Shown in pieces: positions 1 to 64,000 of a stretch of 64,000 bases of DNA. The stretch is from assembly GCA_026419785.1 (NCBI GenBank), contig JAODTK010005583.1, positions 186,001 to 250,000 of the forward strand, written 5' to 3'. Each line of letters opens with the position of its first letter. Within the stretch, counting starts at the first letter, position 1. A model generated the notes under the pieces. That model worked only from the letters and a program-made list of their open reading frames with translations, was not told where the DNA came from and made no database searches. Position numbers and translations under genes: made by a program. This DNA is from Sclerodactyla briareus. Taxonomy: Eukaryota; Echinodermata; Holothuroidea; Dendrochirotida; Sclerodactylidae.

Positions 1-2395
1 CTGAAAACCCAGAAAATAAACTCAAACGGCCCATAACGCGGCATATGATTGATGCTACAAATACTTATTGCTTTCAACTGAGAGAATTCAATGTAAGTTC
101 GGGTGGAAGGAATGTCCGCGGGAGTAAACAAAGAGATCAAATCCACAATAAGATTGGTTAATAATGCTAATATTCAGGAAAACCGAAGTTCGGCATTTGG
201 TGGAACAAAATAATACACAACCGTTTCCCTTAAGATAAGCGATTATAACAGAACTGAGGATGTGACCAATGAGCCACCTCCCAATGCCTTGTCCGAATAA
301 GTTGAGTTTCCCATCTTCTGAATGATTTTTTGAAAATCACTTGATGAATCCGGTTGCATAACAGATCACAATATCGGATTGGACCTCTGAATACACGAGC
401 ATGTTCACTGCTAATGCTCTCCCGACGTATAGAATAACTCGTATGATCTAACTAGAAGACACCAAATAAATAAGCGTTTAGCAGAGTTGACTGGCCCTAG
501 TTTATGAGTTAAATCATTTATAAAATTAGTAATTAAAGAAGATCGTGCGCGTTGTCTTAACAAACGATTACATCACAGATGGTTATCCCCGTGGCGGTCA
601 ACTGTGATGTATGTTGCATTGTCATTGTAAAGAATGTCGCGACAGGGAGCGATGAGGATATTCCTGATAGCCCTACTAGGTGATTAATCATAAATATTTT
701 CATCATTATATGAGTAGGAGGGAGAATGCGCACAGCACTCGAATACGCATTTGTAAGTGTGTATTCGGGCTAAATGCATGCTGGGCACTGGCAGTAATGG
801 ATACGGTAGACCGGTAGGGCACATTACGGATGGATATTGTTGGTACTGACTGGTTTTGCCGTGAACCGGTGTTCCCCCTCAACGGAACGTTTGGGTGGGA
901 ATTTGTCGGTGGAATTGTCAGGATGTGAGCTGTCGCGGAAACCAGTTTTGCAGAGCGAACTCCATTTACCTCTCAACGTTAGCTAGTTCTTGGCTAAAAA
1001 CATAGACACATTTAACGATCTGTTGCTTCAACGGAATCGTTTGGTTCCGCACAACTGCAACGCAAGATCTATGTTCTGTCAATGTAGGACCATGTCGATA
1101 TTCATCTATGTTTGGATGTCTCGGGTCTATACCCCACGATACCACCTGTCCTGATTTCTAATAACACCGTCAATCCAGTGTGCCTGAGACATGATCGTAG
1201 CGCAAAATGAAGAAATGTCATCGTTTAATACAGTTGTGATATCGTGTTTCATTATGTTCATCATTTAACTACGTGCACAAAACATTTTTCGAACCATAAT
1301 TATTGATAAAAGTATCTAATATGCTCTTAACCGTCATGCGGTGATTAAAATTGCGGATAACATGTGCACCATATATTTTTAGAGTCCATATTCGAAGCCC
1401 AGTATATTTTTATTGTGTACAACTTGATTCTATATCGCGACGAGGAAATGTGAGTTCAAGCATGCCATTTCAAACTGTTAAAAGTCACTGAGCGGCGTAC
1501 TACATTCCAGACAATAGAATATTGGGGAGGCCTGTTTATATTTTCCGCATTATTCTAACATTCCAAAGCAACTGATGTAAACATTCCCCGGTCCCAACCC
1601 ACGAGTACACTCTAAGCGTGCCTACCTTCTTCTCAGACAATCACTTTGGTTTCGTTTAATTGTCGCTGTGATAGTGATGCACTAGATTTGAACGAGGGAG
1701 AATGGCGTAAAAATCATGGCATATATGGCAATTCAATGGACTACACTTTACAGGTCATGCATGGTCTCGCCCACTTATGGTGATTAATTAGAGCAAATAA
1801 ACAACCTTATCATTTCTCTCTCAAGAGGGTGGCTGAGACAGATATGGTCCAGATTATGGTAGCAAAAGTCGTATCAAATAAAACTGTCGCGGTCCTTATT
1901 GTAATTCTATTTATGTGGTGAGACTGACCAGGCGCTTGAAGAGGACAGAATAACAGAACCACAATCATATTTCGGCTGACAGGAGGGAATCTTTTATCGA
2001 CATTCTTAATAGCACTTAAGCATTATGCCTATTTCGAGGCTCATTGTGATCGTCAATGTCAACTAGCTACAATGGTACTGACTCGTAAGATTAGAGAAAG
2101 TCTACATAGAAAAGAATTTCGCCCCGATCTGAATAGCATATCGTTAGCCACCCTCTGAGCTATTTTAAATTGTATTCATTCCCTATCAACACTACATTAC
2201 GACATTTATATTTCCCATATGGAAAGATACGTGTCTGGATGTTATTGCTGTAATATGAATATATATTCTCATATATAAATCTAGGCCAACATTTTATAGG
2301 ATAAATGAATCGACCACCTTTATGCCCGTTATATCAACATGTCACATTTACTTTCTATATTAAGTATCGAGATTGCTATTGCTCGTATATGTTAC
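1..2395. other. No recognisable feature
   Basis: No open frame of useful length, tandem repeat or known mobile-element terminus is visible. Base composition is AT-rich and plain, as expected of intergenic or intronic DNA. Confidence 0.5.
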
Positions 2396-2404
2396 CATGA
2401 TGCA

Positions 2405-2738
2405 ATTTTCCCTTTGGAAAATAATTTGTAACAAAGACTAAGACTAGGATTCCAGGTTACACATATGAACGAGTGAATATGTCTGGCAAGAGGGTTATAG
2501 AATCTCCGTAGATGGGGCCCCATGTTAATAATTTATTAGAATGCAGACATTAATTTATGTCCCCGTTGGAGCAGTGGGAGGTTCTTCGTTTCTATCTGCG
2601 TGACACTAATTCCCGATGGAATAAACGATCGACTACGGTGATCGATTACAAGGATGATGATATATACGTGTTGCTTCTTGGCCGGAGGTACCTAATCCCT
2701 CGGTGATGAAACAAGGAGAATACATGCAATAACTATAA
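2405..2738 (+). repeat. Dispersed repeat, copy 1 (~310 bp)
   Basis: This stretch aligns along its whole length, with many small indels, to 12,757-13,063. Shared blocks include AACAAAGACTAAGACTAGGA near the start, CATCTGCGTGA-like sequence in the middle and a TGATGAAACAA/GAATACATGC end. Homology stops at an AT dinucleotide run on the right and fades about 30 bp before the AACAAAGAC block on the left. No terminal inverted repeats or coding potential are seen, so the class is unknown; it may be a fragment of a longer mobile element. Confidence 0.75.
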
Positions 2739-2764
2739 TATATACATGCCATAACTATATATAT

Positions 2765-2900
2765 ATATAGGGCCATGCTCCCCCGTCGGGGCAGCCTGCC
2801 CCCTGGGGGGAATTTTTCCCATCTCGTCGGGGAGCCCAGAGAGGGGGTACGCTATAAAATGTAAACATCCCAACGAGGGCTTTTTGCCCCGACAGTAGAA
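2765..2900. repeat. CCCGTCGGGG-rich block
   Basis: This GC-rich block has several short palindromes of the type CCCCGTCGGGG, starting directly after an (AT)n run. The same motif recurs at 3,385-3,475, so the two may be ends or pieces of one non-autonomous element. The identity is not established. Confidence 0.45.
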
Positions 2901-3384
2901 TATTCCAAAACGTCGTCATAGTGAACAATTCCTGTATTGAAGCTCACAATTTTCGGCGCGCTTCGCGAGCCCATATCTTTCTATAGTAATGCCAAGTTCC
3001 TCGCTCGAGTTTAAGATCAGCGTAATCATCCCTACAGACTATACAATCGTGGATATATAGATAGATACACAAGCCTTTGGATATCTTCCGAAAGTCCCTG
3101 CAAGAGATAGGTTACAATTCGTTTGGGAGGATGCTCGTTCGGCCGTCTATCACTGTTTTGCCTCTGTGTAGAGTGGCTTTTTTGTGCTTCACGACGCAGT
3201 GCCCAGGTTATTTCCGTGCAGTTATTGGGAAACATGACCCTATTCTACTATGGGGCGTCCGATTTGAGTGGGAAGCTATTGAAAGTAAACATTGCTCTCA
3301 ACAATGTGTATTCATTTTTTCGTTTTTTTTTCTTCAAAGAAAAATTCAAAGAGGGAAAACATCAAAAGCAGGTTTGACTTAAGG

Positions 3385-3475
3385 GGTAGGGGGCATAGTC
3401 GGGGAACTTGACCCCCCCCCCCCGTCGGGGAAATCGGACCCCCGTCGGGGGAAATCCTGGCGCCACCACTGTATA
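3385..3475 (-). mobile_element. G-tract element end with CAGTGGTGGCGCC start
   Basis: Read on the minus strand, the block begins CAGTGGTGGCGCCAGGATTT and continues into G-runs separated by CCCCGACGGGG. A CAGTGG start followed by G-tracts resembles termini of non-autonomous hAT-like elements found in many invertebrates. No matching second end or target duplication was found, so the class is inferred only from this end. Confidence 0.35.
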
Positions 3476-3514
3476 TATATTATAGACAAGAGGCAAAAAC
3501 TTTAAAAAACATGC

Positions 3515-3700
3515 TACGTAAAATGTAGGCGGATCTCGAATGAATGAGATGCGAAATAGCGATGAGCTAGGAAAAAAAAATGTGAGGTAAAAACAGCCGA
3601 TATATTTTGATGCAGAGCTTTCGACAATACTAGTCCATTCGTCCGTGCATGACCACGAAGTGATACTCGAATGTGTGAAGGGGATAAACCAGATCGAGAG
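3515..3700 (-). mobile_element. Penelope-type tail fragment with hammerhead-like motif
   Basis: On the minus strand this fragment is collinear with the plus-strand sequence 9,512-9,656: a shared TTCGAGT segment, the hammerhead-like core, a CTCTGCATC segment, a CTGTTTTTA stretch and a final CATCTCATTCGAGATC segment. It is therefore a second copy of the terminal part of the Penelope-like element, in opposite orientation and without coding sequence. It lies just beyond the 3' end of the minus-strand LINE. Its upstream limit is uncertain. Confidence 0.6.
3609..3651 (-). ncRNA. Hammerhead-like ribozyme motif, copy 2
   Basis: Reading the minus strand, stem I (CATGCA) is followed by CGGACGA, a GGAC/GTC hairpin with loop TAGTATT, GAAA, GC, TC, and the second stem I strand TGCATC. 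Stem I pairs over five positions (ATGCA/TGCAT). The expected core CUGANGA carries a U-to-G change at its second base, and stem II has lost one C, so this copy is probably inactive. The very short stem III (A-U, G-C without a loop) matches the minimal form known from Penelope-like elements. Confidence 0.5.
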
Positions 3701-3950
3701 TCTCAAGGACTCTCTGCTGGCATGGCAAGTTTTTCAATAAACTTCCGTTCGTTCTGTAAATGGGGGCACCACGGAAAAAGGAGGGAACCCGGAGAAAGCA
3801 CCAGAAGCGCGAAGTTCCTACCTACGGAGGCTCAAACTGAAATTAGGTTTATTAGGAGGTCTATCATCACCGAACAAGCATCGAGAGGAGACTGATTAGC
3901 GTTTTTAGCTGTGATTAGAAGTATTAGTAGTAGAGTCCACAAGGCGGTGA

Positions 3951-4142
3951 TCAGCTGGTAATTTTAAGAATAAATTTTTGTTGAGTAATATGGAATCTGT
4001 CATGCATTGACGTAGAATCGCTCGCCTCTAAGATCAATTTAACAGGGGTATACCTAGGCGCCTTGATAGCCGTCCGTAGACCCTGGTTATGTATGCGTTC
4101 AAGTCTAGTATGTATGGGTGGTGAAGGTTTACAAGAGTACAA
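3951..4142 (-). pseudogene. LINE C-terminal segment
   Basis: A 63-codon frame containing LERIHNQGLRTAIKAPRYTP followed by VKLILEA and a HDR motif. This matches the region after the RT palm in LINE proteins, where a conserved pattern of hydrophobic residues plus 'N..LR...GAPR.TP' is typical. It lies about 300 bp beyond the RT catalytic region on the same strand, as expected. The frame ends at a stop near 3,951, which may be close to the original protein end. Confidence 0.75.
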
Positions 4143-4399
4143 CTCCTACTCGAGTATAGGGCGGATGTAGGTGTTATATATCTTTACGCCAGTATTTTGA
4201 CCGATATGGAATTATACATAGTGAAACGCAGGAAATGGCAAATCCTTGACCCAGGCTTTAGCTACCACTTGTCAATGTGGCGGTGCTAAAAGTAAGCGGT
4301 GAGTCAAAATAAATCCAGAAACGAGACAGTATTTACTACGAGGAATGCGTGGTTTAAGAGGTTGATATGAGGCTTAGGAGCGGTGTGAGTTTAGTCGTG

Positions 4400-5200
4400 G
4401 TATGATGAAACCTGATTAAGTTAGATTCCGGGGTTAATCTTAAATCTCCCAAAGAAAGCACCGCTTTGAAATGGTTTGAGATGCGTTTGGGGATTTCTTC
4501 ATTTAGAAGGTACTAGAAGAAGTACAGTAGAGGGCAATAATCATTGCAAAATTGAGTTAAAGAGACTTGTTTGTAGGATCAAGCGGGGATGTCATTGACA
4601 TAGATTAAGATAAAGGAGTGGGAGGATCACAGAGACTTGAGGGTGCCGGCCTTCAAGTTGAAGGATTAGAGAGTTGAATATTATAGTGATGTACAGGGAT
4701 CTGTCATGAGGTGAAATGAACAGAGGTAGGCAAGGAAAAGGATCGGGAAGATCAAAGATCAAGATCTAAAGTTGTATTTAGACCATTGGGGACAGGTTTG
4801 AGCAAAGGCTTTTCAGCGTCTAGGAAGGCCACTTGGTTGAGTGTTTGCGTTTGAATCCAGTTGTATTCCTCAGTTAGATTAATAAGCGGATGAATGGGCT
4901 CATGTTACGACGAACACAATAAGGTTGGGGGAGAGCAGGTTGTTGTTTTCAAGATGAGAAGTAAGACGGGTGGTGATTATCCGTTCGAAAGTTTTCCCGA
5001 CAAAAGGTAAGAGCTATAGGCCTATAATTGGATGGGTCAAGTTCAGACTTATTAGGCTTAGGGATTAAGATGACTTTGGCCACTTTCCAAGGAATAGGAA
5101 AGTACCCAGCGGTAAGCAGGGTATTAAAATAGTCAGCCATCGTATCGAGAGATTGACTGGTAGATTTGTCAGATGGAGGTAGGTAACCCCATCAGGGCCG
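4400..5200 (-). pseudogene. LINE reverse transcriptase fragments
   Basis: The best frame (4,949-5,140) begins with WKVAKVILIPKPNK and PSNYRPIALT, the hallmark of RT blocks 1-2. After a frameshift the next segment reads SGKTFERIITTRL and HLENNNLLSP, the next conserved block. Further on, YVNDIP (about 4,585-4,612) and a catalytic-site region QFCNDY in place of QFADD (about 4,533-4,558) are visible. The aspartate pair appears damaged in this reading, which may be decay or sequence error. At least four frame changes are needed to follow the domain. Confidence 0.8.
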
Positions 5201-5949
5201 GGAGAGGAGGAGTTATTAGTACGTTTGCGACCAGTTTAGGATTTCAACCGCCGATGGGCCAGTAAGAAAATGATTATAAGTGTGGTTAAGGGTGTCAAAG
5301 TCTGGTTTTAATTTAGGCTGTTATAGATATAATTAGCGACAACCCGATTGTGAGTGTCATCGAAATTGGGGTCATTAGGAAGATTTAAAAACATCTGAAC
5401 AAGGTGCCAAAATATTTCAACCTGTTCGATAGGGTCCTTATTACGAGTATTGTCTGGTTAACCAGTTTTTCCAGAGTATTTCGGCTTGACAAGAGTTTAA
5501 TTGAGCATTAACCTTTTCCAGAATTTTTTTGGGTTCGAGTTCATGATTCATATCATTGAAGATTTTATCCCAAGTTCGCGGACGTGGGAGTCTCATCTCC
5601 TTACCAATCTGATAACCAAGTGAGTTTACCTGCCTCTTAAAGAGGAGGATCCCTTGTTTATAATGTACTTTATTCTAAGTTCCGTTTAGACTTTAATGAG
5701 TTAATATGAGAAGTAATTTCCAGGGTTTTCTGTTGTATGGTAATCAGGCAAGAAGCCTCAAAGGAGGACCTAATAGAGATATTAATCTGGGATGCTTAAA
5801 GAGTCAGGAGTTAGAATGGAAGGAGTAAGGGAATTGAGCTTACTCTGGATAGTATCAAACATGGCAGCTGACTCTCAGAAAAAGTATCCCAATTGGTCTT
5901 AAAAGGATCTCTAAATTCATGCTTGTACTCTTTTTTGCGACCCCGGGAG

Positions 5950-6600
5950 AACTAAACAAGGGAGGAATTATGATGATCTCTGACTAAGACTAGAGTCTCG
6001 TGGGAAGATAGAGGAGAATGAGAGAAAGCAATGTCATTGGAGGCAATTACCAAATCGAGAAGTTCCTCCTTTAAAGCGAAGGGTCACGCCTACGTTTTGA
6101 ATTAGTGTAGAACGGGTGAAGCATTATTTCCAGTACGTAGCAGGTGGTTACCAAAGCGATTGGTTTTGTTACAGCCAAAGAGGGTGTGGTGTGAGTCAAA
6201 TCCCCAATAAGATAGTATTGGTTTTGACAGTTAAAAATCAGCATTCACAAAAGTGCAAGGGGGGTTTGTTAGTAGGGTAATGCATTTGATCGGACTATTA
6301 TTATACCTAAGATACATAACGCCAAATTGGCCTGAGGGTCAGGGAGAATAATATTTATGGTAGTCGCAGTAAGCCTTGTTTGACGCCAACTAGGTCTCCC
6401 CCTTTGCCAAAAGTGACATTATGTAAGGTAAGTTAGCATTAACCCAGGAATGTTAAAGGTATATCATAGGGGAGTTTAGTTCATAAGTAAGATCAGGTCA
6501 GGAGTATGAATATCAATATACTTCCGAAGGAGTTCCCCGTTTGTATTTAACAGAATTAATATTGAAGTGAGAGTTAGAAGTAAAGAGAGAGCGGTGGGAT
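5950..6600 (-). pseudogene. LINE endonuclease domain remnant
   Basis: In shifting frames the minus strand shows a start-of-domain motif (PDLILL after 'HT'), a KGGDLVGVKQGLL segment (about 6,380-6,400) matching the GGG-V-V-K motif, and DSHHTLFGCNKTNRFGNHLL preceded by GD (about 6,135-6,205), the catalytic GDFN.HH..WG pattern of AP-type LINE endonucleases. The domain is broken by frameshifts. Its position upstream of the RT on the same strand supports one element. Confidence 0.7.
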
Positions 6601-7059
6601 TAATTGTTCCGAGTGGAGATTCTGTTATCAACAGGACATTGGTGTGACAGGGGAAGCCAATCCAGCGCCAATAATGGGGAGGGAAGCGGCCTCTAGGGTC
6701 AGACCGGGGTTATATGGAGGGAGGGGTACTGAACAGGAGGTCATTTATGGGGGCTCTGTGTGACCCTGTCAGCTCCCATCCTAGTTGAGATCGGGGTGCC
6801 TTAGGAGGGGGGTTGGTCCATATCAGTTGACTGGATCTGGGGGATGACAGTACGAGAGATTGGGTCAGTTGTTCTTTAGATTACGTAAGAAGGATTTGAG
6901 ATGCTTCACCTGCATGAGATATTCAGGTTGTCAGAGCAGAGTGGATGATTGTCTGGCGATATCCCGCTAGCGTTAATTGGTTTTCTGAACAGTTTCCTGT
7001 ATTTCTAAAAACAAGTATTGATCAGATCTGTGGCAAATAATACCAGTTGTTTTGTCTTT

Positions 7060-7325
7060 TTGTAATTGCTAAATCGAGAGAAGACGGCTTGAGACTTTAT
7101 AGGCGCTAGGAACAATGGTGGGTGAGGCTAATTAGTGTTTCTCTGATTGACAGGGAATAATCCTGTGGGGATTAATATGGGGGAGGGAGGCCAATTTGCG
7201 CCCCGCCTCAGTGATTGACAGAAGATTAATCCCCCAACCCAGGATGATACTAATGAAAGCCAATTTGCGCATTGGTGATTGACAATGGGGAAAATAGGGA
7301 GGGGTGCCGAGTGGTACCATCACCT
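7060..7325 (-). repeat. Left inverted terminal repeat of Penelope-like element
   Basis: Its reverse complement aligns with 9,285-9,535: shared segments include CACTCGGCACCCCTCCCTAT, GCGCAAATTGG, a CCCTGTCAATCAG block, AACACTA, TTGTTCCTAG and TAAAGTCT. It is thus an inverted copy of the right repeat and flanks the coding region. Inverted or tandem pseudo-LTRs are a known trait of Penelope-like elements. The hammerhead-like segment that follows the right copy is absent here, so this end is truncated next to the LINE. Confidence 0.8.
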
Positions 7326-7606
7326 CTTCAAAATTCAGGCAAAAAGCACTGAAACCACCAAGAGGCATCCCACACATGGAAGCATACATTTCGGGCAATC
7401 GAAGAAAGATGTCAACGAACTCCACCCCGCCCACTGAATTAAGGGATAACCAGCAAACTGAGAGACCAATCATGGCCTCGTGAAACATCGCAACGATATC
7501 GTCATCAAGCCTGCTGACAAAGGCTCTGCCGTGGTGGCTATGAGCACCGTATTCTACGAATCGGAAGCACACACGTTCTATTGGAAACCCCGGACATTAT
7601 CAGCCA

Positions 7607-8335
7607 TTGACTCCCGACCCACCAAGCAAAAATGCTGCCCAGATTGAAACAAACCTAGGGAAAAATGGTATCAAGGGTCCATTAGCCCAAATCGGCCCCA
7701 ACCTTCTTTCAATCGGAACCCAAGCCAGGAAGTTTACTTTTCCAAAAAAATGCACTCAGTTCGATGGACCCTGGCAGACCCATCATTTTGGAAACGGCAC
7801 TGGCTGCTACAGAGAAAATTTCCAAAATTGTGGACCTCCTGATTCAGCCCCCTCGTCCCGTCCTCCCGTCTCACGTCAAGGACACCACAGACTCATCAAT
7901 AAAATCGGAAAGATCCAAGATCTCCCCCTTGGCACATTGCTGGAAACCGGACGTTTCTTCTCTGTATACCAATATCCCTTTCGAACCAAATTCATGCCCG
8001 ACACCAACCAAAGCCCATCTTGCGGAACTAATGAACCTCATCCTAACTTGCAACATTTTGTGTTGGTGCTAAACATTACCGCAGGCCACGGCACAGCAAT
8101 GGGCACTAAAATGGCTCCAACGTTCGCCAACCTCTTCATGGGAAAACGTGAAGAGAAATCCTCCTTCTCTGGACAGGCCTGGAGGCCAATTGGTGTGGCT
8201 CCGTTATATGATGACAGCTTCATGATATGGACCCCCGGGGAAGAAAAACTACTGTTCATCGAACAAATCAAAGCATTCCACCCATCTATTCAAATTCACT
8301 GCGGAATTTTCAAGCGACAGAGTCCAATTCCTTGA
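7607..8335 (+). pseudogene. Penelope-type reverse transcriptase, longest open frame
   Basis: A 242-codon frame, the longest in the window. GTAMGTKMAPTFANLFMG (8,089-8,142) is nearly the family consensus for RT block 4. YDDSFMIW (8,206-8,229) corresponds to the catalytic YIDDIF.IW with one isoleucine lost. FLDTTVTW follows after a frameshift at about 8,325-8,345. The first ~70 codons are in a frame that departs from the family consensus, so the annotated ATG is not the original start: the protein began upstream of 7,510. The catalytic DD pair is kept, but the protein is broken at its C-terminal side. Confidence 0.85.
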
Positions 8336-8769
8336 CACCACTGTGACGTGGGAAACGGGTCAATCAAAACAGACTTGTTCACAAAAAACCAGCGGAAAGC
8401 ACATTTCCTAATCCCAGAGTGTCACCACCCCACTGCACGATAACATCGGCACAGTCAAGCTCTTCGTCTGAACGCATTTGCTCCTCAGATGCTGATTTCG
8501 AGTCCTGTGCCAACGCACTTTAAAACACATCTCAAAAAGAGGCAGTATTTCCGGGGTTCCATTGGAAGGGGGCCATTGACAAGGCTTTAGAAAGACCCGG
8601 AATTGATGAAACTCTGACGTACACAAACTCGTCAAAGCCAAATTCCAGAGTTACCCTCGTCTGTGAATACCATCCTGCGCTCCCACCATTAGCCACTCTC
8701 ATTCCAAGCATTTGCACATCCTTCAAAGTAAGGAACCCTCTAAATCGTTGTTACCGGAACCCCCGGGTT

Positions 8770-9285
8770 GTGGCCTACAGCAGACATCGGAATCTGCGTG
8801 ACATACGTCAACGCCCAATTTTCGAGAGCAAGCAGCTAAAGCGCAAACAAACACCGGCGGCAGCCGCCCCTGCCCATACCAACGCAAAACGTGCAAACTG
8901 TCGATCGCACAACTTTGTTTCAAAGTTCCAGACATCCCCGCATATCTCCGATTCAACAGGATATTGATGGTTCGCGAGAAACCTGGTCTACCTAATTTAC
9001 TGTAACGTCTGGCGGAGTTTCAGTAAAATCGGGGAAACAAAAAAACACCCTGAGGTAGCGAATGACCCAACACCGGTCAGCCATCAAGACCAAATTGTAG
9101 CAGACGGTTTGCTAGCTTTCACATGGGTCAGTCACTCCATTGAAAACCTGGAAGTGATCCGCTCGACCTGACACAAAGTGGTCCACTAATCCCGCAACAG
9201 CGAAATAAAATACTGGGATTGAAAACCTGAAAACGACTACACCATTTGCGTCTGAACATTTCGAACGACCTGCCATCACAAAGAG
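8770..9285 (+). pseudogene. Penelope-type linker and GIY-YIG endonuclease remnant
   Basis: RNLRDI (about 8,790-8,808) matches the conserved 'RR..NLRD.L' motif between RT and endonuclease. PCPYQRKTC (shifted frame, about 8,868-8,895) matches the cysteine motif. YLIYCNVWRSFSKIGETKK (about 8,982-9,040) corresponds to the 'VYLI.C..C...Y.GET' start of the GIY-YIG nuclease. HSIENLEVI (about 9,133-9,160) and PFGLNISNDLP after a frame change (about 9,242-9,275) match the distal motifs and the usual protein end. Confidence 0.78.
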
Positions 9286-9535
9286 ATAATGGTAACCCAC
9301 TCGGCACCCCTCCCTATTTTGCATATTGGCAATACACCAAGGCGCAAATTGGCTTCATTAGATATAATCCTGTTGAGGATATTTCCTGCAATCCACACTG
9401 GAGGCGCAACTTGGCCTCTCCCGGGAATAATCCCCAAAGGGATTATCCCCTGTCAATCAGCGAAAACACTATAATAGCCCACCCCACCACTTGTTCCTAG
9501 GCCGATTAAAGTCTATCTTCGAGTTATCAATTCTG
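9285..9535 (+). repeat. Right terminal repeat of Penelope-like element
   Basis: This repeat is the inverted partner of 7,060-7,325 and begins about 10 bp after the last recognisable endonuclease motif. It leads directly into the hammerhead-like motif. The pair encloses the coding region in an inverted, not tandem, arrangement. Confidence 0.8.
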
Positions 9536-9542
9536 TGGTGCA

Positions 9543-9582
9543 CTGCATGAAGAAGGACTAGTAGTGTCCGAAAGCTCTGCAT
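9543..9582 (+). ncRNA. Hammerhead-like ribozyme motif, copy 1
   Basis: Parts in order: stem I strand CTGCA (9,543-9,547); TGAAGA (9,548-9,553), the CUGANGA core lacking its first C; stem II GGAC (9,555-9,558) / GTCC (9,566-9,569) with a 7-nt loop; GAAA (9,570-9,573); GC, then TC as the cleavage site; second stem I strand TGCAT (9,578-9,582). Stem III is only A-U plus G-C with no loop, as in the minimal hammerheads of Penelope-like elements, which are thought to act as dimers. One core base is missing, so activity is doubtful unless this is a sequencing error. Confidence 0.55.
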
Positions 9583-9670
9583 CCAAAACATTATCAAGCT
9601 GTTTTTAATCAAATTTTTCTAGCTCCATCGCATTTGCATCTCATTCGAGATCCAGCATTATCACTTTTTA
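9583..9670 (+). repeat. Shared tail after the hammerhead-like motif
   Basis: Matches the minus-strand sequence 3,515-3,608 including CTGTTTTTA, a CTAGCTC-CATCGC segment and CATCTCATTCGAGATC. It marks the outer end of the Penelope terminal repeat and is lost in AT-rich sequence on the right. Confidence 0.6.
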
Positions 9671-9734
9671 TATTTTTTTTTAAGCATTTTTATATAAATC
9701 ATTTATAATGTTTAATCATTATTATTATTTTTAT

Positions 9735-9850
9735 GCATTAGACATATAGATAATATATATATATATCTTCTATATAATATATATATATATCTTATATTAT
9801 ATATATATATATATAATATATATATATATAATATATATTATATATCTACT
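9735..9850. repeat. (TA)n microsatellite
   Basis: Imperfect TA dinucleotide tracts with short interruptions. Confidence 0.9.
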
Positions 9851-9889
9851 AGGGTGTCAAATAATTTAAAGTAAAACTCTTTCTCTCCA

Positions 9890-10760
9890 CAGGGCTAATG
9901 TATTAACACTCCTGAAAACGGTATAACACGTTTAAAATTTGTCTTCTATATCTCATCATTTGGAGGTCGCAACTTTTCACTTTTTCCTTCGTCAGGATGG
10001 TCTGTGAGCAGTCGGAAGGCCATGTCGGTGTTCTTACAGACGGAAGATGAATGCCTCTGGTCCTCATCCTCGTCAGCATTGCACGCTTTTGCAGGGCAAA
10101 CTCCACGTTCTGTGCTTCGTCCTGAAAGTCCTCGTACAGGCTGTGCCCTTCCAGACAAATGGTCCATTACAGAAAGCCCTGATGACCTTCCTGGCTCCGC
10201 CTTGCCTTTAAGCACGTCGAAAAACACGAAGAAAGAGACCTGTGGTGAAAGGGCATCCAGGTGGATATGGGCATTGTCATCAATGTGTTGCCCGGCGTGG
10301 GGTATGTTCAGTTTATCTCATCCGCCACCAGACGGCCTTGATTTGTCTGGAAACCCCCCTGGTCATCCAACGGAAAAGGACGGACCAAATTTCCGGAGTA
10401 ATAGAGAGGAGAGCATTGCTCGCGGTTGCGGCGACTTCGATCAACTCAGTTAGCGGCGTCGTTGATGGGGCATAGGATGAGAGTGGAGCTTCGTGCCAAA
10501 AAGGGGAGTATGGCGTGAACAGTACCATGGCAGTCACATTCCGCCTTCGAGTCAGTGTCGTGAAACTGTTTTCGAAACAGACATTTTAAGAACAGTGGGC
10601 CCTTTGACATCCACCTCGGCGGCACAGGGGGCACGAAACGGTGGTGGCTCGCTTTACCCCCATCCGAGGAACACAGCTGCGAGTTGCAGGAACTCAAAAG
10701 TAGTCCGCGTGGACACTCGTTGGTCAGCCAGGGACAGATGCCAGATTATTGAGTAATGGT
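9890..10760. other. Unidentified GC-rich block with long open frames on both strands
   Basis: Clearly richer in GC than its surroundings. The plus strand has a 149-codon frame (10,004-10,453) and the minus strand a 93-codon frame (9,946-10,227) with an acidic DEDED stretch, plus 74-83-codon frames further right. Neither strand gives a family I recognise. The block could be a decayed coding fragment of a mobile element or a processed gene copy. Which strand was coding cannot be decided from the sequence. Confidence 0.35.
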
Positions 10761-11580
10761 AATATTTTACATTACAAATTAGGAAATTGGAGTCACAAAA
10801 TGCGAAGGGCAGTCAATACCAGGGCCACATGCAGATGTTAACAACCGACGTACACTGAGGTGTCACTAGTGTAATTATAGTCAGGCAAGTAGGTTTGAAC
10901 GTTGTATAGACTTCCGAATTGGTAAAGTTGTTTTGTTTTGTTCTGTATTAAAAAAGCAATCTTGTTTGATGATCTATGGTCAGGCGTGGTTTGCTCGGGA
11001 TGGGAATTTTGGAAAACAAAGAGTACATTTACGGTGTAGTAAAATACGAGGTAATTCTCGAAGTATACTTCGGGTCATTTCTTATTCATGTTAGGGGTTT
11101 CCAGACAATGGGAAACTAAACAAAAAATGTTGTTGACATGTTGTGTAGAAAACCTAGTGAAGGTATAAAGGTTTTCGTGATGACCGCGAGCTATCGAGGT
11201 CACGCTAAAAATAGCATAAGGTCAACACTTATTTTCATAACTTTCCTAAGTAAAACTCACACGCGATTGGCAATGTTCCACGTGACAGCAATCGTATTCT
11301 CACAGTGGAAAATGCATTCGCCAAACGGCTTGGGTAGCTATCATTAAGTTTTAATGTTTAATACATGTTGCCAAAATGCCAAAAAAATCCCACTGGGTAG
11401 ATGGGATAGCGGGTATTGAAAGTGAAAGTGGAGCGACCTCGGAATATCATATATTGCCTGAAATTTCGCACCAAGTAGAGAAATGCAACATGAAAAAAAA
11501 GATGTGGGGAGGATCGGAGCACCTTTGAATTTTAACACAAATTTTGGACCCACCCCTAATATTATACATATAATTACATT
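10760..11580. other. No recognisable feature
   Basis: AT-rich sequence with only short frames and no repeat that I could match elsewhere in the window. Confidence 0.45.
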
Positions 11581-11582
11581 AT

Positions 11583-11660
11583 ATAACATATAGATATATA
11601 TTCTATATATAATATATATATATATTATCTATATATAGATATTATAATATATAGTATATT

Positions 11661-11693
<33 letters not shown>

Positions 11694-11745
11694 CTAATAT
11701 ATATATTATATATATATATTAGATATAATATATATATATAATATA
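11583..11745. repeat. (TA)n microsatellite
   Basis: About 160 bp of near-pure TA repeats with scattered interruptions such as TAGATATA. Confidence 0.9.
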
Positions 11746-11749
11746 TGGT

Positions 11750-12755
11750 CAGCTGATAAATTGAAGGACAAACGGCGAACAGGCGAATCATGCAGTTAAC
11801 GAGGCCATATGCTATAGGTGATAATCCATGAGAACCATGGACCGATCAAGTTCTTTCAGACAGATCAGTGAATATACCGTGGGTGGTGGAGAGGTTGGTC
11901 ATGCTAAACATTAGAAGCACTAGAGCACATATAGGAGAAACAGGTCACATATTTATAATTCACATGACGATTGCTCCATCACACAAAATATCTTTCACCG
12001 AACTGTCTAAAAGCAGTGGTTTGCTCTATTAAACCATATGAGCTTACTAAAATCAACGATCTCGGTTCTTTCTTTTCCTTCAACAGTATTCGATTGCTCA
12101 TTCATATTGTTAATTCAGGTATGGTCAATACCGTTAATTTACTTCAGAGTATTGGGGATTTTACCCCGCAGTGAATTCTTGGAAAAATCTGCCTTCGAGC
12201 CCGGATATTCATCCTATGGATTGCATCTGCGCTGTACACTAAGCTCTAAATTCGTGGGTGTCAAATATTATATTTCAACTTGCGCAATTTCTACCTTGCC
12301 GAGCCTCCAAAGGTCTAGTGTAGACTTCCGATTCCCGCGAACAAAGAATGCCATTTGTAGGATCATACGTACGATGAACAAACGCCAGTCAGACAGACGC
12401 TAATACCGAACAATTTCCATCTCAGTTGGTTTGTTCGATTTCGTCCATTCTATTATCTCCTTCACCATGACTGCAATTCATCAGATTTTTACTCAACTAT
12501 CTAAATCCTGGAACGTCACCTCTGAGTTTGAAACTATTTCTGATGTCGTCTTGGACTTACAAACCGATCACTATTTGGCGGGAGAGTCGTTCTGACGCTA
12601 TGTAAAAAAGGTTGTCCAATTTGATTGCCCTTAACTGTAGTTTGCTCGCCTGTAAAAAACGGCTGTAGCACCACACGTGCCACCGAAAAGAATGTTCAAC
12701 CGCACATTTTATTTCGATTATTCTCTGACGGCCTCGTCATGTTCCATGATACAAT
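11750..12755. other. No recognisable feature
   Basis: Contains a 121-codon frame (12,038-12,403) without recognisable motifs. Composition gives no coding signal, so it is not called a gene. Confidence 0.4.
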
Positions 12756-12756
12756 G

Positions 12757-13063
12757 TTCCTTGATATTTGGTAACAAAGACTAAGACTAGGATTCCAGGA
12801 AAACAGATGAACAAGTTGCATATGTCTGGCAAGGGGATATAGAATTCTCCATAGATTGGCCCCATGTTACATTTCTCAGAATGCCGACATTAATATTCCC
12901 TCGTGGAAGCAGCTGGGAGTTCTCCGTTCTCATCTGCGTGAAAACTAATTCCCGAGGAATGAGCGATCGACTATACTGTGATTGATTACGAGATTATTAT
13001 AAGTGCTGCCTCTTTGATGGAGGTACTTAATCCCTCATGTAATGAAACAAAAGAATACATGCC
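12757..13063 (+). repeat. Dispersed repeat, copy 2 (~305 bp)
   Basis: Direct-orientation partner of 2,405-2,738, about 10.3 kb away. The two copies differ by many single-base indels and substitutions. The right limits agree (after GAATACATGC), suggesting a true element end. Confidence 0.75.
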
Positions 13064-13064
13064 A

Positions 13065-16000
13065 TGCAAGTTTTAATTTAGATGAATAACTCATGCTCAA
13101 CAACGCATATGCAAGATCATATTGTCACAGTATGATAAGAGTTTTTCGGAGATTATCGGAAGCCCACAAATATGGAAAGTTCAGCATGTAGAAAACATGA
13201 ACTATGCGATCTGTATCAATAGACAAAAAGCTTCGGAGAAGACGAATCGCTAGTTAGCTAACTTTGGGTCCATCAGTGATAGTTTTATGATTGAACAGTA
13301 GCATAAGAACCATATCGTTCCCTGGACATTGGGAGGAGAATTAAATTCAACGGGGAACGTAGTCGGAGTCTGAACATAAAGGCACTGATTGTGCCTAGAT
13401 TTCCGTCTTACACCAGATAACTAAGTGTCTAATTTAAGTAATGATGATTCTGTAAGTATTTATAAGATGTTCGAAAGGATACCGGACATTGTTGTATGCA
13501 CAACATTCGGTGATGTTCGATTAGGATTTTGTGGTTTGTTCAGAATCAATGCAGTGAACCGATGGTAATAAAAACTTCCCATTGGGATGCCAAGAGATGG
13601 ATGTCATATATTCGTATTTTAGAAGGTGAAACTTAGTCATATGTTAAGTACTATGAACGTGTTTTTGCAAGGCAATGGGTTGGGAATCCATAGATTCAGA
13701 ACTGTATGGTTCGGTGGAAAGGTCTTCATTATTCCCAACAGCTCGCATGAAGAAGGGATTCTTTGGAGTCTATTTGCACTGGCGTATCATCTCCGATTCG
13801 TGACACGTTCCACATATTTTTTAGGCTGTCCTTCCAGGTACGGCCTGTCTCCTTTACGGACTCACTAGTGCATCACTGCCGTATAAAACACGGGGTACCT
13901 TTGCTTTCGGCTATCGTGCAATTTTGAAGACATTTGTTCTGAACATCTTCTATGCAAAACGATTTGAAGCTCATTCAGACGTGTTTTGCTCTGGTGAATC
14001 CGTACTTAGATGATGTCATACAGCATCTAACCTATGCAACGTATAACTACTACACTCGGTAGGGATCTCCAGGTGACAACAGCAATAAAGCTGTAGCAAA
14101 CATCCGTCATTATTGAAAGGTTGCCCTTTCCAACGAATCTGTTATATCTTTTGTTAACATGATAACCTCAGAACAAAAGGCACATGTTAGTTCGGGAGGC
14201 TTATCGAGGCCGAACATGAATAAACGGCAAAATTGAAAAAGTCACGCCCATGCGATTCTCCGCATATTCTACTAAATTGTGCTATATGGGTTGTTAGTTG
14301 ATTACGATGAATGTCAAGATCCATTTTTTCACTCTAAGATAAATTTGTCGTGCAGCTAGGTGCAGTTGAACTAGGTCAATACCCTGTAGCGGAAACAAAC
14401 ACTACCGTGACATACTGATGGAGCTGTTATCCATACTGATGGCGTGATCTCCACGCGATTAACATCAATATCCGTTGGTGTGGTAACCCTAATAACGAGC
14501 CAGGATATATCGCCGGTGACGGCTTAAACTTCCCGCAACGAGCCAACAAGTACACATATACCAATCTAACAACCTCGCCCTGCTTATTTGGACTTGACAT
14601 TAGACGCAGAGTTTCAGAAGAAGAGAAGCCAACCCAGTCGGACCGTCCACATCGCATCATTTGGGACAAATGAACGCTTTCTCGAGCTGTCAGGGCTTAC
14701 TTCAAGCAGGATGGCAAAATCAGCAAATACTAAGAATCTCTCTCATTATTTAACCCCCTTCCTTAACGAAATAGGTCATTGACACAGAACTATAAATTCA
14801 CATAAATGCTATTCACATCCCCATAGTTTTCTTTACCGATCATTCATCAAATCTGAGAAGAGTTCATACTGGAAGGTATTTCCCAAGGAAATGAACAATA
14901 AACGGAAAGTGGAGCACTTTAACAGTTTAATAAGACGCAATCGCGGTTCTTCTCCTGTGAAATTCGGCGAAACTTGCTTCTTCCCTGTACGCCAATGCGC
15001 AGACGCAAGCACACTATAAGCGAAAGCAAATGAGGCAAAGGTTGTTCCGTAATCGGCCTAATGAATCATTTATTCACGAAGTTAAGCCGAGCGCTATTGA
15101 TATATGTCCATATCGGCTGTCTTTCCACATGAATGAATGCCGAAAAAATGTTATCGTCTTTTGTTTTCCATCTCAAACTACCATCCAGTGAACTATGTTT
15201 CATTGATTAATACTGTGCAACACTGATTTCTTTTACCTAATTCAGTGTGATTAACTAACATTTAGGTTTCCAGTAATGAAACGAATCTGATTCATTCCTG
15301 CTCCCTAACAAGACCTAATAACACACAGGAGTTTTCCGGTCGAAATAATCCTAAAACCGATTTATATTGGCCTAATTGTTTGCACGAACCATAGATTCAA
15401 GTCTGTCGACTGCAGCTGACGCCCATGGCGACACAGTCAGCACGTGATTTTCTGCATGTATCCTCTAAAATGGAGTGTCTGTAATGTGTTGTTCAGTAGC
15501 GGGATAAAACTATTTCACTCTTATGTGTTAGTTTTATAAGAGCTACTCGCCTAAAATTATGCGCATTGCACTTGTTGGTTAAGCTGCTTGTACATCATAT
15601 ATTCAGATGTGTCGCTCCTGAACCCCTTCTACATTTCCACTATGATTTCCATCGAGTAGTGACTGCTCTTCTCCTTTATTGTATATCGTCTAGTATTCGT
15701 AGTACGTCATGTATTGGACGATAAATCTCGTTTTCTCTCTTGCAATTCTCCCTATTTTGGCCCCTACTCACATACAAAACACTTATGCAATGATCTGTCA
15801 AGGACCTAATCTGCTTTATGTTTGGGATCTTGTCATGGGGCCATTACGTAAATCCGGAACAAGAACAGTCCATGAATCACTGAACCTTTTGCATATCGAC
15901 AACTGTCAACTGTATTAAACACACCGTATTGTTAGCCATAATATTTACCCGATGAAAGCTTGAGAATGCGAGATGTCAGATTGTTACTGTATGATGCAGA

Positions 16001-16655
16001 CCATCACAAGAAGAAATAAACCATTGACATGATGCCGTACAAAATAAAGCATTCACGTTGCAGGGAGACGTACAAGTATGACCTTAGGGTACATGCGGGA
16101 GAGATGCTCAGCCTTTCTCATTGCAGATCCCCATCTAATCTAATCGGGGGCTCTCATTGATAGTCAAGTGCAAGGATGTGAAACTTGAGTTGTAGCTTAA
16201 CATAATTAGCAATTCGAGAAAGTGAGAGGACTCGTAATGTCTGCATTTGAAGTACAAAGATATGATTTGATTATTTATTATGTATTTCGAAAATTATGTA
16301 TTATAAATTCTTATTTATAACAAGCGTCCTGTCCTATTACAGTTTGATTCAATGTTATACATCCTTGCCTAACAATGCGAGTAACTTTCCGAGCCAAAGC
16401 AATGATAAGGGCCTGTCTTCCTAATGTAAATATACATTCCAGTTGTGCGTTTCACTACATACATACAAAGGTCATTCAGTACTCTGATGCTCCGATAAAA
16501 ACATAAACTATATCCGGTCAATTTCGCGCTAGTGAAACGCGAGCCGACAATTCGGCGGCGGTATTGATCAAAATTATTGCATTGTTGAACGTCATTGTAC
16601 CTAACCCCATCTCAAGCACAGTCATTAACCCTAACAAACCCTAACGTCAGCAAAT
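13065..16655. other. No recognisable feature
   Basis: About 3.6 kb of plain AT-rich sequence. Frames up to 80 codons are present but none carries a motif or a matching frame in the neighbourhood. Confidence 0.45.
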
Positions 16656-16661
16656 CCGCAC

Positions 16662-16735
16662 TTGAACCAGTGGTGTGACCCAGGAGGGGGGGGGGGATCA
16701 GAACCCCCACCCCCCTCGACCCAAGCAAGTATGAC
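16662..16735 (+). mobile_element. G-tract element end with CAGTGGTG start
   Basis: CAGTGGTGTGACCCAGGAGG followed by a run of G, then C-runs. The start resembles the minus-strand block at 3,385-3,475 and similar non-autonomous hAT-like ends. Only one end is seen. A short CCCTAA-like stretch (about 16,628-16,646) lies just upstream. Confidence 0.3.
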
Positions 16736-16923
16736 CCAATCAATTTTAACACAAAAATTGATTTGTGCAGTTCAGTAGAGGATTACGCTGTTATTAGCAA
16801 TATTGTTGGATTAATATATATATATACACAGCTAGTACCGCTCATTGTCGTGAACTCAAGTAGCGATCCCACGAATGAATATGGGCCTCTTTGCACAAAA
16901 CACGTCACTGGAGAGCGAAAGTT

Positions 16924-16960
16924 CCCCCCCCCCCCCCCCCACACACACCACACACACTGA
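16924..16960. repeat. Poly(C)-(CA)n tract
   Basis: A run of about 18 C followed by imperfect CA repeats. Confidence 0.85.
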
Positions 16961-16964
16961 AAAT

Positions 16965-18545
16965 CATTAGAAAACGGAACATGTGCAGTAGGAGACCTGA
17001 TTACTTGATAATTGCAATTGTTTTATTGAAAACGGTACGCAAGCGATTGGCAGATCTCGTATGTAAACACACAGCACGTCACGGAATCTGTACGTTGCCA
17101 TGGCAATGCGTCCATGAATTTAGGATAGTATCCGATATTTGGGGTATTTGCCTTTACTCGTTTGTGGAAAATTGATCTCGAAAACTCCCAAAACAGGAGT
17201 AGGTTGTCATCAGTTGTGACCCCGCCCAGCATTCGCCTAATTTTAGTTGTGGAAAAAGTGATATTCTCACGGCTCTTTGGCATGGGGAAATCCGAATTGG
17301 TGCTTTGAGTTATTACTCCAAATCTGTCTATGTTTGTTCTTTATACTCGTCCGAATTCACGGTGTACGTCAGATATAAAGAACCGGTTACGGTTTAACTA
17401 TACTGTGACGTTGTACTGTACGATTTTCACGAAGAACTGAACCGATAATTTTCCCCTCGGTCGTCCGGGCCCACGTGATACAGTCAGTGCACTCTTAATA
17501 TTGTGGAACCAACCCGATGCTGATAAGCCCCTCGCTAAATTCATTTGCTCAGTTTTCATTCATCGGAACCTATACGTTGTCTTCATATGACGCACTCCCC
17601 AATGTGAAAATAGTGCGTTTCAGACAATTTAAGACACAATTTGGAGAAAGCATTCAAGTGTATTTCGTTCATTGGAATTGTATAATTGAATTTACATTCT
17701 TATATATTATTCATATGAGCACATCTCGTTAAATATTCAGCCTACATTAGAAAACTTGTGAATCGTTACAAGAAGAGTGATTAGTTGGTAACAGTACTGT
17801 TACCAGTACTCCAAACAATAATAAGAGAGTGACTTAGGACTAAGTACAAGTAATTGGCCCAGAGTAAATCGACTACTGTACACGCCACGCTCCACCGAAC
17901 ATCACTTCATGCATGTGGCTACAGTTTCCAGTAACCAACTGCTAGTTACGAGCTGCGCTCAACCAGGAAGGACATGTGTCTGATAGAAAGCCATGTGATA
18001 TACGCTTGAGGAGGGGAAGCGCTTTGACCGCGTAACAGCACCAAACTCGAACTTCAAGGAATAGCTTAAGACTGAAAGAATGTATGAGATTTCACAGATT
18101 CACAGATTCAAGTTTGCATTGTGGTCGCATAGAAGTAACTCTTTCTTTCTCCTTCGACATCACAAAAAAAAGTGTCTTATTGTAAGTCAGTCACATTGTC
18201 ACTGTCCCATTGAATGAAAGAAGTTTCCGGCTGGATGTCCTTATAATTGTGCTAGCAGCAGTCAGTTCTCCTTCGGTTACAGCGCTTTGGCGAAACCCTC
18301 CGGAGTTATAAATGCGTCCCGATTAGGGAAGTGTAGCAACTTCAATGGCTTCCTTTTCCAAAATATGTCAACCTTAAAATGCCGCCTCTTCATACGTCTT
18401 TCTTTTTTCATATTGCGCGCAATCTGACTGTCATTGGTTTTGTTTGTTCGTGTCCCGGTTAAAGTGAACAGGGGAACATTGCAGCAAGAACCTAACAGGA
18501 CTAGCTCATGTAGTGGCATGTTACAAGCAATGGATCTCAACAACA
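16965..18545. other. No recognisable feature apart from one palindrome
   Basis: The perfect 18-bp palindrome GGTAACAGTACTGTTACC lies at 17,788-17,805. Nothing else stands out. Confidence 0.4.
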
Positions 18546-18548
18546 AGC

Positions 18549-18550
<2 letters not shown>

Positions 18551-18597
<47 letters not shown>
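18551..18597. repeat. (TAA)n microsatellite
   Basis: About 16 perfect TAA units. On the minus strand this gives a run of tyrosine codons in an open frame, which is a repeat artefact and not a protein. Confidence 0.95.
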
Positions 18598-19025
18598 GGC
18601 CTCCGAGTCCAGAGCAGTTACATATCTGTAAGGCTGAGCCTGGAGGAACAACAAACAATCGAGCAGGTTTAAGTATATGTTATTGATAATATTTATAATA
18701 AGCAAATGTTAATAATAATGGCTAATAATAAAAAAGAAATATCAGTATATGAATACTGATACTCACTGAGTGATGCATGCACGGCCTTGAAGCCCTGCAA
18801 TGGAGAAAAAAAGCAATATGTGTCAGTAAATTAAACAAGTGATATTTCAGTTTACGTTTGAAAGTCTCCGAGGCTATTGCGTCATGTGATGTCTCTGGAG
18901 ATAATTCCTCGCAGTTGGTCCTCTCCGGGGAATAGTTATTTCGTGCGGTTTGCGGTCGGGGAGTATCGCAATTGATAGGTAGAACGGAGATAGTGGGTTG
19001 ACGGAGGGGGATCTATAAGATACTA

Positions 19026-19253
19026 CAATCTTGGACAAAATTTACCTTGGGACACCACCCGCTCCCCCGTTCAATGTTCGTTGTCTGCAGCGGCAGAAGT
19101 TAACAAAGTGCAAGTTAACAAATTGCAACATTGTTAGGGGAGGGGGTGGGGGATGTACCTAAGTGTTCCCGGGCACGTACTCATGCCCACCATCGACATA
19201 GGTCTCTCTGCTCGGAAATTAATGCAAGGTCCCAACTATTTTGTCCAAGATTG
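19026..19253. mobile_element. Mariner-like MITE (228 bp)
   Basis: Terminal inverted repeats CAATCTTGGACAAAAT at both ends, extended by an imperfect TACCTTGGGAC / GTTGGGACCT match. TA dinucleotides flank both sides (19,024-19,025 and 19,254-19,255), as expected for Tc1/mariner target duplication. The interior is G-rich near 19,130-19,155 and has no transposase. The near-perfect termini suggest a fairly young insertion compared with the other elements here. Confidence 0.8.
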
Positions 19254-19255
19254 TA

Positions 19256-22200
19256 GGTGTTCGGCCTCCGTCGAAGCCATAACGTCCAGAATCGTCAGAT
19301 CTTATACACGAGGCGAAAACGGACTGAAGGCCGAAGGAGGGTTTTGAGAACCGGGGTAATAACGGGAGTGATATGTGATTTAGGAGGACGGTGCGTTACA
19401 ATTCTGGTGGCAGCAATGTAGATATGCTGTACAGTGAGTAATAAATGGGATATTATATAATAGACTGTACAGAAATTATTCAGTAGAAGCAAATGATGGT
19501 ATTTGGGAATTCTACCAGTTGGATGTATATCAGTCTATAACGTACCCTCCAAACTTACGAAGGTTGTGTTTGTGTGTCATTAGGTCGAGATGATCATCAA
19601 TGAAAAAGCACCGAGATTGCGAGATGCGAAATTTTAATTTAAAGGTTCATGCCATCAGTAATGTCAGAACTAATCAACAGAGTGAAAAGCTGTGCGATTT
19701 ATGGAAGTCCAAATGAGCATTTAGCAATAATAAGATTTCTGATCAGAAAACAGTTCAGTTTTTCAAGCTGAAACGCAAAAATTCATTAGAAACAACATCC
19801 ATCTGAATCCCGCCCGAGCGCTTGCAAATTTTCGTCAAAGGAAGCGCTATTTGAAATAGCCTAGAGGGCATGGGTCGTCCTGACTACAAGAAACTAATGA
19901 TAAGGGAACGCGCGTACGTCTGCTGGCAAGACGTAAACAACCTACATGGAAGTTCAACGTGTGATTCGCATTTAGTCGTCATTGATTACAGGTATGCATG
20001 ACCCACTCACTGGCTACAAGTTAACACACGTGAGCAGCACAGTGCCAGTATTCAGCTGTACATTGCAGAGCCAGGCACTGCCATTTCGGCTAATGCGTTG
20101 AAATTGGTAACAGATATAGCGAACCACTGAAACTTCTCCTCTCCACACACACTTGTTTACTGGGTTGTCCCCATCGGGAATGCGGTAAAACGATGGATTA
20201 TTCGTCGATCGTCGATCGCATAAACAAGTGTAATTCCATAACCTACAGTAGGCCTACATTTTAATCCCATGAATGAATGGACTTGATTCACTAGATAGTC
20301 GATATAATAGTTGGCAATTCACTGCTTTCGCTAGATTCCATCCATTTAAAACAAGTTCCAGGCTGCGCATTGCTTCAGGATTTATGCAAAACCGGGGCAT
20401 TTTGTGGGGACGGCAGGCAGGAAATAGTTAAGAGCTATTTGTTGTCGTGGTCACTGTGTTGGGCTACAATCTTTGCAAAGAAAGTTGAACACAAACATTG
20501 AGAGGCACGCGCAAAATCGTTTGGTTTGAAAAATTCGATCGAACGGCCTAATTCACAATATTGAATTCCCGATTATGTATTAGAATCGTTGTATATTAAT
20601 GTAAAAATAATTATATGGGCCCAGGAACAAAACATGTCAGTTTGCAGGTTTTTGCAGAAAAGCTATTTATCGCCCAGCTCGCCAGGCTATAGATCTCTGC
20701 TTCCCGTCGAGGGAAGAACGACGAGTCGAGTGACAAGAACCGACGCGACTAAGTCGGATTAGTTTAGAAAAAAGCCACATGGGGGCATTCGCGGGCGGAA
20801 TTTGATTCCCCCCTCCCCTAATCAGTATAGACGAGTTATATTAGGTTAATTCAGGTGAGGTGGATAGGTTCTTGGGAGAAGTGAAAACTATATACAGACC
20901 TATGCGCCACCGATAATGTCTTATCGAACGACATTCGAGGTAGACAAACGATGGGTAGATTTAGATCTTTTGTTTTGTATCGTATCACGCTAGCACGTGC
21001 AGCATATGAGTGACTTGTGAAGAAGTTAGTGAGACGTATGTGGCAGACCTATCGACAAGTCTTTCTGGAGGACACGATGAAGTGATACTCATATGGTGCG
21101 TCAGCGTAACCAGCCTCACCTTAACACTAGGTTGCGACGAGTCCCTATTGATCAGTGACAGTGACAGAGACAGTGTATCAGTGTTTTACCGACTTTTAGA
21201 CTTCTCTCGAATAGACACATTGACAAGTAGGTATCACATGATGCAGTGGGTTGTATCAATGATAGCATAGTAAGAGTTAATGATGATATGAAATGCCTTA
21301 TGGGCTTTATACATAACGAATATCTCGCGCGCTATACAAATGTAATCCCTTAGTGAGCAAATATAGCAATGTGTGAGAATGGATTCACGTTCGTTGATAC
21401 CTAACTTGCAAATTGAAAATGCATCTATATCTTGCATCAGTAATGACACGAATCTTATTTCTCATCTGCGCGACAGAAACGGCATTATTATTTATATTGG
21501 CATGGCGCACGATTATAGCGTTCCCCTTTTCCGACCTGACGGAAGTGAGTGGATAGACATTAGTTAAACATATCACTAGTTCATGATAAAGTGAAGGGGG
21601 TACAACCGGTATTCTATTCCTGACATCGGCCACAACGATTGCAGTTGCAAGTATTTATATCGTTTGGTGACCGATGAGAAACGAGTGCCCTCATCGAACA
21701 CGCAAATACAGCAATATCCTGCGAAAACAAACACGTGTACAAATCGGACAGTTTAATTCGAATCTCGAGCGTTGTGAGCAATTTAAGCGGATGCAGTACT
21801 ATACATCGCTCTTCGTCAACGAATCCGAAAGAGCCATAGCAACGTCGGCTCGACGTTTTATGAGTTCCTAAATCTGTGAGAGGTAATTGCCTTAAGATCA
21901 ATTTCGAAATGTGCTTAAAAATCGTTTTCGGAATGGGGTAATGCGACACACTCTTGTCGAGAGCGTGTTAATTTAAGAAAATATATGAGGCAAAATGCGA
22001 GAATTTCTGGAAATACCTCGGTCAGGCAAGCCGAAGATTACGGGATTGAAATTAAACATCGCTATGTGTTATGTTACTAAAGATCCTTTTGTATGTGCGA
22101 GTGAGGCCAGGTATAACACTAATGGGAGTTATGGTGGGTTTCGCATCCGGTGGCGAATCGGGCAAGCCCAAATACGAGCAATCAATGTCGTTTTTCCCGC

Positions 22201-22540
22201 GCCTATGTTCAAAGTATCGGGAATAATTCGATTAGTTTCAGCTTCCAGTCCAGGAGCGTGACCCCGACTGAATGGAAATGAGGATTCATTGCTACTGTAG
22301 ATATGAAGAATAGAATCATCTTGGATGGGATCCAATCAACAGATTTCCCAGATAATTATGGGTAGTAGTGGCAGCGTTTTCAATGAACCCGGATGTATTT
22401 TCTCAGAACGTACGTATGGGGAAACACAAAGCGTCTTAATCTGCCTTCAATGGAACAGGCAAATTCGGGGTTCTCGTTTGGTTTTCAAACTTGTCCATGG
22501 TTTGCCGACTACTTTTTGAATGTTTAATACCACCGATAAT
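19256..22540. other. No recognisable feature
   Basis: Frames up to 111 codons (minus, 21,614-21,949) occur but overlap frames on the other strand and show no motif. No repeats could be matched. Confidence 0.4.
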
Positions 22541-22559
22541 AATTAAAATATTTATTTTT

Positions 22560-22765
22560 CCATATAGCGCCTCCCTGATTACAGAAGTAATACAAAGCGC
22601 GTACACACAAAAAGCCATGAGAAAAAACCGAAAAGCAGAAATAGGAACGAAGGTTAAGCTCTGTAAAGCGCTTGGAGCATTACGGTGGAAGACATATATA
22701 AGTATCGATATATTATTATTATCAATATAAATACATACGGAATGAAAACAACCAGCAAGAAGAAG
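22560..22765 (+). mobile_element. Possible short non-autonomous element with ATT-repeat end
   Basis: Contains CATATAGCGCC, GTAAAGCGCTTGGAGCATTA and a (TAT/ATT)n end, a pattern seen at the ends of many short deuterostome repeats. A related TATATAGCGCTT segment starts at 23,030. Limits and class are uncertain. It is followed by (AGA)n at 22,759-22,776. Confidence 0.35.
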
Positions 22766-23024
22766 AAGAAGAAGAATTCGTTGCGAAATTTGCAGGGTAA
22801 GTGAGTTTGGCTTCTCATAAGTTCCTTCAATTCCTTATAAGAAACACATGGACTGGATACATTAATTATCCGAGCCAGTGTCTAATAACACAATAAACAG
22901 ACTCCGGAAAAACAGATTGAAATAGTCGTAACCTTGGGATATGTGGATCCGTTCTTTCTGAAAATGTTCTGAGTTAATTTTTTCAGTGAAAAATTATACT
23001 GAATTGATAATAATAATAATTAAG

Positions 23025-23420
23025 TTCTTATATAGCGCTTCATACAGTACGTAGTAGAGTCTCAACTGCTCAAAGCGAGGAAAGGACGTTGCCCCCCATG
23101 CCAATGGCAATGTTCGGCCCGCACCATAGTTCCACCTCGAGTTATACACGCCTGGCAACTGCTAATGCCCCCCCCCCCCCAAAAAAAAAAAAAAAAAAAA
23201 TCCCGAGGAACATATCGTCAGAAGGCTGCGTTATCAGCGCGCTGTGTACAAATGCCCATCAGGGTTCCCAATAACGCCTGAGTGGGATGAGACAACGTGG
23301 CTTGAAGGGCCTTGCCCAAAGATGCACGGAGGTCCCCGGTCGGCGATTGAAACCCCACGATCACTAGTCCTAAGGCCATCACCGGGATTTGTTTCAAGGA
23401 CAACAGGTGGGTATGTGACG
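23025..23420 (+). repeat. Repeat-like block with TATATAGCGCTT start and C/A homopolymers
   Basis: Starts with AAT repeats and TATATAGCGCTTC, has CTCAAAGCGAGG, a C12-A20 homopolymer at 23,169-23,200, then a GC-richer part. The pattern suggests a decayed short mobile element. The open frames on both strands overlap and are not convincing. Confidence 0.35.
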
Positions 23421-26400
23421 ATAAGACGGTAACAGGCTGGCATGCTAAAAATAATAACACCAAACTCGTTGTTCAGGACTATACATATGTGGAACACAAG
23501 AAAGGTATTAGACTATCCTGCTTTAATATATACTACTGACATGTTTCGTAACATGGTGACAGCTGAACGCCTGCCAGTAACGGAGTGTATGTTAGAATTT
23601 GCAATTGACGAATTTCAAATGTCAGGAATTTATTAATTTAGAACATTGGGAATATATACAATTCTGAACGGGGAAATAAATTACTGTAATTCCTGTTGAC
23701 CTCCCTGGGAGCGGAAGCCGGCGGCGAGCAGAGACCGGTATTTTTCTCATGTTTAAGATGATCCTAGTGCAGAGACATCGCCATGCAGGCGCTGAAAATC
23801 TGGTGTAATGGCCTCTATATGATATCATATTCCTGACTCACCCTCTCTTTCCAACTAACGATCTCTGATTTTCCTCTATCCAGTCAATTGGGATGATACC
23901 AAGCTTCCGCCCGCGCACTAGAGACTATTAAAACACCATCAGAGCATCTATGAAGTAATGTCACCACCTCAGAAACCCCCCTTACCCTTCCACCTAGGCG
24001 TCAATGCCTCTCGGGTTCCTTCGAAGGCATGCAGGTCACAATCTACAAGGCGGTTCAACCTCCACTGAGGGGGCGCCATTCAACTAGATCTCCAGGCTTC
24101 GATCATCCTTGTACGATCGAGTCATCAATATACCAATTATCTCGGCGGGCCCTCTCCTCGTCTCCAATAGTCAAGATCTTGCCATCATTCGATTTGACAG
24201 GTGGGCAATCCGTGGCCACGAGTTACGGCACTGAGTTAAGACGGAGCCTCCAGAATATCCCATGGTTGGAATCTGTAACCAGGACGTTTTTTTTTCAGTT
24301 GTGAAGGTCATCAGCCATGATTTTGACGAATTTGTCTTTTTAAAAAAAACATCGCACTCCAGGGAAACGATGGGTTAGTCATGTTTATGGATTTGTCATA
24401 ATCCGTGATACAACGAACCATTAGGTGATTGCCATGTCGGTAAACGTCACAATTATAACGTAACAGAGCAAGGGATAATGACCCCTGGCTGCCCGACCAT
24501 CAAGGCCTCAGATCGAATGGGCATGCCAAATAATTGCAAACACTGGAACTATGACAACGACATTCTCCCTCAGGCGACAGAATGCCACCATCTCAATTGA
24601 AACGAGAGGACATATCACAGACGTGTGCGATAATGCAGGCTCCACCATGCACGATGTATATATATAAGTTAATGCGAGCGATGAGATTCATTATTTCTGA
24701 GCTTAAAATGAAAAATAAACAGGAGGGTCCGTTCCTTAAGTTTGAGAAAATACCGAGAGCATTTGATTGAAACTTGACAACACTGTTACTGGGAGCTCAG
24801 TAGCTTAATATCTTGAGGAAGGCGGCCGGAGCCGGTGGAATTCCTGTGGAGTTTATTACGGTTTTTTGTGAAAAACATTGGACATTTGATTGACACAAAG
24901 TTATAACCTTCAATCGAAACCGAGTGAGAATAACAAGTAGTTGAAGAATTGTTACCATCAGACGTAAATATTTGAATAACTGCGCAAGATACTCGCTAAG
25001 TTGAAGTGCATTGTTTCCTGGCAGAGATCGCCTTTGGATTTATGTGTTAATTATAGGCAGGCTTGTTTTCCCACTAGAGCCGTTTATTGGACTTTATTAG
25101 GCATGAGCTTGTATAAGTATAAGAAGTATGACAGTCAGGGCAGGTTTCCCATAAGGACGAAAAGTTTTTCTTCAAGGAGGTCTATGTCGTGCAGGTTAAT
25201 TAAAAATGGAATTTAGAGAATAAAAACGGACACAATTGACAATAATATAGGGCCCTTTCACTTCAAATGCATACGATGTAGGCTCTCTAGAAAACATTAT
25301 TTAATAGTAAATAAGAGTGATTTCAAACAAGTAATTCGACAATTGCCATTAAAAATTTTGAAATGTAAGTTGGTCCTTGGAAGGTTCGCGATGTTTAAAG
25401 GACCAACATTCTATTGATCAACTAATAACATCACTAAGGCTAAGGCAAGGTTTCTACTAAATCTGGACTGACGTTTCACCTCATGACAATTTTACTAACT
25501 TTCCTTAACTAGCGATAAAATGCCTTTGGAGTACCTTTCTGTGGCAAAGCAGCAATAAATAGTTAACTATTCACACAAAATATTTCCACTCAATTCATAT
25601 TCGGTCTAATTGTCAAAATAGCTTAAGTTAGGGTTGCGATACAATGGAATGATCTCAATTGACTAGGCAAAATAGATCCGGTAATTCCACGAAACCAAAC
25701 AACGTGTGATTAATTCGGAACACCCTTGAACGCCAATCTGCCAATCTCAAATTTAAAACCCAAAGAATGCTGATCATTCTATGTGTATACTATCCTTGCG
25801 TCATATGATCCATCAGTGCCAAGGTAACGCAGTCTTCCCGCGGGGCATTTAGCCTATCATAAAAAACGTTTAAAAGTCTTGTGGAAGTGTGAACTCGTGT
25901 CTTGTTTTAATTGAGGGATTATTTAGAAACTCAGAAGCTCAAACGAATCAAAAGGGCCCACAGGAATATCCATACCCGTTATCTACATAATATTTTCTCC
26001 GGAGTCGATAAATTGAATGCTTGGCATATTATGATGGTCTAAAACTTCTGTAGAGAGTTTGTAATTGCCTTTTTTTTTTGTATTGAACAGGCACCTCTTC
26101 ACCCCCTTCGACATCGTAAAAAATTATACATGAGACCTTGGTCTACAAAGGTCACCCCTCTTATCGACTGAAAGTCAGTTCGAGGGTTGGGTTTTCTAAT
26201 ATACTACTAATCATCTTCATAGCCAAGTTCACAATACTTCGCTCCTCTTCAAGAAACAGCTGTGGTCGGGTTCGGAGTGAGGGGTGGAGTGGGGTTTCTT
26301 CTCTAGCAGGAAATAATCAAATCAGCTGCCAGGTGGTCCGAGTAATCGCGGAGGAAGTTCGTTTGGCGCGACTTCTAACTAACGATCATTGCGTCAGTTA

Positions 26401-29400
26401 ATGCTGGCTGCTGGTGCGCCAAGCCCATTCAGCAGTGATGAGTAGCTAGTGTTCGCACTGGAGAAATAAACTTTGCCCAGGAAAAGCAGTAGTACTGACC
26501 CCGTCGTGGGAATTGTGAAAGCCGGAAGGTTCAGACCGAGGTGTTGGGCTTATAGGAGCACGCAGCTAGGCGCTATCGCGTGAGTGTGCCTCATTTCCAG
26601 AGTGCCGTCTGTGCCACTCTTAAACAAAACGGTTTGTTTTTCAAGTCGGACAAACTGTATGTTAGAGTAGTAGAGTGACATTTGACGCCAATATGCCGTG
26701 TGCGTGTTTGTGAAAGTGGGGCGTTAGCGTGACGGGCCTGCTTCCTCGACTGATCTGACAGGTGTAAGAATGATTATAATAATATATTTCTTGTATAGAG
26801 AAAAATGCTTTGCTTCTCATCAATATTTATTCCCAATTTGCAAAGTAATCGCCATATGTTTGACAGTCGCTCAAACGAGTTATTGTTTTTAAATATTCGA
26901 CTACTAGCAAACTCTATATAAGGGATTATATATCAGATTTCGTCAGTTGCCACCTCCACTAAGACACGGATGAGACAATGCCTCTGTAGCGGAAAATCCA
27001 CCCTAATAGGTAGGCAGTTACGAGCAGTTCTCAAATGGTTGATTCGGCAACTTGGCGGATGTTTAACTTCCCAAGTGAGAAGAATCGCCGATGACACACT
27101 ATAAGGTTCCACTGCGATATTTGGTAGATGCCGGGTGCGACCTTTTTGTTACAACTCGCAAATGCGTGAACATTAATATGATGGAAGGGCTTATACTCCA
27201 GATCCGTTGAAGAGTCTCTGTGTGAGCCTATACGTTGAATTGTTTAATGAGGTAGTGATGCGCAGAATGGTATATATGGTATTGCCTACTCAGTAGTCAG
27301 TTTTTGTCAACCGATCACAGTTTATTGGGGCACTTTCCCAATTCGTTGCTCGTGAAATACCTACTCACTCGTGAGAGGGCCTGGACCCCCTGCCCAACGT
27401 TGCCCCCACTTATAACCACCATAATTTCTATCTAGATTTAATTACGGTGTTTCTTTGACCGACGAATGTTTTGGGCACCTACTAATACTATATTATTCAG
27501 CCAGACGTCTCTGCCTTTGTTTCGGGACTTTCATTCCCCCAAAGACGGTTGAAAATCTGCTCAGGGAATTGATAACCAGAACCTCGTTCTCAGCGAATAG
27601 ACATCCCCTCGGTCCCTCATTGCTACATCACAAGGCTGGACCTGATGGAGGTCAGGCCTCTCCAACTGCTTGTGCACACATTCCCCTGTGCTCAGGGTGC
27701 ATATTTATAAAAGTGTCAGGAAACGTCCCCGAACACGCACCATAAGACGGGAACAGCCACACCTATCAATTCATTCTTGTACGCATAAACGGGGCTGGGA
27801 TCGTTGAGATAGATATGACGTACGGCAGTTTTCGGCAACGATTGCTCCGGATAAGTGTATTAACAGTGATGCTGGCAGACTTTGCTCTCCGACCATATCC
27901 TTGGCCTCGTTTTGGAACGCTTACACGCATTTGATTCATCTCAATTTTCGTACATGACTATAGTGGTTTTTGATTCACCGTATTTCGCCGCCGACTATTT
28001 CGGCGTTAGCGCAATAACTCTCCAACCCGTTGTCCCGTTAAGCTTGTCGGCTTTAACTTTGCCACCAAAAGGTCGTCCGTCCTATAGAAATCAGAATGGG
28101 TTCGAAAGTGGGTCTCGTCCACATAACCGCACCCGCTAATTTTCTCATTCCAGCGAATGTTGCCGGTTCCACTGAAACTTTTGTAATCACATCAAGTCCA
28201 ACTAAAGCGACGGTCGTTTTGCGGGCATCGGAGGATCTCGCCATATTTCATGCATATTACTCTAACCTTTCGTCGTATTTTAAAATGGCCCCTCGGTAGA
28301 ATGTCGACAGTATTGCGTCCGACAAGAAAGGGCCATATGTTAACTATATTTTAAAGCTCTATGACAACCAACATTCTCGATTAACATCGCCAATTCCAGT
28401 ACGTATCTATATTGATCGCTCGGGAATGGAAAAGTGGGTAGTTTCCTCAGTTGAGAGCCATATTTCTCGACTCGGAAGATGACATTCGCACTAACAAAAG
28501 AGATAAAATGAAACTAACCCAAATAAAATAATACACGTGTTGCAAAAGCATTCATTATGGTATCAATAAAGTATCTATTAAATAGTTCCCTCCTACTTTT
28601 CTCCCTCTTTTTTTTTTTTTTCCTCCTCGCGATAAAATGTAAGCATAGCGTTTTCCACTGTTTGATTTTATAGGGTTTCACACGATTTAGAAGCAGCGTG
28701 CACCGACGGGTTATCTGGTTCAGGCGTTTAGACTTGTAGGATAGGTGAACTTCATTTAAGAATAATGACCCTACGAATGGTCTTCTGCAAATTTGATCCA
28801 GGAAGACTTCATATCAGATTTGGAATATCCCCCGGCGTAGCCGAGAGATTTACAAAGGCGGAGTATAATTAGTCATGACTATTTGAAGAAAAAAAATCGG
28901 GAAAACTTTGGAAAATGACCGAGAAAGATCTTGTTCATTTGAATCATATCGAGTCCGTGGCCGTGTTGCTCAGGCCAGGCGGCACCGTTCAATACTCGCA
29001 CTATATAGGACTTAATTTCCCATGTCCGGTCGAGCACTTAATCGAATCAGTGTCAGTCCTGGTACAACGATTTCATACAGACTGCATGTGTGGCCGAAAT
29101 TGCTCCCGGAACATTGGTGTCAGTGCACTGGTTCCATGGAAGCCATTCTTAGGTTTCGCAGAATTGACATCATATCCCCCAATCACTCTTCCCCCAGGTT
29201 TATTTTTTTTTGTCTTTGACCCTTTGAATTCCAGGACTGAACGTTTCATACTTACTACCTCACGGTAATACACGGAATCTCCAGATAAATTGTAGTCCGA
29301 TTATCTGAATTAATGCCCATGTGTGATACGAATTTATATACGCCTATTATATTTTAATCATTTTCCGGTCCAAATGTCCGAGCTAGGCTAGTGATAATGG

Positions 29401-30510
29401 ATTGCCAATAAGTAAACGCTTCACGCAAGATATACGGTACTCCGCATGAAGCTCCATTCATAGCCGATCTACACAGTGAAAAACCCATTAGTTTTTTTCA
29501 AAAAAACATCGATTGGCCATTTCAAGGCTCACCCATTATACTCGTGTCCCCATCCAGCTGAGGGTTCTTGTCTGGAGTGATAACCATTAGAATTCACTTT
29601 TCACACACTAAACGGAGTTCCATAGTCCTTAGGTCCATAGGTCACGTGTTTCCTTTAATACTTGTTTCTTTCAGTTACATGCTTAGGTAATGTTCTGGTA
29701 TGTCTTATTGAAGTTCAATAGGCGGCGGGCAAATGCCGAGCAGCTAGTGTCTCAGTATAAACAGGTCATACGGGTAGGCGTAACAATATTTAGTAGTAAC
29801 TATTTTGTCACGAGCCAAACTGCCCCAAAATCCGGAAGAATCATTAATCATGGGAATAAAGGAACACCTAAGAGAAAAAAGATATCGTCGACGAGGGAAC
29901 CGAAACCCGGCTCTCTGCTTTCGGAGAATAAAGACGTTACATTTGGTAGGGAAGTGTAAATTCTTCAAATTTCCCCAATTAGACTCAGGATAATAAAGCC
30001 CCTTTTGCAACTTGGAAACTACATAAATACGAAATAGGTAGCGACATGCTTCTCCCCCTTTGGGGGAAACCAAACCATCGACGCACTTTCATTGCAATTA
30101 AAATATATTTTAATGTACAAATGATAGAAGAGACATGAAATGAATGTTCCGTATAATTGCAATAATACGTATTAATAAGAAACTATGGATAAAATGCACA
30201 CTAAAAACAAGAAACCAGAAAAGCCACAACGACTGTCTACAGAGCAACTGATTTTATATCAGTCGCAAACACATGATTTTTGTTGTTGTTGAAAAGTAGA
30301 ACAATCGCCCTGCGGGTAACGCCAATATGTTACATCCCCCCTTCTGAACAATGGTAGGCGATGAGTGATATTAAGGATTCAGGTATCAAAAGGACAATAG
30401 CAGGCAGCCTTGTCTTTGCTGAAAGCCCCCCCCCCCCTCCCCCCTCCGCCCTCCCCGCTCCCCCTCGCAGTGAGTCACCGTTCACAGTGTATGGCCTCCT
30501 GCCCATTATT
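23420..30510. other. No recognisable gene; homopolymers and one hairpin
   Basis: Seven kilobases with no motif-bearing frame. Landmarks: a perfect 10-bp hairpin GTTGGTCCTT / AAGGACCAAC at 25,369-25,407, a poly(T) tract near 28,607-28,621 in a pyrimidine-rich stretch, and a C-rich tract at 30,427-30,470. Frames such as 28,915-29,268 (117 codons) lack recognisable domains. Confidence 0.4.
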
Positions 30511-33504
30511 CATTTTGTGGTGATACGTCGTGATATACGCCATGTGCTTAGTTAGCCTATTCGCTTTTGCCGTAATTACGCGATTTTTCCATGCGTGCGG
30601 ACCGGCATACGCACCCATGGAATCCTAGCCGTATTCTGCATGCCGAGCCTGAACCGAATTTAGAGATTTGAGAGCCATTGTGAGTATTTTTCGGAATTTG
30701 GAGATTGTTTTGGAGGAATGACTTTGAGATCTTTTGGCCTTTCAGCTGAACCATTCACGACATGCCTGCACTGGGAGCCCGCGAGCGCAGTTCGTGTGGT
30801 TCCAGACATGACACCAGCTGCAGAGCTCATTGCAAGTCACCCTCAACCGCTTTAATATCTGATAAACTGCAGGTACTCCACATCTTCATCCCATCATCGC
30901 TGACTAATCGAGTCGAAGCATTCTAGATCGTTCAGACCCGCATATGAAAAACGCAGTTATAGCCATACATGCTCACAATCAGATGCCTGCCTAACACCTT
31001 GAATGACATCATTGAGACGTGATGAGCGTACCGTTGCTGTGCGAGGTGGGTTCATTGAGCGCGTTGCGCTCGGCCAGAAGTCAGAACCCTTATCCCAGGG
31101 AGGATTGTAATTCCATGCACCCGAGTCCGAGAAGTTAACCTCCCCCTAGCACTGAGAGCATTTAATATCTTCGAGGTTCAATACAAACCCACATCAATGA
31201 TGGCAACCAGTTTGTCTTCCCCTTAGATCTTCGCGGTAGGACCACTGGAGTGACCTATATCGCAAAGAGTATACTAGTTTTGATCTGCGTTGAGAACGAC
31301 AGTCTAGATATGGATTGAGGAAATTCTTGTACCCTCATTGTTACTTCATCGAGTGCATTGAGAACCGGAACAAGGGATCTGTGCCCTCTCAGCGCTCTTC
31401 GCCCTGACTCGCACTGGCCATCACTGATCGTAATCAGCCTGGGTTTATAATCACCCTCAATCAGCCCAGTGGTTAAAAGCATGTTGCGTAACAATATGGA
31501 CCACACCTCAGGCCCAGGTAGAAATAGGTGTAGGATCAGCTAGTGTTCGATATAGCATCTGTCATAAAATAGCATTTGTGGCTTTTTGGTGACGTTGAGG
31601 AATTAAACTGCAGCCGGCTTGAAAGTTGACCTGTGGCTCGGACAAAGCGAAATTATGAGTACGCTACATGACAAAGGTTGCTTCCGTCAAAGCGACAAAG
31701 TTGATTGGTTTACAAACGTTTCCCCTGCGTGTGTCCATTGTTGCTTGAGTTTAAAGCGGCATTATCGTCTGGATCGACCTTGCCTCACACTGGGCTGAGT
31801 TTTCTTTGTCGCATTTTTAGAGATATTAGATATAGGCCTAACTAATCGTAACACATAACTGCTATCGTACTGATGATGGTGACTTACTGCATGCCCCATG
31901 TTTTGTGTAGAGTTATCACTACTGATCCTTAAATTTCCTATATTCTTCCAGCGCATCGAAAGCCTGCACCCTGCTGACCTCCAGAATAACACATACATAC
32001 ACAGGAAGGTTAGAAGTTTCAGCCAGTGGTCACACACAATTATCGCGAAGATCGAAATCAATATGATCACGTAACACTTGCAATTGCTATCTGCATTTCT
32101 TACTCTTTGGTTAAGTGGATTTCACGCGCTTCTCGATATACAATAGTTCTGGGTTATCATCGATTTAAGTTTCTTCGGGAACGGAAGAGGAATCTCTTTA
32201 ATATTCATAGCTGCGACAAAGTCAGTCCAGGGATCTATAGTGAACGGAAAACATCGAAAGCGAGGTCCATACTTCATTCCGCTACGATTTCTACGAGAAT
32301 GGTGGAGGAGACTGCTCCGAAATATCAATTGAAGTTTAGCACGTGATGCATCAGAGGTCGAAATATCTCGATAACATAGTAAAGAGCATACAACGGCAGG
32401 TAAATCGACAATTTTCTTTCTGCTAGGTCCTGTGTTGTAGTATGTGTTTGGGTTAAGGCATTAAATAAAGGTCGATTGCGAAATTAATCTGTTTGAAATT
32501 GGGTGAAATTCTCCAAACTGGGGATTGTTTTTTTTTCATAAAACTCCTCATTAATTTTTCAATAATAAGACAGTTTTAATGTTTTTCGCTGAGATTTGAA
32601 TTGCCAATATTTCTAGTTTGTAAGAAAGTAAATATTCACTATTGCCACCGATCCTTCCTCGAAATTAATGTAAGAAATTGTTTCTCGAAAAATGTAATGA
32701 ATTTTTTGGACACTCAGTTACAAGCCCATTTTTAATAGGGCTCATATTTTAATATTTATTTCGGGTCAAAAATTCCAGTGCTATCATGTGGCTAAACAGA
32801 TGATCACATTATTGCACAAGAATGGAGACTCCGTGATTTCCTTATGTAGGCCGAAGTGTCCTTAAAGTCCAATAGCTGAGTTAGTTCATGTGCTGGCGTA
32901 CCTCGGAGAATGTCTAATGATTTAGTGGAGGCATATCGATACTGGTTGCAATCGACCGATCAGGTGCATCACCATATTATCCTATAGGGAGAGAAAGACA
33001 TTGTGATAAGAGAATCGATATGGAATGGCGTACTTTTGGCGCAGACAGTCGAATGAGATAGGACCATCAAAACTATGAGACGACTTGCCGAATAAACGAG
33101 CCCCTTAAGGTCGCGGTTTTCCAAGAATTTAGATATTGGAAGTAGGTTCGTTCTTCATTTTGTTTTTTTTTTTCCCTTCCTGGACATCTGTAGAGGCGGT
33201 TCGTTCATTGGAAATGGGTGGGTGGACTAGACGTTGATGTGGGTGGTGTGGGTCGTTGGACGATATGTTTGCTGTGGTCTGTTTTTTGCCAAGTTGTGGA
33301 CTGGGTTGGCTTGGCTTTTGTTCAACGTCGAAATGATTCCGAGAGGTGTTCTGTCGCATCGCCGATCTCGAAGGTTACTGACCGAGGGCAGGGGCGGGCG
33401 GGTTCTGGGGTGGAAAGCAAGGCTGGATGAGCGCGGGTGCGGACCGATCAATAAGTGTTGGAAAAAAGATGGACGATACGATGGTTATCGTATTTGAGGG
33501 CACC

Positions 33505-33845
33505 ACCACTGGTAATTTTTTTTATGGTAGGTATACTGCCGAGCAGAGAATCGATCCTATTCAAGGCCCAGCAAGGGTGCCGACCTTGAGACTGCACCTT
33601 ATTGTCCGCCGCGAAATCCTTACACCAGTACAGGAATAAGGCAATGCCTCTTTGGCGGTACGCCTGGTGGGGGGTGTCCACCTGCAGACAGCAACATGCC
33701 TACCCCTCTTGTCCCTCTCCAATCCTTGGGCTGAACCCCCAGCGAGAAGGCCAGATGTCCACTTTAACGGTCTTTGGGTATGGCCCCGAAAGGGCATCGA
33801 ACCCCGGTGTCCCGGGTGGATGGCCGACTCTCTAACCAATGATTC
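33505..33845 (-). mobile_element. tRNA-derived SINE, full length
   Basis: On the minus strand the element starts with a tRNA-like head: an A-box-like TGGTTAGAGAGTCGG and a B box GGTTCGATGCC, followed by CATACC and a body with GCCTTCTCGCTG, GGGGTAGGCA and ACCCTTGCTGGGCCTTGAAT, ending in an A-run (33,515-33,524). The plus-strand copy at 44,335-44,635 is homologous over head, body and A-rich end. Transcription would be by RNA polymerase III from the internal boxes; mobility would depend on LINE proteins in trans. Confidence 0.8.
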
Positions 33846-33956
33846 CAAGCCACTTAGGTTGGTGTCAGAGATGGGGGTCTTTATCCTACATAATGTTCTC
33901 TCCACACACGAACCGCTTCTGCGACTGCCTTATCGCCCCTCCCCACTTCAGGCCAG

Positions 33957-35462
33957 CAGAGGTGGGGACTCGATTCAAGCGACTTGGACTCAGAGTCCCG
34001 ATTTTTCGTGACTTGCTCTTGACTTGCGATTAACGGACTTGACATTGTTGACTTGACTTGGCTGCAACCGTCTGGCCTTGTTATTGACTTGTACTGCATA
34101 ACTGACTTGTCGCGATCGCAAGTCAGCAAGCCCAAAAATCGTTACATTTTTGTTTTTCACCGTGACAGAAATCCCAGAAGTTTGTCAAAACCGTCCGGCC
34201 CAGCGACCGCGGCCGACACCATATTTGGATATACCGTGTATACTACGTCGTCCCCCGTCAGCGCGGCGCGCGTATCGTACAACCCTATATTTCCTTGCCC
34301 TGATGCCCACGCACCGTATCGTATGTGGCAGAGAAAGTCGGCATACTGCAATTTATCTCGACTAGTCAATGTCTCGGATACAAGTACACATAGAGAATCG
34401 ACGGCTAGAAACGGTATCTAAATGTGACCTGCAAGCTTCTCATTAATACCATGAAGTAGTGCAGCAGCGGGCCTTGATGAATTACCTTGCCCCGACGTAT
34501 ATGGGTGCAAATCGAAATTATATCTGGCATAAATTTACTATAAGGTATGTACTATGTCAGGGTTTCAAATATTAAAACACCAGAATTTCAATTCCACTTG
34601 AACGAATTGCACTGCATGTTACGAGTTTCATTATTCAAGCTCAATGTTTCGAGTTTCTTCAAGTTGAATGTCGTTAAGAAACATGTTATTATTCACTGAA
34701 ATCACTGTTAGTAATAACATTATTTTTCATTTTCAGAAAGCTCTAGAGTGCAACAGTACCATTGACCTCTGCTCAGAACCATACTGGACTGCTTTCAATT
34801 GCAATTGGGCCTCAATTGAGCCACAACATGTTTGACACTGGGCCACCAACTAAGCGAAGTAAATCATAGATGGTGGCTATTTAAGAAGGCAGCTTCCTTC
34901 AAGTGCACATGTTTGCATCTTCAACGAGAGCCGGCAGTACCAAAACAATCCAAAAAAGAAAAACATCCAATCTAGTTCTTGACCCTCAAGTGGAGACTGT
35001 TTTTTGTGAATATTTATGCAGCTTATGGGTTCAATACATCTTTTGTATTTAACAATCATGACTTTCGTTTTCATATCTACACATTCTGCTGTTATACGCA
35101 ACACTCAAATCGCTTGAGTTTTATCATTAATCTAGGCATTGCCACTTGTCAATCCCCCGTTGTGTCACTTCCTGATCTTTATCGTCACACCATACCGTAG
35201 TGTACAGTGTACGCTATAACCATGCCCCTCCTGATACTTCACTGACATTGTAACTTGGACTTGCATCAGATACTTGCGACTTGACTTGGACTTGCATTTT
35301 TCCAATTGACTTGTGAATTGACTTGGACTTGCATTTTTCCAATTGACTTGTGATGTGACTTGGACTTGCATTTTTCCAATTGACTTGTGATTGACTTTGA
35401 CTTGCACCAGCTGACTTGAGACTTGACTTGGACTTGAAGAAAGTGACTTGTCACCACCGCTG
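33957..35462 (+). mobile_element. Non-autonomous hAT-like element (1.5 kb)
   Basis: Ends CAGAGGTGG (left) and CCACCGCTG (right) form short terminal inverted repeats with one mismatch, typical of hAT elements. The flanks CAGGCCAG and CAGCGAGT could be a damaged 8-bp target duplication. The subterminal parts consist of GACTTG-rich repeats (33,985-34,130 and 35,240-35,455), and no transposase is visible inside. The element is absent from the matching position of copy B (about 39,500-39,555), so it inserted after the duplication or was lost from B. Confidence 0.75.
35277..35400. repeat. 37-bp minisatellite inside the hAT-like element
   Basis: Three tandem units of about 37 bp, each with GACTTGGACTTGCATTTTTC followed by CAATTGACTTGTGA. 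The units are very similar, so the expansion is recent relative to the element. A looser GACTTG-rich zone continues to the right end. Confidence 0.85.
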
Positions 35463-36149
35463 CAGCGAGTGATTGCGCCCCTTGTCTTGTTGGTTCAAAA
35501 TTTCAAGGACCCGAGCAGACAGAAGGAAGCGATTGACGCAGCGACCTAGCCAGACTCAGTGGTTCTTGATGATTTTGAAGCGAAGAAGTTTGTGATGTGA
35601 AGCATCCGGACGGGATGCAGTGAGTGGAAAAACTATGAAGCAATTAAGTAATGTTTAACCTTTAATGGTCATTTTATTATTGTTCCATTTCCTGGACCAG
35701 TTCGATTGTCGGAAGTTAGTAGTCGGTCTGCTGATCCTGACATAGGATGTGGATTCCATGGTTGGGTATGCGTTGATCGGGATACATGTGAAAGCCACTC
35801 ACGAAAACGAACGTTCGTTCAGAAGGGAAACACACTATAAGTTTATGCAGAGAAGAACAGCGGGCAGCCCATGCCATACGGTCGTTGAGGACTTTTAGAA
35901 TGAAAAAAAAAAAAAAATCCATTAAGCATCATTGGTGGTGATACGCAACCTAATATACGCGTTGGTAAAGTGCTTATTCAGCTATTTCATCTTTGCAAAT
36001 CTAATCCCATTCAGATCACGTGAATTCGCGTTTTTCACATGCGTAACCGGACCGGCATACGCAACAATGGAATCCCAGCCGTATTCTGCATGACTTGCGA
36101 TGCCTGACGATTACGAATTGAGAGCGTGTGAGGGCTCCCCAGTCCGCAG

Positions 36150-36545
36150 CGAAGCTGTTGTATCGAGGGGCGGGAGAATAGTAGAGCGGTAATCAGGGTT
36201 CGCTTTGATGCAACAGGTCTCCGGGTTCGAATTTCAGCGTCAAGCCAAGGGCCGTTTTCCAGAAGTGGCTGTACTTGCAGTCGACTGGCGTGTCCTGGTC
36301 TTAGGTTCTGGTCTGCGTTGATCAGTGTGTGGTAATTTCGGGGGGTTGCGGGGGGCTGTTCGGGGGCACTTGCAATAGGCTCGCGAGTCGGCTGGGCGCA
36401 GTCGCGTGCACATCTTCCGCTCCCCAGGTTCTGAGAAAGTGGTCATGGTCTGGAGTTCACTGATCGTCCGTCGGATGGGACGTAAAATTGCGGTCCGGGG
36501 GGCAGGGATTGGGCACTCCTGCCTCGATATCATCTGAGCAAAGTA
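36150..36545 (+). mobile_element. tRNA-derived SINE, second family
   Basis: The head has an A-box-like TAGAGCGGTAATCAGG and a B box GGGTTCGAATT. The body contains GGATGGGACGTAAAATTGCG, a segment resembling the 'GGGACGTTAAA' region found in several animal SINE families. It sits in a 790-bp insertion unique to copy B. The end is uncertain. Confidence 0.65.
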
Positions 36546-36587
36546 GAGAAGAGAAGGCGAGTTGTCGCGGTGCTCACCACGATCAAA

Positions 36588-36655
36588 ATTAGGGTTAGGG
36601 TTACACGATGGTCAAATTGGCTTCCTGAACCCGTAGCAATCAAATCAAATCAAAT
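36588..36655. repeat. Short TTAGGG-like and (AAATC)n tracts
   Basis: Two TTAGGG-like units (36,590-36,601) and four to five AATCA units (36,638-36,657). Too short to call telomeric. Confidence 0.6.
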
Positions 36656-39289
36656 CGAGTGCTGTGCAAAAACTAACAAGCTTTGGTTGGTAACTCTATT
36701 ACAACTCGTTGATGAATGACAGTACATCTCTGGATGTAGATTGATGGCCGATCTGATCCGCTCAAACTTTACACGATCCGATCACAATCCGGTCCGGCCA
36801 GCACAAGAGTGTGCAGTATTCGGTTCTTGAAGTCGCTCCACCTCCCACCATGGAATATGGAGGTTTTGTTAGAGGGTTCTGGGCTTTTCCTCGCCATGAG
36901 GCTGAATTCCTGGTAATTAATTATAAAATTACTTTATGAATTCAGCATGAACTTCGGAGATGCTTTTAGACCGTTAGCTGAACCATGTCACGGACATTGC
37001 CTGGTAGCAAGCGAGCGAAGTTCCGTGCAGTGGTTTCCCCAAGGGACTCCTCTTCAGAGTGACACAGCTGACAGAGCGCTCATCAGCCAATGTCTCCTTA
37101 ACAGCTTGATAACCTGATATCATGCAGTTTATCAACACCCTCTCACAAACTCCGTCATCGCTGACTATACTTGAAATAGGCGAGCATTTCTAGATCGTTC
37201 AGCCCGCATATGAGAAGAGCATGTAATTCGAGACATTCTCACAATAGGCTGCATGCTAAACAGGTGAAGGACAGCATGGAGACGTTAAGAGCGTACCTGT
37301 TTGCTCATGTGTTGCTGTTTGCTACATGTGGTGTTCATCGAGCGCAGATTGCGCTCGGCAAGAAGTCAGAACTGATCTCACAGGAGACGGATGGTATTCC
37401 ATGCCCCCTGAGTCGCGAAGTAACTCCTTAGCACGAGAGGCATCGTATCTTCGAGGTTAAATGGCACCATAATCATGATGGCAAACCAGGTGTCTTTCCC
37501 CTAATCTCTAGTATGACTACTGGATTAATGACTATGGAATTAATAGCAAAGAGTAGTGATAGAACAAAAAAAACCTTAAGTCCGTCAGCGAAAGGTTGAT
37601 TGGTACAAAACGTTAGCCTTGAAGCGGTCATTGTTGAGTGAGAAAAATTAAGGGGCATTGTCGCTTTGTGTAGCAAACAACGGGGGCTGAGGTTTAATGT
37701 TCAGAGATATTAGATATAAACCTAAGGTTCCATAACACATACGTGATTTTTGTATATGATGATGATGATGGTGTCACTGCCTCATTACTGCCATGATTGG
37801 GTAAACTTATCATCTACTCTTATCTTACTAGGCCACAATATTCTTCAGCGCATCCGGACAAAGCATGCATCCTGACTGGACTCAGAACGGACCACAACAG
37901 CATACACAGGAAAGTTGTAAGAGGTTCAGCCAGTGGTCACACAACAATTTCGCAGAAGATCGAAATTCAAATGATGATCCGTACATTTGCAATTGCATTA
38001 GCCATTATTTGTTGAGTGGTTTTTGTCTCGCTTCGCGATTGGAAAAAATAGTTTCGGGTAATCAGTTATATTTAATTTCTTAGAAGGACGGAAGAGGATC
38101 TCAACAATTAATATGCTGCGCCAAAGATCAGTCCAGGGAGAGTTTTAAGGAAAGGAAGGAAAGAAATACGAATTTTTTTAAGAAATACGAAAGCGAGGTC
38201 ACAGTCTCGCGACTAATTTCCGAATAGAAATGATTGGCATTTATAATTTTGTAACAGTCACATTTGCGATTATCTGTTCGGAAATGGGGTGAGATTTTCC
38301 AAAACTATTATTATTATTTTTTCAACCATCTCATTTTTTCCAAATAATAGGGACACGTTTTTTTCTTTATTTTTGTTTTTTCGCGGAGTGGAATTGCCAG
38401 ATGATTTCTAGTTTGTGAAGAAAGTGAATAGTCCCCGATGCCCGATAGTCCTTGAAATTAGGTAAGAATTGTTTCGGAAAAAATACTTAATGACGTTTTT
38501 GGACAGTTAGTAACAAACCCCGTTTTGACTAGGGCTCATAATTTCTATTATTTTTCGGGTCAAAATGTCCAGTGCTATCATGTTGGCGTAAAAACAGATG
38601 ATTCAAATAATTGCACAAGATGGAGAACTGCTCGTGTAAGCCACAAGTGTACAAGTCAATAGGAGAGTGATTCCGGTGATATCGCTGCGTACCCTCGATG
38701 GATTTCTAATTGATTTAGTGGAGGCACAGTCGATACTGGTTAAATCGCGTGACCGAGCAGGTGTCATCAGCCATGAATATCCGATAGCCGGAGGGGAAAA
38801 TACGGTATGTGATAAAAGCAAACCAATATATTGCTTACTTTTGAGCCGACAGTCATGAGATAGACAATCAAACCAAGAGCGACTGCCAAATAACGACCCC
38901 TAAGTAGCGGTTTTCCAAGATTAGATAGTTGAACGATGTGTTTATTCTACATGAATGTTTTTCCCGGAATCGCACTTTCCGTTCCCGAGGACATTGGTAG
39001 TGAACGTTGAGGTGCTTTCGTAGACTAATCGTCGGATTATGAAAATGATGCTAACAATCGTGTTGACGTAAGTTGTCTGGTAGTTCATCCTAGAGTCAAG
39101 AAACTCGTAATTTAGTTTGGGTACAGTTCCCTGAAATCACTCTGATTGCCTGTCGACTACTAATCGTAACACATTGTATTGACCTCCGGAAAGTCAAGAA
39201 AATTCAATGTTTTTTTTCTTTTCTTTTGAAGGATAAGGTATGACCTGGTTCAGGATAACCGTTTCCAATAAGTGTAAAGATACTAAGTT

Positions 39290-39435
39290 TTATCTTATTT
39301 GAGGGCACAAAATGCAAACGTATTCCACTTTTTAAATCTTGGTATGACCCGACCGGGAATCGAACCCCGGTCTCTCATCTCCCGGTTGGCAGCCGACGCT
39401 TTATTACCAATTGTGCAAACCACTCGGTTGTGTCA
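39290..39435 (-). mobile_element. tRNA-derived SINE, head only
   Basis: Minus-strand head with GGTTCGATTCCCGGTCGGGT and CATACCAAGATTTAAAAA, at the position of the full SINE in copy A. The body and tail are missing, so it was deleted after duplication or sequence was lost in assembly. Confidence 0.7.
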
Positions 39436-39504
39436 GATGGGATCGTTGATCCTACATCATTTCTCGTACACACACGAAACGCTTTTCGCGACTGTCTCAG
39501 TTCC

Positions 39505-39540
39505 CCCCCCCCCCCTCCCTTCCCCCCCCCCCCCTCTTCC
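39505..39540. repeat. Poly(C)-rich tract
   Basis: Two C-runs separated by TCCCTT, at the place where copy A carries the hAT-like insertion. Confidence 0.8.
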
Positions 39541-39649
39541 CAACTTTAAAACAGGGGTGGCCCTAATCGGTTGCTCAAGATTTAAAGGACCCGGGCAGAA
39601 GAGAAGCTACGGACGATAAGTAAAGAAGGACGGCGTTATCTGGATGCCT

Positions 39650-40455
39650 GACAGGGCCACGTATCGGTGACCTTTTCGGGCAATGAGTCTACTAAAACTG
39701 AGTTTAAAATCCGCAAGAAAGGGGGCAAAGGCGAGTGGTCGCAAGTATAAGCCAGGGGCGCAACCACTGTGGAGGTTTGTTATGGGGTTATAATGAGCAA
39801 TGTTTTACGTAAAGCTAAAACTTTTGGTGGAGGCGTCTCAAAATTGAAGGTCACAACAGCTCTTCCTCCCCCCCTTCCCCCACCCCGGAACATCAGAAAG
39901 CCTGTCAACACGATATCTGATTAATGGAAGAGTTTTTAAATAATGATGCGAAATAGTTTTACGGACCCTTCTGATTCTTGGCAGGATTCAGATCAGAGTA
40001 GGGCCCTCGGTTCAGAGGCCAAGAGGGTTGATTACCACCCCACGGATTAGGGTTGAACACCTCTCAGCCAGACTCCGGGTCGTGGGAGCGTCGGTAACTT
40101 TTTGGCACTCGTCTCGCCTATTAAAGTGGGCCGAAATTCACCCTTCCCCCCATTACGGAGGGCCGTTGGAACGGCAGGCGTTATCAGAGCGGGACGTCCC
40201 TCTTGGGAGCTTCCTTCTAGAGGACGGGGATATCGTGAACGTTGGAATGTTGGAAGTCATAACCTGGTCCGGGCGTGTAGATCATCAATCGGGCATCGGT
40301 TGCCTCGCCCTCGTCGGCGGCCTGCAAGGTCCTTTCACGCGGGGCCTACGTTTTTTTATATTCCTTGACGAAGGTCAGAGGAATCGATCCAGTCATGGAC
40401 AGTGGGTGTATGTTGTGTGTGTGGTGTGTTGCTGTGTGTAGTGTGTGATGTGACG
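39650..40455. other. GC-richer stretch without recognised gene
   Basis: Has a 137-codon plus-strand frame (40,028-40,441) ending in a GT-rich repeat (about 40,410-40,450). No known motif is seen and an overlapping 88-codon frame exists, so it is not called a gene. Confidence 0.4.
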
Positions 40456-40461
40456 CATAGA

Positions 40462-41560
40462 CTTGTTAACACGATAACTCAACCCCGATCTTGGATGGAT
40501 TCAGGTCATTCCTGGATATGATCCCCAGAATGAGTTACATGATCCCTTTGTTTTGGGGGTTGGGGTCGGTCAGGGCAAATATAATCTGAGGTCAAGAGAG
40601 AGGTCAAGTCTGAAAATTCCGCCACTGATAAGTCCAGAAGTGCCTGATCCGATCAGGTTGGTTGACATTCGGTATGCCGCTTTCTATTGAGGAGTACAGG
40701 AACCCTATTGTCTCAGTGTAAAAACAGGGGTCAAGAGTTGAGTTTAAAAAAGGGAAATTGTGAAAACAATTGATAATTTGGCCAATTTTATATTGATCGT
40801 TAAAATGATAACTTGCTACTTTGAGGGATCAAGTTAATACTTGGTACATGGGTTCCCCCCATGATGAGTACATGATCCCGATTGTTTTGCGGCCGGGGGT
40901 CGAATGGCATCTGAGGTCAAGAGAGGTCAAAGTCTGAAAAATCTTGTCAACAGGATAAGTCCAGGATGCATTGGCATCCAATCAAGTTGAAATTGTCGTA
41001 TGAGCTTTTTTATGAGAGGCGGACACCGACCATTTTTGTCTAAGTGTGAATCGGGGAGCAAGAATTTGGGGGAAAAATTGGGAAATGTGAAAAAAATTGA
41101 TGTTTTTGGCCAATTTAGCTGGTTAACACGAAAACTCACCCCCACTTGGATGGATGAAGATACTTGGTATTGGGTTCCCATAACGATTACAGAATCCTCT
41201 TGTTTGGAATCAGGTCAAAGGTCATCTGAGGTCAGAGAGGCAAAGTCTGAAAAATCTTGTAACATGATAAGTCCAGAAAGAATGCAGGTCCGATCAGTTG
41301 AAATTCGGTAGCAGCTTCTTATGAGGAAGTACAGGAACCTCATTGATTTATAGTATGGTAAGCGGGGGGCAGATGAGGGGGAAAAATAGGAAGAATTATG
41401 AAAAATCGATAATTTAACCATTTTAGCTCGTTAACACGAAACCTCGACCCCTTGGATGGACCAAGCTCATTACCTAGTTATGGGTTCCCCATAATAGTAC
41501 ATAATCCCTATTGTTGTGGGATCAGGGCCAAGGTCATCTTAGGTAGAGAGGTCAAAGTCT
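40462..41560 (+). repeat. Satellite with ~325-bp unit (about 3.4 copies)
   Basis: Units begin near 40,465, 40,795, 41,121 and 41,427 with variants of GTTAACACGATAACTCAACC. Each contains GGTTCCCC, CTGAGGTCA, GTCTGAAAA, ATAAGTCCAG, ATTCGGTA and AATTTGGCCAATTT segments in the same order. The fourth unit is partial and ends at a polypyrimidine tract. GGTCA half-sites recur in every unit. Confidence 0.9.
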
Positions 41561-41564
41561 GAAA

Positions 41565-41695
41565 AAAATCTTTTCCCCTCTTTCACTTACTCTTATCCAC
41601 CCCCACCCCCCCTCCTTCCACTCCTCTTCTTCTTCTGTTTTCCATCTTTTTTCCACTTCCTCTTCCACATTTTCCCCACCATTTTTTTTTTCAGG
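41565..41695 (+). repeat. Polypyrimidine tract (~130 bp)
   Basis: Almost only C and T, ending in a T-run and CAG at the right. Could act as a very long splice-acceptor-like or triplex-forming tract, but no adjacent exon is recognised. Confidence 0.85.
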
Positions 41696-42374
41696 TGGGA
41701 GCCCGCCATCGCTGGCTACGCTACTGGAGCCCCACACTTCAACGGGAAACCACTCGTCACTTCATGGTGGATTTATGTTGATTTGTGTTCGAAGATCCCG
41801 AACGGGTATACGCCTAACTGTTAGGTATTGAAGGAGTTTTGCAATAAAACATCTGGATTGGGAAAATATCGTTAGTCATAGAGAGTAGGGTGGGGTCTCG
41901 TGTGTCGGGGCCACCCCTCCAAGCCTTTATGCTGCCATTGATTGCAATGAGCTACAGTAACAGTTTGCCGGATTAAGTTGGTAGTGGATAGGATACCTGG
42001 ATAGTTCCGGACACCTGGGTAAGAAGCGGTAACGGCTTCTCGATCGAACGTTACCTTAGGCAACACGATAATAGCACAATTTCGCGGAACTATGCAGGGG
42101 AGGAATTATTATCCGCGAAGCGGCCGATAACGAGTGAGTACTTACACAAAAAAGGGCCGAATAAGGGATTCAGATTCGTTTTTGAACAGTGACCTTTATC
42201 GTAACATGTGCTTCAATTATCGGAACCTGTGTTAGCGCTGCATAGATATGGAACTGCATATGGATGATAGGCATCAGTTACGTACATGCAACAGCGTCCG
42301 TTTCTAGCCGGGTTTCACAGGATCGGATGTCAGGCGAGGGACGGCCTGAGGAAACACTTGAAAATCTTGGTTTT

Positions 42375-42640
42375 TTGAATTCATAATTCTGGAAGGTCGG
42401 TCGATCTATAATATTCTTTTACACACCATACTATACCATTCGGGTGTATTTACGGGGGGTATTGAATTTGGAACCCTTCGAAAATTGACGAGTTCTCTTA
42501 AGTGTCCGTCACTGCCAGGGACCAGTATACATGAGATTCTAAATCTAAAGGGTATTGATGTGCTCCGACGTTCAGGGAAATTTTTCACTGGAATTGACCC
42601 TAATACTATTAAAACCACAAAACGTTCGATTGCAATTACA
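42375..42640 (+). repeat. Dispersed repeat, copy 1
   Basis: Aligns with 58,488-58,690: TTGAATTCAT, a GATCGATCTA-like block, ACACACC, TTGA-GAGTTCTCTTAAGTGTC, GGGACCAGTA and a TTGACCCTAA block occur in the same order. The class is unknown. Confidence 0.65.
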
Positions 42641-42959
42641 CCACAAAGTAATATCTTTTCTACATTTGGATCAATGACATTTACTCTCATTCTATTTTTT
42701 CAACTGAAAAAAAAAAATCGTCCAAATTTCACATTTCTCGGCAGGTGCACAAACACTGACACGTTTGATGCTAGTTTGGAGATTCCCGTCCCTCTAATAG
42801 TAGATATTCACTCGATAGGGCCCCCTAATTATCTGTCGAAGTAAAACCCGCAGGCGAAAGAAATAACAGAGAAAGAAAACAACAACAACGAAGGCGCTGT
42901 TTCAATTGTCCTTTTCTTAACTCTGTAGGTTTGAAAATTGGGGGAAAAAACATTGAATC

Positions 42960-43560
42960 CAGGTGGCTGCTTATGGATACCGACCGATGGAACGAGGTAG
43001 TGGATGTTCTCACCACGAAGGCTAAGACCAGGCTAGCACAATCTAAGCGGAGCGCCACCATTGGTTGGCGGCGGAGCGTAAAGATAATTTTTTGTTTTAC
43101 AGAGCCCCCATACTGCAGGAAACGGCACTTCAGGGCCATATGTCAGTAAGTAACATCACCTAAAATGGACTATAAATTCTCGATTTTCTTGTTTCAAGAA
43201 ACATTTCGAAGAAACTGATCGATGTTCATTCGTGTACAATTCGGGCCATGCACTATGGGTTGACGCGGAGGGTACAAGCGAAAAATTTTCGTTTTCCAGA
43301 CTCCCCAGAGTGCAGGAAAACGGCATTCCGATCATATGGCAGGTAAGCTTCACGTCACCTAAACTGGAAATTAATTTCCAGGAAATGTATATATCAAGAA
43401 GCACCTTCTTGAAAGACCTGGTCGAGTTATCCTTAGGCTTACAATTAGGGCCGCCATCAGTGGAAGTGTAGGATACAAGGCAGAATTCTCGTTGATACCC
43501 CCCATATGCCAAGGAAACGGGAACTTCCTGGAACCGTATGGCACTTAGCAACGTCCCAAA
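42960..43560 (+). repeat. Three tandem ~200-bp units with splice-like cassettes
   Basis: Cassettes at about 43,077, 43,280 and 43,480 share TTTTCGTTTTCCAG-like pyrimidine-AG sequence, then CCCCAGA-TGCAGGAAAACGGCA, then a GTAAGC-like donor or its remains. A fourth copy lies at 50,095-50,175. The second unit is the best: acceptor-like TTTTCGTTTTCCAG, a 43-bp segment, then GTAAGC. Whether any is used in splicing is unknown; they may simply be a mobile repeat. Confidence 0.7.
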
Positions 43561-43564
43561 AATT

Positions 43565-44145
43565 GCCAATGAATTGCAAAGAATATCTTTATGTCTCATA
43601 ATCGTTTCGCCCTGCATCGCGCATACGTCAATCACGTAAACTCCCATAGTGATGTGCACGATCACATGCCCTGTTGTTTTTCGTTGCATATAGCTTTCGT
43701 CTTCTATTAAGAAACAACACGTCAGGCGGAACAACGCCAGCATGCAGTCTTGAACAAAAAGGAATAAGGATTAGACTGAACTCAAGACTATTGGTTGTGG
43801 CATTGTTAAGAAAAAGGCAGTGGGACGTTTTCGGCATTGTTATATAGTGGGGAGGGGTGCAACATGAACCATCGTCCCAAATCCAAACCAAAGTCTCTTG
43901 TTGTCTACCCATAGTTCACCCCACTTGACGGATGCACGTATGGAGGAAAGTAATATTTGAATTAGAATCTGAAATTATTGAATTACAATGGGCCTGACTG
44001 TATTAGACATGTAAGTGTAAGACATGAAGACAGCGCGCGCAGCGACGATTTTTTTGCTTCCGGCCTTTCAACATAAAAAATTTACGCAATCTGATAAGAA
44101 ATATGAGTAGACCCTTGTGTTTATGGCCGTACTGCTTCAATGATT
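43565..44145. other. No recognisable feature
   Basis: AT-rich, with no repeat or motif-bearing frame identified. The 195-codon minus-strand frame 43,156-43,743 overlaps the tandem repeats and is not a gene call. Confidence 0.4.
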
Positions 44146-44149
44146 ATAG

Positions 44150-44305
44150 GATTTTTTCAACCAGTCCTCAAAATATTGGGGGGGGACATTCGATATTATG
44201 GCCCCCCCCCCACTAAAAATATGGGGGGACATGTCCCCCCACCCGTACCCCCGGTACACCCCTCCCCCCCCCCACCCCCCGTGATCCGCCGCCATGGCTA
44301 AGACA
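44150..44305 (-). mobile_element. G-tract non-autonomous element, copy 1
   Basis: Minus strand: GGCGGCGGATCACGGGGGG, long G-runs, GGGGGACATGTCCCCCC, CAATATTTTGAGGA. The same order of parts occurs on the minus strand of 51,985-52,125. This supports a family, but ends and target duplication could not be fixed. Confidence 0.55.
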
Positions 44306-44334
44306 TAGTTTAACACATAACTTACAGAATCCGA

Positions 44335-44635
44335 GAGAAACAGTGGTTGGCACAATTGGTTGAGCGGCGGCCTTCCACCCTGGAGACCCGGGTCCGATTC
44401 CTGGTCGGGTCATACCAAGACTTAAAAATGGAAACCTGTTGCCTTCTCGCTGAGCGCTTAGCCAAGGATTGGAGCATGGGACAGGACGAGGGGTAGGCAA
44501 GTTGCCGCCTGCGTGTGGCTACCCCTGTACCCACAGTAAGGGACCTATAAGGTGCGTATCCAGGTCTGCCACCCTTGCTGGGCCTTGAATAGGATCATCA
44601 ATGAGCGGCATGTATACCATAGAAAAAAAGCCGTG
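44335..44635 (+). mobile_element. tRNA-derived SINE, full length, plus strand
   Basis: The head has GGCACAATTGGTTGAGCG as A-box region and GGTCCGATTCC as B box, followed by GGTCGGGTCATACCAAGAC. The body has GCCTTCTCGCTGAGCG, GGGGTAGGCAAGTTG and ACCCTTGCTGGGCCTTGAAT, with an A-run end (44,624-44,630). Homologous to the copies at 33,505-33,845 and 39,290-39,435. Confidence 0.85.
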
Positions 44636-44639
44636 GAGC

Positions 44640-44880
44640 TGAATCAAGGAGAGAGGAAGGCACGCTCACGGATCGGAGGCTAGACGCACCCAACGGGTCA
44701 CGCCTTCTAACCAAGGGAGAACAACAAACGGCTCTTTCTCAAGGCCAATAAACCAAGCATTCGGAATCCAAAGCATTTACTTCCAAGTTCAAACACGCCC
44801 AACCCTCCACCAAAGACTTCGCCGACCTCACTCCGCTTTATGCTAACGGTCGCCCGTATGGCAAGCCGTTTACTTTTTAT
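44640..44880 (+). other. Unassigned sequence after the SINE
   Basis: Moderately GC-rich sequence between the SINE A-run and the GATATC array. A frame-hopping reading gives no recognisable protein. It may belong to the mobile element that carries the array. Confidence 0.3.
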
Positions 44881-44884
44881 TCGG

Positions 44885-45650
44885 CATTTAGAGAGATCTA
44901 CAATTATTTGAAGATATTTACTTCAACATAAATGAAATGATATCTCCAATCAATTGCAGATATCAGCAATCAATTGAACGATATCTTTAATTAATCAGAG
45001 ACATCTTCAAATATTTACTGATATCCTCAATTAATTGAAGATATAACTAAAACGTGAAGATATCTTTAAAAAGGAGAGATATTCAAAATTCATGGAGGAT
45101 ATCTCCAAATATGTGAAGATATCCCAAATAAGAGATTTAGTGATATCTTCAAATGATTGTAGATTATCACAATGATTTGAGGATTCTGCAAATGTTTGAA
45201 GATATCAGCAAATAAAAGTTGATCGCAGCAATGGTAATGATATCCCTAAATCATTTGAAGATATCCACAATCTATTTGTTGATATCTACAATGAATTGTG
45301 GATAGCTCATTAATGATATGACTCGCAACTTAATGATGATATCTACAATTCTATTATAAATATCTACAATTCATTTGTCGATATCTTCATAATCAATATA
45401 GATATAAATTATTGAATAGTTGATATATTCAAATAAAGGATTGAAGATTTTTCAATTCATTTGCAGATAGCTTCAATTTATTTGCGATACTTATTTCATT
45501 GCAGATATCTCCACTGAATGCATGATGATATCGGCAAATACTGAATAAAAGCTAAAACGGCGCGTTCTGATGCACTCTACGGGTCTATTGTAGAATCGAA
45601 TTGGAGATATCTTCAACTAATTGGGATATCTCAATGCTGAATTAAAACTA
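44885..45650. repeat. Palindromic GATATC array, block 1
   Basis: Dense imperfect repeats of about 20-25 bp built on GATATC with flanks CTTCAAATAATTGAAG or TACAATT-AATTGTAG, so that most units are near-palindromes and neighbours are mutually inverted. Ends with two boxes of the form TGAAT-AAA-CTAAAACGGYGCG (45,540-45,560 and 45,637-45,660). Confidence 0.9.
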
Positions 45651-45659
45651 AAACGGTGC

Positions 45660-46250
45660 GTTGTGCTGTTCGTACCGTTCTATGTAGCCATGCTGCATGT
45701 TTAATGCCACGCTAAGTTTGTCAGGATAAATAAAAGGATTCCGATACCCCCTTTCAATTTCCGTTTCCACTGTTGTTTTACAATTTCCGATGGCGATTTA
45801 GAGGCTTCTGTATACTGCACAAGCCTAGCAGCCAGCGTGAAAAATAGGCAAAAACATTATGGGGCCGGCCCGGATACGTGTACGGTACGGTACGGTACAG
45901 TAGCGCGCGGCAAGTACCGTTCGTACGTATGTGTTAACATGATAGCTCCATGGCATGAGCTCGGGCCATGGGCGTTATTATTATATTAACGCGGGCCAGG
46001 CGTACCGTATCGTAATTATTTTTCTCCATGGGGTTGTGGGGCATGAACGAATCCAAGGTGACTAATCCTGGTCAGCGATAATATAAAATCACTTTTTAGA
46101 CCAATTTACGCTTAATTGCCGCAGGATAATACCGGGAAAGTAAATTCTGGTAAATAACAATGAAGAGGCTTCCCAAAAATTAACACATTCTTATTTACCG
46201 GAAGTCCCTAACCCATGAAGGCTTCCCCAATACCCAGGCATGGTGGTCGC
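45660..46250. other. Spacer between GATATC blocks
   Basis: Non-repetitive apart from a short (TACGG)n at 45,885-45,899. Contains alternating AT- and GC-rich segments and no gene. Confidence 0.6.
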
Positions 46251-46254
46251 AAGC

Positions 46255-47395
46255 CAGTATTTGAAGATAGCTTCAAATAATTGTAGATATCTCCACATGC
46301 TATATAAAAAGTAAAAGCTGACAGTATTTTTAGATATCCACAATTATTTGCAGATATCTACATTTGACTTGCTAATATCTCCAATTATTTGAAGATATCC
46401 TCAAATAAATTGTAGATATCTATAAATATTTTGGAGATATCACAATCTTTGGAGATATCTTCAAAGATTGCAGATATCCGCAAATAATTTGAAGATATAT
46501 CTCAAATTTATTTGAAAGAATTCTCCAAATGCTGAAGAAAAACTAAAACGGCTGCGAATTTTTGATTCAAACAATTCCAATTGATTGTAGAATCTACAAA
46601 CGATTTGAGGATATCTCAAATTAAGGAGTAGATATCAAAAAATGTAATAATTGATATCATAATTACAACATATCACGGTATTATTGTAATAGCCCATGGT
46701 CGAATTGCTGATATCAACAAAGGAATTGTAGATATATGTAATAGACTTCTAGATATCCACAATTTAATTGTAGATATCAACAAAGGTAAAGCACGGTGAT
46801 ATCTACAATTCAAATGTAGATTCAGCAAAAAGCCCAAAACATCTGCGGATATCCTCACTTCCTCTGTGGATATCTCAATATTTGAAGATAATCAATAATG
46901 ATTTACAGATTCTCAAATAATTGGAGATATCTCCAAATAATACGGAATCTTCAATTGTTCGAAGATATCAACAAATAAATAGGATATCTTCAATATTTGA
47001 AGATGATATCTTCAAATAATTGTGGAGATCTACAAGACCGAATGAACAATTAAAACGGCTTGCCTACGCCCCGGGGTCCGTTACAGCCAAGAACATTAGA
47101 GATAATCCACGAGTGAATTGTAGATATCAACAAATAAAAGCAAGTATTGATATCTACAATTCAAATGTAGATATGGCAGAAATGAATTGAGGATATCCTC
47201 AATTCCTATGTGGATATCTCCAAATATTGAAGATATCAATAAGTGATTTACAGATATCTTCAAATAATTGTAGGATATCTCCAAATAATTACTGATATCT
47301 TCATTATTCGAAGATATCAAAAAATAAATAAGGATATCTTCAAGAATTTGAAGTGATATCTTCAAATAATTGTGGATATCTCCAAACCGATCAGA
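46255..47395. repeat. Palindromic GATATC array, block 2, with higher-order duplication
   Basis: The same palindromic unit as block 1. Within it, 46,762-47,095 and 47,117-47,455 are a tandem duplication of about 355 bp that also includes the flanking box TTAAAACGGCTTGCC and a GCCC-GGGGTCCGT segment. Boxes of the AAAACGGC type occur at about 46,535, 47,050 and 47,400. Confidence 0.9.
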
Positions 47396-47459
47396 AAATT
47401 AAAAAGGCTTGCCACACGCCCGGGGTCCGTATACAAGCCAAGACATTAGAGGACCTGGA

Positions 47460-50090
47460 CATATTCCCACAATACTGAAGCTTTTAACCAGTATTATGGA
47501 GAGGAAACCAGTGTTTCTTTACGCGAAACTTAACTCGGGAGATCCTCACTCAAGGAAGGCGTTTGCGTGCCAAAGACGGGGCTCAATAAATACTTCAGAA
47601 AGTGGTTACCGTTACTTTACAACCTAATGGCCCAGGTGCTCAAACTTGGTCTATTGTGAAAGAGGAAGTGGAAGCTTTCTTCCATACCATTTTTTCTGGG
47701 GGTGGGGGGGGGGGGGTTAGTGTTAGAGAATTCCTATGAAATTCGAAAACGTTTGTTTACATTCGAGGAATCCTCATTTTACCCCAAAACCTGACCGAAC
47801 TCCTGTGAAGCCAAAAAAAATTGCGGTGACCAAAACCATCATGAATATTCCCCTCATTATGCACACCCGCAGACTCATTCTTTATTGGTTTGGGGGAAAA
47901 AATTAGCAAGAAGAGGAATTTTCACCGAGATTCCGAAGAAGAAAAACAAAGCGGTTGTTTCTCAATTCTAGCTCACCCCCCATATTCCAAGAGCAGGCTG
48001 CATTTTGCCGTCTGGTCAGCTCCTCTTCTCTCTCGATTGGTATATAACGTAGTGCATAAGCGCCATCAATTTGGCCAACAGATGGGATCAATCTTGAAGA
48101 AGCTCTCCAGCTATTAAGGTCAGTGGCCTATTCAGGATTCCCTCAATCGGAGCGTACCGGGAGGTTGTCTAGGGGGAGGGGGTTTGAGGGGGGGGGGGGT
48201 GTTGAGGTCGAAACCCAAGGTAAGCGCGCCTACATACACATGCCTCACCCTACATCTTGGCAAATAAGTACGTTTAGGGGCCCCCGGACAACATGCTGTG
48301 GCGTGATTTGCTAAAAAAAGATGTATTAGGGATTTTGTCATTGTTTTGCAAGCCAAAACATCATGTGAAATCAATAGTTGTGGTGAAATGAAATGACACA
48401 AACTTGTGGGATAATCTCCGAGGATTCATGTGGGGAAAATGACTACATAAGGATTGAATTCCACTGATCGTAAAAATTACAGCCTGTTTTGTTGCATTTG
48501 CAAATTGATTACGGAGGAAAAACGTCATTTTCACCAAAAATCAGTTGCATACTGATGGTGAGGCTCAATTTGAAGGAAAATCTCCCTTGATAATTCCGGT
48601 ATACAGGTTTCATTTGGAAGAAACTACCCCTTCAATACTCACTACTCACTAAAACAAAAATCATAAGTATATTCGTTGAAATATTGTACTAATTTTCATA
48701 TTGCATACATAATCAGCGTATTTTCCGGGTGCTTTCCGACCTTTTCGGATTCTTACTCCGAGGTATCAATATAGCCTTGGCCCTGATTGTGATTCTGCTC
48801 ATATGTGAATTTTTAGAGCTGAACGCTGGCACTTACATATTTTGTTGGAGAGGCTCATTATTTAAAGGGTTAGATGGCAGCTGCTTGAACATCGACATTG
48901 CAGGCAAGTAAACAACCCACAGTATATCATCCCCTGCAGAAACTATCCCTTATGGACCCATTTAGAGACAGCACATTACTCATGCCCCATTGACCTCAGT
49001 GACCGCTTGGCTCCACCAGTATCTTTCAGGGACCAACCTGTATTCCAGTCTCCATTTTCGTTAATAACGACAAGTTGAAAAAATACAATTTTGAACCTAC
49101 GGTGACCTTGAAATCATCGTCATGATTTTTCGAGTACCACTTTGTCTCCACCACCAAGTTTTCTTATAAATTCTGATTAACTTTATTTTTTCGCGGAAAC
49201 CGCTTGATTGGAGTTATGCGCTATCGGCCCAGGGTTTGTTTGCGTCTATCTATCGCCTAGCTTTTTTGGCGCGGCAGCGGAGACGGCGGCGGACACAACC
49301 CCCAACCATATACACTAAACAGTTGCTTACAGTGTTTTGCGGGGATGTAAATACATCACTTCAAAACCAACTCGCTATAAGGGAACATTATCATCAATTT
49401 CGGTCGAACAAACTGCAATGGACGCTCAGACATCTGTTGTTTCTTTGTTTCTTTAGTTTTTGTTCGGGGGAAGACGATAAGGGACTGGGAACCTTCTGCC
49501 ACATGCAGTCGTTAGTAAAACACATCTTTAATCAGTCCTGACAGAAACCATTATTGGTTACCAGTCTTCCTGACCTAGCTTCATCAATCTCCCCATCACA
49601 CCTCCAGTCACTGAGCTCGTTTGGAGTAATTTCGGGTCCATTATTCCAAGATCCAACGGGGGAAAAATGTTACATATAGCTAGTGTCCCAGTATGAAGTC
49701 ATTAAGAGCGATCTAAACAATATTTCAGTTGAACCGACTGATAGAAGTTAATATATGGTGGATCTTCACACTACGATTGCTCTCTCTCTATAGCTTACCC
49801 TATATATCGGGAGAAAAGGATCTACAAAACAGTATTTGCATATGGACACAACAGCAATTCACCGGAATATATAAGCCTAAAAGGCAAATAATAAGACAAC
49901 AGATCTTTATTCGAGAAAGTATTAAAATAGGTTCTCCCTCTTTGCTGTTACCCACTTGCTCATCACCACTGCATTTTCCACTTATCTATTTGGCGAGCTG
50001 TCAAGGGCGGCGATTTGTGTTTTGTGCTTTTGATCGGAGGGGACGAACAAGATGAATACTATCTCAGCCGGAGATCCACCACAGGTTGGC
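47460..50090. other. No recognisable gene; G-tracts
   Basis: Contains G-runs at 47,698-47,716 and 48,172-48,202 and frames up to 101 codons (49,236-49,541) with no motif. The 89-codon minus frame over the 48.2-kb G-tract is a low-complexity artefact. Confidence 0.4.
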
Positions 50091-50094
50091 GCTT

Positions 50095-50175
50095 AGCGTA
50101 CCAATAATTTTCGTTTGACAGACCCCCAGGATTGCAGAAAACGGCACTTCTCCCGTGCTCCTGGACAGTAAGCAG
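50095..50175 (+). repeat. Isolated copy of the splice-like cassette
   Basis: TAATTTTCGTTTGACAGACC, then CCCAGGATTGCAGAAAACGGCA and CAGTAAGCA, matching the three tandem units at 42,960-43,560. Confidence 0.7.
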
Positions 50176-50621
50176 CATTCCTAAAATTTATTTGAAAAAA
50201 TGTTATTGTAGGAAGGTTTCTCCAAAACTTATCGCCTGAGGATTCAATTTCAAGGTGTTTTTTGCGTTGGATGCTCTGACATTCTAAAATACCATGCAAG
50301 ATGCAATGAGGTTTACAGTCCATGAAAAGAGCATGGAAAATGGCAATGGCTATAACCATACGTTCGCGCGAAGCGCGAAATATTTGCAGAATCCATTTGA
50401 CCAACGACAGTGCACTGAACCCTCTTTGACCTTTCACTTACATAGGCCTGAGTTACTCAAGATACGGCCCCCCCATTTCTATCCTATTCGCGGACACCAC
50501 AGGCGCATGGGAAGGGACACTTCGAATCATGGACCAAGACAGTTGGCCAAATGAGTCTCGCACAGACGTAACCGCAACTAGCACGCGAAGGTCTGTGAAA
50601 ATTATCATTCTGGACATCCCA

Positions 50622-50716
50622 TCGAAAATTCAGGCATTCTTTGGATATGAACTTATCCTCACCTGAATTTTAATCATTTCTTTTGCAACGAATTTTGTGG
50701 CGTCCTTCACTGGCCC
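50622..50716 (+). repeat. Short dispersed repeat, copy 1
   Basis: AAATTCAGGCAT, a TGAATTTTAATCATTTCTTT-like block and TTTTGTGGCG recur in the same order at 51,547-51,638. Confidence 0.55.
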
Positions 50717-51546
50717 GTAATATTAGATGGCTATTCTATTGGCTTAATATGTGCACCGTGCATGCATTCAACCTTTCATTTCAACACGTGTTCGCCCCCT
50801 ATCTAGCGGAGCGCCATCATAGGCCTGTCGCGAGCGCACAAGATTTTTTTTGCGCAAGCCCCCAGATGCGGGCGTAAATTACCCTGTATCCCGGGGCTTT
50901 CTAGGCTGCATGTCCCAAACTTCAAATCTGGGCCTTTTGGTGATCACACAAATTTCTTTTCAATCCGTGGAAATTTGAACATTTTTGAACCCGGACTTAT
51001 CGCTCCCGACTTTAAACTTTTGGCCAGAATATCCAACCATTTGTATTCTATATAAAAACAGAATCTCACTTCAGTTTCGGGACATTTAGCTAGCTTCAGC
51101 TCTACTGTCCCAACCTGATTGACGTCATGTCCCGAAGAGCGGGAACGTCCGAGTAAGCAGTTAGCTTGAGAAAACATGCTTTGAAAAGCCATGCAGTCCT
51201 GATACCTAGGCTACTGCAGTCCCAAATCGCCCCCCCCGCGTGGTCGAGGGATGAGGATACGGACCGGAGCTAATGGTTCAGTAATAAAAAAGATGTTGAT
51301 TGCAGTTTTCAAGATCAATGAGAATGTTAACAAATTTTTTGGGTAATAAGTTCCTCACAAATATGTATAAGTTTGGGAGCCAATGAGGTGGAAATTTCCA
51401 CAGAGTGTCAGAGTGTGCGGGGATTTGACGGGAAGCACGGACAAAATTCACCACTAGTACGCGCGAAACAAATTTGTTCACTTTTTTAGTGCATTCGAGT
51501 CGAATTTGTCCTTTTTCTTTTTGTTCAATAGATAGTTGGAGCATCT

Positions 51547-51638
51547 AATCGGAAATTCAGGCAATACTTTTCTCCACTTAAATTTGAATCATTTCTTTCT
51601 TTTCCAACCGCAATTTTTGTGGCGATCCCTGGCCGCAT
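51547..51638 (+). repeat. Short dispersed repeat, copy 2
   Basis: Direct partner of 50,622-50,716 about 0.9 kb away. The right ends fall in CTGGCC-like sequence in both. Confidence 0.55.
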
Positions 51639-51984
51639 GTTCGATGCCGCCCAACCGTGTTCTTCTCATACTGATAGTATGTGACTGTGTACCCAACTTT
51701 CAACAAGTGGTCACACCCATAAATAAATTTCAGCATTCCCCCCGCCAATCTTATGCAAACGATATGGAGTGAAGGAGAACCCTTCTTTCATTGATAATTA
51801 AGAACGACCTGAGTAATGTTCAGGCATTTTTTTTTTGTTAAGGGACATCACATGTCGCACAAAGGCACCCCAAATTCTGAACACTACCGATACATAGGAT
51901 AACCCCGCGCGTATCGCGCCAAAAAAAATCGGAATGAAGAGGCAGAATTCACTCAACTTGATCGTTTAGGTCATCATGCCTTTG

Positions 51985-52125
51985 TCAGTGTCATCTAAAT
52001 ATAGACGGGGGCTCGGGAGGGGGGGGGGGACGAAATGCCTTGCGTCCCCCTCAACCAAAATATTGGGACCCCGTCCCCCCGCCCCCCCCCCCCCCCATGA
52101 TCGCCCCGCCGCCGCCCTTCGCGAG
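51985..52125 (-). mobile_element. G-tract non-autonomous element, copy 2
   Basis: Minus strand: GGCGGCGGGGCGATCATGGG, G-runs, GGGGGACGGGGTCCC, CAATATTTTGG. Homologous in order to 44,150-44,305. Confidence 0.55.
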
Positions 52126-52129
52126 CTGT

Positions 52130-53540
52130 AACCTGCATGTTTGATATAATGAATTGCTTCGCCGCGCCGAAGTCCTCTCCCTTCTCTGACGCGAGCCCTC
52201 TATTTAGTGACTTTCATCTCTGGCAATCGTTCACTTTGGTAAGTTTTGTCATGACCCGATTGGCTGAATTCTGGTCAGGTGGTAGGAAGTTACAGGGTTG
52301 CCTATTGTTGTTCGGTCAAATTGTACGTTGCGGTATACTTACCAAGAAAAACCTGATGAAGACAGTCACGTACCAAACGTTACAAGCATCAGCTGGCTTC
52401 TGTAGCAAATTCATCAACATTTAATGGTATAACTCATTCATATGTTTTTTGCCTTGCCCTCCTGGAATAGTCCGGAAGTATGGAAGGAGGAAAAAAAGTG
52501 AGCTGTGCGGGAATGGGGAAATGGAAGAGGCCGAAGGACAGAAGATAAACGAGGAACGAGAAATGTGAAATGTAAACGTGAACAACAGAACCGCCGAGAA
52601 CAATTAACGTTGTAAGAATTGACTACGCCACCCAACTGAGGACAGGACGGATTTGAACTGAAGTATAGGCCACTGCATGACTCCACTGACTTTTAGAGCA
52701 TTAGCTTTGATAAGGCAACGGACGTGTTTTTAAGTTATTCACCTAGACCTGGAAGTGCAAGGAGTAATGATATTTCATGATATCTTCTCTCTTTCTGACT
52801 TGTGGGGTTCCACAGGGTTAAGTACGGTCCACTAATATTTGGAATATTTAAATGGCCATGGATTCAAGTTCACTAATCACTGTTCAGTGATATGTATGCG
52901 TCTGATACGACCACTGGACAGATCTCAGCCAAAGAGGTAAATCGATAGCTGACCTGAATATTGAAAATTTACCATACCCAGGCCCCTCTATGCTCTCCCG
53001 CACCGAGCTTAGGTTCGACAGCGACGATTAGTTCCGGAATTAATGAGAAAAAAAAAACAGGATTCTGCCTCTGAAGCCATCGTGACTCTCGGCTGGTCGA
53101 CACCCCTCCCTTGCAAGAAAAGCCTTTGACCACACTTGTTGTTGGGGTTTCTATGGCTCATGGCGTAGACCCCACTGCCTGCTTCTTACAAGAACGCAAC
53201 TTTGCGTAGTGATTTGTCAAATATCCGATAAACGAGAGGGAACTTTCAAGATCACCGAAATCCGAAGAATGATTCAGCAGGAAGGATTATGTGTCAAGTG
53301 GTCAAGCTAAGTTCAAGTATACACGTCCCTTCCTTGGTCATTAAACTACATGCAGATAATACCTTGTGCCTATATCCCTATACTTTTCCGAACGGTTAGG
53401 GTTTCTATTGCTTATGATGCTGGTGAGAGCAATCACAATAAAACTGTTGGAGATTATATGTTAATATGAAAAGTTTTGTTTAGTACAGGATTGAGACATA
53501 TGGACCAAATTGTTAATGATTGTCAAGTCAATACCATTGA
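52130..53540. other. No recognisable gene
   Basis: Contains a partial hammerhead look-alike at 52,349 (see rejected items). Frames up to 95 codons show no motif. Confidence 0.4.
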
Positions 53541-53544
53541 GTGG

Positions 53545-54215
53545 GTACATGAAAGGTGCGCAGTAGCCACACAGACAAACAAAACTTCCTTCACGCTACT
53601 CCGATGAGATGTTGCTCAGTGCGAGAAACAATGGTCGAACATGAAATTTATCAAAAAGGTTGATTTAAAGCATTGTTTCACCCTTTCACAGAGGACCTTA
53701 ACTGAAGATAGCATATAATAAGTGTTTTAGACGTCAGCATAGGTGACTCATTGATTGGTGGGACAAACACGACGAGGCTGGTCGTTAACAAAGAACTGAC
53801 ACGAAGGTAACAAGGTACCTTAGGTCAACAAGATCAAAGAAAGTCTATTTGGTAAACCAGATGTAGTTTGCACAGGACGAACAAAAATTCTCTTTACGCA
53901 CACCCCCTAAAATGTTCTGTTGCGAAGATATATGAAAATTTTAGATTATGCAGTGTGTTAGAGGCGTTTACCCTTTTACAGAGGACCTAGATGGAGATAG
54001 AGTGTGATGAGTGTTTAGTCAGTGCAATTGACTATTGGTTTGTTGCAACAAGATGAGTCTGGTCGCACAGCAAATGACCCGGAGAGGTCACAAGGTGTTA
54101 GGTCAAAGAGGTCAAAAAGGTCACTGAGGTCAAAGTAGGTCACCAGATGTAATTCACCAAGACGAACAAAACTTGAAATGTTTCGTTGCCAAGGGATATA
54201 GGAGGAATTGCCCTA
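53545..54215 (+). repeat. Satellite with ~290-bp unit (about 2.3 copies)
   Basis: CAGAGGACCT recurs at 53,690 and 53,980, followed in both units by GAAGATAG/GGAGATAG, GTGTTTTAG/GTGTTTAG, CTGGTCG, GGTAACAAGGT/GGTCACAAGGT, GGTCAA repeats, CCAGATGTA and GACGAACAAAA. A partial unit precedes them. GGTCA/AGGTC half-site clusters at 54,085-54,140 are prominent. Confidence 0.85.
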
Positions 54216-55079
54216 TGTGACCTTCACTGGACTTGACCCGGAACCAAAAAAAAATAGGGTTCATTCCTAACCATATGTGCAAACCCTGACACACATACCT
54301 AAAACGAACTTAATAGATACTTGCCTCCATTAGAGATCGTGCTGAAAGGTTTTGACTTTTGAAACTTTGACAGAGATTGCCCGTCGGCTTGTCGGGACTT
54401 GAATTACCTTGAATTGGCATAAAAACGATATCGTTCATCTTGTCCCAAATGAGCAACCCCAGCTAATTTGAACTTGATCACCTGTTTGCGTTCGTTAAGG
54501 GGGTCACATACACAGTAACTTACACATACACACATAGCACGAAATGATGCTTAGATTCGTGTTGCATTCGGCAAGAATCAAAAATCAGATCAGCTGAATA
54601 TCTTGCCGTGGAAATGACCTGCAAACAGTTGGTTGGCACCCACTCACTGCACTTGCGGCAGACCAGAAACCAAGGAGATAGTATCCAGATCAGGCATGCA
54701 CGTCCGCGTCCAGGGCATAATATTCGTTTCCACGGTACAGTGCGGTTGTTTGATGGGACGCGTTCAGTTCACGTATGTTGGGACGTTCAGTTCACTGTGT
54801 TTTTAGCCAGATCCCTGTTGTGGACCAGAATTGATCCGGAATCGGATGAATGACCACTGAGTTGGACTGATTTTTGCGGATATCTGTCAGATGTTACCTT
54901 CGGACTGACTGGATCAAAAGTGAAATAACAGTCGTTTTCGTGGACATATGTTTCGTTTGCTACAGGTATAATAATTGGGTGGTGGTAATATTTTAGGGTG
55001 GATTGCATAAATGAACCCATTCAGATGTGTATCTGGGTGTATCGCCTTTCGGTATGAAAATTCAGTTTTAAGATCCGAT

Positions 55080-55195
55080 TTATAGAGATGGGGTTAGGGT
55101 TCGTGTGGGTAAGGTTTAGGTTTTAGGTGACATAAGCTTGAGATTACATCTGGAAATTGGAACGCGACCCTAACCCTACGCTAACCCTAATTGCG
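55080..55195. repeat. Inverted TTAGGG / CCCTAA short tracts
   Basis: TTAGGGTT and TTTAGG-like units at 55,092-55,130 face CCCTAACCCTA-like units at 55,168-55,190. Together they form a weak inverted pair of telomere-like sequence. Confidence 0.5.
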
Positions 55196-55848
55196 AACAC
55201 AGGATATACAATATGCAATTCATGCCGATTTTAGAATTACGGTTTCACGTGCAAAATTCAGTTTTCAATCCAACGATGTTTAGTGTTATGCCCTAGGGGA
55301 TACGAAGGTCCTCCTTAAGTCCTTGGCGGAGTTATGGCCTAAGGCTAGGCAGGCCTACATAAAACAGTACAGATACTGATGTATCACCATTTATCCCTAT
55401 GCAGTGATAACCACTGGCTGGTGGTGTTTGCATAGTACCAGACAGACAAGGACAAGACAATCACAGGTGCCCAGGGTCCTATCCTAGGCCTAGGGTACTC
55501 AGACTTGAACAAAACTGTACGTGTAACTTGAGGTATGATGGGGTACGTGTCGAGTGCGCACCAAGCCTAAAAATGTACCACAATTTTTCACCCAGACCAT
55601 TCAATAATGCAAAATCAATATTTATCGAGTAAATAGGTATGTGATGCAAGTGTATTTACTAACCTGATATTACATTGGCTTGAATCAAAGAATACGGGGA
55701 TTTCCGCGACCGGTCCGGACCGGTTTGATATTGCTTGTGTTACCCGTCGAGTGCGACTGCGACGTTAATGAAACCGGATGGCCCGTACTTCAAGATTAAG
55801 TTTCAAGGACAGTATATTTGTTAGGGACTTAGGGACCTGGGAAGTTAA

Positions 55849-56690
55849 AGGGGAACTCCAGGTAAGAGACCTGTTCCGACTTTTCTGCATCCTTTCAAAC
55901 CATTCCATCCGTCTTTTGAACTCGTTATTTGAAAGTCAGTCGAAGTTTAGCATGGCCCTCGTTTGAAACAATAATCTTTACTAATCTGTACTACCCCTTC
56001 CCTTTCTAATTAGCATTTTCATCCCAAGTCTTGTCGAAATTTGGAAAACAAATGACTGATTTTGCCAACATAAATCAATCTGACCAAAAACAAGCAGTCA
56101 CAGGATTAAAATGACCAATCAGATTATGCGCCTTCTACGACGACTGTTCAAAAATGAGAAATTTGTACAGTGAATCTCACATACATTAACTCAATGGGCA
56201 TCTCTATTAGACTTTGTGTAAACGTCGATCGAGCGAGTTCGAAAAGATTGTTGGCGAGTGGGCATATTGTTGCTTCTGGTGTTATTTTTTAATTGGTGTT
56301 AAGCCATTATAACTTCAATAGAAATGAGTTGGAGGCTCCCCACCAGTGTAATTATGCATCCAATTTGTTCTCAATTAACAGTATTCTTTGTTTGAAAGAA
56401 TTATGATATTAAAGCGATATTCACGAACGTACGTGTACATGGCACAACCTGAGGCTATTCTGGTTGCTTGGTATTTTTGACTTCGTCCGAATATGGGGAT
56501 ATTGCAGTTTGTGGCAATAATGGTGCTGTGCACTGTTACCGCGCTGTGTTATGACTATACAACCAAGGGTGAACTTTGAATTCACTGTGACAATGATACG
56601 GGAGCTTTCAAGTCCATCGAAACACCGTTAGGAATGTCTGAAAAAATATCTAAAATGCAAGAAAACATACCTCTTGCCTGGAGTTCCCCG
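55849..56690. mobile_element. Non-autonomous DNA transposon with TTAA target duplication (842 bp)
   Basis: Both ends read inward as GGGGAACTCCAGG(T/C)AAGAG, preceded by A on the left and C on the right. TTAA lies immediately outside each end (55,845-55,848 and 56,691-56,694). TTAA duplication is typical of the Kolobok and piggyBac superfamilies; the (A/C)GGGG start fits Kolobok-like ends better than piggyBac. The interior has no transposase motif. It would have been moved by an enzyme encoded elsewhere. Confidence 0.8.
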
Positions 56691-56854
56691 TTAAAGTTTG
56701 ATGGCCCTCTGGGTGTTTTTTCCCTGTGTAAAGCGAGAACCATTTACACTACGGAAATGAAAAATAAAATAGGGGATCATAAGTAACCGTATTTTGAATT
56801 GGTTGCAGACCATAGGGTGTTTAATATCATCCCGAATAGATGAATTCTACGTAA

Positions 56855-56900
56855 TGCGCCCTCCCCCTTCCCCCCCCTTCCCCTCCCCCCCTCCCTCATC
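56855..56900 (+). repeat. C/T-rich tract
   Basis: About 45 bp of C-runs and T, giving a glycine/arginine-rich artefact frame on the minus strand. Confidence 0.8.
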
Positions 56901-57879
56901 AATGCTAAATAGCTATTTCCAACAGATTTCCCCTTTGAACCTGCCTTACAAATGATCATCTGACCTGAAAACCTACCTAACAGCCGCCGTAAGCTAGGCA
57001 GCTGATCAAGACGTATACTTTTCACGACTAGGGCTTCACCGATGTCCCGGTTAATAATTCGAGTCCCCCGACCATGTCGGGATCCGGGTAGAAAAATCCC
57101 ATACCCGATACCCGAAAATGACATCACATGAAAGATTTTAATGAAAAAAGAATATTAGCATTTTCTTTGCTTCAATTGAATTTTCTTACCTCCAATGTTG
57201 AGCGTGACTGATTCATCTACCTCTAAAATGTTAAACTGTTGGGGAATCGCTGATCATCATGCAATCAGGACCGGATAGATAACCCAGCAATACAATACAC
57301 TTTCCATACATACGCAACACGGCTGGATTGCTATGGCAATTACAGTCGCTCTAACGTAACTGGATTTATTTCAGCAAGAAAACCGAAGCAAGCACAGTCT
57401 AAATTACCAGAAATGCCAGCCAAATCATTGCTAACCTTAATATATAATTGTTTTATCCACCATAGCACCTATTAATCACGTTCATCTCATTTCTAGAAAT
57501 TGTAGGCTCACGCAATAATTGCAGTATCATTCAACCGCCGAGCGACGATCATAATACCAATTCAGTCGATCCTTACCACATTGTCCCATAACAAACCCCA
57601 ATACGCGAAAAGAACGTTACTGTATCGTGGGAATTTATCTTCGCTCTGTTACGAACCAATCCGAGTGGCTACTAGGTATTGTGTGTATGCCCCCCACATT
57701 ATCAGTGGCGGGAGCGCACTGAATCAGAGCAGTGCTTAACACTTGTTTCAAGTTCCAACTAGGAACAGGACTATATTTAAAATTTAAAATATTTTTTATA
57801 AATTAGTGCACAGCATCGGGGGAGTGAGCTAGCATCGTACACTTGTACAGCCGTTTGAGATTCAGGAAAACTTAGTGGT

Positions 57880-58345
57880 CACGTTGGATGTGTGTATGTG
57901 GTGTGTGTATGTCACACTTTCTCGTTAGCAGGATTTTCTCACACAAACCGTGAGGCTGATTATTGACGAAATTTGGAGCCCGGGGTTGGTTGAACAAGAT
58001 CTGATTAGATTCTGGGCAGCAAGTCATTATAAAGTTGGTTAATTAGCTTCTTTTAATGAAATTTATTGTTTAATCTCGTTGGCAAGATTTACACAAGACC
58101 GTATGTGCTACAGTGATGTAGTTGGCATGTAGACCTGGCTGACCGGTGAAGACTGATTATATTTCACCCAAAATACTGCTATTAAAATGTCTAATTTTTG
58201 CATAATTTTGCAAATTTTTCAAGATTGTCGGATTTCCAGGAAACTTGGTGGATGTGTTACCATGTTCACCGAAAAAATTCAGGGCACTGGAGGTCATGTA
58301 ATGTGTCTAATTTGCATAATTTATGCAATTGCACTGTTGCTTAAA
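57880..58345 (+). repeat. Direct duplication, copy 1 (~450 bp)
   Basis: Aligns with 59,875-60,310: ACTTTCTCGTTAGCAGGATT, GATGAAATTT-like and CTGATTAGATT blocks, TTAGC-TTTTA, a GGCAAGATTAC-like block, GTGCT-CAGTGAT and CACTGGAGGT occur in order. The identity is unknown; a CA/TG-rich segment precedes both. Confidence 0.8.
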
Positions 58346-58487
58346 CTCGAAACTTGTGGAGGCACTGATAGTCTGGATCATACATCAGTTACGCAATGCA
58401 TCACCATCAGTGTTGAAAGTGTCTGCTTTCTAGTTGGGTTCTAGGACGGAAATCAGCGAAGTGAACAGCTGCGAAAATCTTCAAAAC

Positions 58488-58690
58488 CTTCTTGAATTCA
58501 TCATTTCGAAAAGTTGATCGATCTAATAATTACTTGTACACACCCTACTTGACCCTTTGAGTGCATTTCTCTGTTATTTTGCTAAATGGAATCTTAAAAA
58601 AATTGAATTCTCTTGAGTGTCTGGGACTACCGGAGACCAGTAACCTGTACTAATTCAGAATCAGTGCACTGACCCTAACCTTGTGATACT
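58488..58690 (+). repeat. Dispersed repeat, copy 2
   Basis: Partner of 42,375-42,640, 16 kb away in direct orientation. It starts about 140 bp after the direct duplication ends. Confidence 0.65.
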
Positions 58691-58694
58691 AATA

Positions 58695-59870
58695 TGAATT
58701 CTAGAAGATAGAACATCTACATGTAGGCCTAGGCTAGGCCTATCTTAGCCACGTATCCGAAGAAATTGACTGTGCACACTTCCCATGAAAGTGGACAAAC
58801 TCCATCATACTTGCATCATTCTTCCGGTAGTGCACAGCATTCCATGCCACAGCTTTCACAGTCCCACCAATACCATCCCCGTCACAGGTCTCTTGCATGT
58901 GACGTGGCAGAGAAGTTCCACATCTGGATGCCATGCTCCTTCGAAGGAGATTCCAGTTGTGATACGTGTTCGGATGAATGCGGCCTGCATTCATTTTGTG
59001 TAGCAATGCTCCCAAAACTGAAAGATGCAAAGGTTTACTTAGTACTAGGTCATCAGTTTGTGCCCTCCTTAAGTACTTTGGTCAGCCTGCCTGCTGTATT
59101 ATAGGTACCTACACTAGTGTACAGTAGCTTGATCAGTGTTCTCCACGAGCTGTTTTTGTCCGTATGTTGCACTCGCCCAAAAATTGAAAAATGGCTTGCC
59201 ACCCGGACAAAAAAAAATGTACCAACGCGACCAAAAAAAAGCTTCCAGGGCAAAAACTTATAAATTAATACTTTCTCATTGACCAAAAAGCAATAACTTC
59301 AGTAATTAACATTGTGAAACAGTGATCAGTACAGCTCTCAGTTGTTGAAATGAGCTAACAATCACATTCAAAATTCATTTTTGCAAAGAAAATCCACGTG
59401 AGGAAAAAAAAAAGAAAAAAAAAAAAAGAAGGGGGACTCGTCCTTCATTTGATCCCTCGCCGAGCCGGCGTTCACTATTGATCCACAACCTTTGGAGCAC
59501 CCAGACAAAAAAATTGACAAGAGGAGAACTCTGTTGATGGGTGTGTGAAGTGAACAACCCAGAGTGGAGAGATGCAATTGGTCGATGGACTGACTAGCAT
59601 TCGTCAGTGATTTGCCTTGGCAGATTCTGACCAATATTGACCGGAAAATGGAGTCTGGAAGATATAATCAAGGGTATACATGAAGAAACTAACATACAGT
59701 ATCAATTGTGGTGAACTATAAACGTATAAATGTGTTGCAGGGTTAGAAGATGATGTGACTCATGTTACATACATTGTAACTCGGGTTACAATGTTTATGA
59801 CTCGATACTTTGTGCCTGTTCTAGCTATGTTGTCTCACTGAACAAAGTTCAGAAAGAGGCTTAGGCAACC
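58695..59870. other. No recognisable gene
   Basis: Contains a 112-codon frame (58,766-59,104) with several Cys and His residues but no family pattern, and an overlapping frame on the other strand. A/G homopolymer at 59,402-59,436. Confidence 0.35.
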
Positions 59871-59874
59871 ACTT

Positions 59875-60310
59875 TGGCGTGTGTGTTTGCGTGGTGCTGT
59901 CTGTTACACTTTCTCGTTAGCAGGATTTATATGAAAGGTAAGGTCGATTTTGATGAAATTTTGATTATAGTATGCGGGAGTGAGTGAACTGATTAGATTT
60001 TAGGCACAAAAGTCACTAATCAAGTAGGGTGATTAGCCTATTTTATTAATCATTTCAAATTCATTAGCAAGATTACGGACAAACCTTAGGTGCTGTAGTG
60101 ATTCGGTTTGGTACATAGGTAGGAGATTTTCATCAGAAAATATGCCAAATAATGCACTGAATTGGCATTAATTGAGCCAAAATTTTGAAGTTAGTCAGAT
60201 TTCATGAAAATTGGTGAAAATCAGTTCTGAAGCCTTTTTACAAATAATTGGGCTCACTGGAGGTTTTTTCTATGTGTCTAATCTGACATAATGATGCAAC
60301 TCTCAAGCTG
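59875..60310 (+). repeat. Direct duplication, copy 2 (~435 bp)
   Basis: Partner of 57,880-58,345 at 2.0 kb distance. Its last part (CACTGGAGG...GTGTCTAAT) continues into shorter related tandem units. Confidence 0.8.
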
Positions 60311-60364
60311 GTTGGATTTTTTTTAATTTTCTTTGAATCTGGTTGAGTATAGTTACTTTCAGTC

Positions 60365-60557
60365 CCAACTTTTAAACTAAATTTTTGATGTGACTGGCGG
60401 TCCTTCAGTGTGTCTAATTGCAAAATATATTCCAAACTTCCAAAATTTGTTGGATTTAATTTCTCCCCCAACTTTTAACATAAATTTAGCGTGAACTGGA
60501 GTCCTTCAGTGGTGTCTAATTGCAAAATATATCCAACCTTCCAAATTGTTTGATTTC
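60365..60557 (+). repeat. Two tandem ~97-bp units
   Basis: Each has CCCAACTTTTAA, AAATTT, GTCCTTCAGTG, GTGTCTAATTGCAAAATATA and CTTCCAAA. The units are close to identical apart from indels and derive from the end of the preceding duplication. Confidence 0.85.
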
Positions 60558-60559
60558 CC

Positions 60560-63500
60560 GAGCATGGTGGTAGGGTCTACCTTTAGTATCCAAGATGTTA
60601 ATATCGAGTCACTGCGGGTTATTCATGTGTGTATAATTGTCTTCATTTATGCCAATTTTGCCAAGTTGTTTCGAATTTCCATGAACCATGTTTGTGCAAT
60701 TGCAAGATTCAGGGTGACATTCCCCCTTCACAAACCTTAGTCACTCTTTTGGTATACATGGTCAACATCAGTGCTAATGAATTTTGATCAGTTGGTTGGG
60801 GACTGCTGTTAGGCTAATTTTTTTTTTTATTGATCTGAAAAAGGCGAGACTAGCGTTCTGACCCACTTGTTTCACCGCCAAGTTAATCTGTTTCATGAAA
60901 GAGGTGAACAGTTTATGCCAAGGGAAATCACAGCAACATCTATTTTGCCTACACCCTGTCTCCCTGGCTGATGTTACGAGTAAATTGATTGGCCTCAAAC
61001 ATGAACAGGATTACATTCTCAGGGTCCCGGCCAGGTGTAGTGGCATTTATTTCCGTTCATGTAGTACAACTCAGGACATTCCTATTCAACCATCAATTTA
61101 GGGTAGTCTTGTTGAATTTTGGCATTTTATTTACTTATATCCAAATACCTCAGAAATAAATACACTGCATTCTGGAATCCATCATACTGTCAATTCCTTT
61201 CATAGGATTTAGCAATCTCATAGAACCCAAAATTTACAAGTGACCATGATTTTTCACTCATCCATAGTCCTTACAGATGAACGTTAATATCGTGCTGCTG
61301 TCATCATTCTGAGATCCAATGATGTCGGGACCTCCATCTCGAGAGCGACGCATCTCCACATCTTGTTCGAAACTGCCCAACAGTGGTACATCTCACTTGG
61401 AGGAGGCCTGGTCAAACCTCATCATCATGACATTAGTAACATTTGCCTAGACATTGCCTCTTCCTTTGGCCATCTTGGCCACCTTGCAGCACATGCCACA
61501 GCTTCGTAGACCCATCCACGGGCTACGAAGGGAGAGGGTACTCTGCCCCCTCAAAACTCTAGTTTATGGGCCTGTTCTCGAGAGGCCCTTCAATGTTCCT
61601 GCGATATTCTTTTAGCATCCAAGCAAGAGACTTCCAGTTTGAAAAGTGAGTAGGCCGTGTCCAATATTATGTTACATTCAAGAATGTGTTTATTACTTTC
61701 TTTGGGCTGCGGATTGTAGAATCCAACCATGATATTCCCACCCTTTCAAGTGGTTGTCTATTCGGTTTCAAGAGATCATGCTCAACATGTTGACAACCCT
61801 ATCTAGTCTAAAGCATTGCACATAGCAGGGGTAAGCACTACTTTGCTAATATCAATAACTTCACAGGCCTTTGGATTAGGAAACTGGGTACCCAGATATC
61901 CAGTTTCATAGTGGGGGGAGTCAATGTTTTGTTGACAGATTTCTTTTTGCTGTTCATGATTGAAATTGTGTTCATGATTGGTATTGCCTGTGAATTGGAA
62001 TGATTAGTATACTGTTCCATTCCTATTGATTAATTCGATGACGTAGGTACTACAGCCTAAGCTGTCACTGAGGAAATTAGATGAGTGAACTGTTCCAATC
62101 GTTTAGTATTGCTGATACCTGCATTGTCCACGGGAGTATCGACCCAGAAAATGAACTGTGTGTGTGCATTTACATATAATAATCTTTTTTTCGTGGAAGG
62201 TGGGGGATTGTGGGATCTGTACTGCCTTGATTTTCCACATCCTTCCAAAATGAGACAATTGCCCTATCGCAATCAGTAACCTTTTCCTCCCCCCTTCTCG
62301 CTGTAAATGTTGAAGGTCTGTTGTGGCGTTGCATAATGTCTTGCTGTAAGGGTATTGATCGTTATCCAGAGTTGATGAAATTTTGAGGAGATGGCCTTTC
62401 AAGATCCACATTTAATGGATAGCACACTATGCAGCTTCCTGTCACTGGAAGTGCAATGATAACAAAAGGCCTGATGTTTTCAATACACTCAAGATATCCT
62501 TTATCTGATCAAATTTCCTGAATGGAGATTATCATAAAAACTATAGCTAGGACACTGTGTCATACAGTCTAGTAGGCCTATTTTAGTACAGTTATAGTTA
62601 GTTGCTGTGAGAACACAACCTCTGGAGGGGGTGGGGTAGGGTGGGTAATCAGATGGATCCAGTCCCCCCCCCCCCGAGCTTTTATGAGTGAATCTACACA
62701 TGTTTTTGCACACGCAAACCACATCCTGATGTTAACTTGCCTGATTAGTGAAGTTGTATGGGAACGATATTATAGCACGACGGCTCTGCATGAATTAAAA
62801 AATTTTAGGTGTTTCATGCAAGCGAGTTTTTGTTCCTGAAGTTCCCTATTCACCAGGCCCAAGGCAGTCAGTGGTAACATCAGGCCTTCAAACCTCCAGA
62901 GGGGCCGATAAGGGTCCACACTCGGGACAAGGCATGATGGGTCCTTCATCGTCCGGTATAAGCTTTATCAGAGCTACCCTGGTCTAATCATTGACGTCCT
63001 CAGTGGAGACAGGCAAGCGCTGACCGCCGTACCATTAGAAGGTATTAACTGCATGAGTTTAGGCCTTATGGTCATTAACAGGGAAGGGGAGGGTAGTTCG
63101 TCAACATGAACAATCTGCTTTATCTGCTCAATAGGGGCGTCCCCGATGTAATAGGAGACAGGGCTGGAGGGGGGGGGGGGGGGGGGTTGCCAGGACCGCT
63201 TGATAGGATCCTAATCATTAATGTCCTGGGAAAAGGCGTATATATATTTGGCTCACTATAGATAATGCACCTTTACTTATGACACCTCCACATTAGGTCC
63301 ACCATATGCCTTGTTTTGTTGTGAGATCCAATTTATTGTGCAGGTGTCACTTAACTTTTACCACTGACGTCTGCAGTATGCTATCCTACTAGCTACCGGA
63401 ATCTGGCATGTTCTTTAGGCCAGGAGGTGGTCACCCGTCATTCCGTTTAAATGCCATCCGAATCAAATTCAGTTACCATCGAAATTTGAGTGGTCTTGCT

Positions 63501-64000
63501 GAATTATTTTTCTTAATTTATGTGACTTTTGACAATTACGTTTCTCGAACCCCTTAGTGAGGTTCTTGGTTGTTTAGGTACATTTGATGTCCTTTTTAAC
63601 TTGTTTGCGTCCGGCATAAATGGAATGACGGTGACCACTTCTGTGCTTAAATAATGCCAGATTCAAGTAGCTAGTAGGCTAGCATACTTCAGATGTCAGT
63701 GGTAAAAAGTAAGTGAATCACAATGAATTGCCGTAACAGGGGGTTCCAGTGGGCATTTTAGCTGTTATCTAATCTGGGGTTTGTTTTTCAGTGGTGCAGT
63801 TGGGTTTATGATGCAACAAGATCAGGATTGACAGCATGCTAGGAATGTGATTTATATGAAGAAAGGTAATAACGCAAAATTATTATGCTGTTGCATCGGA
63901 AACTGGAATTGTTTGTACCCGTATGCACTACGCATACCTCGTACAACCGGCAGTACGGCTGCATCATTTGCTGCTGTCATGTTTGAAGTAGTACAATACA
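60560..64000. other. No recognisable gene; poly(G) tracts
   Basis: Frames reach 102 codons (62,103-62,411 minus) without recognisable domains. Poly(C) at 62,666-62,676 and poly(G) at 63,168-63,187. A gene exon cannot be excluded but nothing supports one. Confidence 0.4.

Follow-up and report, generated by a model that had tools for sequence, protein, structure and literature searches.

The window analysed here, that is, the whole stretch of 64,000 nucleotides, contains at positions 9544-9581 of the forward strand a degenerate minimal hammerhead (copy A). We assign a probability of about 0.85 to the reading that copy A is a decayed minimal type I hammerhead carried by the Penelope-like (PLE) family of this genome in a terminal repeat (pLTR) of ~420 bp. 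Minimal type I hammerheads were reportedly found in Penelope-like pLTRs by Cervera and de la Pena in 2014 and by Lunse, Weinberg and Breaker in 2017. The passages of PMC7761336 and PMC6155905 that deal with PLE pLTRs describe minimal hammerheads without helix III. The PLE hammerhead kind is already known, and what is new is the additional A seen in this family, copy B, which lies inverted in a pLTR interrupted by a LINE-like insert, and a count of the 5′ ends of inserted copies.

The hammerhead and its sister copies

Copy A reads TGCA, TGAAGA, A, GGAC, TAGTAGT, GTCC, GAAA, GC, TC and TGCA. Its parts are a stem I of 4 bp (TGCA/TGCA), a stem II of 4 bp (GGAC/GTCC), the GAAA, a lone GC and a UC cleavage position; the core is without C3 of CUGANGA and has one additional A ahead of stem II. 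The core elements had been reported in this order by an earlier note on this DNA, and the letters are indeed present. With a strict descriptor (4 Watson-Crick pairs in stem I, a core within 1 edit, 4 pairs in stem II, then GAAA, NN, and UH) a single match, copy A, was obtained in the 64-kb window, against none in 200 shuffled sequences of the same dinucleotide content, and we confirmed the motif as real, of type I, minimal and stem-III-less. The pairing of stem I, previously given as CTGCA/TGCAT, exists, but it is formed by 4 pairs (TGCA/TGCA) and not 5, the outer C being opposite a T. The loopless stem III of two pairs that had been proposed is impossible within one molecule, since GAAA-GC-UC has a single GC; stem III (AGCU with AGCU) therefore requires a second copy. 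The additional A, located between A9 and stem II, was absent from the earlier description and is a departure from the usual hammerhead core. The bare core pattern, allowed up to 1 mismatch, gave 7 matches in the window against 6.1 expected, i.e., the chance level. The exact bare core pattern was also searched in viral contigs, where 0 of at least 120 matches listed had both stems, and a search of viral contigs at the protein level gave no relative.

Sister copies were gathered with a 181-base query against the window's own genome (319 Mb, 3171 contigs), from which the best 40 of 396 first-look candidates, the window included, were taken. The alignment comprised 48 rows spanning the motif, both window copies among them; further copies from the fetched stretches were added, and BLAST pieces that did not span the motif were dropped. 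The majority sequence of the 48 copies is TGCA, CTGACGA, A, GGAC, TAGTATT, GTCC, GAAA, GC, TC and TGCA, which is a complete core, and the majority letters around the cleavage position are GAAAGCUC, with the palindromic helix III. The core bases were found in 41/48 (C3), 41/48 (U4), 44/48 (G5), 44/48 (A6), 45/48 (G8), 45/48 (A9), and 48/48 (C17) of the aligned copies. The strict complete form of 38 nt was present in 11 of the 48, a looser core pattern in 23, and the additional A between A9 and stem II in 46. A model built from the sister copies (R1) gave 63.4 bits to copy A (9538-9587), a score that is evidence of homology and not of function, considering how the model was built. A consensus with CUGANGA restored had been named as a possible support, and other genomic copies do restore it: besides the presence of C3 in most of the alignment, 42 of the 78 pieces placed by BLAST have an exact CTGACGA, and 7 of the 78 do not cover the core. 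Taking into account the frequency of C3, its absence is a defect of copy A, whether by deletion or by an error of assembly. Genome-wide, the intact-core pattern CTGANGAN(11-19)GAAAGCTC had 140 matches versus 11 for the reversed pattern; among the 100 matches listed, 44 had a stem II of 4 standard pairs beside the core and 56 did not under this rigid rule, and some of the 100 were outside this family by eye.

In the chrysanthemum chlorotic mottle viroid (CChMVd) an extra A lies at the same position as here, between A9 and stem II. The part of PMC3705267 that treats the CChMVd plus hammerhead also describes it with an extra A; that hammerhead is a viroid ribozyme, and no relation to the retrotransposon is implied. 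With the minimal PLE type I hammerheads our motif has in common a helix III consisting of the palindromic GC only, stems I and II, the CUGANGA, GAAA, and UH elements, and the location in tandem pLTRs. It is unlike them as a class (named families aside) in the additional A after A9 and in the broken cores of the window.

Copy B, a second degenerate hammerhead, is located in an inverted terminal repeat at 3605-3654 of the minus strand (54.7 bits with the R1 model). Its damage consists of a change of U4 to G and the loss of one C of stem II, and the complete CUGANGA...GAAA...UH core is absent from both window copies (C3 missing in A, U4 to G in B). As each has lost a conserved core base, they were filed as degenerate descendants and not as working members. 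Copy A is predicted to be inactive because the anole PLE hammerhead cannot do without C3: both C3 and G8 were needed there for a cleavage that took place only with the element's protein added (PMC11167929). Copy B is predicted to be inactive too, less firmly than copy A.

Among 65 pieces whose letter at that place is T or G, 7 show the change of U4 to G, namely, copy B, L133:4430, L136:4495, L145:2205, L154, L184, and L188. When it was tried as a lineage mark, no second diagnostic site was found to be shared among the 7 pieces; it may be a recurrent change or belong to a ribozyme-dead lineage. By eye, a second left part of the pLTR (GGAGAAGAGGGCACATCC...GTCCTGA-like) was seen joined to the same hammerhead segment at L136:2120-2420 (-), L138:4420-4700, L140:8380-8640, L170, and L194, suggesting two element lineages with a common hammerhead segment.

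The probable Penelope-like host element

The earlier note had placed the motif in the terminal repeat of a Penelope-like element, and this attribution was supported, as the motif lies in a ~420-bp repeat of a tandem and inverted element with RT-like and GIY-YIG-like pieces. The pLTR with copy A, then an AT-rich tract, occupies 9300-9681 (+) and aligned at 82% to the pLTR of the intact sister copy L129. Two segments of the minus strand, at 7064-7311 (83% to the same pLTR) and at 3481-3671 (84%, bearing copy B), are by alignment with the L129 pLTR the two parts of one inverted pLTR, running from 7311 to 7064 and from 3671 to 3481. Between them lies a LINE-like element of ~3.4 kb (3672-7063, -), inserted ~20 nt upstream of the hammerhead of copy B, whose piece at 4949-5191 (-) is putatively RT-like by its motifs. 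The two pLTR parts overlap by ~15 nt (L129 oriented 4475-4489), which fits a target-site duplication from the LINE-like insertion.

Between the inverted pLTR and the plus-strand pLTR are a frame-broken part of the element's ORF (7462-8408, +), presumably RT-like by its motifs, and the C-terminal part of the ORF (8524-9168, +), with a GIY-YIG-like piece at 8968-9168. No Pfam match was obtained for four window pieces, the RT-like and GIY-YIG-like ones among them, and no RT family was matched in Pfam or PDB by the window piece or the sister pieces, so that the RT label is a putative one, given by motif. For the RT-like piece at 7544-8332 the genome holds 149 related matches, and internal stops were counted in 143 of those listed. 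A sister GIY piece of 38 aa (L137:3983-4096) gave Pfam PF01541 with E=0.0012 and 19.5 bits, under the cut-off of 22.6; PF01541 was not matched by a second sister piece (L207:701-814) or by the window piece at 8968-9168. A literature text search with one ORF peptide found no paper.

The hammerhead recurs in the pLTRs of sister copies and in one array. In L133 and L134 two hammerheads of the same orientation bracket RT-like, C-terminal-like, and GIY-like pieces, in the order pLTR-ORF-pLTR, and the head-to-tail array of L207 has three hammerheads 3152 and 3157 bases apart (~3.15 kb), with RT-like, C-terminal-like, and GIY-like pieces between them. Tandem and inverted pLTRs and AT-rich targets, as for Penelope-like elements, are present. 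A passage of PMC3846280 describes inverted pLTRs as a Penelope arrangement. By comparison with the PAc hammerhead of the Anolis Poseidon PLE (PMC11167929), stems I and II with a loop II, a tandem PLE and AT-rich insertion sites are common to both. The PAc ribozyme cuts 26 bp past the start codon of an ORF that begins at stem II (PMC11167929), whereas in L133 there are ~1.2 kb between the hammerhead and the start of the recognised RT-like piece.

Other repeats were seen along the window and at the sister loci. A direct repeat (2474-2520 and 12817-12863, 74% over 47 nt) brackets the Penelope-like region, and its similarity seems longer by eye. At L147:3917-5249 (-) three pLTR copies lie nearly end to end, with starts 438 and 475 bp apart, together with inverted partial copies. 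A long degenerate minisatellite of GATATC-containing units of ~20-21 nt extends over 44892-47451, with a higher-order period of 350 bp at 46751-47451, and a 37-nt tandem array of ACTTG-rich units is found at 35253-35450. Within 30598-38583 there are several sequence pairs 5.4-5.9 kb apart, suggesting segmental duplication. An inverted pair of 46 nt (39329-39374 and 44383-44428, 91% complementary) resembles the T-arm end of a tRNA and perhaps represents tRNA-derived SINEs; ARAGORN found no tRNA.

Ribozyme evidence and starts of inserted copies

A search of Rfam, as the earlier note had proposed, matched no hammerhead in the whole window at gathering scores, in the stretches 8900-9900, 9520-9610, and 3585-3680 at E up to 10, or in six of the 39 sister loci. 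Among these six, L150, L159, and L167 carry the strict complete form, and since they were unmatched too the Rfam check is not decisive here. Covariation in stems I and II, the other support that had been looked for, was no better than in shuffles: 89.8% of the cells are paired and 1 cell is changed on both sides (L149), which is not above the shuffles. This sole compensatory copy (GGCC/GGCC) was predicted alone to form another hairpin, of -15.5 kcal/mol. Stem II was less variable than its loop only at p=0.057, and common descent by itself would lead one to expect conservation within a repeat family. Covariation not being shown, the argument for a ribozyme comes from the complete core of the majority, the match to published PLE hammerheads (PMC7761336, PMC6155905, PMC11167929), and the position in the pLTR.

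Fold prediction included both stems in the monomer optimum of L129 and L148, and a weak outer GG/CC helix was predicted in these intact sister copies. The two-strand structure with stems I and III formed between copies is nested and has -17.7 kcal/mol, versus -18.4 kcal/mol for two separate monomers; such inter-copy pairing is possible, though the energy model does not favour it. Two unconstrained strands of L129 were predicted to form a different and more stable duplex (-27.1). For the intact copies we infer that a read-through RNA of head-to-tail units (~3.15 kb in the array seen) would carry one hammerhead per unit, that two hammerheads could pair via two palindromes, AGCU for stem III and TGCA for stem I, and that the paired hammerheads could cut after GAAAGCUC, giving RNA of unit length. 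That minimal PLE hammerheads possibly cleave as dimers is stated in a passage of PMC7761336.

The 5′ ends of inserted copies were then compared with the predicted cut. Queries at or after the cut gave three lists of copies from 74 distinct places, all but one of which, at a contig start, had a visible 5′ side (73). Start positions were taken from automatic alignment to the pLTR, and at least 30 copies had their 5′ end between positions 300 and 400. Not counted here are L193 and L205, which form a head-to-head fold-back pair with automatic starts at 398 and 342, L138, which has the different left part and starts near 320, and four partial copies in L145, L147, and L149 that were retrieved along with other stretches and not by these queries. 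Among the 30 short copies, 4 start at 300-328 (two of them, L170 and L194, with the different left part), 12 at 329-339, 4 at 340-382, 3 at 383-388, around the cut that follows position 384, and 7 at 389-400. The 12 at 329-339 start within ~7 bases of the A in TCACTT; of the 3 at the cut, L172 is exact and L137:3605 and L168 are within 2 nt. Since (TA)n is the site of many of the junctions, part of both large groups may be due to microhomology (TAT, TATAT). This count favours uncut RNA as the usual insertion template, with a minor share of cut RNA possible. In an in vitro study of a PLE the cut was unnecessary for insertion and no RNA reads ended at it (PMC11167929).

A peak of 5′ ends at the cut had also been considered. 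The value P=0.02 came from 5 hand-picked events before the last stretches; these later stretches gave three more ends in the same interval (L212, L218, L221), none of them at the cut, and with 3 of 30 the peak is not claimed. L193 and L205 (contig C3014) are ~70 bp apart and head to head, with a palindromic junction beside stem I of the hammerhead.

Rival readings and the use of cut RNA

Tandem hammerhead units are also common to the animal type I retrozymes, the amphibian ones of which use dimers, according to the parts of PMC7229834 on these repeats. It could be asked whether the repeats here represent non-autonomous retrozymes whose hammerheads are of the classical type I and which lie next to a PLE by chance. 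Motif-bearing short copies that begin beside (TA)n just upstream of the motif (L148, L169, L175, L187, L192) and the pLTR copies lying nearly end to end in L147 (438 and 475 bp) would agree with this. We consider it highly improbable, taking into account that the loop of helix III is absent, that the Rfam hammerhead was not matched by the six sister copies and that the motif is located in the pLTRs of ORF-bearing units; the retrozymes of PMC7229834 are described there as small non-coding repeats, whereas this family is tied to an element bearing an ORF. It is likewise unlikely, to a lesser degree, that the motif is merely hammerhead-like, with a ribozyme that never cuts and a conserved stretch that serves as promoter or 5′ leader. 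Against it, the published PLE hammerhead is matched in all core elements, in both stems, in the palindromic stem III, and at the UC site; the lack of chance matches in the 200 shuffles and the 11 strict complete copies speak against it too. In its favour are the missing covariation signal, a TATAAA that in L129 starts 34 nt before the A of TCACTT, itself 14 nt before stem I, and the 12 of 30 short copies that begin near that A when just 3 begin at the cleavage site.

The remaining question concerns copy A itself and the quality of the assembly. In the 48 rows and 88 columns we counted 288 substitutions, 54 deletion events, and 54 insertion events, with an indel:substitution ratio of 0.375 and a ti:tv of 117:171 among the aligned copies. 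Such an indel share and transversion excess are odd for neutral decay and suggest assembly noise as the source of part of the damage, with a possible contribution of alignment error. Copy A could then be active, its missing C being a base-calling or consensus error as the earlier note had considered, and the column of this C is gapped in 5 of the 48 copies, copy A being one of them. This is improbable, since copy A differs from the majority by 9 substitutions and 4 indel events in 88 columns and the ORF beside it is broken at many places, as in an old copy.

Returning to the preferred reading, in which the motif descends from a PLE hammerhead, we tentatively propose a position for it in the element's transcript. 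The RNA might start at the TATAAA/TCACTT, 14 nt upstream of stem I, the hammerhead would then be at about +15 to +49, and the short copies would record the 5′ ends of RNA used for insertion, mostly uncut and in a minority cut; we hold this to be possible but rather doubtful. In the relevant passage of PMC3846280, a rotifer Penelope pLTR is reported to contain a TATA box and an initiator-like TCACT. A passage of PMC7761336 speaks of the activity and role of PLE hammerheads in living cells as a mystery. If the proposal were true, old genomic copies would measure the in vivo use of ribozyme-cut RNA, which is called open in the field, and this genome, in which the copies number well over a hundred, allows the 5′ ends at the predicted start to be counted against those at the cut.
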